This document shows positions 1 through 50,619 of a stretch of DNA of 50,619 nucleotides, piece after piece (position 1 is the stretch's first letter; every line of letters starts with the position of its first letter). Under the pieces are notes generated by a model, which saw only the letters and a list, made by a program, of their open reading frames with translations, was not told where the DNA came from and searched no databases. This DNA comes from a bacterium (GTDB taxonomy: Bacteria > UBP14 > UBA6098 > B30-G16). The DNA lies in assembly GCA_021159335.1 (NCBI GenBank), contig JAGGRZ010000010.1, forward strand, positions 1-50,619, written 5' to 3'. Both the position numbers and the translations under genes were made by a program.

Positions 1-1157
1 AGGGCATACCCGGTAACCCAACAGTTGCTGAACATATTGAGTTCCTTACCAAGGAGCTTGAGAAACTCGATAATGTTAAGGTTTACCTTTCCACCGAGAT
101 AGAGGACATCGAGGGATATGTGGGCAACTACAAAACGACGATAAGAACCCCCGACGGAAGGGAGACACTTGAGCACGGAGTGGTTATAGTAACGACGGGA
201 GCAAAGCAATACGAGCCAAAACAGGGCGAATATGGCTGGGGGATGTCGGAAAAAGTCATAACGATGCGAGACCTCGACATGAAACTTGCCGAAGGCGAGA
301 TAAAAGTCGAAGACGGTGAAACATTCGCTTTCATTCAGTGTGTCGGTTCAAGAAACGATGAACATCCATACTGTTCACGAGTTTGCTGCACGAAAGCTGT
401 TGAGGAAGCGGTTTACATAAAGAGCAAGAATCCTAAAGCACGGGTCGTTGTGTTCTACAGAGACATTCGCACATACGGTTATGCTGAACTTATTTATAGA
501 AAAGCAAGAGAAATGGGCACACTGTTTATCCGATTTGACCCTGAGAAGCCACCTGAAGTAACGATTGGTGATGATGGCAAGCCAAAAATTAAAGCATGGG
601 ACATACTTTTGGGCGCATACTTCGAGATGCCATTCGACTGGGTAGTTCTTAACGCAGGCATAGTTCCTGACCGTGAGAACAACGAGAAGCTTTCCAAGAT
701 GCTTAAAGTTCCGCTTACCGCCGATGGTTTCTTCCTCGAGGCGCACATGAAACTACGACCCGTTGACTTCGCCACCGACGGCGTGTTCCTTGCCGGTCTT
801 GCTCATTCCCCGAAAAATGTTGAGGAATCGATAGCACAGGCTCAGGCTGCGGTATCGAGAGCGTGCACCATACTTTCAAAAGATTATGTTGAGGCTGCCG
901 GCACTACTGCTGAGGTGAACGAATTCACCTGCGTAGGTTGCGGAACATGCGTTTCCGTTTGCGCCTACAGCGCAATAGAGCTCGTCGAAAAGAAGGTCAT
1001 GGGTAAAGTAAAGGTTGTTGCGAGCGTTAATCCTGCCCTTTGCAAAGGCTGTGGTGCGTGCGCTGCCGCGTGCAGGTCGAATTCAATAGACCTTAAAGGG
1101 TTCACAAACGATGAGGTAGTGGAAGAAGTCGAGGCTATAAGCTGGGAAGTCTTTTAG
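1..1157 (+). CDS. hdrA: HdrA-type heterodisulfide reductase subunit A, 5'-truncated
   Basis: The frame (codons from position 3) is already open at the left edge, so the N-terminus lies outside; 384 residues are visible. They match the C-terminal part of soluble HdrA flavoproteins: the cysteine-rich family block FIQCVGSRNDEHPYCSRVCC, the end of the FAD domain (GVFLAGLAHSPKNVEES), then two 4Fe-4S motifs (CVGCGTCVSVC and CKGCGACAAAC). HdrA is the cytoplasmic flavin hub that passes or bifurcates electrons between ferredoxin, NADH or H2 modules and thiol/disulfide partners. An mvhD-like gene and two further iron-sulfur genes follow on the same strand, supporting a shared complex. HdrB and HdrC are not in the window. 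A GTG at 120 is internal and not the start. The family is certain; the physiological partner is inferred. Confidence 0.93.
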   Translation, partial: GIPGNPTVAEHIEFLTKELEKLDNVKVYLSTEIEDIEGYVGNYKTTIRTPDGRETLEHGVVIVTTGAKQYEPKQGEYGWGMSEKVITMRDLDMKLAEGEIKVEDGETFAFIQCVGSRNDEHPYCSRVCCTKAVEEAVYIKSKNPKARVVVFYRDIRTYGYAELIYRKAREMGTLFIRFDPEKPPEVTIGDDGKPKIKAWDILLGAYFEMPFDWVVLNAGIVPDRENNEKLSKMLKVPLTADGFFLEAHMKLRPVDFATDGVFLAGLAHSPKNVEESIAQAQAAVSRACTILSKDYVEAAGTTAEVNEFTCVGCGTCVSVCAYSAIELVEKKVMGKVKVVASVNPALCKGCGACAAACRSNSIDLKGFTNDEVVEEVEAISWEVF

Positions 1158-1193
1158 CGTTCAAATTAAAAATAAAGCGAGCAGGTGAGCAAA

Positions 1194-2558
1194 ATGTTTC
1201 GAAAAGTGCTGTTTATATTGGTTTCAATAACGGCATTGGGTTACGCTCAATTCGGCGTGTCGCCATCAACCATTAAAGCAAAGCTTAATAGAATTACATA
1301 TGAGGAGGCGCCGTTCTATCCAGCGGTTTTCTTTAGGAGCGGTTCACAAAATATTGATGCCCGATTTAATCCTCTTCTTTCCGAGATAGCAAGAAGGCTT
1401 GCACTGAATGTCGATGTCGTGGTTGAGGTTCGGGGCTATTTTCATCCGCGTGGCGATGGTGAGGATAAAGTATCGCTTGCCATGAGAAGGGCGATAAAAG
1501 TTAAGGACGCTATTCTTAACCTCTCAAAAAACAAAAACCTTATAAAGGACCGTGTTGTAACGCAACCATCACCGGACCCGGCGAGAATGAATAGAGGCGT
1601 TGCCGGCTCAACCGACCCGAAAATTCAGGCGGAAAACCAGCTTGCTGTGATATCGACTGCCCCCATGACGAAATTCAGCGTGGACGAACTCATTAAAGAT
1701 ACCTACAAACTTGTAAAAATACTCGAATACAATCCGCTTGCGTTCGCTATAGTTCGTTCCCAGAATCCTGGAGACTGGCGGGAAATCTCGGAGAAACTTC
1801 CACCGCATGTAGTGTGGCGGGTTTTCTACTTCAGCTCGTTCGAGAGAAAAGTAACGGTTCATGGTGATTGGGTGGTTAGAAGGCCGTGGTGTAATGTGGA
1901 GCTCGGCGGGAAAATTTCTGCCGATGCGGTTAATGCGAGCACGAAGTCACAGCTTTACGGTTTTATCCGTGAAGATGGCTATCCCGTGGGAGTTTTCGCT
2001 ACGCCAACCATATCTTTTGGGGTTATCGACCCTCGGTGGAACTATTATGTGGTTGCGCTTGAGGAGTCGCCCGCCGGGAATTCTTGGGCTTGGAGCAAAC
2101 CGATAAAGTTTAAAATAAGCGGGAAGGAAGAGCGAACGGAGCGCTGGTTCGTGGTGAACTACGACCTTCCCGACATAAAACTTTCGGAAGAACCTTACGC
2201 GATAGCCAACAGGTTCGTGGTCGCGAGACGCATAATAGAACTTGTCGATGCTGGCTTTAAGCTCGATGTCACGGTTGTCGGTCATACCGATGTCCTCAAG
2301 GACGAGGAGAGGAGCCGTCAGCAGTCGCTTTACTGGGCGCAGCTTGAGATGGGAGCTATTATAGATATAGTCGCAATTTGCAAGAATATTGGGAAAATCG
2401 GGAATTGGTTTGACGAGCATGGGGTGAAAATCACCGCCAGAGGCGAGATGGGCAATAAACCCGCTACTCTTGGCGGGAAGATTTTTTGCGACAATTCCCT
2501 GCCTGAGGGGAGACTCGGTAACAGGCGGGTTGAGGTTGTTATAAAAGCGACGAGATAA
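1194..2558 (+). CDS. OmpA-like domain protein, exported
   Basis: Start ATG 1194 is preferred over GTG 1185 because AGGTGA (1183-1188) is correctly spaced from it; this gives 454 residues with a signal peptide (FRKVLFILVSITALGYA). The C-terminal ~100 residues carry the OmpA/MotB peptidoglycan-binding pattern (VVGHTDVL, then GRLGNRRVEVVI). A second OmpA-like half appears just after the signal peptide (FFRSGSQNI, VVVEVRGYF, AMRRAIKVKDAI), so the protein seems to have two such modules with a beta-rich middle. It probably sits in the periplasm or outer membrane and anchors the envelope to peptidoglycan. It lies between hdrA and mvhD, 36 bp after hdrA, although its location differs from theirs. The middle part was not recognised. 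Confidence 0.75.
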   Translation: MFRKVLFILVSITALGYAQFGVSPSTIKAKLNRITYEEAPFYPAVFFRSGSQNIDARFNPLLSEIARRLALNVDVVVEVRGYFHPRGDGEDKVSLAMRRAIKVKDAILNLSKNKNLIKDRVVTQPSPDPARMNRGVAGSTDPKIQAENQLAVISTAPMTKFSVDELIKDTYKLVKILEYNPLAFAIVRSQNPGDWREISEKLPPHVVWRVFYFSSFERKVTVHGDWVVRRPWCNVELGGKISADAVNASTKSQLYGFIREDGYPVGVFATPTISFGVIDPRWNYYVVALEESPAGNSWAWSKPIKFKISGKEERTERWFVVNYDLPDIKLSEEPYAIANRFVVARRIIELVDAGFKLDVTVVGHTDVLKDEERSRQQSLYWAQLEMGAIIDIVAICKNIGKIGNWFDEHGVKITARGEMGNKPATLGGKIFCDNSLPEGRLGNRRVEVVIKATR

Positions 2559-2571
2559 AGGAAGGTGCGTT

Positions 2572-3024
2572 ATGAACGATTTTAAGCCGAAAATATTAGC
2601 ATTTCTTTGCAATTGGTGCTCCTACGCGGGAGCTGATTTGGCTGGAGTCTCGCGAATCCAGTATCCGCCGACTATAAGGGTTATACGGGTTCCTTGTTCT
2701 GGAAGAGTTAATCCACTTTTTGCCCTGAAAGCGCTTCAGGTCGGTGCCGATGGAGTGCTCATATCAGGATGCCATCCGGGTGACTGCCATTACATTACTG
2801 GCAATTATTACGCAAGGCGCAGGTTCGCCGCTATACATGACCTGCTCGATTTCCTTGGATTTCAGATGGAAAGGATTAACTTTGCGTGGTGCTCCGCATC
2901 GGAGGGGCAAAGGTTCGCGGAAATAGTAAAAATAGTTACGGACAAAGTAAAGTCAGTCGGTAAAAACAATTTTTACATAAAGGACAATTTCATCGACGAG
3001 ATGCCATCGGCAAAAGGAGCGTAA
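2572..3024 (+). CDS. mvhD: MvhD/FlxD-like hydrogenase delta subunit, iron-sulfur
   Basis: 150 residues, the length of the MvhD family. Diagnostic motifs are ILAFLCNWCSYAGADLAG at residues 8-25, RVPCSGRV, and GADGVLISGCHPGDCHY with conserved cysteines that bind a 2Fe-2S cluster. MvhD-type subunits carry electrons between a hydrogenase or NADH-oxidising module and HdrA. ATG 2572 follows GGAAGGTG. The stop (3022-3024) is one base before the next start, so the two genes are probably translationally coupled. No hydrogenase large or small subunit is present, so the donor is unlikely to be an adjacent [NiFe] hydrogenase; an Flx-like NADH-linked or formate-linked system is possible. The family call is firm, the exact complex is inference. 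Confidence 0.9.
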   Translation: MNDFKPKILAFLCNWCSYAGADLAGVSRIQYPPTIRVIRVPCSGRVNPLFALKALQVGADGVLISGCHPGDCHYITGNYYARRRFAAIHDLLDFLGFQMERINFAWCSASEGQRFAEIVKIVTDKVKSVGKNNFYIKDNFIDEMPSAKGA

Positions 3025-3025
3025 A

Positions 3026-3985
3026 ATGAATATAGAGCAACAAATCCGCGATGAAGCAAAAAAGCTGCTCGAAAGCGGCGATGTGGAAGCTGTTATAGGT
3101 TTCACACAATCCACATTTTTGGGCTTACCCCGACCTTTTGTGGCGAGAACACCTGAAGATGCTGAAAAGCTCGTTTTCAACAGATTTTGCCGTTACAACA
3201 TTGCGGGCTATGTTAATCGTATGAAAGGCAAGAAAGTAGCCATTGTGGCGAAGGGTTGCGACAGCCGTTCTCTGGGCGTTCTCATAGCAGAAAAGCAGGT
3301 AGACAGGGCGAATTTAAGAATAATAGGCGTGCCGTGCGAAGGCATGATTTCGAGAAAAAAACTTGAGGCGAAATTTGGTAAACTCGCAGCTTTAAGAAAA
3401 ATATCGCTAAACGAGAACAAGGTTCACGCAGAAACTGTAACTGGCGAGAAGCTCTCTGCTGACATTGATGAGTTACTTCACGACTCCTGTAAGCGATGTA
3501 TGCATAGAAATCCCGTCCATTATGATGTCCTCGTTGGCGAGCCTGTTGAGGAAAACATAGATGTGAACGAGCACTTTGCTGTTGCCGTAGAAATGTATAA
3601 AAAGCCTGCTTCTGAACGCTGGAAGTTTTTCTCTGAAATGTTCCTTAAATGCATTCGCTGCTATGCTTGTCGTCAGGCGTGCCCTACATGCTATTGTGAA
3701 GAATGCTTCGTCGATTCGCGTTTCCCACACTGGTTAGATAAAGGGCAACATCCTACGGACATAATTTTCTGGCACATAGGAAGGCTTTATCATCAGGCGG
3801 GACGCTGTGTTGAATGCGGGAATTGTTCAGAGGTATGCCCAGTCGATATTGACTTTGACGCTATCCTTGCTTATCAGGCTAAGAAGGTTTGGGAGCGATA
3901 CGGTTACGATGCCGGGGTAGCGGTGGACGAGCCACCACCGCTCCAGAATTATCGCGTGGACGACCCTCAGGAGTTTTTCTTATGA
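3026..3985 (+). CDS. 4Fe-4S dicluster protein, FrhB-like N-terminus (Hdr/Flx-associated)
   Basis: 319 residues, cytoplasmic. The N-terminal half holds a block like coenzyme-F420 hydrogenase beta-family proteins (VAKGCDSRSLGVL, then IIGVPCEGM) and CKRCMHRNP. The C-terminal half binds two or more clusters: CIRCYACRQACPTCYCEEC and, 40-odd residues later, CVECGNCSEVCPVDID. This arrangement is typical of electron-transfer subunits encoded beside hdrA and mvhD in anaerobes. It starts one base after the mvhD stop and overlaps the following glycosyltransferase by 4 bases (ATGA), so it belongs to the same transcript. Substrate and redox partner cannot be read from the sequence; a role in passing electrons to HdrA is inferred from context. 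Confidence 0.82.
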   Translation: MNIEQQIRDEAKKLLESGDVEAVIGFTQSTFLGLPRPFVARTPEDAEKLVFNRFCRYNIAGYVNRMKGKKVAIVAKGCDSRSLGVLIAEKQVDRANLRIIGVPCEGMISRKKLEAKFGKLAALRKISLNENKVHAETVTGEKLSADIDELLHDSCKRCMHRNPVHYDVLVGEPVEENIDVNEHFAVAVEMYKKPASERWKFFSEMFLKCIRCYACRQACPTCYCEECFVDSRFPHWLDKGQHPTDIIFWHIGRLYHQAGRCVECGNCSEVCPVDIDFDAILAYQAKKVWERYGYDAGVAVDEPPPLQNYRVDDPQEFFL

Positions 3986-5184
3986 GTATGGGGCGAGTTG
4001 ATATCGCCGTGATTCGTCATGGCGACCCCGTCGCAGAGGTCTTTGAAAATAGTTTGCGATTCGACACAGTTTTCGGATACGAAACTCAGATAGAGTACGC
4101 TATAGGCGAGAGGAAAGCTCTTATCATAGGCAAGCGGGATAAGCGAAAAAGTGCGAAAAAGGGAAACATTTTGCTTGAGACGATACCGGTTAACATCAGT
4201 TTCGCGCCGCGCCGATGGGCAAATAAAATCTATTACGAGTATATGCTAACGCTCTATTGGCTAATGAGAACTAACCCGCGTGTGGTGGTTTCAATTGGTC
4301 ATTCATACGACCACATAGTTGCCCACATTTACTCACATATCGCTGAGGCGAGGCATATCGTTGCACTTACTGGAAATATTTTCTGGGGGAGGAGCCCGGT
4401 AAAAAGGTTCTTTCAGGGTATGATAAAGCATATTGTGAGAGACACGGGGAGAGTAACTGTATTAAGCAACGGCAAAGCACCTATTGTGGAGCTTGAAAAC
4501 GCAGGTTTGAAAACTGACCACATAATCGAATATGGTCCGTATTACCCGCCGGAGTATTTCGCGGATGTCGAACTTGAACCGATATTTTACGATGGCGATA
4601 CTTTTAAAATTCTTTTTGTCGGCAGGCTTGATGGCACAAAAGGGGAGTTCGATTTCGTCAGGGCGGCGAAGATGATTGTTGAACAGGTTGACGAAAGAGA
4701 ACTGGGGAAGAAGCTAAGATTTATTGTTATTGGCAATGGTCCCAAAAGAACGGAACTTGAAAGGTTTGTTGGGGAGCTTGAACTCGGTAACTATCTCATG
4801 GTTCTCGGTATGAAGCCAAGTTTTTCCATATATTCCTATATGAGACATGCGGATATTGTAGCCGTGCCATCGTATCTTGAGGGACTTGGCAAGGTGCTTA
4901 TTGAAGCCAAAATGGCAGGTGCGGCGACTGTGGCATATAAAACTGGCGGTCTAAGGTATTTAATAGAGGATGGAGTTGATGGCTTATTAGTTGATAAGGG
5001 TGATGTGGGTGGTCTTGCGAAAAGGATGATCGAGCTTATTGAAAACGACGAATTGAGGCAAAAAATTTCCCGAAATGCTCTCAAAACGAGGGAAAAGTAC
5101 ACTAATTTTAAGAATTCGTTTGCGTACAAGTTGAGAGAGGTTTTAGACGAGATTTTAGGAAAAGAAGGCTCAGGATTAAAGTAA
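3982..5184 (+). CDS. GT4-type glycosyltransferase
   Basis: 400 residues from ATG 3982, chosen because it overlaps the upstream stop as ATGA and has CAGGAG (3968-3973) upstream; an in-frame start at 3889 would lie deep inside the previous gene. The C-terminal half is a Rossmann-type GT-B nucleotide-sugar domain: ILFVGRLDGTKGEFDFV, then DIVAVPSYLEGLGKVLIEAK and a GG...DGVDGLLV segment, where the E of EGLGKVLIEA is the conserved GT4 glutamate. It would transfer a sugar from a nucleotide donor to a glycan or lipid acceptor at the cytoplasmic face of the membrane. It sits between two iron-sulfur genes with tight spacing, which is odd for a glycan enzyme. Donor and acceptor are unknown. Confidence 0.85.
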   Translation: MSMGRVDIAVIRHGDPVAEVFENSLRFDTVFGYETQIEYAIGERKALIIGKRDKRKSAKKGNILLETIPVNISFAPRRWANKIYYEYMLTLYWLMRTNPRVVVSIGHSYDHIVAHIYSHIAEARHIVALTGNIFWGRSPVKRFFQGMIKHIVRDTGRVTVLSNGKAPIVELENAGLKTDHIIEYGPYYPPEYFADVELEPIFYDGDTFKILFVGRLDGTKGEFDFVRAAKMIVEQVDERELGKKLRFIVIGNGPKRTELERFVGELELGNYLMVLGMKPSFSIYSYMRHADIVAVPSYLEGLGKVLIEAKMAGAATVAYKTGGLRYLIEDGVDGLLVDKGDVGGLAKRMIELIENDELRQKISRNALKTREKYTNFKNSFAYKLREVLDEILGKEGSGLK

Positions 5185-5196
5185 CGAGGTGAGATA

Positions 5197-6204
5197 ATGG
5201 CGAAAAAGATTAGCGATGAGAAACTCAAAAGCTGGCTTGGCGAACTTGCCAGCGCGGGCAAACTTTATGGTCCCGATGCGAAGAAGATGAGATGGGGCAA
5301 AGTAGATTCCGTGGAAAATCTTGGCAATGCCTTTGAGATAAAAACCTCGCCAAAAGAGGTATTTCTACCGCAGGACCAAACTATGTTCAAATACGATTTA
5401 ACGGACCCTGCTGGCACATTCGCTGAAATCGTCCCACATCCTCCCGAAGGAGCAGTACTTTGGGGTCTTAAACCGTGCGATGCTAGAGCGTTGATGTTAA
5501 TCCATAGGGTTTATAACGAGGGTAGTTACAAGGATGTTTACTTTAATTCGTTGTGGGAAGGCATGATAAAAATTGCTATTGGGTGCACCAACCCGCTTTC
5601 CACATGTTTTTGCACCTCGTTTGAGGGTGGCAATCCGTTCGGCACAGATGGTGTGGATGTCCTTGCGACTAAAATTGATGGGCAGTGGATTTTTGAACCA
5701 GTAACTGAGCGTGGGGAAAAACTCATAGCCAACTTCGACGATGCAACGGATGAGGACAATGAGACTCTTAAGCGGGTTAAACAAGCTGCTATCGAAAAAG
5801 TCGATTCCACAGTGCCAACGGTTATAGCGGAAAAACTATGGGAGAAGTTTGGGGACGAGGATTTCTGGTTTGATTTGGGGGCAACATGTCTTGGCTGCGG
5901 TATTTGCACATTCGTTTGCCCGAGTTGCTATTGCTTCGACATAAACGAGGAGCAAATAGACCGAAGGGTTCGCCGTTATCGCACCTGGGATTCCTGCCAG
6001 TTCGCACTTTTTACCCTTGAGGCATCGGGTCACAATCCACGACCCACCCAGCTTCAGCGGATACGCCAGCGAATGATGCACAAACTTTCGTTTTTTGCCA
6101 AGCGCTACGATGGAACCCAGCTTTGCGTGGGCTGCGGACGATGCATCAGCGCCTGCCCAACGAGCATAGACATAAGAGATGTCGCAAGAAGAGCGATGGC
6201 GTGA
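5197..6204 (+). CDS. AsrA/sulfhydrogenase-beta-like 4Fe-4S dicluster protein
   Basis: 335 residues, the usual length for the AsrA / sulfhydrogenase beta (FlxB-like) family. The family N-terminal block shows VLWGLKPCDARAL and then IGCTNPLSTCFC. Two ferredoxin-type cluster motifs follow: CLGCGICTFVCPSCYC and CVGCGRCISACPTSIDI. These proteins relay electrons between a flavin NAD(P)H-oxidising subunit and a partner reductase. ATG 5197 has GAGGTGA 5 bases upstream. With hdrA, mvhD and the preceding dicluster gene it resembles Hdr/Flx electron-transfer modules, but no FlxA/AsrB flavoprotein follows in this window. Sulfite reduction itself is unlikely because the catalytic AsrC is absent. The exact role is inference. 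Confidence 0.85.
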   Translation: MAKKISDEKLKSWLGELASAGKLYGPDAKKMRWGKVDSVENLGNAFEIKTSPKEVFLPQDQTMFKYDLTDPAGTFAEIVPHPPEGAVLWGLKPCDARALMLIHRVYNEGSYKDVYFNSLWEGMIKIAIGCTNPLSTCFCTSFEGGNPFGTDGVDVLATKIDGQWIFEPVTERGEKLIANFDDATDEDNETLKRVKQAAIEKVDSTVPTVIAEKLWEKFGDEDFWFDLGATCLGCGICTFVCPSCYCFDINEEQIDRRVRRYRTWDSCQFALFTLEASGHNPRPTQLQRIRQRMMHKLSFFAKRYDGTQLCVGCGRCISACPTSIDIRDVARRAMA

Positions 6205-6250
6205 GAGCCTTTTAGTTGGGCGATTTTCGCTCGAAAATTCGAATAAATGC

Positions 6251-6278
6251 CTGACAAAAAAATTTTAATCTTTATAAT
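6251..6278 (+). promoter_or_regulatory. sigma-70-type promoter of the sorting-domain gene
   Basis: CTGACA (6251-6256) and a perfect TATAAT (6273-6278) are separated by 16 bases, about 25 bases before the ribosome binding site AGGAGGG of the gene at 6309. The upstream gene stops at 6204, so this starts a new transcription unit. Confidence 0.5.
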
Positions 6279-6308
6279 TTATATAATCCAGTAAGACAGG
6301 AGGGTATT

Positions 6309-7709
6309 ATGAAGCATTTAATCTTCATTGCCTTATTATTGCTATCATCATTTCCTGTATTCGCTTCTTGGACAGATGTCATAGATTTGGACATAGCCCC
6401 ATATTTTTCAGTCGATGCAGTTTCATTGGATACGCTTATTTTTGCATATTCAAACTGCATATTCGGCAGTGACAGCGATAGTGTGGTAGTAGGTTACATT
6501 ACCTCGGGGGGATTCAGCAAAGATACAGTTCTTCTTAAAGATGTTCACCCTGCCTCAGTTATGCATCCTACTAAGATATTAGTGACGGAGGAAGGGAACA
6601 GATGGGTTTTCGTTCAAGCCAATGAATGGGAAGTTTATGCCTTTCATAATGATGGTTTAAATTGGGTGAGGATGGACCCACCTTGCCCAATGTGGACTAC
6701 TCCCGATTTGTTCGTCACTCACGAGGATGAGATTTGGATATTTTTATTCATTGGCTTCGGACTCTTGCATAGTTTGGATGCGGAAACGAATTATGTTTAT
6801 TACTCCCCGGGCGGATGGAGTGCAGGTTCTATAGCTCCTCTGAGCGGATATGTAACTGTTGACCCACTTTTTAGCAGGGTATTTGACGACTCGGTTGTAT
6901 TCTGGTTCAGCACTGGAGACATTCCTGCCACAAGTGTTTTGAAAACAGTCTTGAATAGGTCAACGGGCAACTGGTCACCAGTAGAATCAAAGATTTACTA
7001 TATACCATCGATCGGCAGGGGTATAGGAAATTTCGTATTCGATGGCAGATGTTATTATTATCAAGCCATAGATCCAATGTACATGTTGATTTGCCAGTCT
7101 TGCTCATCTGTGGTCGGTTTCAGGATTGATACATTATTCGCACACCATCCTGATGATAGAAATTTCCCCAAGATATTTTTCGCTTTTGATGATTCGTTAG
7201 GACTTTGGGCATTTTGGGAGCGTTATGATATGGTTACGCTCGATAGTTGCTTCTTATACATTATGAAGAAGGAAACTAACTGGGTCGTCCTTGATTCGAT
7301 CAAGGTGTTACCATTGATAGAGGATTTAAAACCAGCTTTTTATGGCAACGAATTAGTGGGTATAGTGTGGAGAAGAACTCACGATTACGGATGCCATGTC
7401 AGACTTAAGATGAGAGCCAGCGTGAATGAACAACCGGTAAGCAAACCATTAGTAGATTTTGATGTTTTCCCTAATCCCTGCGTTAATACTGTGAAACTGA
7501 GGTTTAACAAAGATAATTTGCTAAATGTAAAGACCATAAGTTACGAAATATACGATATTAAAGGTCGTTTAGTGAAAAAATCGACCATGCCAGCAGGCAC
7601 CCCCCAAATAGACCTCTCGTCAGAAAAAGAAGGGATTTACTTTCTAAGACTGGATTTTGGAGGGCATATCGTAACTAAAAGGATTGTTAAAATCGGAGAC
7701 CGAACGTAG
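6309..7709 (+). CDS. secreted protein with C-terminal type IX-style sorting domain
   Basis: 466 residues with a clear signal peptide (MKHLIFIALLLLSSFPVFA). The last ~80 residues form a Por/T9SS type-A sorting domain: it opens with DVFPNPCVNTVKLRF, passes through SYEIYDIKGRLVKK and ends with GIYFLRLDFGG and TKRIVKIGD. Such domains direct cargo through the type IX system of FCB-group bacteria, after which they are usually removed. The ~370-residue body is rich in Trp, Tyr and Asp and looks beta-structured, possibly propeller-like, but no catalytic motif was recognised. AGGAGGG precedes ATG 6309. The gene stands alone with its own promoter. None of the type IX machinery is in the window. Confidence 0.8.
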   Translation: MKHLIFIALLLLSSFPVFASWTDVIDLDIAPYFSVDAVSLDTLIFAYSNCIFGSDSDSVVVGYITSGGFSKDTVLLKDVHPASVMHPTKILVTEEGNRWVFVQANEWEVYAFHNDGLNWVRMDPPCPMWTTPDLFVTHEDEIWIFLFIGFGLLHSLDAETNYVYYSPGGWSAGSIAPLSGYVTVDPLFSRVFDDSVVFWFSTGDIPATSVLKTVLNRSTGNWSPVESKIYYIPSIGRGIGNFVFDGRCYYYQAIDPMYMLICQSCSSVVGFRIDTLFAHHPDDRNFPKIFFAFDDSLGLWAFWERYDMVTLDSCFLYIMKKETNWVVLDSIKVLPLIEDLKPAFYGNELVGIVWRRTHDYGCHVRLKMRASVNEQPVSKPLVDFDVFPNPCVNTVKLRFNKDNLLNVKTISYEIYDIKGRLVKKSTMPAGTPQIDLSSEKEGIYFLRLDFGGHIVTKRIVKIGDRT

Positions 7710-7895
7710 AATCAGAAATTTTACCTAATAAACATTTGCATTATAGATAAGACTGAAATCAAACAACCAAAGATGTCCTCACCAAACGAATCATTGTAAT
7801 AGTTAATATTCTTTCATGCCCGTGAAAAAATCTTTTGTGAAAATCGATTTTATTTAGTAAACTTGTTTCTATCAGATATCAAACGGGGAGGCAAA

Positions 7896-9281
7896 ATGTG
7901 GGATGATTATAAGGATAGGCTAACATCATTGTTCAAGGGTTTCGAGGGCTTCGCCGAGGTGAGGCTCGAGCGCAAGCGAACACTGTCAATAAGAATGCGT
8001 AACGGAAACATCGAGAGCTTCAATAGGACGAACAATCTGGGCGGTTTCGTGAGAGTTCTCCTGCCTGGTCGTGGCTGGGGAGTCGCGACATTAAATAGTA
8101 TTGATAAGCTTGAGCAAGCATTCAAGGATGCTGTGGAAGCCTCGAGGGTGCTTATTCCTGATGAACCGATAAAGCTTGCCGAAGTGAAACCAGTGGTTGA
8201 TAAAGTGGAAAACATCATGGAGGACCCGTATCATGCTCACTCTGATGAGGAGAAAATAGATATTCTTCGCAAGCATGACGAACTAATGCATCAGCATGGC
8301 GGCGGAGAAATAGCTGTTACTACGGGCGTGTATGCGGAGGTGTTCACGGAAAAACTTTATGCCAACTCTATAGGAAGTCTGATTGAGCATAAGCTTTCAG
8401 ATGGGTTTGTGTATGCAGTAGCTCAGGCGAAGCGCGGGAGCGATGTTCAACAATGCGTTAAAAGCAGAAGCTCGCGGAATCGCTTCAGTGATCTTACGAG
8501 ACTCGATGACATGGTTATTGACGCAGCGAAAACTGCGAAAGCGCTTCTTGATGCGAAACCTGTTGAGGGAGGGGTGTATACCGTCGTTATTGACCCTCGG
8601 CTTGCAGGAGTGTTCATCCATGAAGCTTTTGGCCACCTGTCGGAGGCTGACTTCATCATTGAGAATCCGCAGGCTCAAAAACTCATGACGCTTGGACGCA
8701 AATTTGGACCTGAATTCCTTAATGTTATCGATGACGGTACGGTTATGCCTGAGTTGCATGGCACGATAGTTTACGACGACGAGGGTGTTCCGGCACAGAA
8801 AACATACTTAATAAAGGAAGGTGTGCTTGTTGGCAGGCTTCACTCCCGAGAGACCGCAGGAAAGCTCGGTGAAGAGCCCACAGGGAACGCTCGTGCACAG
8901 AGCTACAGCTTCCAGCCGCTGGTTAGAATGACCAACACTGCCATAGAGCCGGGACCGCATTCAGCTGAGCACATTTTTGATGGAATAAAACTTGGTGTTT
9001 ACGCTATCGATGCTTACGGTGGGCAAACTGAGCTCGAGAATTTCTCGTTCTCAGCGGGTCACGCATACATGATTCGTGATGGCAAAGTGGCTGAGATGGT
9101 GCGCGATGTTGTGTTGCAGGGAAACCTTTTTGAGACGCTCGCCAATATTGAGCAAGTAGCCGACGACTTTCAATGGGGCAGGTGGGCTGGAAACTGCGGA
9201 AAAGGTGGACAATCAGTTCCCGTTGATGTCGGTGCCCCTCACATCAGGATAAAAAATGTAACCATAGGTGGGCGAAAGTGA
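7896..9281 (+). CDS. tldD: TldD family metalloprotease, copy 1
   Basis: 461 residues. ATG 7896 is chosen over TTG 7863 because GGGGAGG (7885-7891) lies just upstream. The hallmark HExxxH zinc motif is present (HEAFGHLSEADF, H242, E243, H247). TldD partners TldE in a cytoplasmic heterodimer that degrades or trims unfolded or modified peptides such as some microcins and antitoxins. This is the first of three genes: a second tldD follows with a GTGA overlap, then tldE. No RiPP precursor or cyclase is nearby, so a housekeeping role is likely. Over its C-terminal ~100 residues it is almost identical to copy 2. Confidence 0.93.
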   Translation: MWDDYKDRLTSLFKGFEGFAEVRLERKRTLSIRMRNGNIESFNRTNNLGGFVRVLLPGRGWGVATLNSIDKLEQAFKDAVEASRVLIPDEPIKLAEVKPVVDKVENIMEDPYHAHSDEEKIDILRKHDELMHQHGGGEIAVTTGVYAEVFTEKLYANSIGSLIEHKLSDGFVYAVAQAKRGSDVQQCVKSRSSRNRFSDLTRLDDMVIDAAKTAKALLDAKPVEGGVYTVVIDPRLAGVFIHEAFGHLSEADFIIENPQAQKLMTLGRKFGPEFLNVIDDGTVMPELHGTIVYDDEGVPAQKTYLIKEGVLVGRLHSRETAGKLGEEPTGNARAQSYSFQPLVRMTNTAIEPGPHSAEHIFDGIKLGVYAIDAYGGQTELENFSFSAGHAYMIRDGKVAEMVRDVVLQGNLFETLANIEQVADDFQWGRWAGNCGKGGQSVPVDVGAPHIRIKNVTIGGRK

Positions 9282-10657
9282 GGGATGATATTTTCGAAAA
9301 ACTTATCCACGCAAAAAACAAAATCGACGGATTCGGAGAGATAAGGTTCCAGCGCTCTAAAAGTCTGGTCATAAGGTTTCGCAATGGTAGGGCGGAGATG
9401 ATAAATCCTACGGTTGATCAGGGAGGATGCGTTCGAGTATTGCTTGCTGGACATGGTTTTGGATTCGCAAATTTCAACAGCCTTGATGGACTTATTAATG
9501 CTGTATCTGACGCTACGGATGCTTCTCGCGCGCTTATACCTGACGAGCCGATAAAACTCGCCGAGGTAGAACCTGTGGAAACCTCGATAGAAGCAAAACT
9601 AAAGGATGATTTTCGCAGCCATACGCTTGAGGAAAAGGTGGAACTGCTCAAAAGCTACGATGAGATACTGGCGGGCTATGATAAACGGATAATAGAGAGA
9701 ACTCTTATCTATACTGAAGAATTTATTGAGAACTTCCTTGTCACCACGGATGGTGTCAGGATTTACAAGCAGCGAGCTGATGGTGTTTTGGTGTGTGTGG
9801 TTCGTGCAACGGATGGCAAGACCGTGCAATCCGCTCATAAAAGTTACGCTACTCGGCACTCATTCTCCGAGCTTGCCCGAAAGCATGACCTTGTGGAAGA
9901 GGTCGCGAAAATAGCCGTCGGACTCGTTGAGGCTGAACCTATTAAGGGTGGAAAATACACGGTAGTGGTGCATCCCTCTCTTGCGGGGGTTTTTATTCAC
10001 GAAGCATTCGGCCATCTTTCAGAGGCTGACCATATAGAGGAAAACCCGCAAGCACGAGAGATGATGAAGCTCGGGCGGAAGTTCGGCCCCGAATTCCTTA
10101 ATGTTATCGATGATGGTTCGGTTGTTCCTGAGATTCGTGGCACGATATTTTATGATGACGAAGGTGTGCCGGCGCAAAAGACTTATCTTATAAAAAATGG
10201 CGTGCTCGTGGGGCGGCTGCATTCTCGTAAGACCGCTGCGTCAATGGGAGAAAAACCTACTGGCAACGCTCGCGCGCAGGATTATAATTTCCAGCCCATA
10301 GTGCGAATGACGAATACGGCAATCGAGGCGGGACCACATCCGGCTGACCAAATTTTCGACGGCATAAAGCTTGGAGTGTATGTTATTGACGCTTATGGTG
10401 GGCAAACCGAGCTCGAGAATTTCTCTTTTTCTGCCGGGCATGCATATATGATTCGTGATGGCAAAGTGGCTGAGATGGTGCGCGATGTGGTTCTTCAGGG
10501 TAATTTATTCGAGACATTGGCGAACATCGAGCAAATAGCGGACGATTTCGTGTGGTGTCCCATGGGTGGGTATTGTGGCAAAGGTGGTCAGAGAGCCAAG
10601 ACCGCCGAGGGTGCACCGCATATAAGAATAAGAAATGTGCTTATCGCAGGAAAATAG
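9278..10657 (+). CDS. tldD: TldD family metalloprotease, copy 2
   Basis: 459 residues starting at GTG 9278, which overlaps the TGA of copy 1 (GTGA), implying translational coupling. The zinc motif HEAFGHLSEADH is intact (H241, E242, H246), so this is not an inactive partner. It aligns with copy 1 along its whole length. The N-terminal half has diverged, while the C-terminal block around ELENFSFSAGHAYMIRDGK is the same in both. Two intact TldD-type subunits upstream of a single TldE suggest alternative heterodimers with different substrates; that is inference. GGAGG at 10663-10667 lies between this gene and tldE. Confidence 0.92.
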   Translation: MRDDIFEKLIHAKNKIDGFGEIRFQRSKSLVIRFRNGRAEMINPTVDQGGCVRVLLAGHGFGFANFNSLDGLINAVSDATDASRALIPDEPIKLAEVEPVETSIEAKLKDDFRSHTLEEKVELLKSYDEILAGYDKRIIERTLIYTEEFIENFLVTTDGVRIYKQRADGVLVCVVRATDGKTVQSAHKSYATRHSFSELARKHDLVEEVAKIAVGLVEAEPIKGGKYTVVVHPSLAGVFIHEAFGHLSEADHIEENPQAREMMKLGRKFGPEFLNVIDDGSVVPEIRGTIFYDDEGVPAQKTYLIKNGVLVGRLHSRKTAASMGEKPTGNARAQDYNFQPIVRMTNTAIEAGPHPADQIFDGIKLGVYVIDAYGGQTELENFSFSAGHAYMIRDGKVAEMVRDVVLQGNLFETLANIEQIADDFVWCPMGGYCGKGGQRAKTAEGAPHIRIRNVLIAGK

Positions 10658-10674
10658 CAAAATAGGAGGATACA

Positions 10675-11979
10675 ATGGATGTTATCGAAAAACTAAGGGG
10701 TAAGGTAGATAGGGGTGAGATTTACTTTGTTGAGAGTCTATCTCGTGAGGTTCAGTTCAAGGGTTGGAAAATAAGGAGCAGCGAGAGCAAACAGCAGCGC
10801 GGATACGGTGTTCGTGTTATTGTGGACGGTAAAGTGGGTACTGCTGGAACCACTGACCCCAATGCACTCGATGAGACGATAGACGATGCTATATCTGCTG
10901 CTAAGTTCGGTGAAAAACTCGACCTCGAGTTGCCCGGAAAATCGGAATTTAGTGTGCCCGAAATTTACGATGAAAAAGTCACTCAACTTGGAATAGAGCG
11001 GATGACTGACTATGGTAAAGAGCTTATATCTCGGCTTGAGAAGTATCGTAATGAGGCAGATTGCGAAATAGGAATAAGCACGAACCAGTCTGTGGTCAGG
11101 ATAGCGAATACTGAAGGGTTCTACGGCGAGTATAAAAAGACCGCTTTTGCGCTATCGGCGGAAATTGTGAGAGTTAAGGAAGGCGATATCTACATTGCGT
11201 GGGATTACATCCATCTTACATCATTGCCCAGCGTTGAGGAAGCTGTGGAGAAGATAACGCGAAGAATTGATGACATAATGCAATACCGTGACCAGATAGT
11301 TAAGGCTCCATCGGGCAGGGTGCCGGTCGTTTTCTCGCCATATGGAACATATGCGGTGTTCCTTCCGCTTTCCGTCGGAGTCAATGGGATGAATATTTAC
11401 ACCAAAGCAAGCCCTGTGCACGACAAGCTTGGCCAGAAGCTTTTTGACGAAAAGCTAACGATCGTAAACGATGGCACTATTTCTGGAAGACCCGGCACGG
11501 CTCCTTTCGACGATGAGGGCGTTGTTGTTAAGAAATTCCCTGTTGTCGAGAATGGTGTTCTTACGAATTTTGTTCTCGACCTGACCACCGCCAAAAAGTC
11601 TGGGTACAAAAGCAACGGCTGTGCGCAGCGAAGCATATTCTCGCCGCCAATCCCGGCTTTCGCGAATGTCATAATTCAACCAGGCGAAACATCGCTTTCG
11701 GATTTGATTGGCGACATAAAGGAAGGGCTTCTTGTGGACTTCGTGCTCGGAATGGGACAGGGTAACATTCTTTCCGGTGCTTTCTCCAATCCGGTGTCCA
11801 CAGGGTTCAAAATCGAGAATGGTAAGATAGTGGGAAGAGTTAAAAATGTTGCTATAGCGGGCAATATATACGAAAATCTTAAGGAAATAGCCGGCATAAG
11901 CAAAGAGGCACTTTGGGCGCATGGTAGTTACTATTCGCCTTACATAAGACTCGACAATATATCCGTAGTGAGCAAGTAA
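10675..11979 (+). CDS. tldE: TldE/PmbA family protein
   Basis: 434 residues, ATG 10675 preceded by AGGAGG. It has the TldE/PmbA layout: an N-terminal domain with RGYGVRVIVDGKVG, a central domain with GRVPVVFSPYGTYAVF, and a C-terminal domain with FDDEGVVVKKFPVVENGVL and GNILSGAFSNPVSTGFKIE. The HExxxH motif of TldD is absent, as expected for the non-catalytic partner. TldE binds TldD to build the closed proteolytic chamber in the cytoplasm. It is the last gene of the tldD-tldD-tldE set and converges on glnA 74 bp downstream. Confidence 0.92.
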   Translation: MDVIEKLRGKVDRGEIYFVESLSREVQFKGWKIRSSESKQQRGYGVRVIVDGKVGTAGTTDPNALDETIDDAISAAKFGEKLDLELPGKSEFSVPEIYDEKVTQLGIERMTDYGKELISRLEKYRNEADCEIGISTNQSVVRIANTEGFYGEYKKTAFALSAEIVRVKEGDIYIAWDYIHLTSLPSVEEAVEKITRRIDDIMQYRDQIVKAPSGRVPVVFSPYGTYAVFLPLSVGVNGMNIYTKASPVHDKLGQKLFDEKLTIVNDGTISGRPGTAPFDDEGVVVKKFPVVENGVLTNFVLDLTTAKKSGYKSNGCAQRSIFSPPIPAFANVIIQPGETSLSDLIGDIKEGLLVDFVLGMGQGNILSGAFSNPVSTGFKIENGKIVGRVKNVAIAGNIYENLKEIAGISKEALWAHGSYYSPYIRLDNISVVSK

Positions 11980-12035
11980 CCGTAACCGCGACAAATTTAG
12001 TAGGATAATTACTTCTCAGAGTTTCGTTATGAATT

Positions 12036-12066
12036 CCCGATAGCATTACCTTGCTATAGCATCGGG
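12036..12066. terminator. hairpin between convergent tldE and glnA
   Basis: CCCGAT (12036-12041) pairs with ATCGGG (12061-12066), and AGC/GCT can pair inside. It lies between the convergent stops of tldE and glnA and overlaps the last glnA codons. Neither strand has a strong T-run after the stem, so intrinsic termination is only a suggestion. Confidence 0.3.
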
Positions 12067-13376
12067 AAATAGACTTTAAGTTCATAATCAGTAACGCGGA
12101 CGCGATATCTTTCCCATTCGGATTTTTTGTTTGCTATAAACTTTGAGAATAGCGGTTCGCCGAATGTCTCTTTTACGAGTTTGCTGTTCTCCATTTCCAG
12201 AACAGCGGTTATTAATGAGTCCGGCAATGATTCTATTCCCTTTTCGTCTCGCTCGCGTTGGGACATTGTGTATATGTCAAGTTCGATGGGGTCAATGAGT
12301 TTGTAGTTGTTTTTTATCCCTTCAAGTCCTGCGGCAAGAACGACGGAGAATGTGAGGTAAGGGTTGCATGCGGGGTCGGGTGCACGATATTCTATTCTGC
12401 ATGCCTGTTTTCTGTGCGGTTTGAACGCTGGCACGCGCACTAAAGCGGAGCGATTCTTTCTGCCCCAGCTTATGTAGGCCGGTGCCTCGTAACCGGGAAC
12501 GAGGCGCTTATACGAATTAACCCACTGATTCGTTACAGCAGTTATCTCCTTGCAATGCGTTAAAAGGCCAGCTATGTATTTTTTCGCTACTTCAGAGAGG
12601 TTATATTTATCCTCCTCGTTGTAGAAAGCATTGCCTTCCTCGGTGAACAATGATTGATGGATATGAAGACCGCTTCCGTTTTCGCCGAACACAGGTTTCG
12701 GCATGAATGATGCGTAAAGTCCGTGTTTGCGGGCTATTTCTTTAATTATTACCTTTGCCAGTTGCAATTTGTCTGCCATAGCAAGCGCATCGTCGTATTG
12801 GAAGTCAAGCTCGTGCTGACTTTTCGCAACTTCGTGATGGGTCATCTCGATTTCGATGCCAAGATTACGCAACACGCTGAATGTCTCCTTCCGGGCGGCT
12901 ACTGATTTGTCGAGAGGTAATATGTCGAAGTACCCGCCGGCGTCGAGTGGTGTTGGGTCACTATCCGATGGGAAATAGAAAAACTCCAGCTCGGGTCCGA
13001 CATAAAAGTGCGTGAAACCCATCGAGCGAGCTTTTTCTACGGTTTTTTTCAGAACGAGTCTGGTATCGCTTTCAAATGGCGTGCCGTCGGGATAGAGTAT
13101 GTCGCAAATCATAACAGCTGTTCTTATTCCGCAGAAGTCCTCAGGGAGTATTACGAATGTGTTCGGGTCGGGGCGTGCGAGAAGGTCGCTTTCCTCTATT
13201 CTTACGAAACCCTCCACTGATGAGCCATCGAAACCTATCCCCTCATCGAGTGCCCGTTCGAGGTCCTCGACTCTTAGCGAAAACCCCTTAAGTCTTCCGA
13301 TAATATCGGTAAACCAAAGCTTTACGAGGGAAATGTTGTTGTTTCTTACTTCCGAAATAACCTCATCACGAGTCAT
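12054..13376 (-). CDS. glnA: glutamine synthetase type I
   Basis: 440 residues, the usual size of the GSI-alpha class. Key motifs: FDGSSVEGF (N-terminal beta-grasp active-site aspartate), PELEFF (metal glutamates), FGENGSGLHIHQSLF (ammonium/glutamate site and ATP loop), NSYKRLVPGYEAPAYISW and CRIEYRAPDPACNPYL. It makes glutamine from glutamate, ammonia and ATP in the cytoplasm. The C-terminus has no NLYDLPP adenylylation site and no GSI-beta insertion, so feedback by direct binding or a regulator is more likely than adenylylation. The start ATG 13376 follows GGAGGTAGGG on the minus strand. It is monocistronic; the 263 bp upstream hold no gene, and no promoter was recognised there. Confidence 0.96.
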   Translation of the reverse strand: MTRDEVISEVRNNNISLVKLWFTDIIGRLKGFSLRVEDLERALDEGIGFDGSSVEGFVRIEESDLLARPDPNTFVILPEDFCGIRTAVMICDILYPDGTPFESDTRLVLKKTVEKARSMGFTHFYVGPELEFFYFPSDSDPTPLDAGGYFDILPLDKSVAARKETFSVLRNLGIEIEMTHHEVAKSQHELDFQYDDALAMADKLQLAKVIIKEIARKHGLYASFMPKPVFGENGSGLHIHQSLFTEEGNAFYNEEDKYNLSEVAKKYIAGLLTHCKEITAVTNQWVNSYKRLVPGYEAPAYISWGRKNRSALVRVPAFKPHRKQACRIEYRAPDPACNPYLTFSVVLAAGLEGIKNNYKLIDPIELDIYTMSQRERDEKGIESLPDSLITAVLEMENSKLVKETFGEPLFSKFIANKKSEWERYRVRVTDYELKVYFPML

Positions 13377-13639
13377 CCCTACCTCCGATTTTTTGGTTCG
13401 TAAAAGATAGCATGAGGAATCGATTTTCGCCAGATATTTCGCAAAGGGTTGAGGGTAAGTGAGGAAATCGCTTTGTTATGTGGGATGTTCGAGCAAAGGG
13501 ATATAACCTTATTAAACTATCCTGAACTAAAAGAGATAATACTACTAAGGCGTGAAATAGCTTAGTAAATATTACAATAAAATGATGAAGATAAAAATCT
13601 ACTAATCTACTCTTATAACCAGTTAAAAAATTTTACGAA

Positions 13640-14206
13640 TTAAGGTTTATTTAAATAAATTGTAAAATGTTGTTCTTGCAAAAAATCAAATTCTTTTTCC
13701 AAAACATACCCTGCTTCGTTCATTTCTTGAACAATAGTTTCTTTGGGCACATAATGTCCAAACATCCCACGGAATGTAAACAGTTTGCCTTTCTTATACT
13801 CTATTATGACCACTTTGCCATTGGGCTTTAGAAATTTCTTCAGTTCCTTGAAGTAACTAACACGATTTGATATGTGATGTGTCACATTGCGCATAAACAC
13901 AAAATCCAAACTTTCCTTTGGCAGTTCCAATTTGTCTTTGGCTAATACTGTAACTACATTATTTAGTCCTTTCTGTTTAGCGCTACTATTCACGAATTCT
14001 AAAAGTTTTTCATCTGTATCTACAGCGTAAACTTTTCCCTCTTCACCCACTATTTCAGCAAACCTTAATGTAAAATAACCACCACCTGCTCCTATGTCAG
14101 CGATAACCTGACCAGATTTTAATCCTATGGTTTCTATAATCTGATCGGGTTTATTTCGTGGGTCGGATGCCTTTTTGTTGAACATTTTTGCTTTAAAGTT
14201 TCTCAT
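13640..14206 (-). CDS. class I SAM-dependent methyltransferase
   Basis: 188 residues from ATG 14206, chosen for the GGAGG a few bases upstream; a longer in-frame reading to 14308 lacks a ribosome binding site and crosses palindromes. Motif I is ADIGAGGGYFTLRFAE, the acidic post-I loop is VYAVDTDE, and SLDFVFMRNVTHHI corresponds to the motif IV region. It resembles small UbiE/YcgJ-type enzymes; the substrate cannot be told. The gene is AT-rich and ends a run of three unrelated single genes separated by repeated cores and palindromes. No cysteine pattern of an arsenite methyltransferase is seen, so arsenic chemistry is not claimed despite the nearby ACR3/BASS-like transporter. Confidence 0.8.
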   Translation of the reverse strand: MRNFKAKMFNKKASDPRNKPDQIIETIGLKSGQVIADIGAGGGYFTLRFAEIVGEEGKVYAVDTDEKLLEFVNSSAKQKGLNNVVTVLAKDKLELPKESLDFVFMRNVTHHISNRVSYFKELKKFLKPNGKVVIIEYKKGKLFTFRGMFGHYVPKETIVQEMNEAGYVLEKEFDFLQEQHFTIYLNKP

Positions 14207-14266
14207 CTTTTTTGCCTCCAGTGAGGGTTTTTTAATGTTATGGTGTATAATGATAGCATAAAAAAG

Positions 14267-14283
14267 TTTTTGCGAAGCAAAAA
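14267..14283. repeat. palindrome TTTTTGC-gaa-GCAAAAA
   Basis: A perfect 7-bp stem with a GAA loop in the gap between the methyltransferase and monooxygenase genes. Its core recurs at 15566-15582 in the next gap. Neither copy is followed by a clear T-run, so they look like a dispersed palindrome rather than a terminator. Confidence 0.6.
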
Positions 14284-14292
14284 TTTGGATTA

Positions 14293-14306
14293 GTGCCGCA
14301 AGGCAC
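14293..14306. repeat. palindrome GTGCC-gcaa-GGCAC
   Basis: A perfect 5-bp stem with a 4-base loop, 9 bases from the previous palindrome, inside the same 128-bp gap. It could be part of a foldable recombination site or an RNA hairpin. Confidence 0.55.
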
Positions 14307-14322
14307 AAACCTTTTATGGTGT

Positions 14323-14332
14323 GTTAGGCGAA
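14323..14332 (+). repeat. GTTAGGCGAA core (attC-like simple site)
   Basis: One of four GTTAGGNGAA copies at 14.3-16.6 kb. It contains GTTAGGC, which fits the integron R-box consensus GTTRRRY. On the minus strand it reads GCCTAAC and starts 5 bases after the stop of the monooxygenase gene, the normal place of an R'' box in a gene cassette. A matching second box toward the methyltransferase was not found. Confidence 0.45.
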
Positions 14333-14334
14333 AC

Positions 14335-15435
14335 TTATATAGATGCTGCCTTTTCATACTCTATCATTAAGGTCTCAATCAGTTCTTTAACAGAGACAAT
14401 TTTATCCACTCTATAAGCATTGGCTCCTGCAAAAGCGAATCCTTCATCCAGATTTCCCTTTTTCGCGTTGGTTAATGCAAGTGCAATGCAATACGGTGCC
14501 TTTCTGTAATCACACGTTTTTAAACATTTCCATGGGCATTTAAATGGTTTCTTAATACCTGCTGATACATCATCTAAAAATTTGTTTCGTATCGCTCTTC
14601 CTGGTAATCCAACAGGGCTATCGATAATAATCAAATCTTCCTTTTTGCATTTTATATATGCTTCTTTGAATTTTATGTCTGCATCGCACTCGTATGTGGC
14701 TACAAATCTCGTTGCCATCTGTACTCCCTGCGCTCCTAGTTGGATAAATTTGTGAATATCTGCTCCAGTATATATACCTCCTGCGGCAATAACCGGGATA
14801 CTTTTATTAAATTGTTGCTCAAAAATTTTTATTACTGAAATAACTTCTGGGACTATTTTCTCTAATCCATAATTGGGATCATTAATTTGTTCCTTTTTAA
14901 AACCGAGATGTCCCCCGGCTAACGGTCCCTCAACAACTACAGCATCGGGGACATGATTATAGTTCTTCGCCCAATATCGAAATATAATATTAGCGGCTCT
15001 TGCAGAAGACACAATAGGGACAACCTTTGTAGAAACATCTCTCAATTTATCCAATGGTAATGTCTTGGGATTTTTTAGTGGAAGCCCTGCACCGAGAAAA
15101 ACCAGATCTGCACCTTCTTCCACTGCCACAAGCGAAAGCTCATCAAAATCTGAGAGAGCAACCATTATATTGACTCCAATAATACCGTTCGTCATTTCCC
15201 TTGCTTTTCTTATTTCTTTTCTCAACGCTCTTTTGTTTGCTTCTTTGAAATTTATACTAAAATCGGGTTCAAGCATACCAATCCCAGCAGCACCAATAAC
15301 TCCAATACCACCCTCGTTAGCCACAGCCGAGGCTAATCCTGATAAAGAGATACCAACACTCATCCCGCCTTGGACAATTGGTATCTCAGCTTCAAGTTCG
15401 CCTATCCTTAATTTGGGCATTTTCCTTGAATCCAT
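14335..15435 (-). CDS. nitronate monooxygenase / NPD-like FMN oxidoreductase
   Basis: 366 residues. It is a TIM-barrel FMN protein of the 2-nitropropane dioxygenase-like family: N-terminal IPIVQGGMSVGISLSGLASA, central VVEGPLAGGHLGF, the FMN phosphate loop region VIAAGGIYTGADIHKFIQLG and GAQGVQMATRF. The C-terminus carries a Cys-rich segment (CPWKCLKTCDYRKAPYC) seen in clostridial-type members. Members oxidise alkyl nitronates or act as FabK-like enoyl reductases, so the substrate is uncertain. ATG 15435 has GGAGGTAGAT upstream. The gene is bracketed by GTTAGGNGAA cores, 29 bases before its start and 5 bases after its stop, which looks like a mobile single-gene unit. Confidence 0.85.
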   Translation of the reverse strand: MDSRKMPKLRIGELEAEIPIVQGGMSVGISLSGLASAVANEGGIGVIGAAGIGMLEPDFSINFKEANKRALRKEIRKAREMTNGIIGVNIMVALSDFDELSLVAVEEGADLVFLGAGLPLKNPKTLPLDKLRDVSTKVVPIVSSARAANIIFRYWAKNYNHVPDAVVVEGPLAGGHLGFKKEQINDPNYGLEKIVPEVISVIKIFEQQFNKSIPVIAAGGIYTGADIHKFIQLGAQGVQMATRFVATYECDADIKFKEAYIKCKKEDLIIIDSPVGLPGRAIRNKFLDDVSAGIKKPFKCPWKCLKTCDYRKAPYCIALALTNAKKGNLDEGFAFAGANAYRVDKIVSVKELIETLMIEYEKAASI

Positions 15436-15460
15436 AAATTATCTACCTCCATTAAATTGC

Positions 15461-15550
15461 TTCTCCTAACTGCTGGAGGGTATGTGAAGCCTTGAGCTTA
15501 GCAAAGGGTTTGGTGAGCGTGAACGAACCTCATATTCGCTGTTAGGTGAA
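15461..15550 (-). other. candidate attC-like site (paired GTTAGG cores)
   Basis: Two outward-facing cores, TTCTCCTAAC (15461-15470) and GTTAGGTGAA (15541-15550), bound a 70-base spacer. Read on the minus strand this gives R''-like ACCTAAC and R'-like GTTAGGA 84 bases apart end to end, inside the usual 57-141 base range of integron attC sites. GC next to each core can extend the pairing (CCTAAC-a-GC with GC-a-GTTAGG). Pairing of the rest by eye is weak, and no integrase is present, so this is a candidate only. Confidence 0.4.
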
Positions 15551-15565
15551 CCCAATGGGGACAAT

Positions 15566-15582
15566 GATTTGCGAAGCAAATC
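15566..15582. repeat. palindrome GATTTGC-gaa-GCAAATC
   Basis: A perfect 7-bp stem with the same GAA loop as at 14267-14283, located between the transporter stop (15609) and the paired cores. The shared TTTGCGAAGCAAA suggests that both gaps come from the same kind of element. Confidence 0.55.
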
Positions 15583-15608
15583 CGCAGAGTGCCCAAGCCA
15601 ACCTGTTA

Positions 15609-16586
15609 TTATTCTATCCACCATCTTTTTATATGCTCACTAAAATGCAAATAGGTCATTAAGAATATTATCTGAAAGATGGAAACAATAGCGGGATACA
15701 TTGCCATGGCATGACCACTTTTTCCAAAGGTCGTAACTAACAAACCAATCGTTAATGCCACATTTTTACTAACTGTGGTGAACACAATTGCCTGATTATC
15801 CTCATATCTTAATCTTGCCAAATATTTATTAAATATAAGTGCTATGCCTATCATTATTGTATAGAAGCACATTGCAATAGGTGCTACCAATATAACCTTC
15901 CCCCAATGTTCTATTATCAATTTCCCCTTAAGTGCAAAAATCACAAAAATTAATATATAAAGAAATGTCAAAGTAGTTAACGAAAAATATGGTTTAATCT
16001 CCTTAAAGTCTATATTTTTCTTTTCTATCAACCCTTCCCTTGTAATCAAGCCCAAAATCATAGGCAACACAAGAACAAGGACTAAACTTTTAATGACTTC
16101 ACCAAAAGGAATTATGCTACTTCCCATATTCAATAAGTGAATGGTTATTGGGTAAACAATTAATGACAGAATGAAAGCCAATGCTACTATCATGCTTGCT
16201 GAAACCATATTTCCTTTTGATAGTCCGACATATCCTAAACCCATGCTTGAAGCGGGTGCCACTGCCAATAGTAACAATGCAATCTTTATGTCTGGGGGAA
16301 CATGGAACACTGTGCAAAGGAACCAGTATAGAAATGGTGCGGCAACAAAGTTAAAAGATAGTGCGATCGCAATGGTCTTATAAGATGTTTTGACTTTTTT
16401 TAGACCTTCAAAAGAAATATTAACCATCATTGGATATATCATTAAAAACACGATAATCATAAGGTATTTGGAGAGAAATTTTGGAGAGTATGTGTAGCTA
16501 ACAAGAATTCCCAAAATAATTATTAACAAAGTGTAAAGCAGCATGTATTTTGAAAGGTTTTTTACTATCCTATCTATTTTTCTCAT
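15609..16586 (-). CDS. BASS/ACR3-like membrane transporter
   Basis: 325 residues with about ten hydrophobic segments, matching the bile-acid:sodium symporter / ACR3 arsenite-efflux superfamily. Recognisable parts are VFLMIYPMMVNISFEGLKKV near the N-terminus and LLLAVAPASSMGLGYVGLS in the middle, the unwound-helix core of the fold. It would move an organic anion with sodium or extrude a metalloid oxyanion across the inner membrane; the sequence does not decide. ATG 16586 has only a weak ribosome binding site. A GTTAGGTGAA core lies 33 bases before the start and another beyond the stop, so like the neighbouring gene it looks like an inserted single-gene unit. It is AT-rich relative to glnA. Confidence 0.75.
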   Translation of the reverse strand: MRKIDRIVKNLSKYMLLYTLLIIILGILVSYTYSPKFLSKYLMIIVFLMIYPMMVNISFEGLKKVKTSYKTIAIALSFNFVAAPFLYWFLCTVFHVPPDIKIALLLLAVAPASSMGLGYVGLSKGNMVSASMIVALAFILSLIVYPITIHLLNMGSSIIPFGEVIKSLVLVLVLPMILGLITREGLIEKKNIDFKEIKPYFSLTTLTFLYILIFVIFALKGKLIIEHWGKVILVAPIAMCFYTIMIGIALIFNKYLARLRYEDNQAIVFTTVSKNVALTIGLLVTTFGKSGHAMAMYPAIVSIFQIIFLMTYLHFSEHIKRWWIE

Positions 16587-16615
16587 AATTTCTTATCCAT
16601 GCTTGGATTAAGCAT

Positions 16616-16625
16616 TTCACCTAAC
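16616..16625 (-). repeat. GTTAGGTGAA core (attC-like simple site)
   Basis: The minus-strand copy of the core, 30-odd bases upstream of the transporter start. It contains GTTAGGT, which fits GTTRRRY. Its partner on the phoU side would have to be a degenerate box (ATTAGGT at 16762-16768 has one mismatch), so the outer border of the unit is unclear. Confidence 0.45.
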
Positions 16626-16801
16626 TCCATTCATTTCCGAGTTGTTCGGTTATGTCGATAATCGCTAATATTTAACAAGGCAAGATAAAAAGTCAAGCCG
16701 ATTTTAAATAATTACTTCTTTTCACAGGAATAGCCCGAAGCAATCATCGAAAATTTCCTGAATTAGGTTTAGCCAGAACTTTCTAACGGTTTTATATTAT
16801 A

Positions 16802-17455
16802 CTATTCATCTTTGTGATGTTTTATAACTCTGCCCTCAACCATAAATATTACATCTTCACAAATGTTTGTGGACAAATCCGCTATGCGTTCTAATGAGCG
16901 GGATATTCTTATTAAATGGATGGCTCGTTCGATAGTAGTGGGGTCAGAACTCATATAGGTAATCAGCTCTCTTAAAACTTGATCTCTCAAACCATCAACG
17001 ATAGTATCCTTCTCACATACGGATTTTGCTAATTCTGCATCCTTATTTATAAAAGAATCTATCGCGTTTTTTAACATATATATTGACTCTTCAGCCATTC
17101 TTGGAATATCAATTAAAGGTTTAACAGGTGGTCTTTCTATCAAATATAAAGCACTTTCTGATATATTTACTGCTAAATCTCCTACTCTCTCTAAATCATT
17201 ATTCATTTTCAGAATCATCAAAATAGTCCTTAAATTTCCCGCTTTTGGTTGATATAAAGCGATTAGATTTGTGCATAGTTCATCTAATTCTATTTCTAAC
17301 TCATTCATCTTGGGTTCGTATTCTTTAATCACCTTTTCTAAAATTTCCTTCCTTTTTTCAATGAGTCCCTTAATTGAGCTTTTAACCATATCTTCAGCCA
17401 AACTCGCCATGTCAATCAACTTCTTTTTCAATATATTAATTTTTTCTGTCAACAT
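16802..17455 (-). CDS. phoU: PhoU phosphate signalling protein
   Basis: 217 residues with the duplicated three-helix PhoU fold. The two repeats carry the acidic metal-binding motifs LKMNNDLERVGDLAVNI and IRISRSLERIADLSTNI. PhoU links the Pst importer to the PhoR kinase and silences the Pho response when phosphate is plentiful, at the cytoplasmic face of the inner membrane. The start ATG 17455 follows GGGGGAAAT. It is the last gene of the phosphate operon, 9 bases after pstB, a conserved gene order. Confidence 0.95.
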   Translation of the reverse strand: MLTEKINILKKKLIDMASLAEDMVKSSIKGLIEKRKEILEKVIKEYEPKMNELEIELDELCTNLIALYQPKAGNLRTILMILKMNNDLERVGDLAVNISESALYLIERPPVKPLIDIPRMAEESIYMLKNAIDSFINKDAELAKSVCEKDTIVDGLRDQVLRELITYMSSDPTTIERAIHLIRISRSLERIADLSTNICEDVIFMVEGRVIKHHKDE

Positions 17456-17464
17456 ATTTCCCCC

Positions 17465-18232
17465 TTAGCCAAATTTTCCTATCAAATAATCCTCTGTGCG
17501 CTTATCCTTGGGTCTCGTGAATATTTGCTCTGTTGGACCATACTCGATAAATTCTCCAAGCATAAGAAATGCCACATAGTCCGATACACGCGCCGCTTGT
17601 TGGATACTGTGTGTCACAATAATTATTGTATAATCCTTTTTTAGTTTCTCGAGTAACTCCTCAAGTTTTGCCGTTGCCATAGGGTCTAAAGCTGATGCAG
17701 GCTCATCCAGAAGTATTATTTCGGGCTCAACCGCTAATGCTCTTGCCAAACAAAGTCGTTGCTGTTGTCCACCCGATAGTGCAAGCGCAGAAGTATGTAA
17801 TCTGTCTTTAACCTCATCAAAAAGATTGGCATCTATTAATGCTTTCTCAACTCTCTCCTCCAATTCTCTCCTATCTTTGATTCCATGAATCCTAAGTCCA
17901 TATGCTACATTTTCGAATATTGATTTGGGCAAAGGATTGGGCTTTTGGAAGACCATCCCCACTTTTTTACGAAGTTCATATACATTGATATTGTCAGAGT
18001 ATATATTCTCACCATCGATAAAGATTTGACCTTCAACCCTTGCTTCATCAATTAGCTCGATCATTCTGTTGATGCACCGAAGAAAAGTGGATTTACCGCA
18101 TCCTGATGGTCCCATTATAGCAGTTATTTTATTTTGTTTTATAGATATATTATTATTAATCAGGACATGTTTATTGCCAAACCAGACATTTAAATTTTTA
18201 ACAATTATTTTGTACTCAGAATTATTTACCAC
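17465..18232 (-). CDS. pstB: phosphate ABC transporter ATP-binding protein
   Basis: 255 residues. Walker A is GPSGCGKST (residues 41-49), the ABC signature is [15 protein letters not shown], and Walker B is [36 protein letters not shown] is the typical PstB Q-loop region. It hydrolyses ATP to drive phosphate import through PstC and PstA at the inner membrane. It overlaps pstA by 7 bases, and phoU follows after 9 bases. Confidence 0.97.
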
Positions 18233-19074
18233 TTCCTCGCCCTCCTTCTCTTTGTTCGTATTAGTATAGCTATCAGGTTTATTCCCACCACAAGGATAAG
18301 AAGCACCACGGCGGTTCCATAGGCGATTGGCACTTGTAATTCGGGCTTTGTGCCCTCGGTCATCAAGGCATAAATATGGTAAGGTAGTGCCATTACTTCA
18401 TCAAATATTGACTTTGGCAGTCGCCTCGTATAAAAAGTGGCAGCGGTAAACAAAATTGGTGCAGTTTCTCCAGCTGCTCGTCCTATTCCAAGGATAACGC
18501 CAGTTAGGATACCTGGCATAGCACTGGGAAGAACGATATGCGTTATGGTTTGCCATTTGCTTGCACCTAATGCATAAGATGCATCCCTAAATGTTTGCGG
18601 CACAGCAAGAATAGCCTCTTCAGACGCCCTTATTATCGTGGGTAAGATAAGCATCCCTAAGGTAAGGGCTCCCGCAAGGATTGACACGCCAAAGCCAAAT
18701 AATTTTACAAACACAGCAAGCCCAAAAAGTCCGAATACAACGGAAGGTGTGCCAGCAAGGCTATTTATGCCGATTCTTATAACTCTTGTTAATTTAGATG
18801 ATTTTGCATATTCAGTTAAATAAATAGCACTAAAAACTCCTAACGGTAAAGAAAAAAGTATTGCTCCTATAGAAAGGCAAAGTGTGCCAACAATAGCAGG
18901 AAATATACCACCTTTTGTCATACCTTCTTTCGGGAAATCAAAAATAAAAGATAGATTCAACACTTTAAATCCGCGGACAAATATAAACGAAAGGATTATA
19001 AAAAGCGAAAGTATTACTATCAGACACGCTAATCGGCATAACGAAAATCCTATGATTTGTTTATATTTTCTCAT
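18226..19074 (-). CDS. pstA: phosphate ABC transporter permease
   Basis: 282 residues with six predicted membrane segments. The permease signature [20 protein letters not shown] and the coupling loop ([20 protein letters not shown]) identify PstA. With PstC it forms the inner-membrane phosphate channel. The gene overlaps pstC by 14 bases and pstB by 7, as expected for tightly coupled subunits. Confidence 0.96.
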
Positions 19075-19930
19075 AACCCCTTTCTTTTATATAATTGGCT
19101 AAAATATTGAGACCTACTGTTATCAAAAACAAAACTGCGCTGATAGCGAAAAGAGCATGGTAATGAGGACTCCCCGCTGGCGCCTCTCCCATTTCAGCTG
19201 CTATAGTTGCCGTCATAGGTCTAACGGGCTGCAAAAATGAGTGAGGTATTACTGCTGCACCACCTGCAACCATGAGCACAGTCATAGTCTCACCGATTGC
19301 CCTGCCCAAACCCAAAATTATAGCTGTCAAAATGCCTGATTTCGCAGCAGGTATGACTACTTTGGTGATCGTTTCCCACTTGGTGGCTCCAAGTGCATAT
19401 GATGCCTCTTTTATCTCCTTAGGAACAGATGTTATGGCATCTTCAGCAATACTGATAATCGTTGGAAGTGCCATAATTCCAAGAAGACAAGAAGCAGTAA
19501 AAGCAGTCAGCCCTACTGGTATGTTAAAGAGCTTTTGTATAAGTGGTGCAACAACTACCATGCCAAAGAATCCGTAAATTACCGAGGGTATACCTGCCAG
19601 AAGTTCTATCATAGGTTTTATAGTCTCTTTTATCCTTGGATGGCTTAACTCAGCCGTATATATTGCTGAACCAACCCCCAAAGGAACAGCAATAAGCATT
19701 GCCCCCAAAGTAACGAGAAATGAAGCCAAAATGAGCGGTAATATACCATACTCTGGTGGCTCATGTGTTGGGTGCCAGGATTTGCCCAGAATGAATTTTA
19801 TAGGACTTACCACTTTAAATATTGGTAGCCCCTCCTTAAATAAGGAGGCGGCAATCCCGAAAAGAAAGATAATTGATAGGAAAGCGCAAAAGAAAAGTAT
19901 GCATTCAATATGTTTATCCTTCTTTAGCAT
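19061..19930 (-). CDS. pstC: phosphate ABC transporter permease
   Basis: 289 residues with six predicted membrane segments. The PstC signature IELLAGIPSVIYGFFGMVVV and the coupling loop (EDAITSVPKEIKEASYALGA) are intact. It pairs with PstA in the phosphate importer. A 78-base gap separates it from pstS; an ATATG start and no strong ribosome binding site are seen there. Confidence 0.96.
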   Translation of the reverse strand: MLKKDKHIECILFFCAFLSIIFLFGIAASLFKEGLPIFKVVSPIKFILGKSWHPTHEPPEYGILPLILASFLVTLGAMLIAVPLGVGSAIYTAELSHPRIKETIKPMIELLAGIPSVIYGFFGMVVVAPLIQKLFNIPVGLTAFTASCLLGIMALPTIISIAEDAITSVPKEIKEASYALGATKWETITKVVIPAAKSGILTAIILGLGRAIGETMTVLMVAGGAAVIPHSFLQPVRPMTATIAAEMGEAPAGSPHYHALFAISAVLFLITVGLNILANYIKERGYEKI

Positions 19931-20008
19931 ATTTTCTTATTTGCTTGATATAAGACTTCACTTTGAACTTGATTATATATGACCTTTGAATTGGAGTCTC
20001 TCCGTCAT

Positions 20009-20860
20009 TTACTCGCTTGTCGGCTTAACCGGGACAAAGCCTATTTTGTCAACTATTTTCTGCCCCTCCGGACTGAGAACGAAATCTATGAATTCCTTTG
20101 CTAATCCCGTAGGCTTACCATCAGTATAGAGGTAAAGAGGTCTTGCGAGTTTATATTTACCGGACACAACTGTCTCCTTAGTGGGCTCTACACCATCCAC
20201 TGCCAGTGCTTTAACTTTGGACGAAATATATCCAAGTCCTACATAGCCAATAGCACCTGGTGTTTTTTCCACAGTCGTTGCTACTGCCTTATTGGATGCC
20301 AGCATAAGCGCATCTGCTCTCGTCTTTGCACCCTTTAGGACTATCTTCTTAAACACCTCAAAGGTGCCTGATGCGACATCCCTTGATATTACCACAATCT
20401 TTCCCGGCTTTCCACCGACATCTTTCCAGTTGCTTATTTTACCAGTGTAAATATCCTTTAGTTGTGCTAAGGTTATTTCGGACAATGGATTTGTTGGATG
20501 CACAATAATAGCGATACCATCTTTGGCTATTACAGTGGCTAAAGGATTTATACCTTTACCCCTTGCAGATTTAAGTTCTTTTGTCTTCATTGGTCTGGAT
20601 GCCATAGCAATGTCACAAGTGCCATCGATGAGTGCAGCGATACCAACGCCAGACCCTCCACCTCTTACGCTGATATTCACATCCGGATGTTGGTCCATGA
20701 ATTTTTCGGCACATAATTGAGCGATAGGGAGAACAGTGGTCGAACCTGTCAATACGAGCGTTCTTCTCCCAGCAAATGCCATCTCCGAGGTAACCATCTG
20801 CGCAGCTATTAATGCCACTATTATAGCTGCATACATTATTTTTGTGCCCCACATCTTCAT
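20009..20860 (-). CDS. pstS: periplasmic phosphate-binding protein
   Basis: 283 residues with an N-terminal signal peptide (about 30 residues ending MAFA) and no lipobox cysteine, so it is probably a free periplasmic protein. Family motifs are LTGSTTVLPIAQLCAEKF near the N-terminus, SVRGGGSGVGIAALIDGTCD and VVISRDVASGTFEVF; the last two contribute phosphate ligands. It delivers phosphate to PstCA. ATG 20860 follows GGAGGTGT. It lies 15 bases after the porin gene, which suggests linked expression of outer-membrane entry and periplasmic capture. Confidence 0.95.
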   Translation of the reverse strand: MKMWGTKIMYAAIIVALIAAQMVTSEMAFAGRRTLVLTGSTTVLPIAQLCAEKFMDQHPDVNISVRGGGSGVGIAALIDGTCDIAMASRPMKTKELKSARGKGINPLATVIAKDGIAIIVHPTNPLSEITLAQLKDIYTGKISNWKDVGGKPGKIVVISRDVASGTFEVFKKIVLKGAKTRADALMLASNKAVATTVEKTPGAIGYVGLGYISSKVKALAVDGVEPTKETVVSGKYKLARPLYLYTDGKPTGLAKEFIDFVLSPEGQKIVDKIGFVPVKPTSE

Positions 20861-20875
20861 GTTACACCTCCTTTT

Positions 20876-21886
20876 TTAAAAAGGGTTTGTTGCAAATTCC
20901 CACCTAAGTTGCATTAAAAACTCATTGTCTGCTTCTTTGTTCGAGTCTTCATATTGTTTCCGTTCGAAATTTACTTGAAGCATTACACCTGGTTTGCCTT
21001 TACTCAACTTGACAATGTAATAATTGAAGCCGCCTATAATTCGATAGTGGGCATCTTTTTCTTCATCGGTATTTCTGTCCCAGTAATCAACTCTACCAAC
21101 CAATTCAAGATTAGGATTGAGCTTCAGAATTGGCATTATCATAACACCTAAGCCAGTAAGTTCGGGTTCGCCTGTTTTAGTCATAATTAACTCGCTCCAA
21201 AAATCGATTGGTCCGCGTGCAACCCTGCATATACCCGCCACAAGAAGTCTTTTTGATTCTTCCTTCTTCTCATAGAGCGCAGAACCACCAATAGTTAAGC
21301 CTGGTATGGGTATAAATCTAACATTACCAACAAGCGCTGGATATTTATCAACATTGCTCTTGTATTTCTTGTAACCTTCTCCGTTATAAACTCCGAGTTG
21401 CCATTCTCCCATTCCTCTGGGAATATCTGCATTTGCAGTTACGCCGTAGTCAGCACTTGCTACTACCTTCTCTTTATCTTCAAGTGTCTTCTCGATCGTC
21501 ACATATTTCCAATCATAAACAGTTCCCCAGTAAATTTTCTGTAGCCCAACCGTAATCTTGCCCTCGGGAATAATGCCTTTAAAGTCAACATATCCGTATT
21601 TGAGTTTGAGCCCGGCACCGTGCGGGTCCCTGTCACTTGAGAATATGTCAACATTTACCCTACAGCTTATTTTATCAGTGAATGCATGCTCCCAGCGTAA
21701 ATAACCACGCTCCAGTCCGAAATAACTCGCATCTAATTCTGTGAGTTCACCTTCCGCTTTGGCTGTGTATCTGAACCATGTGTAGGCTTTAAGCTGCGAC
21801 TTACCAGGCGCAAGCCCTGCGTAGGCACACTGCGCGTAAAAAGTAACTCCCAAGATGACTAACAACATCTTTGTGAACTTACTCAT
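20876..21886 (-). CDS. outer-membrane porin-like protein, phosphate regulon
   Basis: 336 residues with a signal peptide (KMLLVILGVTFYAQCAYA) and alternating beta-strand pattern ending in a C-terminal Phe (FATNPF), the usual outer-membrane barrel insertion mark. It resembles phosphate-selective porins O/P in layout (FGLERGYLRWEHAFTDKI, KITVGLQKIYWG). Its place directly before pstS in the Pho operon points to uptake of phosphate or polyphosphate across the outer membrane, though selectivity is inferred from context alone. GGAGGTGAAC lies upstream of ATG 21886. Confidence 0.8.
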   Translation of the reverse strand: MSKFTKMLLVILGVTFYAQCAYAGLAPGKSQLKAYTWFRYTAKAEGELTELDASYFGLERGYLRWEHAFTDKISCRVNVDIFSSDRDPHGAGLKLKYGYVDFKGIIPEGKITVGLQKIYWGTVYDWKYVTIEKTLEDKEKVVASADYGVTANADIPRGMGEWQLGVYNGEGYKKYKSNVDKYPALVGNVRFIPIPGLTIGGSALYEKKEESKRLLVAGICRVARGPIDFWSELIMTKTGEPELTGLGVMIMPILKLNPNLELVGRVDYWDRNTDEEKDAHYRIIGGFNYYIVKLSKGKPGVMLQVNFERKQYEDSNKEADNEFLMQLRWEFATNPF

Positions 21887-21907
21887 CGTTCACCTCCTTT
21901 CGTTTTG

Positions 21908-22444
21908 TTATATATTTTTGTTATTAATCGCATATAAATTTTCCGTTAAGTTTTGGTTAATTTTTATTTTTCTTATAAGTAGTTGTTTAATCTGCCTTAC
22001 TTTTTCTCCACTAATGCCTAAGTCCTTGGATATTTGGGATAAGGTTTTTCCTTCCCAAAAATGAAGATTGAGGATTTCTTGTTCAAGAGATGATAGAATT
22101 TTATTAAAAGAAGATATATCCAAATCGTTATTTTCATGAGTTTTTTCGACAGGAAGATTTTCTAAAATTTCCTCTTTTAATTCCACTGAATAAAGGGTTT
22201 GAATTTTTTCTTTTCGAACAGCATCTAAAATTCTTTTCTTTATCCAATAAAATGCATAAGTGGAAAATTTTGCTCCCTTGGATGCATCAAATCTTTTTTC
22301 TGCCTCAAGAAGTCCTAAAAATCCTTCTTGAACCAAATCCTCAAAAGGAACTCCTTCTTGTTTATATTTAGATGCGATTGATTTAATTATAGGTAAATAA
22401 TCCTGATACAATTTTTCCATCCTTATTTTGTTCGTTTTTTCCAT
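21908..22444 (-). CDS. small sigma-70 family RNA polymerase sigma factor
   Basis: 178 residues. Region 2 spans about residues 15-72, with EDLVQEGFLGLLEAEKRFD and FSTYAFYWIKKRI (the -10 recognition helix region). Region 4 is the C-terminal helix-turn-helix with SLEQEILNLHFWEG, LSQISKDLGIS and EKVRQIKQLL. Region 3 and the long region 1 are missing, so it is an alternative sigma factor, closer in build to SigB/SigH-like or sporulation-type proteins than to RpoD. It lies between phoR and the porin gene, 58 and 21 bases from them, inside the phosphate regulon. No anti-sigma gene is visible. A link to phosphate starvation is inferred from position. Confidence 0.88.
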   Translation of the reverse strand: MEKTNKIRMEKLYQDYLPIIKSIASKYKQEGVPFEDLVQEGFLGLLEAEKRFDASKGAKFSTYAFYWIKKRILDAVRKEKIQTLYSVELKEEILENLPVEKTHENNDLDISSFNKILSSLEQEILNLHFWEGKTLSQISKDLGISGEKVRQIKQLLIRKIKINQNLTENLYAINNKNI

Positions 22445-22502
22445 CTCATATGTTTATACAAAATGGATATTAAAGGAGTATAAAGGGTAAATTAATTTTT
22501 GG

Positions 22503-24230
22503 TTAAGAGAGATTGGCGGGAAAAGTAATTATAAATTCTGTTCCTTCACCAGGTGAACTTTTTACATCTATTTTTCCATTGTGTAAAAGCACGATATGTT
22601 TGACAATGGAAAGCCCTAATCCCGTTCCTCCAAGTTTTTTAGAGCGAGATTTATCTACTACATAAAACCTTTCAAATATTCTGTCAAGATGCTCTCTTGG
22701 TATTCCAATTCCTGTATCTTTTATCTTTACAACTACTTTTTTGTAACTTTGTTTTAAAGAGACGGTTACATTCCCTTTTTCTGTATATTTAATAGCATTA
22801 TCTATCAAATTTATAAACATCTGCTCTAATTTGAAGGGGTCTCCTTTGATAACAGGGGTGCCTTCACATATCAAATTTAATTCTAAACCTTTTTCTTTCG
22901 CTTTTTGCTCGAATATTTTGGATACATCTTTAGCTATTTCTTCTAAGTTCACTTCCTTTTTTATTTGGGTTAATCCTTTTTCCTCCAGCTCGGAAAGCAA
23001 AAGTAAATCACCAACAATGTTTATAAGGCGTTCGGTATGTTTTTTGATAATCTCTAAATAGTGTTTTGCATCGCCTTCCACTTCTTCTTCCAAAGTTTCA
23101 ACATACCCTTTAATAGCTGTAAGAGGAGTTCGGAGTTCATGAGAAACATTTACTACAAAGTCCTTCTTTATCTTCTCAAGCTTTTTGAATTCAGTAATAT
23201 CATGAAAAACAACTATCAACTCCTCTTTAGAAGGTATAAAAACGAAGCTGGTTAAGAACACTTTTTCATTTAGCTCTATCTCTTCCGAAGAAATTCTTTT
23301 ACCTCTTTTTGCTTTCTCTATCAGTTGAGCTATCTCGGGATTTCTCATGACTTCCCACCAAAACTTTCCTTCAGGATTTGTTTTAACAATCCTTTTAAAA
23401 CTTTCGTTATAAAGAATAATCCTGCCATTTTTATCCAGAACTAATAAGCCTTCTTCGAGGGAAGAAACAATGCTATTCAATTCCTCTTGTTTTAAGGTCA
23501 AGTCTACAAATAGACGCTTTAATTCCTTAGACATTTCATTGAAACTATCGGCAAGTATCCCTATCTCATCATTTCTTTTAAAACTTACTTTCGCAGAAAA
23601 ATCACCGTTAGCTAACCTTTTAGATGCTAAGACCAGCTCTTTTAGGGGACGAGATAAATTTTTTGAAAAGAAAGTTGCCCCTAATAAGGAAAGAAAAGTT
23701 ATAAAAATCACTACCCCAAAAATTTTAAGTTTTAGACTATTAAGTAATTTATTTATATCTTTTAAAAACAAACTTACCCTCAAAATGCCTAAGAATTTTC
23801 CCTTTGATTTAATAGGTATTGCTACATATAACATTTCTTCCTTAACAGTAGTGCTGAACCGTAGAGATTTGCCAAAACCTTCTTTTTTGGCTTGTTTAAC
23901 CTCTGGTCTATTGTTGTGGTTTTCCATGAAACGCGGGTCTTTTTCTGAATCCGCCAAAACTTTTCCTGAAGGAGCGATAATAGTAATTCTTGTTTTTATA
24001 TTTTTACCTATTTCTTTCGTTAAGGAATCTAATCTTCCGAAATCTTTTTCTTCTATGATAGGCAAAACCTTGAGTTTAAGAGTATAAGCCAAATTTTTAA
24101 GGTCCAATGATAGAGTGTTTATATAATGTGTCCTTATTGTCCTGAAAGAAAATATAAATATCAAAATCGAGAGTAATAAAATAATCAAGCAAAACATAGA
24201 AAAAATTTTAAAAAATATAGAGCGTTTCAT
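22503..24230 (-). CDS. phoR: PhoR-type sensor histidine kinase
   Basis: 575 residues: first membrane helix ~4-30, periplasmic sensor domain ~30-165, second helix ~170-190, HAMP ~190-240, PAS (SLEEGLLVLDKNGRIILYNE), HisKA with VNVSHELRTPLTAIKGY (phospho-accepting H364), and HATPase with NLIDNAIKYTEKG, DTGIGIPREH and GGTGLGLSIVKHIV. It autophosphorylates and passes the phosphate to PhoB. The large periplasmic domain is longer than in classic PhoR, so it may sense a signal directly as well as through PhoU/Pst. It overlaps phoB by 4 bases and is very AT-rich. Confidence 0.94.
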   Translation of the reverse strand: MKRSIFFKIFSMFCLIILLLSILIFIFSFRTIRTHYINTLSLDLKNLAYTLKLKVLPIIEEKDFGRLDSLTKEIGKNIKTRITIIAPSGKVLADSEKDPRFMENHNNRPEVKQAKKEGFGKSLRFSTTVKEEMLYVAIPIKSKGKFLGILRVSLFLKDINKLLNSLKLKIFGVVIFITFLSLLGATFFSKNLSRPLKELVLASKRLANGDFSAKVSFKRNDEIGILADSFNEMSKELKRLFVDLTLKQEELNSIVSSLEEGLLVLDKNGRIILYNESFKRIVKTNPEGKFWWEVMRNPEIAQLIEKAKRGKRISSEEIELNEKVFLTSFVFIPSKEELIVVFHDITEFKKLEKIKKDFVVNVSHELRTPLTAIKGYVETLEEEVEGDAKHYLEIIKKHTERLINIVGDLLLLSELEEKGLTQIKKEVNLEEIAKDVSKIFEQKAKEKGLELNLICEGTPVIKGDPFKLEQMFINLIDNAIKYTEKGNVTVSLKQSYKKVVVKIKDTGIGIPREHLDRIFERFYVVDKSRSKKLGGTGLGLSIVKHIVLLHNGKIDVKSSPGEGTEFIITFPANLS

Positions 24231-24904
24231 TCTTCTATTTTGTAGCCAATGCCTCTTACACTTTTTATATATTTTTTGGCTTTACCCAATTTTTCTCTTA
24301 AATTTTTAATATGAACATCTATGGTTCTATCCAAAACCGCTTTGTCATGTCCCCATAGATGGTCTAAAATCTGGTTTCTTGTGAAAACCCAACCTTTTTT
24401 AGAAGCTAAGACTTTTAATATCCTAAATTCCGTTGGGGTTAAATCTATTTTTTTATTTTCCACAAAAACTTCATATTTGTTGAGATCTATTAACAGAATG
24501 TCTCCTATTTTAATTTTTTTGCTGGTATCTTGCGTTTTTCTTCTCAAGACTGCTTTCACTCTTGCAACTAATTCTCTTGGGGAGAAAGGCTTGGTCACAT
24601 AATCATCTGCTCCCAACTCCAAACCTAAAACTTTATCTGTTTCGGTAGCACGAGCAGTAAGCATAATAATGGGAATAGCGCTAAAATCTTGGTTTGATTT
24701 TAAATATTTGCAAATCTCAATACCATCTGAATCGGGAAGCATAAGGTCTAATATTATAAGGTCGGGCGTTTTGGAAGATAGAAATTTAAAGAAGCTTTCT
24801 GCATTCAGGAATCCCTCAACTCTAAAGCCAGCTCTATTAAGATGCAACGATACAAGTTCTAAAATATCAGGCTCATCATCTATTACTGCTATTAATTCGT
24901 TCAT
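24227..24904 (-). CDS. phoB: PhoB-type response regulator
   Basis: 225 residues: a receiver domain with acidic pair D9-D10, phospho-acceptor D53 in LIILDLMLPDSDG and conserved lysine in YVTKPFSP, followed by an OmpR/PhoB winged helix (VFTRNQILDHLWGHDKAVLD, RTIDVHIKNLREKLGK, VRGIGYKIEE). It is the DNA-binding partner of PhoR and the first gene of the phosphate block, so autoregulation is likely. The 326 bp upstream have no gene. Confidence 0.94.
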   Translation of the reverse strand: MNELIAVIDDEPDILELVSLHLNRAGFRVEGFLNAESFFKFLSSKTPDLIILDLMLPDSDGIEICKYLKSNQDFSAIPIIMLTARATETDKVLGLELGADDYVTKPFSPRELVARVKAVLRRKTQDTSKKIKIGDILLIDLNKYEVFVENKKIDLTPTEFRILKVLASKKGWVFTRNQILDHLWGHDKAVLDRTIDVHIKNLREKLGKAKKYIKSVRGIGYKIEE

Positions 24905-25230
24905 TTTTCTCTGTTTAAATAAAGCCTTAAAAGCCTATATTTACTAAATCTTGCTTGTTTTCTAACTTTTACTGAATCCGTTCGGATGTTCACTATTTAT
25001 TGTCAAATCTCTTCACTTTTTTAGCCAATTCTTGCTAATAGGTGATAGTAAATGTCAAAATAAAAGTCAAGCTTTTTGTTAAACATTCCATCCAGCCATC
25101 GCAAAGAAGGAAATGTTAGTAAAATTTTCTCTTTTCTTGGACAAGATGAAAATCAAGCATTTACAAGGCTTTTTTACAAAAGTCCTAAATGATATATTAG
25201 ACATTGCTTTCTTGAGCTTTTAGAGTTTGT
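24905..25230 (-). promoter_or_regulatory. gene-free region upstream of the phosphate operon
   Basis: 326 AT-rich bases between the patatin gene stop and phoB. No coding frame was recognised. On the minus strand there are three TTGAC-type hexamers: TTGACT (25070-25065), TTGACA (25058-25053) and TTGACA (25006-25001). The first two are 12 bases apart. TTGACT with TATCAC (25047-25042) at 17 bases could be a weak promoter. A standard Pho box is not evident. Confidence 0.25.
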
Positions 25231-26145
25231 CTACCAAGACTTTGTCCTGATTTTGGAAGAATCGTCAGTAAAGCGACGCACCCCAAGCATTTTAGGAAGC
25301 ACCCTTTTTGCCGTATGATAGCCTCTGTTCTCTATCTCACGATAGTATTCGAATCGCCACCAGTCTATGCCAACTATTCTTGGTGTCACAATAAAGGAAG
25401 CTTTGGCGAGCTCGTTTTGCATAAGCGTTTTGGTCTGACCGCTTATAACTCTTAGCATTATATCGATGCCGTCATCAATTTTTGGGGACTTTGATGAAGG
25501 TGGGGAAACATCCACTGCGAGAACTTTTTTGGCACCGAGTGCTTTTACCGCGTCTACTGGAACGGGTGATATAGCACCACCATCTACGAGAAGCATGCCG
25601 TCGTGCTCCACTGGTGGGAATATGCCAGGTATCGAGCTGCTGGCTAATACCGCTCGTCTGACTGAGCCTTCTGTGAAAATAACCCGACTACCTGTTGTTA
25701 GGTCGAAGCTGACTACGGCAAGAGGAATTGTGGAATCGGATATGTCTGCATCGGGAATGAGTGTGTTTATAAAATCGCTTAATATATCGCCCTTCAGGAT
25801 GTTGGTTCGTAATGCAAGGTGGGAACAGAGATAAATTTTTATTACCGTCTCGTTCATTATGGAGAATCGCCGACCATTCCTTGATGATGCCTTATTAAGA
25901 ATCTTAAATTCTTTTGCTAATTGCTTGTTTTGCTCGAAGTAGCTTCGCAATTTTTCTCTTATAAGCTCGTAATCAGTAAAGAAAGCAAACATTGCACCTA
26001 TTATCGCTCCCATGCTTGTTCCAGCTATCGCTTCCACTTTTATGTTCATTTCATCAAGCGCTTTAAGCACACCGACATGTGCTAACCCTCTTGCTCCGCC
26101 AGCGCCCAGAGCAAGTCCGACACTTCCTATTTTGCGTCTGAACAT
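25231..26145 (-). CDS. patatin-like (RssA family) serine hydrolase
   Basis: 304 residues. The oxyanion loop LGAGGARGLAHVGVLKAL lies near the N-terminus, the nucleophile elbow is GTSMG with S44, and the catalytic Asp is in LLVDGGAISPVPVDA, giving the Ser-Asp dyad of bacterial patatins. No signal peptide is present. RssA-type proteins are cytoplasmic or membrane-associated lipid acyl hydrolases with unknown natural substrate. GAGGAAT precedes ATG 26145. It is transcribed away from hutH and ends upstream of phoB; a functional link to either is not apparent. Confidence 0.9.
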   Translation of the reverse strand: MFRRKIGSVGLALGAGGARGLAHVGVLKALDEMNIKVEAIAGTSMGAIIGAMFAFFTDYELIREKLRSYFEQNKQLAKEFKILNKASSRNGRRFSIMNETVIKIYLCSHLALRTNILKGDILSDFINTLIPDADISDSTIPLAVVSFDLTTGSRVIFTEGSVRRAVLASSSIPGIFPPVEHDGMLLVDGGAISPVPVDAVKALGAKKVLAVDVSPPSSKSPKIDDGIDIMLRVISGQTKTLMQNELAKASFIVTPRIVGIDWWRFEYYREIENRGYHTAKRVLPKMLGVRRFTDDSSKIRTKSW

Positions 26146-26302
26146 GATTCCTCTCTTTCTGTTGCAATGGTATTTTAATTAAAAATCTTGAAAATAAAAG
26201 GTATTTTGGGCTTTAAAGTAGCTATAATAACCACATTCTACACTTTCACTTGCTTACAAGCCGTTGCCAATCTATTTTTAGGCAAAAACAACAGGAGGAA
26301 AG

Positions 26303-27817
26303 ATGGCTGAAGCTAACGAGGTCATTCTTGGAGCAGGTGGAACTACTGTCGATGATGTCGTTAGGGTAGCCTATGGTGCAAAGGTCGTTCTTTCAGATGA
26401 TGCTTTGCAAGCTATGGAGAAATCGTTTAATGCTTTGAGAAAGATAGCAGAAGATAAGGGACCGATTTACGGGCTTTCAACTGGTGTAGGCGACCTTGCA
26501 AAAATAAAGTTTTCCGCTGATATGGCTCATATAATTCAGGAGAACATCGTAAGAAGCCACAGCGCTGGACTTGGCGAGCCGTATGCTGAGGAGGTCGTTC
26601 GCGCTGCTATGTTCGCTCGAGCTGCTGTCTTGGCTATGGGATACTCAGGGGTGAATCCAGATGTGGTCAAGCTTATGGTGGAAATGCTTAACAGAGACAT
26701 CGTTCCATATGTTCCGAAGTATGGCTCCGTGGGAGCCAGCGGTGATATAGCTCCGCTTGCTCATGTGGCTTTAGCAATGCTTGGCGAGGGAGATGTTTTC
26801 TACGGTGGAAGACAGGTGCCCGCTATAGTAGCATTAAGAAGCGAACTGCTCGAGCCTGTCAAACTTGACGGCAGGGATGGATTAGCGATAATAAATGGTC
26901 CACAGTTTATGATAGCGATAGCTGCTCTTTCGGTGCATAAACTTGAGATGCTTATTGCTGCTGAAGTGGTTAATACTGCTATGCTTGCCGAAATAGTTGG
27001 CGCCAAGAAAACGCCTTTTGACGAGAGAATTCACAGTATTATTGAAAATGACGGTCAAAAAGCTGTGGCAAAATCTTTGCGAACGCTACTTGAAGAGTCC
27101 GAACTTACATGCAGAAAGCGCGATGTTCGCGTTCAGGATGCATATTCTATACGATGCGCGCCGCAAATTTTGGGCTCGCTGTGGGATGTAGCAAAAAGTT
27201 TCCGCAAAGTTATCGATAGTGAACTGAAGTCAGCTTCTGACAATCCATTGATAATCGCGGATGAGGCTCGTGCTTTAAGTGGTGGCAACTTCCACGGCGA
27301 AAGAATAGCATTGTGGCTCGATTTCGCATCGCTTTTATGCGCAGAACTAACTAATCTTGCGGAAAGACATCTTAATAGACTTCTAAATCCAGTTTTATCG
27401 AGCCTTAACGATTTCCTTGCCGACCAACCGGGACCTGAAAGCGGGCTTATGATACTTCAATATCTCGCTGCGGACATTGCTTCGGAAAACAAGGTGCTCG
27501 CGCACCCAAGTAGCGTGGATAACATTCCTGTATCAGCAGACCAGGAAGACCACGCGAGCTACGGCGCTGCCGCTGGAAGAAAAATCATTCAGGCTGTGGA
27601 TAATGTTACCAATGCATTATCAGCGGAGTTATTGGCTATAGCGAAGGGTTACAGGCTTCTCGGTGCTGAAAACCCGTGTAAGCCTGCGAAGGAGGTTCTT
27701 GAGAAACTTAAGCGAATTCTCGAGAGGATTGAACACGACAAACTCTCGTTGCACATAGCGCTTAAAGAGGCAAAAAAGATTCTGCCCGATTTGGCAAAGT
27801 TTTCCGAACTCTTATGA
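26303..27817 (+). CDS. hutH: histidine ammonia-lyase family protein
   Basis: 504 residues. The Ala-Ser-Gly that forms the MIO cofactor is A145-S146-G147 in GSVGASGDIAPLAH; catalytic Tyr Y56 lies in IYGLSTGVG. RVQDAYSIRCAPQILGS, LSGGNFHGERIAL and the Glu of QEDHAS match histidine rather than phenylalanine or tyrosine lyases. The reaction would be L-histidine to trans-urocanate plus ammonia in the cytoplasm. Differences from the norm are NGPQ in place of NGTQ and ADQED in place of ANQED. AGGAGG precedes ATG 26303. hutU and hutI are not adjacent, so use in a full Hut pathway is not shown here. Confidence 0.88.
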   Translation: MAEANEVILGAGGTTVDDVVRVAYGAKVVLSDDALQAMEKSFNALRKIAEDKGPIYGLSTGVGDLAKIKFSADMAHIIQENIVRSHSAGLGEPYAEEVVRAAMFARAAVLAMGYSGVNPDVVKLMVEMLNRDIVPYVPKYGSVGASGDIAPLAHVALAMLGEGDVFYGGRQVPAIVALRSELLEPVKLDGRDGLAIINGPQFMIAIAALSVHKLEMLIAAEVVNTAMLAEIVGAKKTPFDERIHSIIENDGQKAVAKSLRTLLEESELTCRKRDVRVQDAYSIRCAPQILGSLWDVAKSFRKVIDSELKSASDNPLIIADEARALSGGNFHGERIALWLDFASLLCAELTNLAERHLNRLLNPVLSSLNDFLADQPGPESGLMILQYLAADIASENKVLAHPSSVDNIPVSADQEDHASYGAAAGRKIIQAVDNVTNALSAELLAIAKGYRLLGAENPCKPAKEVLEKLKRILERIEHDKLSLHIALKEAKKILPDLAKFSELL

Positions 27818-28056
27818 AACGGGAGCAGAAAATAGCAGAACTCGAGCGATTAGCACGGCTTTTAGGAGTAGAAGTGCGTTATGAGCGAATGGGGACCATA
27901 CCTGGAGGACTTTGTAGGGTAGGCGGTAGAATGTTTTTGTTCGTTAATAAAGCTCTTTCTACGCAGTCGAAAATAGAGCTTATGGCGGCTGAACTCGGAA
28001 CGCTCGATTGGGAAAAACACTTTGTCAAACCCGAAGTGCGGAAACTGCTTGAATGA
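27814..28056 (+). CDS. small conserved-looking protein coupled to hutH
   Basis: 80 residues starting with ATG 27814, which overlaps the hutH stop by 4 bases (ATGA). It is charged and mixed alpha/beta, with IPGGLCRVGGRMFLFVNKAL in the middle and FVKPEVRKLLE at the end; no signal peptide or membrane segment. The function is unknown. Short proteins with this GGxCRVxG pattern occur widely in anaerobic and FCB-group genomes as hypotheticals (recalled, not searched). The strict overlap suggests co-translation with the lyase. Confidence 0.7.
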   Translation: MKREQKIAELERLARLLGVEVRYERMGTIPGGLCRVGGRMFLFVNKALSTQSKIELMAAELGTLDWEKHFVKPEVRKLLE

Positions 28057-28093
28057 AAATAGGACTTTATCACAAGATTTTGGTAAAAAATAC

Positions 28094-28121
28094 TTGACAA
28101 CGCTTTAAATATTTATTTTAT
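28094..28121 (+). promoter_or_regulatory. promoter of the S10 ribosomal protein operon
   Basis: A perfect TTGACA (28094-28099) with TTTTAT (28116-28121) at 16 bases. Transcription would start near 28128, just at the foot of the structured leader. No other good promoter lies between here and rpsJ. Confidence 0.55.
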
Positions 28122-28130
28122 GAAGCATTG

Positions 28131-28208
28131 CTTTGGAGTCGAAGCTCCACGAAGCGGCGGCGGGAAGCCCCACCCGTTCAGCTTGGTGGGAGTGGAGGCT
28201 CAGGAAAG
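28131..28208 (+). ncRNA. structured leader RNA upstream of rpsJ
   Basis: Nested stems close this 78-base stretch: CTTT (28131-28134) with AAAG (28205-28208), GAG (28136-28138) with CTC (28199-28201), CTCCAC (28145-28150) with GTGGAG (28192-28197), and CCCACC (28169-28174) with GGTGGG (28185-28190). A GC-rich stretch between the arms (28153-28168) can form an extra small hairpin. It begins right after the predicted transcription start. It may be a ribosomal-protein autoregulatory leader or a separate small RNA such as a 6S-like RNA; neither can be decided by eye. Confidence 0.45.
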
Positions 28209-28252
28209 AACAATTTGGGGCATTTATTATGTCCAAGAGGGTATAAGGGAAT

Positions 28253-28558
28253 ATGGCTCAAAGAATCAGGATAAAATTAAGGTCTTATGATCATGTTATT
28301 CTCGACCGGTCTGCGAAGGAGATTGTTGAGATAGCCAAGAAAACCGGTGCTATAGTTGCAGGTCCGATTCCTCTTCCGACGAGAAGACGAATTTACACTG
28401 TGTTGCGCTCGACTTTTATTGACAAGAAAAGCAGAGAACAGTTCGAAATGCGCGTTCACAAAAGGCTGATAGACATCTACGGCGCTGATGACAAGACGAT
28501 AGAGGAAATGATGAAAGTGGAGCTTCCCGCTGGTGTCGATATTGAGATTTCTCTTTGA
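28253..28558 (+). CDS. rpsJ: 30S ribosomal protein S10
   Basis: 101 residues, the usual length. The family signature is intact: [18 protein letters not shown] at the N-terminus and [19 protein letters not shown] in the middle. S10 is part of the 30S head and also binds NusB in antitermination. ATG 28253 starts the operon after a ~125-base leader with structured RNA. Confidence 0.98.
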
Positions 28559-28587
28559 ATGCGTTTTTAAAGCTCAAGGAGCAAATT

Positions 28588-29223
28588 ATGCTCGGATTAT
28601 TGGGAAAGAAAATAGGAATGACGATGATATTCGACGAGGATGGGACGCGAATACCCGTTACTATTATTCAAGCAGGACCGTGTAAGGTGGTTCAGGTCAA
28701 GACTCCCGAGAAGGATGGATATTACGCTATTCAGCTCGGATATGAACCTGTAAAGCCAAGCAAAGTGAACAAGCCAATGCTCGGACACTTCAAAAAAGCT
28801 GGAGTCGAACCGTTCAGAAAGCTTAAGGAGTTTAGAATTCCTGATCCTAACATGAAGTTCGAAGTCGGCGAGGTCCTGACGGTAAAGGATGTATTCGAGG
28901 AAGGCGAAAAGGTTGATGTAACAGGTAAGTCCAAAGGCAAGGGATTTCTTGGAGTGGTAAGACGACATGGTTTTAGGGGCGGACCAAAGTCGCACGGGCA
29001 ATCGGACAAATGGCGTGCGCCGGGCTCAATAGGTGCATCAAGCTTCCCATCGAGAGTGGTTAAAGGGCTTAAGATGGCTGGCCACGAGGGCAACAAAACA
29101 GTTACTGTAAAAGGATTAAAGGTAGTTAAAATAATTCCTGAGGATAATTTGATAATAGTTAAGGGGACGGTAGCGGGTCCCAAAGGCGGGTATGTCGTGA
29201 TTAAAAAAAGCGGTAGAATTTGA
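28588..29223 (+). CDS. rplC: 50S ribosomal protein L3
   Basis: 211 residues from ATG 28588, chosen because AAGGAG (28576-28581) precedes it and the protein then begins MLGLLGKKIGMTMIFDEDG like other L3 proteins; an in-frame ATG at 28555 would add 11 atypical residues. The central L3 loop FRGGPKSHGQSDKWRAPGSI is intact. L3 lies near the peptidyl-transferase centre of the 50S subunit. Confidence 0.97.
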   Translation: MLGLLGKKIGMTMIFDEDGTRIPVTIIQAGPCKVVQVKTPEKDGYYAIQLGYEPVKPSKVNKPMLGHFKKAGVEPFRKLKEFRIPDPNMKFEVGEVLTVKDVFEEGEKVDVTGKSKGKGFLGVVRRHGFRGGPKSHGQSDKWRAPGSIGASSFPSRVVKGLKMAGHEGNKTVTVKGLKVVKIIPEDNLIIVKGTVAGPKGGYVVIKKSGRI

Positions 29224-29240
29224 TTCAGTCGGAGAATAAA

Positions 29241-29873
29241 ATGGCAAAGGCTAAGCTATACGACAAATTGGGCAATCCAAAAGGCGAGATAGAGCTGCCC
29301 CCTGAGGTGTTCGATAGGAAGCCGAAACCAGCTGTGGTATGGCAGTATGTTAAAGTATATCTTGCCAATCAGCGTCTCGGAACCCACTCTGCGAAAACAC
29401 GCAGCGAAGTAAGAGGTGGCGGCAGAAAACCTTGGCGCCAAAAGGGAACTGGACGGGCAAGGCACGGGTCTATTCGTTCGCCGATATGGAGACACGGTGG
29501 TGTAGCTCATCCGCCAAAACCAAGAGATCACAGATTGCGAATGCCTAAAAAGATGAAAAGAATAGCTCTTTACTCAGTTCTGTCTGACAGAGCCAAGGAA
29601 AACCTCGTCCATGTTTTCGAGGGCTTCGAGCTTGAGGCGCCGAGAACCAAGGAAATGCTGAATATCCTTAACAACGCAGGCATAGACATTTCGCGTAAAA
29701 CGCTTATAATAACAAATGAGGTTAACCCGATTGTTGTAAAAAGTGCTGACAACATCAAAAATGTAAGGGTGACCCACACTGGTGAGCTTAATGCCTATCA
29801 AGCTATAACGAGCGAAAATCTTATAATCGAAAAATCGGCAATAGAAAGACTTAAGGAGCTTTGTAGAGTATGA
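29241..29873 (+). CDS. rplD: 50S ribosomal protein L4
   Basis: 210 residues from ATG 29241 with CGGAG 7 bases upstream; a longer in-frame reading from 29220 lacks support. The L4 extended loop is visible as RGGGRKPWRQKGTGRARHGS and SPIWRHGG. L4 lines the exit tunnel and in some bacteria regulates its own S10 operon through the mRNA leader, of interest given the structured leader upstream. The stop overlaps the rplW start (ATGA). Confidence 0.97.
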   Translation: MAKAKLYDKLGNPKGEIELPPEVFDRKPKPAVVWQYVKVYLANQRLGTHSAKTRSEVRGGGRKPWRQKGTGRARHGSIRSPIWRHGGVAHPPKPRDHRLRMPKKMKRIALYSVLSDRAKENLVHVFEGFELEAPRTKEMLNILNNAGIDISRKTLIITNEVNPIVVKSADNIKNVRVTHTGELNAYQAITSENLIIEKSAIERLKELCRV

Positions 29874-30169
29874 AGCTTAAAGACCCACATAAGATAATTA
29901 TAAAACCTGTTATAACGGAGAAATCGACGCTTCTTAGGACGAAGGAAAATGTTTATGTGTTTTATGTTCATCCTGAGGCCACCAAAGACGACATTAGAAG
30001 AAGCATTGAGAGACTGTTTGATGTTGATGTTATCGAGGTAAGGACAGTAAATCTTCCCGGAAAGCCAAGAAGGCGAGGAGTATATACTGGTCGAACTCCG
30101 TCCAGGAAAAAAGCGATGGTGAAACTAAAAGAAGGTCAGACTATACCTATATTTGAGGGTTTGGTATGA
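29870..30169 (+). CDS. rplW: 50S ribosomal protein L23
   Basis: 99 residues. IIIKPVITEKSTLLRTKENV is the standard N-terminal block, followed by VYVFYVHPEATKDDIRRSIE and a basic RRRGVYTGRTPSRKKA loop. L23 sits at the tunnel exit and docks SRP and trigger factor. Start overlaps the rplD stop by 4 bases. Confidence 0.97.
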   Translation: MKLKDPHKIIIKPVITEKSTLLRTKENVYVFYVHPEATKDDIRRSIERLFDVDVIEVRTVNLPGKPRRRGVYTGRTPSRKKAMVKLKEGQTIPIFEGLV

Positions 30170-30194
30170 TTAGAGTGAAAGTAGAGGAGTTAAC

Positions 30195-31109
30195 ATGGCT
30201 ATAAAGAAATACAAGCCAACATCGCCCGGCGTCAGGCACAGGATAGCGCTCGATTACTCGGAGCTCACGAAAAAGAAACCTGAGAAGAAACTTCTCGCGC
30301 CGAAAAAGAGGATAAGCGGAAGGGATACCTACGGGCATACCACGGTAAGATTCCGCGGTGGCGGGAATAAGAGAAGATACAGAATAATAGACTTTAAGCG
30401 CGATAAAAAGGACATCGACGCTAAGGTGGCTGCGATAGAATACGATCCAAATCGCTCTGCTTTCATAGCACTTCTTCACTACACAGATGGTGAGAAGCGC
30501 TACATTCTTGCGCCTATGGGACTTAAAGTTGGTGACCATGTGAGAGCGTATAGCACAAAGGCGCTCGAGGTTGACGGGGTAATCCCGGACATAAAGGTTG
30601 GATGTGCTCTACCGCTTTATAAGATTCCTGTTGGAACGCGAGTTCACAATGTTGAGTTAAAGCCCGGCAAAGGTGGTCAGATAGTTCGCGCCGCCGGGGC
30701 AGTGGCTCAGATAGTAGGAAGAGAGGAAAAGTTTACCACTCATACGATATTCAACGAAAACGGTGAAATAATAAAGAAGATACAGGTTCCATATGTAGTT
30801 TTGCGGTTGCCCTCTGGTGAACTGAGGCGTTTTCAGGGTGATTGCACTGCTGTAATAGGGCAGGTGGGCAATCTCGACCATGCAAACATATCTTACGGAA
30901 AAGCCGGCGCAAAGCGTTGGCTCGGAAGAAGACCCCATGTGAGAGGTGTCGCAATGAACCCCGTAGACCATCCTCATGGTGGTGGTGAGGGCGGAAAACA
31001 GAAGGGTTACAAGACACCCGTAACCCCGTGGGGTCAGCCATGTAAAGGCTACAAAACGAGAAAGAAAAATAAGCCTTCTGATATATTCATTGTAAAGAGG
31101 AGAAAATAA
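30195..31109 (+). CDS. rplB: 50S ribosomal protein L2 with internal insertion
   Basis: 304 residues against the usual ~275. The core is intact: [37 protein letters not shown], and [19 protein letters not shown] near the peptidyl-transferase centre. The surplus comes from about 20 extra residues at ~178-197 ([19 protein letters not shown]) in the SH3-like domain and a shorter extension near 118-135. Both fall between beta-strands, so the fold should survive. GAGGAG precedes ATG 30195. Confidence 0.97.
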
Positions 31110-31123
31110 AGGGGTGAGAGGTT

Positions 31124-31411
31124 ATGCCGAGGTCGCTTAAAAAAGGACCATATGTCGATTTAAAGCTACTTAGAAAAATAGAGGAGTTAAATAGAACCGG
31201 GAAGAAAAAGGTTATAAAAACATGGTCGCGGCGAAGCACTATAATACCTGAATTCGTGGGACACACGATAGCGGTTCACAACGGGCACAAGTTCATTCCG
31301 GTTTACATTACGGAGAACATGGTTGGTCATAAGCTCGGTGAATTCTCGCCCACTACCATTTTTAAGGCGCACGGCGGTAAAAAAGCGAAGCAGGTGATAA
31401 GGAAGAAGTGA
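31124..31411 (+). CDS. rpsS: 30S ribosomal protein S19
   Basis: 95 residues. [20 protein letters not shown] and [14 protein letters not shown] are the standard N- and C-terminal blocks. S19 is in the 30S head. GGGGTGAGAGG lies upstream of ATG 31124. Confidence 0.97.
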
Positions 31412-31440
31412 CGCCGGCTAACGAAATATTGGAGGACCCA

Positions 31441-31818
31441 ATGATATCGAAAGCGGTTTGGAAATATATTAGAATTTCTCCGCGCAAGTTGAGGTTGGTG
31501 GCGGATGTTATCCGCGGTAAAACGGTTACTGAGGCTATGGCTATGCTTCCTTTGATAAACAAGCGTGGCGCAAAATACTTGCTGAAAGCACTAAAGTCTG
31601 CTGTCGCTAATGCTGTTAATAGTGAGGAGTTCTCGGTCAAGGAGGACGAACTCTATATCTCAAGGCTTATGATAAACGAATCGTTCAGGCTAAGGCGTTG
31701 GCGCCCAATATCTCACGGAAGAGCTGTCCCATATCATCACAGATTCTCACACATATACATCGAGCTCGACCACATTGACAACATGCCGAAACCGAAGAAG
31801 TCGAAGAAAAGAAAGTAG
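31441..31818 (+). CDS. rplV: 50S ribosomal protein L22
   Basis: 125 residues from ATG 31441, chosen for GGAGG (31431-31435); a GTG-initiated reading from 31408 would overlap rpsS and add residues not typical of L22. ISPRKLRLVADVIRGKTV and the tunnel beta-hairpin RRWRPISHGRAVPYHHRFSH identify it. An 85-base gap with no gene follows before rpsC. Confidence 0.96.
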   Translation: MISKAVWKYIRISPRKLRLVADVIRGKTVTEAMAMLPLINKRGAKYLLKALKSAVANAVNSEEFSVKEDELYISRLMINESFRLRRWRPISHGRAVPYHHRFSHIYIELDHIDNMPKPKKSKKRK

Positions 31819-31903
31819 AGAGCAATTTTTTGTTGAAAAAGAATGATTTTAAAGTAAATTGAATGAGTTTTTGATTTTTAGATAAAATTCTGGAGGTAGG
31901 AAA

Positions 31904-32659
31904 TTGGGTCAGAAGACTAATCCAATAGGTTTAAGGCTTGGCGTGATACGGAGCTGGAATTCTAAGTGGTTTGCTCCTATGGGGAGCAAGCAGTATCGCG
32001 AGAACTTGCTCGAGGACCTCAAAATACGCGAATACACGCGCAAAAGGTTCGACAATGCCGATGTCTCTCAGGTCGAGATAATTCGTTCGCCGCGCAGGAT
32101 AACGATAAACATCTACACAGCTCGTCCGGGTGTCGTTATAGGGCGTAGCGGAGTTGAGATAGAGCAGTTCAAAAAAGAGCTTGAATTCATAACGAATACA
32201 GAGGTTCAGCTTAATGTTCTTGAGATAAAGAAGCCCGAGCTCGACGCTTACCTTGTTGCGAAAAGCATTGCTCGCCAGATCGAGGGCAGGATAAATCATC
32301 GTAGAGCGATAAAGCGCGCTATAACTGCTGCAATGAGAATGGGAGCGAAGGGGATAAAGATCCGTTGCTCGGGCAGGCTTGGCGGTGCGGAAATAGCTCA
32401 TTCGGAGGAATACAAGGACGGAAGAATACCGTTGCATACACTTAGGGCTGACATAGACTTTGCGAGAGCCACGGCATTCACGACATATGGCACTGTTGGC
32501 GTTAAAGTCTGGATATACAAAGGTGATATTCTTGGTGGTATGCACGAATACTGGGAGAAGGCGCTGAAGGTTGAGCGGCGCGAGAGAAGACCTGCAAGAC
32601 CGTATGTGTTCACGAGACGCTCGGGCGGAAGGCGTTCGCGCGGAAGAGGCTCCAGATAA
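31904..32659 (+). CDS. rpsC: 30S ribosomal protein S3, TTG start
   Basis: 251 residues. The protein must begin at TTG 31904: GGAGG (31892-31896) is well placed and the first residues are the near-universal [20 protein letters not shown]. The KH domain [15 protein letters not shown] and the C-terminal [17 protein letters not shown] are intact, with a basic Arg/Gly-rich tail. S3 helps form the mRNA entry of the 30S subunit. A TTG start in such a highly expressed gene is unusual and may tune its output. Confidence 0.96.
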
Positions 32660-32673
32660 ATGGGAGGACAGTA

Positions 32674-33102
32674 ATGCTTCAGCCAAGAAAAACAAAATAC
32701 AGAAAGCAACAGCGTGGAAGATTAAAAGGCAAAGCCACCAGGGGCAATAGGCTTGTTTTCGGCGATTTCGGCATGAAGGCGCTCGAACCAGCATGGATAA
32801 CCGCCCAGCAGATCGAGGCTGCTCGTGTGGCTATATCCCGTTATCTTAAACGCGTTGGAAAGCTTTGGATTAACATATTCCCCGATAAACCCTATACAAA
32901 GCGTCCACCGGAAACGCGTATGGGAAAGGGTAAAGGCAATCCCGAATACTGGGTGGCTGTCGTTAAACCGGGCAAAATACTATTTGAGGTGGCAGGTGTC
33001 ACGGAGGAGCAAGCTTTCAGAGCATTTCAGCTCGCTGCGAGAAAACTCCCGATAAAGACCAAATTTATCGTTCGTGGTCGCGAGGGAGGTAATGTGCTAT
33101 GA
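32674..33102 (+). CDS. rplP: 50S ribosomal protein L16
   Basis: 142 residues. [20 protein letters not shown] at the start and [20 protein letters not shown] are classic L16 motifs. It organises the aminoacyl-tRNA side of the 50S subunit. GGGAGGA precedes ATG 32674. The stop overlaps the rpmC start. Confidence 0.98.
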
Positions 33103-33410
33103 AAATGTATGAGCTCAGAAATATGACCAGAGAAGAGCTTATTATGCAAAAAAAGCTCCTAATAGAGGAGTGGTTCAATCTGAGGATGCAGTCTGCGATA
33201 AAGACGCTTGACAATCCGAGGCGAATAAGACAGATAAAAAAAGATATAGCCCGAATAAATACCATCCTTCGCGAACACGAGCTTGGGATAAGAAGGATAA
33301 TAAGCGAGAAGCCAGAAGAAGTCTCCGCCGAAACGCAAAAACCCAAGGAACCCGAACCAGAAAAATCAGCCGGGGAAACTCACGAGGAACCTGCCGAAGA
33401 AGATGTTTAG
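33099..33410 (+). CDS. rpmC: 50S ribosomal protein L29 with acidic C-terminal tail
   Basis: 103 residues against the usual 60-70. The first ~67 residues form the two-helix L29 fold ([33 protein letters not shown]). The remaining ~36 residues are a Glu/Pro/Lys-rich, probably disordered tail ending EEPAEEDV. It is the last gene of the operon here; rpsQ, rplN and the spc genes do not follow. Confidence 0.95.
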
Positions 33411-33507
33411 TTGGTGGTGGTCGGCAAAAACTGCCAAAAACTTCCCTTTGATTAATCAATATTAGAGAATCGATAAGTTTTCGATGGGCATTGGTTTTAA
33501 ATTTTAC

Positions 33508-33524
33508 AGCTCAACATTTGAGCT
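33508..33524. terminator. hairpin between convergent rpmC and the XRE gene
   Basis: AGCTCAA (33508-33514) and TTGAGCT (33518-33524) form a perfect 7-bp stem with a 3-base loop, overlapping the stop of the XRE gene. The T-rich stretch (33494-33505) is on the rpmC side of the stem. It could end transcription in either direction, but neither side has a canonical T-run, so the call is tentative. Confidence 0.4.
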
Positions 33525-33930
33525 AACGCAACAGTTCGTCAATTATTTTCATTATCTTCTCGAGGTCGTTTGGGGTTAGCTTGTCAGCGCGCGCATAAAG
33601 GTCACGCAGGAATTTTTTGAACTCTGGCTTGACCCGATGGACCTCGCCTCGCTCAGGGACGACCATGAAATAGTCCTCTATGTTTTTGGTGAGCATGTCG
33701 TCGGGAGTGATGGGTTCCTCGAGTTTCAGATGGTGCGAGAAGAATTCGCACAGTTCAGTCAATTTCCTTGCCGATGGAACCTGTCCACTTTCCCAGAACA
33801 CTATGGTTTTTCTTGCTACACCCAGCTTTTTTGCGAGTTCATTTTGCGAAAGGCCATTTCCGCGCATAATGATGCCGGAAGCATAGCGAAGAAATCGTAG
33901 ATTGCGCCCGAATTGTTTGTTTATTTTCAT
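33523..33930 (-). CDS. XRE-family helix-turn-helix regulator
   Basis: 135 residues. A Cro/CI-type HTH lies at about residues 20-60: LSQNELAKKLGVARKTIVFW and ESGQVPSARKLTELCEFF. The C-terminal half has no domain I recognise. It would bind DNA as a dimer; the effector is unknown. Its ATG overlaps the stop of the preceding gene by 4 bases, so it ends a five-gene overlapping set that starts at recO. It converges on rpmC. Confidence 0.88.
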   Translation of the reverse strand: MKINKQFGRNLRFLRYASGIIMRGNGLSQNELAKKLGVARKTIVFWESGQVPSARKLTELCEFFSHHLKLEEPITPDDMLTKNIEDYFMVVPERGEVHRVKPEFKKFLRDLYARADKLTPNDLEKIMKIIDELLR

Positions 33931-34253
33931 TCCTTACGCTCAAGAAACCCGATTTTATGTTCTACGCCTGCTTTCTCTTTGGGAAGGTTGGGGAAATAGG
34001 CTATGGAAGTTATGAACTCGTAACGGATGAGGATGTTTGCTTTCTCCTTTCGTGGTCGTCCCTCACCATCAAAACTTATAGGGTATTCTGAGTGTTCTAT
34101 CCAGATGCCGAGTTCGTCAGTAGCAACGACTTTCGCAACTATAGCTATAGTGCTCCTTTCGAGTATCTCAACTTTTGGTCTGAGTTGCCAATCTTGGATG
34201 TGGGGATTTGCTATGGTTATAACTACTCTTGAACCCACAATGTCCTCTATCAT
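33927..34253 (-). CDS. unrecognised 108-residue protein
   Basis: Begins IEDIVGSRVVITIANPHIQD and contains IAIVAKVVATDELGIWIEHS, a beta-rich pattern that may be a small barrel (Sm-like or similar), but no family could be assigned. ATG 34253 has GGGGAGG only 2 bases before it, which is very close. An in-frame TTG at 34295 overlapping the upstream stop would add 14 residues and is the alternative. It sits between the ACT protein and the XRE regulator with overlapping ends, so co-expression is likely. No signal peptide or membrane segment. Confidence 0.65.
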   Translation of the reverse strand: MIEDIVGSRVVITIANPHIQDWQLRPKVEILERSTIAIVAKVVATDELGIWIEHSEYPISFDGEGRPRKEKANILIRYEFITSIAYFPNLPKEKAGVEHKIGFLERKE

Positions 34254-34291
34254 GACCTCCCCTTTCTTCTTCGAGGTTAATGATGGGAGAC

Positions 34292-34771
34292 TCAAACTCT
34301 GTGCATAGCCCTAAAAATCTCCTCGTGCTGCACGAATACTTTCCCGCCGAACTGGCTTGCAGAGTTTTCGAGTTCCCGCTTGAGGGTGTTGAAATCACAG
34401 TCGCATCCTGCTATGTTGCCTATTATTATAAGTGAATAGAACTCCTGAAGAATTTTCTGCGATATGTCCACTATGTCCACATTGTGTTTCGCAAGAATCG
34501 ATGATATGGTGGCTACGACTCCGGGTCTGTTTATGCCGAAGGCGGAGATAATTATTCGCTCTTGATTTTGCTGTGTTTTCGGCGGTTCCACCGGTTTTTG
34601 GGCAAGGTTTTGTATTTCCGGCGGCACTGTGACCTCGCTCTTTTTCTCGCCGCTTTCAAGTTTTTCGACCTCAGCTTTGACTATTTCCGCAACCGTTTTC
34701 GGGTCAACCTTATCGCCTAACTTTTCGACTGTCTTGCGCACGAGGTATTCCAGTTCTTCCTTGCTAATCAT
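34292..34771 (-). CDS. ACT-domain protein
   Basis: 159 residues. The C-terminal ~90 residues form an ACT domain of the GcvR/UPF0237 type (IIISAFGINRPGVVATISSI, HNVDIVDISQKILQEFYSLI). The first ~65 residues are a charged, helical and Pro/Gln-containing extension. ACT domains usually bind amino acids, so this may sense an amino-acid signal for the adjacent regulators; that is inference. It overlaps the NtrC-type gene by 8 bases. Confidence 0.82.
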   Translation of the reverse strand: MISKEELEYLVRKTVEKLGDKVDPKTVAEIVKAEVEKLESGEKKSEVTVPPEIQNLAQKPVEPPKTQQNQERIIISAFGINRPGVVATISSILAKHNVDIVDISQKILQEFYSLIIIGNIAGCDCDFNTLKRELENSASQFGGKVFVQHEEIFRAMHRV

Positions 34772-36119
34772 TTTTCCCCTCTTTTTCTAAACCATATTTT
34801 TCAATCTTACGATAAAGTGTTCTCGTTCCTATTCCAAGCATTTTTGCAGCTTTAACTCTGTTTCCCCCCGTTTTTTTAAGCGCCAATGCAATAGCCTCGC
34901 GCTCTATTTCCTCCATCGTTTTGCCCTCAAGGCTTGGTTTTATAGCCTCTTTTTCAATAAAAGTCGGGAGAACATTTATAGTTTCTCCTTCGGCAAGAAT
35001 AGCTATTTCCTCGAGTGCGTTTCTAAGTTGCCGAACATTGCCGGGCCAATCGTATTCCATAAATGCATCCATAACATCCTTGGATAAGCTCGTTATTTTT
35101 TTGCCAAGTTTCGCGCTTATTTGCCTGAGGAAATAGGAGACCAGTATCGGTATGTCCTCTCGCCTTTTCCTGAGAGGCGGAATTTCTATGACGAAAACTC
35201 TCAGCCTGAAATATAAGTCTTGCCTGAACTTGCCCTCTTTCATAAGTCTTTCGAGGTCCTGGTTTGTGGCTGCTATTATTCGCACATCGACCTTCTTGGC
35301 GGATGTAGCGCCAAGCGGCTCGACCTCGCCCGTTTCGATAACTCGCAAAAGTTTTGATTGAAGTGCTGGTGGCATGTCGCCTATCTCGTCAAGAAACAGT
35401 GTGCCTCCATTTGCCAGCTCGAATTTGCCCGGTTTTCGCCTTAATGCCCCTGTGAATGCTCCTTTCTCGTAGCCGAATAATTCCGATTCCAGAAGGTGTT
35501 CCGGTATGGCTGAGCAGTTTATTTTAACGAGTTTGCCCGGTCTGTTCGATAATTTGTGAATAGCCTCTGCAACGAGTTCCTTCCCCGTGCCGCTCTCTCC
35601 AATTATCAAAACTGTGGTATCCGTGGGTGCCACGGCGCTTATTTTCCTGAAAACATCTCGCATACCCTCTGAAACGCCCACCATTCCCATGAATACTGTA
35701 TCGCTTTCGATAGCTTCGAGAAGCCTTTTCTTTTCGGTGGCTAATCGGTATCTCTCAAGAGCTTTTTGAACGAGCGCACGAAGTCGTCTTATATCTATTG
35801 GCTTCATGAGGTAGTCGTATGCTCCAGATTTCATCGCCTCAAGCGCTGTCTCAACTGTAGCGTGTCCTGTTATTAGTATGACCGGTGTTTCAGGCGTCGC
35901 TTCACCTGTGAACCTAAGTATTTTGAGTCCGTCGACATTGCCCGGAAGCACGAGGTCCGCGACAACGACTGCTGGTTGCTCTTGCTTGATTATGTCGAGC
36001 GCTTCACTTCCGCTTTCGGCTGTTAGTATGCTCCCGAGTGGAGATAATATCTCGGCAAGCGTTTCAAGTTGCGCCTTGTCATCCTCGACTATAAGTATTT
36101 TTTCGTCTGGCTTTTGCAC
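34764..36119 (-). CDS. NtrC-family sigma-54-dependent response regulator
   Basis: 451 residues from GTG 36119, chosen because GAGAGG lies 6 bases upstream; this overlaps the recO 3' end by 41 bases. Receiver domain with acidic DD near residue 13 and phospho-acceptor D55 in [13 protein letters not shown]+ domain with Walker A GESGTGKE and the sigma-54 loop GAFTGA; C-terminal Fis-type HTH ([20 protein letters not shown]). It activates sigma-54 promoters after phosphorylation. No sensor kinase is next to it, so its partner is elsewhere or shared. Targets cannot be told from the window. Confidence 0.95.
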
Positions 36120-36837
36120 CTGACACCTCTCCGATGTGATAGTTCCAGAACTTTTTGGTAAAATCAAATAAAATCTCAGGATTCGCAATACTTAATTTAT
36201 CATATTTTTTAAATGGTGTGTTTATTAGTTTCTCCATTGCCAGAGCCTTTTCCGCGTCCGTTTTTATCGAATCCGCAGGCTTAGGGCATCTCTCGCATAT
36301 GAATCCTCCCGCTGACGGCGAGAACCATAACCTCTGTGCTTCACTTAATTCTTTTCCGCAAACTGCACAGTTTGTTAACGCTGGCTTAAGCCCCGAGAAA
36401 AGAAGTATTTTAAGCATAAATCCAGCTTCAAGAATTCTTTCGTCTACACCGTAAATCGCGCGCCATTGCCTAAATAAGCTCGTTAAAAGTTCGTATATTT
36501 CGGGGATTTTGTCGCCGTGGCGAACCGCTGCACTCGCATAGTTGATGAATTTGGCTGCTTTTTTCTGATTTTGAAAGTCTGCGTCCGCAATCCCGAAGTC
36601 CTCAACCACTTTGACATCCGATGCTGTAAAAATTGTTCTATCAGGTTTTGGATAAAATGTGAATTTAAGCACCGCGAATGGTATTATCCGTGGTGATATG
36701 AGTGACCTGCTTTTGAGCGCACCTTTGAATATGAACGATATAAGCTCACCACTATCCATCAGTGCACTAACTATAAGACTGCTTTCCCTGTAACGCGTCT
36801 TTCGAACTATAATGCCATTTTGGCTTCTCTGACGCAT
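36079..36837 (-). CDS. recO: DNA repair protein RecO
   Basis: 252 residues from ATG 36837, chosen because RecO proteins normally begin a few residues before the pattern GIIVRKTRYRESSLIVSALM; an in-frame ATG at 36894 would add 19 residues without a ribosome binding site. The N-terminal OB fold, the helical domain and the zinc-ribbon pair (CAVCGKEL and CERCP) are present. RecO anneals single strands and loads RecA with RecR in recombinational repair. It heads a set of five overlapping genes on this strand, although repair and the regulators downstream have no obvious link. Confidence 0.88.
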   Translation of the reverse strand: MRQRSQNGIIVRKTRYRESSLIVSALMDSGELISFIFKGALKSRSLISPRIIPFAVLKFTFYPKPDRTIFTASDVKVVEDFGIADADFQNQKKAAKFINYASAAVRHGDKIPEIYELLTSLFRQWRAIYGVDERILEAGFMLKILLFSGLKPALTNCAVCGKELSEAQRLWFSPSAGGFICERCPKPADSIKTDAEKALAMEKLINTPFKKYDKLSIANPEILFDFTKKFWNYHIGEVSGAKARRKNTYSRG

Positions 36838-36930
36838 AAAGTAAGATAAGCAATCTTTCTCGCTCCAGAAAGCTTTTGTTGTTGATTTTATCATTGATGT
36901 TGACTAAATTTGACCAAACCAATTTTTAAA

Positions 36931-37842
36931 ATGAATATTTTTCGAAGAACATCGTTGCTTTTGACATTGTTTTTTGCATCGTTGCTTTGCGCACAATCAA
37001 GCTCAGCCCCGCTCAGTGAGGTATCACCATGCCCGATGGGGAAAAGCGAGGTTCTAAAGCTTGCGGACTATCTGTTTGGAGATGGCGACTACGAGAGGGC
37101 TGCGGTGGAGTATTTAAGATTTTACCTCGTCTATCCTGACGATAGTTGCGCTCAGTATGCGCTTTTCATGGCGGCTTTGTCCAAGGAGAGAGCGGGAGAA
37201 TACACGGCAGCGAGGAAACTTTACGAAAGGCTTGGTGAAAAGTATCCTGCACTTTCTCGAATCGCGGAATATAGAAAAGCTTTGACTTACTTCTATGTGG
37301 GGCAGTATGATACGATAATCGCTCATCCCGACACTGTTGACCCAGCAATGCGATATCTCCTTGGCTGGGCTAATCTGGCGAAAAACGATTATAAGCGCGC
37401 ATCTGAAATTTTTTCATCATTCCTCGATAAGTCAGATACAACCATCATTTCGGGAAGTATAAGCTTTTTGCTTCAGCGATGCCGTCAGGGGCTGGCTATG
37501 CACGATAAGAACCCTTATTTTGCAGCGCTATTTTCTGCTCTTGCGCCCGGCCTCGGAAGAGGTTATGTAGGACACTGGGGAGATGCCCTTTTTGGCTTCA
37601 TAACAGTTGCTGTGCCGGCAGGACTTGCTGCTTCCTATTGGAAGAAAGATAGGGGATTCGCAGTGGTTATGGCTGTTACTGGTGTTGTATTTTATCTTGG
37701 TGATATTTATGGCTCTTTTGTGGGAGCTAAAATAGCTAATAAAAAAAGGAAAAAGGAACTTTTCACGAAAACCATCGAGCAGGTTCCTCATCCGCCGGGG
37801 TCAATTTATTCCAAAGTGCCGTGTAAAAGGAGTGGCCGATGA
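36931..37842 (+). CDS. exported TPR protein with C-terminal membrane segments
   Basis: 303 residues from ATG 36931; an in-frame TTG at 36910 would only add residues before the signal peptide (SLLLTLFFASLLCAQ). Residues ~45-190 form helical TPR-like repeats (EYLRFYLVYPDDSCAQYALF, AGEYTAARKLYERLGEKYPA). The C-terminus has ALFSALAPGLGRGYVGHWGD and two hydrophobic stretches, like proteins that combine TPRs with a short membrane domain. It probably has an envelope or assembly role. The stop overlaps the next start by 4 bases. Confidence 0.72.
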   Translation: MNIFRRTSLLLTLFFASLLCAQSSSAPLSEVSPCPMGKSEVLKLADYLFGDGDYERAAVEYLRFYLVYPDDSCAQYALFMAALSKERAGEYTAARKLYERLGEKYPALSRIAEYRKALTYFYVGQYDTIIAHPDTVDPAMRYLLGWANLAKNDYKRASEIFSSFLDKSDTTIISGSISFLLQRCRQGLAMHDKNPYFAALFSALAPGLGRGYVGHWGDALFGFITVAVPAGLAASYWKKDRGFAVVMAVTGVVFYLGDIYGSFVGAKIANKKRKKELFTKTIEQVPHPPGSIYSKVPCKRSGR

Positions 37843-38441
37843 AATCTGGTGTATGGGATGAGGTCATAAGAAAGTCGCTTAATCTTGTTGCGCTTATCAT
37901 ACCTATTGGAGCCATGCGTTTCCCAAAAACTTTGAGCCTTATACTCATAACGGCGGCTACTGCTATTTTTTTCATTCACGACCTTTTGAGAATATTCAGC
38001 AAAAAGGCTCGACAAAAATTCTACAAGACATGGGGCAAAATGTATCGTCGATGGGAATTTCGCTCTTTATCAGGGGCAACTTATCTTCTGCTTGGCAGCA
38101 CTATGGCTCTCTTCCTTTACGACACGAGAATCGCAAGCCTTGCGATAACTTATGCTATAGTGGGCGATACCTTCGCTGCGATCGTGGGAAAGCATCGCGG
38201 AAAGTATGTCGTCTATGACGAAAGGGTTATGGAAGGACGGGTGAGAAGGCGAACTCTTGAGGGGACTATAGCTTTTTTTGTCAGCGCTTTTTTGGCTGGT
38301 TTAGCATTCCCAAGCATTGGTATTGGCTACAACCTTTTGGGAGCAGTTCTTGCTGCAATTTTGGAGTTGACTTCAGTTATAATAGATGACAATTTCACAA
38401 TACCTGTTGTTGTAGGATTTATATTGCAGGTGCTTATTTGA
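37839..38441 (+). CDS. polyprenol/phytol kinase-like membrane protein (SEC59/DGK1 family)
   Basis: 200 residues with about six hydrophobic segments. The family core is SGATYLLLGSTMALFLYDTR, IVGDTFAAIVGKHRGK and RRRTLEGTIAFFVSAFLAG, typical of CTP-dependent dolichol/phytol/diacylglycerol kinases. It would phosphorylate a lipid alcohol at the inner membrane, possibly feeding lipid-carrier recycling. Start ATG 37839 overlaps the TPR protein by 4 bases, and the radical SAM gene follows one base after the stop. Confidence 0.8.
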   Translation: MKSGVWDEVIRKSLNLVALIIPIGAMRFPKTLSLILITAATAIFFIHDLLRIFSKKARQKFYKTWGKMYRRWEFRSLSGATYLLLGSTMALFLYDTRIASLAITYAIVGDTFAAIVGKHRGKYVVYDERVMEGRVRRRTLEGTIAFFVSAFLAGLAFPSIGIGYNLLGAVLAAILELTSVIIDDNFTIPVVVGFILQVLI

Positions 38442-38442
38442 A

Positions 38443-39390
38443 ATGGAGCATGAATCATTGAAAACTATCTACGGTCCGGTTCCATCGCGAAGGCTTGGGC
38501 TTTCGCTGGGAATAGACCCGTTCACGCAGAAAACTTGCACTCATAACTGCATTTATTGCCAGCTTGGAAGGGCACCAACTGTTAGCGCAGAATCAACTAT
38601 TGATGGCGTAAATCCCGATTTAGTCAAAAGCGAGCTGGCGGAATTCTTCACATCCGGTGGAAAAGCTGACTACATAACATTCTCCGGTAGCGGTGAACCG
38701 ACTCTTTGGAGACACATAGGTGAATTAATCAAATTCATAAAGGATGAATTTACCGAAAAGAAAGTTTGCGTGCTAACCAACGGCACTACACTTTGGCGCA
38801 AGGAGGTTCGCGAGGCGCTTATGTTGGCTGACCTTGTTGTCCCGACTGTCGCCGCTGCTGACCGGAAAACCTACATAAAACTGCACAGACCACATCCATC
38901 AGCTACCTTCGAGCGGCATATTGAGGGGGTAAAGAAGTTTGCGGAGGTTTTTGGTGGAAGCATCTGGGCGGAGGTGATGCTTGTTGCTGGAATTAACGAT
39001 TCAGATGAGCATCTCAGAAAGCTTGCGGAACTACTTGATGGCATTCCATTTGAATTTATCGACATCAATCTTCCCATTAGGCCGCCGGCGGAAAGCTGGG
39101 TAAAACCGCCTGAGATGGAGCGGGTAGAATTTGCTTGCAGGCTGTTTGGCGAAAGATGCAGAGTTGTTGGTAAGTTTAGGGCAGTTCAGCCGAAAGTTGA
39201 GAGATTAGCAAACCTTGCTGAGAAAGTGCTCGAGATTCTGATGCGGAGACCCGAAAAGCTCGAAAACATAGCTGATGCGCTTGCTGTAACATATGATGAG
39301 GCGAGAAAAGCTATAGATGCACTTATTGCTAAAAAACTGGTGACAAAAACGACTGACGACTATTTTAAGCTAACCAGAGATGAGGGGTGA
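38443..39390 (+). CDS. radical SAM protein (COG0731-like)
   Basis: 315 residues. The cluster-binding motif is CTHNCIYC (C32, C36, C39), preceded by YGPVPSRRLGLSLGIDP and followed by ITFSGSGEPTLWRHIG (SAM-binding strand), the pattern of the wyosine-synthetase-like radical SAM group. The C-terminal ~80 residues look like a small winged helix (LEILMRRPEKLENIADALAV). Bacterial members have no settled function, so tRNA modification is not claimed. It follows the lipid kinase by one base, and galT starts 3 bases after its stop. Confidence 0.85.
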   Translation: MEHESLKTIYGPVPSRRLGLSLGIDPFTQKTCTHNCIYCQLGRAPTVSAESTIDGVNPDLVKSELAEFFTSGGKADYITFSGSGEPTLWRHIGELIKFIKDEFTEKKVCVLTNGTTLWRKEVREALMLADLVVPTVAAADRKTYIKLHRPHPSATFERHIEGVKKFAEVFGGSIWAEVMLVAGINDSDEHLRKLAELLDGIPFEFIDINLPIRPPAESWVKPPEMERVEFACRLFGERCRVVGKFRAVQPKVERLANLAEKVLEILMRRPEKLENIADALAVTYDEARKAIDALIAKKLVTKTTDDYFKLTRDEG

Positions 39391-39393
39391 GGC

Positions 39394-40425
39394 ATGTCTG
39401 AGCTAAGACACGACCCTGTGCAGAAAAGATGGGTTATAATAGCGGCTGAGAGAGCAAAGCGTCCCAAGGAATTCGCTCACGAGGAGACTGTTAAGCCAAC
39501 AAGCCCTATAGCTTGTCCGTTCTGCCCGGGAAACGAGGACAGAACTCCGCCGGAAATATATGCCGTGCGCGAGGAAGGCAGTAAGCCCAATTCCCCTGGA
39601 TGGAAGCTCAGAGTTATACCTAACAAGTTCCCTGTGCTTAAGGTTGAGGGTGAACTTAACAGACGAGGATTGGGAATTTATGACATTATAGACGGTATAG
39701 GTGCGCACGAGGTTATAATTGAGACCCCCGACCACAACGCCCATATTGGGGATATGCCGTTGGAGGATGTGTTCAACATTGTTAAAGCCTACCGCGAGCG
39801 AATTTCAGATCTGCACAAGGACCAGCGTTTACGCTATGTGCTTATATTCAAAAACTACGGTGCTGTGGCTGGTGCCAGTCTTGGACATCCTCATTCTCAG
39901 CTTATAGCAACACCCATAACGCCCAGAACGGTTGCCGCTGAACTCGACTCAGCAAAAGAGCATTATCTTCAAAAAGAACGCTGCCTTTTCTGCGATATAA
40001 TAAATCAGGAGATGGCGCTTGAGGAGAGAATAGTGTTCGTTAAAGAGCGGTTCGTAGCATTTTGCCCATTCGCAAGCCGATTCCCGTTTGAAATATGTCT
40101 TCTTCCGAGATACCATCATCACGACTTTTCGCTAACCTCTGATGAGGACCTGTGGGCGTTCGCAGATGCTTTAAAAGACATTCTCGGAAGGTTAAAGCGG
40201 GTGCTTAACAATCCGCCTTACAACTTCATGTTGCACACAGCACCGAACACAGTTTACCGCCCAGGGAGGCCATTCTACTGGGAAACATTGCCCTATGATT
40301 GGCACTGGCACCTTGAAATAATTCCGCGCCTTACCAAGATAGCGGGTTTTGAGTGGGGTTCGGGGTTCTACATTAATCCTGTGCCGCCAGAGTCAGCCGC
40401 CGAAGCGCTGAGAAACTCTGAGTAA
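39394..40425 (+). CDS. galT: galactose-1-phosphate uridylyltransferase
   Basis: 343 residues. Metal ligands C41 and C44 are in CPFCPGNEDR, and the HPH motif with nucleophilic H167 is in ASLGHPHSQ. LRVIPNKFPVL and EVIIETPDHN complete the family pattern. It exchanges UMP between UDP-glucose and galactose-1-phosphate in the cytoplasm (Leloir pathway); some relatives are related nucleotidyltransferases, so strict galactose use is likely but not proven. galK and galE are not adjacent. A hairpin follows the stop. Confidence 0.9.
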   Translation: MSELRHDPVQKRWVIIAAERAKRPKEFAHEETVKPTSPIACPFCPGNEDRTPPEIYAVREEGSKPNSPGWKLRVIPNKFPVLKVEGELNRRGLGIYDIIDGIGAHEVIIETPDHNAHIGDMPLEDVFNIVKAYRERISDLHKDQRLRYVLIFKNYGAVAGASLGHPHSQLIATPITPRTVAAELDSAKEHYLQKERCLFCDIINQEMALEERIVFVKERFVAFCPFASRFPFEICLLPRYHHHDFSLTSDEDLWAFADALKDILGRLKRVLNNPPYNFMLHTAPNTVYRPGRPFYWETLPYDWHWHLEIIPRLTKIAGFEWGSGFYINPVPPESAAEALRNSE

Positions 40426-40444
40426 GCTAATCCCCACAATTAGC
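40426..40444 (+). terminator. hairpin after galT
   Basis: GCTAAT (40426-40431) and ATTAGC (40439-40444) pair perfectly around a 7-base loop, directly after the TAA of galT. What follows is TGAAAATAAA, without a T-run, so it may need Rho or only protect the 3' end. The rest of the gap to mutL (to 40536) shows nothing recognisable. Confidence 0.4.
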
Positions 40445-40536
40445 TGAAAATAAACAGAATGAATGCCCCCCATTTATCAAGGTGATGTGATTAGTCCCCC
40501 TTACTGATACATGTGTAGCAATAGTTTTATACCGCG

Positions 40537-42273
40537 TCAGCCATGTCTTCCAAACATTTTCTCGAATTCGCTTTTGGTGAATTTTATTATGGTTGGTCTT
40601 CCGTGAGGACACCTGAACGGTTGTTCGCAGGCGAAAAGTTGCTCAAAAAGCGCCAGCATCTCATCTCGTGAAAGCTTTCTGCCAGCTTTTATAGCGGAAT
40701 GACAGGCTATGCTTGCTGCCAGTTCCGATATTATCGATGGTGTCTCTTCGTTGATTTTTTCTGCGAGGTCATCGATAAGCCCATTTATGATGTCTTTTAT
40801 ATCCGAGTTGCGCAGGAACGGTGGAATAGCAGTTATACTTATACGATTAACATCTTTTACCTCAACCTCGAAGCCTATTTTGCTTAGTTGTGGTAATATC
40901 TTCGCTATCGTTGACATTTGCTGTGGAGGAAGTGCTATTTCTATCGGGAAAAGAAGCCTTTGTCCGAAAAGAGTTTCGCCGCTAATGGCCTGAAGCACAC
41001 GCTCATAAAGAACGCGTTCGTGAGCGCTGTGTTGGTCGATAACATACATTCCGTCACTTACTGGTATCACTATGTAGGTATCAAGAACCTGCATTATGTT
41101 AGGTTGCTCTGCATCTTTCGTTTGAGTTTCGTCGATTGTCGATAGAACCTCTATAATCTGCGATTCCATAGCAGTTGGCATGGGCGTTCTCGCTGATGTT
41201 TTTGGGATGGGGAGGTCAAGCTCAAGCTGTGTTGAAGATTGCGGTGGCATAAGTGTTATGGGTCTCGGCTCTCTTGCTGGAGCAGCGATACTTCCCAACG
41301 CTTTCGTTATTGAGCCGTAAACCAGTCTGAAAACAGCTTCCTCTCGCCTGAATCTTACCTCAAGCTTGGCAGGATGAACATTAACATCGACTAATTCGGG
41401 TGGCGAACCAATGAACAGAAAAGCCACTGGATAGCGCCTTGGCGGAATAAATTCCCTGTATGCCTGTCTTATTGCGCTTGAGATGAGGGCGCTCTTTATG
41501 GGACGATTATTTAAAAATATATATTGCTCGTCGGGTCTTCCTCGATGGAATGTCCGTTTGCTAACAAACCCAAAAATGGTGTATTCGTCGTATTCTGCCT
41601 CGATGGCAAGCAAGTTGTCAACGAGTTCCGCCCCGAATATCTGTTCTATGCGCTCCTTGTAGCTTTCTGCAGATGGATAGTATGCTTGCTCGACCCCATT
41701 ATGTTCGAGTCTGAAAGTTATGTATGGGTTGGCTAAAGCCAATTTTGTGAACCATTCAACACATGCTCCATATTCCGCCCGTTCCGATTTAAGGAATCTT
41801 CTTCTGGCTGGGACTTTTGAGAAAAGCTCCTTTACCGTTACTATCGTCCCCTTCTGAGTTCCGACTTCGCCTTCATCAACTACCTGTCCGTGGTCGACAA
41901 CTATTCTATAACCGAGCTCGGCGTCTTGTGTTCGCGATATTATCTCGAGGTGAGACACCGAGGCGATAGAAGGCAGAGCTTCACCGCGGAAACCAAGCGT
42001 TTGTATCGCCATAAGGTCTTCTTTGGAGTGAATTTTGCTCGTAGCGTGTCGTTCAAGTGCCAGTCTCAAGTCCTCAGGTGTCATACCTTCGCCATCGTCT
42101 ATAACCTGAACGAGCTTTTTACCACCTTCCTCAAGAATGCACTCAATAAATTCGGCATTGGCGTCGATGGAGTTCTCGATTAATTCTTTCAACACCGAAG
42201 CCGGTTTTTCGACGACCTCACCTGCCGCAATTCTGTTAGCTATTTCCTCAGGTAGTTTGATGATTTTGCTCAT
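40537..42273 (-). CDS. mutL: DNA mismatch repair protein MutL
   Basis: 578 residues. The GHKL ATPase has IAAGEVVEKPASVLKELIEN, DGEGM and GFRGEALPSIASV. The C-terminal domain has DQHSAHERVLYE, matching DQHA(x)2E(x)4E with Ser for Ala, then ACHSAIKAGRKL and CPHGRP, i.e. the metal-dependent nicking site found in species without MutH. It couples MutS recognition to strand incision. AGGTGA is just upstream of ATG 42273. The TPR gene upstream ends 13 bases away. Confidence 0.96.
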   Translation of the reverse strand: MSKIIKLPEEIANRIAAGEVVEKPASVLKELIENSIDANAEFIECILEEGGKKLVQVIDDGEGMTPEDLRLALERHATSKIHSKEDLMAIQTLGFRGEALPSIASVSHLEIISRTQDAELGYRIVVDHGQVVDEGEVGTQKGTIVTVKELFSKVPARRRFLKSERAEYGACVEWFTKLALANPYITFRLEHNGVEQAYYPSAESYKERIEQIFGAELVDNLLAIEAEYDEYTIFGFVSKRTFHRGRPDEQYIFLNNRPIKSALISSAIRQAYREFIPPRRYPVAFLFIGSPPELVDVNVHPAKLEVRFRREEAVFRLVYGSITKALGSIAAPAREPRPITLMPPQSSTQLELDLPIPKTSARTPMPTAMESQIIEVLSTIDETQTKDAEQPNIMQVLDTYIVIPVSDGMYVIDQHSAHERVLYERVLQAISGETLFGQRLLFPIEIALPPQQMSTIAKILPQLSKIGFEVEVKDVNRISITAIPPFLRNSDIKDIINGLIDDLAEKINEETPSIISELAASIACHSAIKAGRKLSRDEMLALFEQLFACEQPFRCPHGRPTIIKFTKSEFEKMFGRHG

Positions 42274-42285
42274 ATCACCTCGCAG

Positions 42286-44691
42286 CTACTCTGAAAGTTC
42301 ATTCATTCTTTCGCGAGCCTTGTTCGCTAATGTGTCGTCGGGATACTTTTTAATAAGCTCAGTGTAAAGTTTTCTTGCTGTTTTTATTCTGTCAAGGGAT
42401 ACATATGCATTAGCCATCCTATACATGAAGTCCGTAGGTAAATCCTTGCAGTCTTTTGCAAGCAGGCTGTCCATAAGCTTTCCAGCTATGCTTATTTCAC
42501 CTTCGTCCAAAGCGAGTTCGGCTCCTTTAAGAAGAATTCCGCACGAGGATTCATGCTTGCCTCTCGAGAGCAAAAATGCCGCTGATAAAGCAGAGTCTTT
42601 AAAACCCATGTTCCACAGACATATTACAAAATTTTCCGCATAGGCAGAATAAAGAGGGTCGCTTTTCTTCATGCTGTCGAGGCGATGAGCAAGAATGTTT
42701 GCTTCCTCGCTGTAGTATTCTTGTTCGTGATAAAGTTTTGCAAGAAATAGGAGTGCACTATCGCTCACGATGTCGTCTGTGTGAAAAGACCGTATTTTAT
42801 TAAGCATTATGGCGCAGGAGTCTTTATCGTTGCCGTTGTAGAACCATTTTGCAAGCTCGAAAAGACCTCGCAGATACCAACCATTTTCGTTTAATTCGTT
42901 AAGTTTATTTATAGTTTGCCGGGCTGTTATCTCATCCCCTATAACGAGACTTGACCTTATTATGCCGAGATTAGCCTCTGCCCACACACTGTCTTTAGCA
43001 GCGCTTTTTGAGATTGCCTTCGTGTAAAAGTAGATGGCATCCCTGAATCTGCCGTGCTCCTCGCATTGGATAGCGGTCTGAAGCAAAAGTTTCCTCGTTA
43101 AAGGACTTTTGGGACATTTTTTAGAAAACCCATCGAGAATTTCCATCGGGTCCTTGTAGATTCCGATTTTGTATTTTGCTCTCTCCGAAAGCAGTATAAG
43201 TGAGTCCTTTCTTATTCCGTGAAGTTTGTCAGCGTAATTCTCGGATATGTCGATAAGCTCTTCGTAAAGCCCCCTTTCGAAAAGTGTTTTTGCGAGGACC
43301 AATGCCGCTTTTGAGGCATTGAATGTGCCCGGGTACTTTTTTATTATCGTTTTGCATGTTGCGAGGGCTTTGTCGATCTCGTCGAGCCAAAGCTGGGACT
43401 GAAAAAGATAATAGCTTGCGCTAAGACATCTGAATTCGCAGTTTTTAATGTAATCCGAAAGGATTTTTTCGCATTCGTCGTATTGTCTTTGTGCATAATA
43501 GGTCCTCGCTATGGCGTAATCGGTGTAGCGGGAGAATGTCGATTCCCGCGATAGTTTGGTGAAGATTTTCCGGGCGCTGTCGAGTTTCCCAAGCCTGAAT
43601 AGCGACCAGCCAAGCCCCCAGTTAGCGTAAGGCGCGATGTGTGAAGGGTAAGTTTTACTGTAAAGTTTAGCCGCAAGTTCGTAATCCCTCGATTTATAAG
43701 CAGCTTCGGCAGCGAATATCGAGGCTTCCCATGATTTGCCGCTACATACCGACAAAGCTTTCTGAAAAAGACTTAGTGCACTCTTATAGCGATGGTTGTC
43801 GAGCAACTCCCAACCTCGATGGATAAGAAGGTCAACCCGAATTACCTCGGGAAGTGAGTCGATTTTTGTTGTGTCGAATTGGTTTTCGTAGGCACGCACT
43901 ATACTTGTTGAAATCTTTCTATACTGGCTTTCTGAGCGTATTTTCTCGCTTACAGTTTTGGCGCTGTCTATCTCGCCAAGCTTTATGAGGGCTATAGTTT
44001 GCAAAAAAAGTGCCTCATCGTTCCACCAGCTTTCTTGGCTGCCGTAAACCTCTTGCGCAAGCGAAAACAATGAATCAGATGCCTTATAGTCACCAGAGAG
44101 TAAATTGAGATACCCAAGTCTGAAGAGCACTTCGCCCATTATCGGTATGTCGCCGAAATTTTTGGCAAGCGATGTGAGAACAAGTTTAGCTGAATCGAGT
44201 TGACCGAGCTTGATGTGAAGCACGGCAAGAAGGTATTCCGTTACCGCCTGGATTGTGTAGTCATCGATCGTGGATAGCTTTCTTAGTATTGTTTTTGCTG
44301 ATTCGGGAGATGCAATGATAAGTTTTCTGGCTAAGTATATTTTCCCCCAGGTTGTTCTTTCAAATTCCTTCGGTTGCTCGTTGGCAAGAAGTATTGTCAA
44401 GATGCTTGCCCATCTGTCGACAAGGCTGTCGTCGATTTGATTCAGCATATTGAGCACGACGATCGCATCTATTGTGTCGCCATCGTCGCAAAGGTTTTTA
44501 ACGAGGAATAGAAAGTCGCGTATCTCTGATGGTGTGGATTCCCAGAAAATGGCTTTTTCAAAGGGTTTTGCGAAAGTTGCCTTGGGAGTTGAAAGAATTG
44601 CTAATACCTCAGCGATAATTAGAAAAACCGATAGTAAATCCGCTTTCGTTTTTTCGCCAGGGGATAGGGTAAATTTCAACATCGAAGACAT
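42286..44691 (-). CDS. long TPR-repeat protein, probably exported
   Basis: 801 residues, mostly tandem helical TPR-like units of 34-36 residues (e.g. AVLHIKLGQLDSAKLVLTSL, YTDYAIARTYYAQRQYDECE, YRMANAYVSLDRIKTARKLY). A hydrophobic stretch at ~19-34 (LLSVFLIIAEVLAIL) ending TPKATFA looks like a signal peptide with a long N-region. The start is uncertain: ATG 44691 lies 83 bases inside the upstream gene and has no clear ribosome binding site. It resembles scaffold proteins of envelope assembly or secretion, but no specific family could be assigned. mutL follows after 13 bases. Confidence 0.72.
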   Translation of the reverse strand: MSSMLKFTLSPGEKTKADLLSVFLIIAEVLAILSTPKATFAKPFEKAIFWESTPSEIRDFLFLVKNLCDDGDTIDAIVVLNMLNQIDDSLVDRWASILTILLANEQPKEFERTTWGKIYLARKLIIASPESAKTILRKLSTIDDYTIQAVTEYLLAVLHIKLGQLDSAKLVLTSLAKNFGDIPIMGEVLFRLGYLNLLSGDYKASDSLFSLAQEVYGSQESWWNDEALFLQTIALIKLGEIDSAKTVSEKIRSESQYRKISTSIVRAYENQFDTTKIDSLPEVIRVDLLIHRGWELLDNHRYKSALSLFQKALSVCSGKSWEASIFAAEAAYKSRDYELAAKLYSKTYPSHIAPYANWGLGWSLFRLGKLDSARKIFTKLSRESTFSRYTDYAIARTYYAQRQYDECEKILSDYIKNCEFRCLSASYYLFQSQLWLDEIDKALATCKTIIKKYPGTFNASKAALVLAKTLFERGLYEELIDISENYADKLHGIRKDSLILLSERAKYKIGIYKDPMEILDGFSKKCPKSPLTRKLLLQTAIQCEEHGRFRDAIYFYTKAISKSAAKDSVWAEANLGIIRSSLVIGDEITARQTINKLNELNENGWYLRGLFELAKWFYNGNDKDSCAIMLNKIRSFHTDDIVSDSALLFLAKLYHEQEYYSEEANILAHRLDSMKKSDPLYSAYAENFVICLWNMGFKDSALSAAFLLSRGKHESSCGILLKGAELALDEGEISIAGKLMDSLLAKDCKDLPTDFMYRMANAYVSLDRIKTARKLYTELIKKYPDDTLANKARERMNELSE

Positions 44692-45349
44692 AGTTATCTT
44701 TTATTTCCCAGTTAAATCCTAATATTGGTTTTACAACGGTTCGGCTCGTAAAATGCCCTGAATATCGCCTGTATGCGGTCGGAGTTTGTGGTTTCCATGT
44801 GCCGAGTGCATCAACATATATTAATCTTATTCCGCCGGCAAAAGCAACATTTTTGTATCTTATAGCACCCACCCCATCCAAACAATATTCGCGCCAGCTG
44901 TAATAAACGCTGTAGTTTAAGGGTGTTATAAATGTGTTTCCACGAGTTCTTATAAGGGCGAATCTTGCGTTTATCGTTGCGAGGAACCTCGTCCTTCTCG
45001 TTCTGAGTCTCTGGCTGTATTGGAGTCTTGCTTTCGCGCCTGCCATAAGTTCCCAGCTGCCGTTTATCTCAGCTAATCCAGGGACGCGTAAGTTAAGGTC
45101 GGCGCCGCCTACTATAAGTCCAAGTTCAAGAATTTTGAACCATGTGTGCGAAAAGTGAATCCCGAGACGCTGTGACCAAAAAATTGCTCGACCCGCCTGC
45201 CCCGAAAAGGGAACGGTAGTATATGAATATTCTGCCGATACAAGAAGCAATCTCCTTGGCGGACATATGTAAACGGGGTTGGTCGCCGATAGGGGAAATG
45301 TATTTGCAACCAAGAGGAGAAGGATTATTAATATTACTGCTTTTCTCAT
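44609..45349 (-). CDS. predicted outer-membrane beta-barrel protein
   Basis: 246 residues with a signal peptide (AVILIILLLLVANTFPLSA) and repeated alternating polar/hydrophobic strands rich in Tyr, Trp and Arg (FALIRTRGNTFITPLNYSVY, VVKPILGFNWEIKDNYVF). It ends GFTIGFSNYR rather than with an aromatic residue, so barrel insertion is less certain. No named family. AGGA lies upstream of ATG 45349, 34 bases after the giant Ig-like gene, and its 3' end overlaps the TPR gene by 83 bases; the three may work together at the envelope. Confidence 0.68.
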   Translation of the reverse strand: MRKAVILIILLLLVANTFPLSATNPVYICPPRRLLLVSAEYSYTTVPFSGQAGRAIFWSQRLGIHFSHTWFKILELGLIVGGADLNLRVPGLAEINGSWELMAGAKARLQYSQRLRTRRTRFLATINARFALIRTRGNTFITPLNYSVYYSWREYCLDGVGAIRYKNVAFAGGIRLIYVDALGTWKPQTPTAYRRYSGHFTSRTVVKPILGFNWEIKDNYVFDVEIYPIPWRKNESGFTIGFSNYR

Positions 45350-45383
45350 CGTGTCCTCCGGCTATTTTTCCGTAACGACAAAT

Positions 45384-48300
45384 TTACGGTGCTTTGTATG
45401 TGACAGATGTCCAAACGGCGCACGCGCCAAAATTGGCTGTGATAATGTCCGTTACATCGTCAGTAAGACCACCTGGTGCGGTAACGCTGAACGATACGCT
45501 GCCTGTCGAATTGGTGGTGGCTGATGACGGTGATATAGATGCGCCGTAAGCGCTTACCAGAGTTACACTTTGGCCACAGATAGGATTGCCCCAGACATCC
45601 TTCACATTGACTATAACGCTGAATGTTCCGCCACTTATAACTTCCGAAGGTGCGCTTATCGAGGAATTGGACGAACTGCAATCGCCACCGTTGAGGGTGA
45701 TGGTCGTCGTCGCGGAGGCATAACCGGCTTGTGCCTGCACAGTAGCTGCTGCAACCTGTGTGCTTGAGCAATAATTATCTACAGTTACTGTAGCGCTGGT
45801 GTAGGTGGCTTCAGCGTAACTAATGGTGCATTCACCTACTGAAATCACAGGAGTTGTTATCGTGCCTACAGTTGTTGTGAACCTGACCGAGTCCGCTGTA
45901 ACTGGATTGCCGTTTATGTCCTGAAGTATAGCTCTAACTGTGGAATGGCTTGAGCCATCGGCATTCACAGTTGAGGGATTGGTAACCAATGTTATTGATG
46001 TTACAGGTCCTGAGTTGTAGAACCATACGCTGTCGCAAACCCATCCGGGAGTTCCACCACAGCTTGAAGAGGAGTCGCCTCGCGTGGATGCCTTGACCCA
46101 CACTATCCCGTCGCCGCGTGGATTGGAGGAGTACCATATTGATGATGCAAAGCCTGAGTCGTTAGAGGTCGCACTGCCTATTATCATTCCTTCATCAGTG
46201 GTGAAGTAAACGGCGGCGTTGGGCACTGGGTTGCCCATAGAGTCGAGAACCATGACCATGATTGAGTCCGAGACGCCGTCTCTTTCCCAACCTTTGACAT
46301 TACATTTCGCACGCGAAACCGAGATGTAGTGCGGCAATCCGCTCGATATCGTTATTCTTGGTGCTTCGGATATTATTCCTGAGCCATCAAGCACCGAGGA
46401 CCTCACCAAAGCAACGCCTGAAGCTTTGCCTGCTCTTACTGTGATGTTGGCTCTGCCGCCAAGCGTATATACTGTGTCAGACCACAGTTGCCCGAGCGTG
46501 GGATGTGAAGGTTCAAGCGATGGTTGACGAAGCGGGTCGCTGCCACCGGGGTAATTGGTGAACCAGAATATAACTTTTGTGCTGTCTTTTACAGGATTGT
46601 TGTATCTATCGTAAATGTATGCTGTCAAAACGGCGTGGTCTATGTTTCCTGAACCTTTAACATATATGTGGTTTCTGTCCACATCGATGCTTTCGGTGTG
46701 AGCGATCTGCGGTAACAATATCATGTTATCGCTGCCGACAGCATCCCCGGCCTGTGCGAAAACCCAAATAGCCCCCGATTTCGTGCCCGGAGTAAAGTAT
46801 GTCTTGAACCTTCCGCTTGCGTCAGTAAGGACGGAATAGTCAGCCATAGTTCCGAGGCTGCAAATGTCACCGCCTCCACCGCAGGTGTCCTCTGGCAAAC
46901 CTGTGCTTGAAAGCCATAACCTGACCAATGTTCCCTCGCCAACGGGATTGCCAAGGGTATCGAGAACCTGCCCGTAAACTGAATCGATAGTACCGCTGCC
47001 TACTGTGTCGTAGTCCTGCGAGAAGTAAACATTAACTTCGCTCGGTTCACCAGCTGTGAATATAACCTTAACTTCTGCTGTCTCTGCCTGGCAAATAGCC
47101 ATTATCGTTGCGGTGCATGCCGTGTCCGCAGCCGTGAGCGTCGAGAATGCAAGCCCATCGTGGGTCGTATCGGACGGAACCACATACCCGAAATCGGTGA
47201 AAAACGCCACTGTAACTCCGTCGGATATGGGTCTTCCTGAGGAGTCGAGAACTGTAGCTCTTATCTGAGTAGTGCTGTGACCGTCGGCCGGAATTCGACT
47301 CGGGAGCGCCACCAATATTATCGTATCTGCTGTTGTAGCAGTGAATTCCACCGGCAGATGACCAACATTTCCGCCAACTGTGCCTTCCACATATGCATTG
47401 CCGATGTGCCGTGGTGAACGAACCGTGAAGGTGGCTCTACCCGCTGAATCTGTAACGACCATAGTGGGGGTGACACTTCCAAGCTCGGCTGGGGACATGG
47501 AGAGTGTCACTGTCTCGCTTGAAATAAGGTTATTAAATCTGTCGGTAACGAGTACCGTGCAAATCTCGGAGCTAACGCCGTCAGCGGGCAGTGTAAGCGA
47601 TGAGGGCATGAAGCTAAATCTCCTCGATGTATCCGGTGTGAATGTTATTACAAGCGTCTCGCTGTAAAGATAGCCTGCACCAGTGTCAATGTAAGCGTAA
47701 ACAGAGCATGGACCCGACACTATGGGCGCCATAATCTCCGATGTGGCAACGCCTGAGGATGTCCAGGCGAGAGTAGGATAAATGTTCGCTGAAACCGAGC
47801 CACCTGTCTTCGCGAACCTTACTGGTGTGCTGTCCGGTGCTGCGAAACCCATGCTATCGTAAACCGAAGCGGAAAGACTCGTTGTAGCGGTGCCATTGCT
47901 GGGAAGGAATAGTGCGCCTGCTGATATGTCTATCTCAGCCAATGCAGTTGGGACGAGCTGGATTATACACACACCCTCCGCTGACCCTGAGGTAGCGTGG
48001 ACCGCGACATTGCCTGGCGAGGTGCCCGCTGTGAACACTGAAATGCATCGTCCGGTGCTGTCGGTAACTCCAACCGCCCATATCGCCCCGCGACTGGTGG
48101 GCTCGATGGTGAAATTTACCACTGTTCCAGCTCCGACAGGATTGCCACCTGCATCCGTGACTGTGGCTGTTATCAGCGTTGTATCGCTGTTGTTGGCTAT
48201 AAGGCTCGTTCTATTGGGTTGAAGAACTATGTTGGCTGGCGGTCCAGGAACGAATGTCACCACAGCTTGTGCAGTTTTGCCGCCGCAGGTAACAATGAGT

Positions 48301-50619
48301 GTGTCCAGACCAACGCTGAGTTGTGAGTGGATGCTCGTTCGGAACTGCCCACTTGATGTCGTGCCGTTGTATGCGCCAAGCAGTCCGAGGTTTATTCCGC
48401 TAAGGTAGACTGGTGTGCCGTCGGATATCGGCATACCGAGCGTGTCCCTGACGGTTACTATAACTACTGCGCTATCGGTGCCGTTGGCTACGATAGATGT
48501 CGGCGTAACATCTACTATAACAGTGCCAACATCGGTTGGAATTATTTGAATAAGCATTGTTGAGGTTGCGCTTCCGCTTGTTGCAGTTATTACCGCCCAG
48601 CCTGGTGAATGCCCGCTATGGAACATGGACGTGGCAACGCCATTGCTGTCAGTATAAGCATCGGTTAATATCGTTCCCATGGTTGAGCTGAATGTGACGG
48701 GTGTTCCTGGCGAAACGATATTTCCGAATGAATCTCTTACCTCGGCGTAAATTCTAACAGAATCAGTCCCATCGGCAAGTATTGTAGAATCTGATGCCCA
48801 TAATGTTATGTGCGCTGGCGGACCAGCGACGAAAACCACGGTGTCCGTATCAGCAACTGAACCGCTTATCGCGACTACTATTGCAGTGTCAACGCTCGTG
48901 GCGGAATACAGTGTGCTCGTTGCCTGTCCTGTCCCGCTTGCTGTTCGTGCTATGGATGGGGTGACATGACCCTTGGTAGATGTGAACGATACAAGAGTCA
49001 TAGCCGACACGGGTGACCCGGTTGAGTCGTAAACAGTGGCGACCAGGTCTGCATGAGAAGTGCCATTGGCAATAAGTTGTTTCGGCCATACATAAAGTGA
49101 TATCGAGTCAGCCGTAAGCGGAAAGAGGGTTATTGCTGCGCTCGCTGAATGCCCCTCACAGGTGGCTGTGACCAGAGCAACACCAGCGGTGCAGCTCGCG
49201 GTATAAACGGCAAAAGCGTATCCAGTATCGTTGGTAGCCGATGTCGTGGTTATGGCACCCTTTGTGGTGCTGAAAGTAACATCGTAACCTGCCCCGACGA
49301 GGTTCCCCTTGGCGTCAAGAACCCTTACCGCGACGAGTTCCGTGTCGACACAATTTGCGGGCAGGTCATGAAGCATGGATGTTATGAACTCAACCCTGTG
49401 GGGTTCACCTGGAACCAGAATTACCTCCACCGAGTCCATAAGCGTATCCCCGCTTGGCAATATGGGACCTATGGCTATGACAACGAGTGTGTCAACCCGG
49501 ATGCCAGCGGTGAGTGTTACCGATGCATTCCCCCCCGAGGTATATGCGATGGTTGATGAAAGCATTCCCAGTCCTCTCAATGAGAATCGAATTGGTGTCC
49601 CTTCTGATACAGGCGTGAACAGTCCGCCCGTTGTGTCGAGAAGTATCGCGGTTATCTCGGATGTCGATACACCATCGGCAGTAAGGCGGTTCGGGACCGC
49701 GACCACTTCAATCCAGTTACCCTCAACGGCATTGAAGTTTATCGAGGCCACCGCCGTTGCCGAGTCAGCCGTTGCCGTTATTAAGCCGGGACCAGCGCTA
49801 TGGCTTGAAATGTGGGTTATAACGAGTCCATCCAAACTGGACACATAGCTTAGGGAGTCTATGGTTCCTCTCGTTGTGGTGAAGTGGACAGGCGTGCCGA
49901 TAGCCACGGGATTCATGAATGCATCGTAAACATGAGCCCTGACCTCGAATTGACTGCCATCGGCGACCATATTCATAAGCCCTGTGGTGTCGATTATTAT
50001 TATCTGTGCAGGTCCACTTGTGAATTCGATTATGAGTGAGTCGACCACAGACGAACCCACAGCGCCTGCATAGGCGTAAACTTTCGTTCTGCCGCTTGCA
50101 GCTGGTGCTATAAGCGTTGCCGTTGCATCGCCGCCAACTGTGGTTGCTATGGTTGGTGTTATTATGCCGGGTGTGTAGCCTGCGCTCGTGTCCTGCGCGA
50201 AAACAACTATGCTTCCGTCGGAAACAGGCGTTCCCGCTGAGTCGTAAACGCTTGCGGTAAGTGTTGCCGTGCTTGTGCCGTCGCCGATAATCCTCACTGC
50301 TGACGAACGCAAGACTATGTATCTCGCTTCAAGCTCTTCGAGGAATATCTGGGTTGTGGTGGTTCTTTCGCCGCAGCGAATAGTTATGGTGGCTACACCA
50401 GTGGTAGAGGCAGATGTGAATGTGGCTCTTGCGTGTCCAGAGATGTCGGTGAATGCTACATCAGTTATGGAACCCAGGTCAGTTGAAAATGTTACCGCTG
50501 TTGACGGTGTTACTGGATTGCCATATCTATCGTAGACCCAGACATCTATGTAAGTCCGCGATGTGCCATCCGCTGGTAGTGTCGCGCTATCTGTGGCTTC
50601 CGGGTCGACCACGATTCTA
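45384..50619 (-). CDS. giant bacterial Ig-like (Big_1/invasin-type) repeat protein, 5'-truncated
   Basis: The frame is open to the right edge, so the N-terminus and any signal peptide lie outside; 1,744 residues are visible. They consist of about 17 repeats of 95-105 residues, each opening with an ADG/ANG-type turn (LPADGTSRTYIDVWVYD, TILADGTDSVRIYAEVRDSF, TVNADGSSHSTVRAILQD), continuing with GNPV...GTxVxF and closing with a GxAxxT/V strand, the group 1 bacterial Ig fold of intimins and invasins. Such stalks project from the cell for adhesion. The C-terminus ends in an Ig-like domain (VWTSVTYKAP), without a type IX sorting domain or LPxTG, so the anchor or export signal must be at the missing end. 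It is followed by the beta-barrel and TPR genes. Confidence 0.88.
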   Translation of the reverse strand, partial: RIVVDPEATDSATLPADGTSRTYIDVWVYDRYGNPVTPSTAVTFSTDLGSITDVAFTDISGHARATFTSASTTGVATITIRCGERTTTTQIFLEELEARYIVLRSSAVRIIGDGTSTATLTASVYDSAGTPVSDGSIVVFAQDTSAGYTPGIITPTIATTVGGDATATLIAPAASGRTKVYAYAGAVGSSVVDSLIIEFTSGPAQIIIIDTTGLMNMVADGSQFEVRAHVYDAFMNPVAIGTPVHFTTTRGTIDSLSYVSSLDGLVITHISSHSAGPGLITATADSATAVASINFNAVEGNWIEVVAVPNRLTADGVSTSEITAILLDTTGGLFTPVSEGTPIRFSLRGLGMLSSTIAYTSGGNASVTLTAGIRVDTLVVIAIGPILPSGDTLMDSVEVILVPGEPHRVEFITSMLHDLPANCVDTELVAVRVLDAKGNLVGAGYDVTFSTTKGAITTTSATNDTGYAFAVYTASCTAGVALVTATCEGHSASAAITLFPLTADSISLYVWPKQLIANGTSHADLVATVYDSTGSPVSAMTLVSFTSTKGHVTPSIARTASGTGQATSTLYSATSVDTAIVVAISGSVADTDTVVFVAGPPAHITLWASDSTILADGTDSVRIYAEVRDSFGNIVSPGTPVTFSSTMGTILTDAYTDSNGVATSMFHSGHSPGWAVITATSGSATSTMLIQIIPTDVGTVIVDVTPTSIVANGTDSAVVIVTVRDTLGMPISDGTPVYLSGINLGLLGAYNGTTSSGQFRTSIHSQLSVGLDTLIVTCGGKTAQAVVTFVPGPPANIVLQPNRTSLIANNSDTTLITATVTDAGGNPVGAGTVVNFTIEPTSRGAIWAVGVTDSTGRCISVFTAGTSPGNVAVHATSGSAEGVCIIQLVPTALAEIDISAGALFLPSNGTATTSLSASVYDSMGFAAPDSTPVRFAKTGGSVSANIYPTLAWTSSGVATSEIMAPIVSGPCSVYAYIDTGAGYLYSETLVITFTPDTSRRFSFMPSSLTLPADGVSSEICTVLVTDRFNNLISSETVTLSMSPAELGSVTPTMVVTDSAGRATFTVRSPRHIGNAYVEGTVGGNVGHLPVEFTATTADTIILVALPSRIPADGHSTTQIRATVLDSSGRPISDGVTVAFFTDFGYVVPSDTTHDGLAFSTLTAADTACTATIMAICQAETAEVKVIFTAGEPSEVNVYFSQDYDTVGSGTIDSVYGQVLDTLGNPVGEGTLVRLWLSSTGLPEDTCGGGGDICSLGTMADYSVLTDASGRFKTYFTPGTKSGAIWVFAQAGDAVGSDNMILLPQIAHTESIDVDRNHIYVKGSGNIDHAVLTAYIYDRYNNPVKDSTKVIFWFTNYPGGSDPLRQPSLEPSHPTLGQLWSDTVYTLGGRANITVRAGKASGVALVRSSVLDGSGIISEAPRITISSGLPHYISVSRAKCNVKGWERDGVSDSIMVMVLDSMGNPVPNAAVYFTTDEGMIIGSATSNDSGFASSIWYSSNPRGDGIVWVKASTRGDSSSSCGGTPGWVCDSVWFYNSGPVTSITLVTNPSTVNADGSSHSTVRAILQDINGNPVTADSVRFTTTVGTITTPVISVGECTISYAEATYTSATVTVDNYCSSTQVAAATVQAQAGYASATTTITLNGGDCSSSNSSISAPSEVISGGTFSVIVNVKDVWGNPICGQSVTLVSAYGASISPSSATTNSTGSVSFSVTAPGGLTDDVTDIITANFGACAVWTSVTYKAP

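Follow-up and report, generated by a model that had tools for sequence, protein, structure and literature searches.

The window, that is, the whole 50,619-nucleotide stretch of DNA that was analysed, carries a phosphate gene cluster on its minus strand in the order phoB-phoR-sigma-porin-like-pstS-pstC-pstA-pstB-phoU (Table 1). The Pho regulon genes PstSCAB-PhoU and PhoB/PhoR are thus present and linked. The small sigma gene is separated by 58 nt from phoR and by 21 nt from the porin-like gene, all three being co-directional, exactly as the preliminary description had recorded. PhoB and PhoR are best-fitting names suggested by sequence and context, the scores of both proteins being under the curated cut-offs; with the NCBIfam models phoR_proteo and PnpS the kinase scored 308.5 (cut-off 334.2) and 375.5 (cut-off 400), respectively. 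At the place equivalent to that of the porin-like gene, porin-family matches were obtained in locus L034 (Porin_5, 4e-45) and, weakly, in L035. Downstream of phoU lies an SBF/Acr3-like transporter gene (15609-16586, minus strand), for which the best NCBIfam match is ACR3 arsenite efflux, with a score far under the cut-off (103 vs 283 bits).

Table 1. Genes and predicted promoter sites of the phosphate cluster, with positions in the window.
Feature	Position	Strand	Basis
PhoB-like response regulator	24227..24904	minus	best match PhoB, 250.6 vs cut-off 296.2 bits; context
PhoR-like sensor kinase	22503..24230	minus	best matches PnpS and PhoR, both under equivalog cut-offs; context
Promoter site A, CTTAAC repeats and -10 (G)TATAAA	22453..22507	minus	predicted; upstream of sigma gene, overlaps phoR stop
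Sigma-70-family small sigma, regions 2 and 4, 178 aa	21908..22444	minus	Pfam/NCBIfam; family profile 258 bits
Promoter site B, CTTAAC repeats and -10 (A)TATAAC	21907..21961	minus	predicted; at 3' end of sigma gene, upstream of porin-pst
Porin-like outer-membrane protein	20876..21886	minus	name from position and homologues; itself without Pfam match
PstS phosphate-binding protein	20009..20860	minus	TIGR02136, 294 vs 206.6 bits
PstC permease	19061..19930	minus	TIGR02138, 317.8 vs 196.5 bits
PstA permease	18226..19074	minus	TIGR00974, 307.6 vs 193.5 bits
PstB ATPase	17465..18232	minus	TIGR00972, 396.9 vs 343.2 bits
PhoU	16802..17455	minus	TIGR02135, 193.2 vs 130.3 bits

The sigma ORF (22444-21908) opens with ATG. 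Its translated product matches the Pfam models Sigma70_r2 at residues 12-80 (1.4e-22) and Sigma70_r4 at residues 117-160 (2.1e-9), both above the gathering score, and region 3 gave no Pfam match in the 178 residues. The protein also scores 109.3 bits with TIGR02937 of NCBIfam (cut-off 42.9). The earlier reading of a sigma-70-family protein with regions 2 and 4 only was thus confirmed. The linker between the two regions is poorly conserved in the family alignment, and in the predicted structure (pTM 0.46) the two domains are modelled with confidence, unlike residues 89-113. The best Foldseek matches of this model are nearly all primary-type sigma chains, with TM-scores of 0.31-0.41 to the query length for a model of that pTM. 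By sequence, the 60 solved chains among the matches listed are SigA, RpoD, RpoS, SigB, HrdB, FliA and RpoH. Region 2 is nearest to SigA/RpoD. In having regions 2 and 4 only, without region 1.1 or region 3, the 178-residue protein is like the ECF (group 4) sigmas. A plain ECF sigma was nevertheless rejected, as the ECF-type region 4 model PF08281 gave 21.5 bits, under its cut-off of 25.7, PF04545 passing instead, and the nearest relatives are group 1-3 sigmas. No anti-sigma gene was recognised by general domain annotation among the neighbour genes identified.

A scan of the species-genome collection with the single protein gave 50 loci. Both sigma domains are matched at an identity of at least 37% in nine of them, and each of the nine belongs to a Pho/Pst cluster. 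The remaining 41, among which L054 and L080 were counted with both domains reached at 30% identity, have no Pho/Pst cluster; an isolated ABC ATPase or histidine kinase gene, seen in 5 of these loci, is the nearest they come to one. A family profile was made from 10 rows, the nine scan loci and the window. Family members score 122-258 bits with it, vs less than 100 for the other sigmas reported in the same genomes, one 548-aa frame at 123.7 excepted. Profile searches detected the family sigma in 64 of 124 Cloacimonadota genomes (the phylum of locus L039), in 5 of 147 genomes of the WOR-3 phylum (that of L035), in 1 of 384 genomes of the phylum of the Omnitrophota-titled locus L033 and in 1 of 17 genomes of the window's phylum, the window genome alone. 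In a domain-wide sample of 386 genomes it was found in two, the window being one of them. An extra member, L034, comes from a record titled Acidobacteria. The following were dropped before counting: G183 and G186 (584 and 583 aa) from the 66 matches of the Cloacimonadota search, G403 (548 aa, 123.7 bits) from the 2 matches in the Omnitrophota-titled phylum, and three sigmas of 342-389 aa from the 5 domain-wide matches, where G949 shares coordinates with G085. The family is monophyletic (support 0.88) in a tree built from region 2 that also included 76 other sigmas.

At all 72 distinct family loci (64 from Cloacimonadota and 8 others) the recognised neighbours are phoB, phoR, pst or porin genes. 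This association is not built in, because the family searches took no neighbourhood input. The nearest recognised upstream gene on the same strand is phoR in 64 of the 72 loci, and in 62 it is no more than 240 nt away; at L037 and L036 phoR is upstream of the sigma gene at 2.3 and 5.8 kb. The pst genes are co-directional, convergent or elsewhere, and therefore the family locus is not one frozen block. Among the 124 Cloacimonadota genomes, 54 have both the sigma and PstS, 10 the sigma only, 8 PstS only and 52 neither (Fisher 5e-16). The small sigma next to Pho genes is a distinct family and not a local accident, and when a conserved neighbourhood of the phoR-sigma-porin-pst kind was looked for, as the preliminary description had proposed, a Pho/Pst neighbourhood was found in 72/72 loci. 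Loss of this position in relatives had been named there as evidence to the contrary. It was partly seen within the window's phylum, where a single genome of the 17 has the sigma, though 11 are also without a PstS match.

A rigid element is shared by many loci in the interval between the sigma and porin genes, with CTTAAC at 0 and +11, CTTTATA at +22, CTTAAC at +33 and a -10 at +49. Tandem 11-bp direct repeats at 0, +11 and +33, with the -10 at fixed spacing, have the sequence pattern of a Pho box. A scan for the three repeats and TATAAT at the fixed spacings gave 39 matches in the 72 loci, vs 0.5 in mononucleotide shuffles. Neither the TTATA stretch nor the G at +48 had been in the search pattern, and both emerged from the aligned sites; the columns between the repeats otherwise vary freely. 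The CTTAAC repeats occur with the same layout in genomes without the family sigma as well, and would therefore be PhoB elements, not sigma elements. CTTTATA at +22 was considered as a purely sigma-specific -35; it is present in sigma-less genomes too, although the T's at +25 and +27 are enriched where the sigma is present.

In the 2.06-Mb genome of the window the upstream pattern has two good matches, sites A and B (0 and 1 mismatch), and two more with 3 mismatches, which is the control level. A wide regulon in this genome was thus not found with the pattern used. The -10 of site B falls on the sigma stop codon, and the C-terminal LTENLYA of the sigma, with close counterparts in L033 and L037, coincides with the site. 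As site B is embedded in the coding sequence, the conservation of LTENLYA may reflect a constraint on DNA rather than on protein. The -10 of site A ends 8 nt upstream of the annotated sigma ATG (22444-22453, minus strand), an arrangement that would go with a leaderless message or with a start at Met9. The start codon is uncertain because of this short distance and because the family alignment begins at about Met9, and the true start may be Met9 (22420). Where pst was retrieved as a separate locus, 24 of 27 such loci still had the promoter (20-59 bits vs 7.4 for the highest shuffle); the three without it (L183, L185, L201) are sequences cut at, or close to, porin or pstS. A PWM scan covering a further 400 kb of sigma-bearing genomes gave no match. 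The composite promoter is restricted to these places. In some Cloacimonadota loci (L161, L199, L200) a G-type site also points toward phoB, where by its position it would close a feedback loop at the operon head. The expectation of a shared non-canonical promoter was thereby borne out, a composite Pho box with a GTAnAA -10 being found upstream of both the sigma gene and porin-pst. Since each of these has its own predicted promoter, they probably do not form one simple operon, and the earlier description of the sigma gene as embedded in the phosphate operon is to be qualified accordingly.

The base before the -10 was compared between sites of sigma-bearing loci and sigma-less sites, chosen by a single selection rule. 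G occupies this position at 41/42 sites in sigma-bearing loci vs 9/51 in a sigma-less set that was pattern-selected and includes chance matches (p 2e-16), and these counts overstate independence, since sites and sigmas may have moved together by gene transfer, leaving the loci not independent. No other column outside the selection pattern differs as strongly. After clustering at 75% the contrast is 29/30 vs 8/45, and at 65% it is 11/12 vs 8/41. The last T of the -10 is relaxed with the sigma (T at 19/42 sites vs 38/51 without it). Sigma-less sites with a queried gene downstream have 6 A, 5 T, 2 C and 3 G in 16 rows, in which the G011 site is counted twice; the 15 distinct sites have 5 A. Relatives of the same class without the full sigma (G010, G011, G013) carry A there. 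A lineage-wide preference for G before the -10 was rejected, as housekeeping-like promoters in sigma-bearing genomes have G in only 1 of 14 cases and G precedes 3 of 25 TATAAT words. Some sites are contrary to the trend, however. Site B of the window has A, not G; G808, which is 97% complete, has a G-type site upstream of porin-pst and the family sigma was not found in it; and the bins G145, G147 and G151 show G at 6/6 sites, with the sigma not found. Missing contigs may account for its absence from these three bins.

A corresponding difference is seen in the protein. Residue 70 is Lys in 71 of the 72 family members vs Gln in 64 of 76 other sigmas, among them the two further sigmas of the window genome that were part of this comparison. 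We take this Gln to be the counterpart of Q437 of E. coli sigma-70, a reader of the -10.

Further arrangements were seen in relatives. G011, from the window's class, encodes an 84-aa protein with region 4 only (L162:2219-2473, minus strand) between a Pho-type promoter and porin-pstS; its phoBR genes are on another contig, and the family sigma was not detected there. Cloacimonadota genomes in which pstS is present twice have a further G-type Pho promoter that is directed away from porin-pst (L171:3-2084, minus strand; L172 from 3157, plus strand). The gene behind it has a PHP-like N-terminus (PHP_C match, L172) and a GT4-type glycosyltransferase C-terminus (matches, L171), and could possibly serve lipid remodelling under phosphate shortage. 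Two adjacent pstS genes, ~45-50% and 60% identical to the query, are present in several Cloacimonadota (L169-L174, L181-L183, L201).

Alternatively, PhoB and the housekeeping sigma could together serve the Pho-box promoters, as they do in E. coli, and the small sigma would then simply be carried in the cluster and control, for example, a few unlinked genes. This would agree with the near-canonical -10 of site B (TATAAC after A), with the G-type site in G808, and with other genomes in which Pho repeats of the same layout appear to work without the family sigma. The change in the -10, however, tracks the sigma and is absent from housekeeping-like promoters of the same genomes, and the sigma gene itself is preceded by one of the two good matches in the window's own genome. 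We therefore consider such a housekeeping role unlikely. It is slightly less probable still that the G merely marks the descent of a transferred phosphate cassette, in which promoter and genes travelled together, and has nothing to do with sigma recognition: G-type sites are present as well where pst is separate from the sigma gene, the G signal survives clustering at 65%, and other inter-repeat columns vary freely. Outside Cloacimonadota, the sigma is patchy, and PhoB, PhoR and PhoU are 79-86% identical between records titled as different phyla, which suggests transfer; cassette and promoter were likely inherited together.

The protein might also be an adaptor and no longer a full sigma, its region 4 bridging PhoB and polymerase in the manner of phage appropriators and aiding the housekeeping holoenzyme. 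Region 4 is known to bind PhoB (PMC4496699), and G011 retains a region-4-only protein behind a Pho promoter. Against this, region 2 is kept in 72/72 members, is the better conserved part and has the family-specific residue in its -10-reading helix, and the G011 promoter has lost the G. The combination in G011 of region 4 alone with no G fits a reading of the G by region 2, yet keeps an adaptor role thinkable. For the family sigma itself we hold that role to be very improbable.

In textbook phosphate control PhoB works with the general-purpose (housekeeping) sigma. PhoB of E. coli activates promoters without a -35 element, region 4 being bound to PhoB, and the pho box replaces the -35 there (PMC4496699, PMC4415409). 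These promoters resemble the present ones in that 11-bp direct repeats end ~10 bp before the -10. A PhoB-sigma4 structure exists for E. coli, and region 4 would be expected on PhoB in both systems. They differ in that E. coli uses the housekeeping sigma, whereas the present system would use a dedicated sigma with a GTAnAA -10. PhoB also works with an alternative sigma, sigma-VreI (PUMA3) of Pseudomonas aeruginosa, which is made under phosphate limitation and, to start transcription, requires PhoB, a pho box and its own -10/-35 (PMC4971064). It is an ECF sigma with a receptor, VreA, and an anti-sigma, VreR, regulating virulence genes and not pst; its pho box is upstream of the -35 and its own operon is independent of sigma-VreI (PMC4971064). 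Partners of this receptor/anti-sigma type are not in the window cluster, which has phoBR, the porin-like gene, pst and phoU only. Sigma-VreI is the nearest precedent, although the two sigmas are not the same and control different regulons. Sigma-E of Bacillus subtilis serves sporulation and is not known to be encoded next to phoR or to be devoted to phosphate. PhoP of this species, working with sigma-A and sigma-E, is likewise a Pho regulator that uses more than one sigma (PMC4415409). No paper on a sigma devoted to phosphate, whether encoded next to phoR or from these phyla, was found in the open-access literature, where VreI, RpoS/SigB-type sigmas and AfsS surfaced instead.

Taken together, the results make it quite probable that the sigma is dedicated to the phosphate regulon, with PhoB and a self-amplifying sigma driving phosphate uptake. 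The earlier proposal of a dedicated sigma extending or amplifying the phosphate response is supported by the kept neighbourhood and the shared promoter. We infer the following course of events. At low phosphate PhoR would phosphorylate PhoB, and PhoB dimers would bind the tandem 11-bp CTTAAC repeats. Polymerase with the small sigma, and not the housekeeping sigma, would then be recruited and read the GTAnAA -10. The G/T at -13/-12 would likely be recognised by the family-specific Lys70 of region 2.4, and region 4 would sit on PhoB and on the CTTTATA stretch around -35. Site A would serve the sigma gene itself and site B porin-pstSCAB-phoU; because site A precedes the sigma gene, the phosphate loop would be self-feeding. 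By analogy, the PhoB-region 4 contact of E. coli joined to the sigma-VreI logic would be the most economical reading. The evidence supports a phylum-scale variant of control by PhoB and an alternative sigma, in which the sigma is not a typical ECF factor.

On balance, we lean towards a wider view. In Cloacimonadota and scattered candidate phyla control of the core phosphate response would have passed to a dedicated sigma, encoded behind phoR, in place of the housekeeping one, through a two-key promoter (PhoB repeats and a GTAnAA read via the Gln-to-Lys change in region 2.4) with positive feedback. In G011 the sigma would have shrunk to the region-4-only protein behind a Pho promoter, and in this way a free-standing adaptor between PhoB and polymerase could arise. 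If this is true, a core nutrient regulon can move wholesale to a dedicated form of polymerase. Uncultured phyla would gain a readable promoter, and the phosphate regulon would be predictable from sequence in many metagenome-assembled genomes. The family would also provide a natural paired data set, sigma residue 70 vs the base at -13, for how region 2.4 sets -10 specificity.
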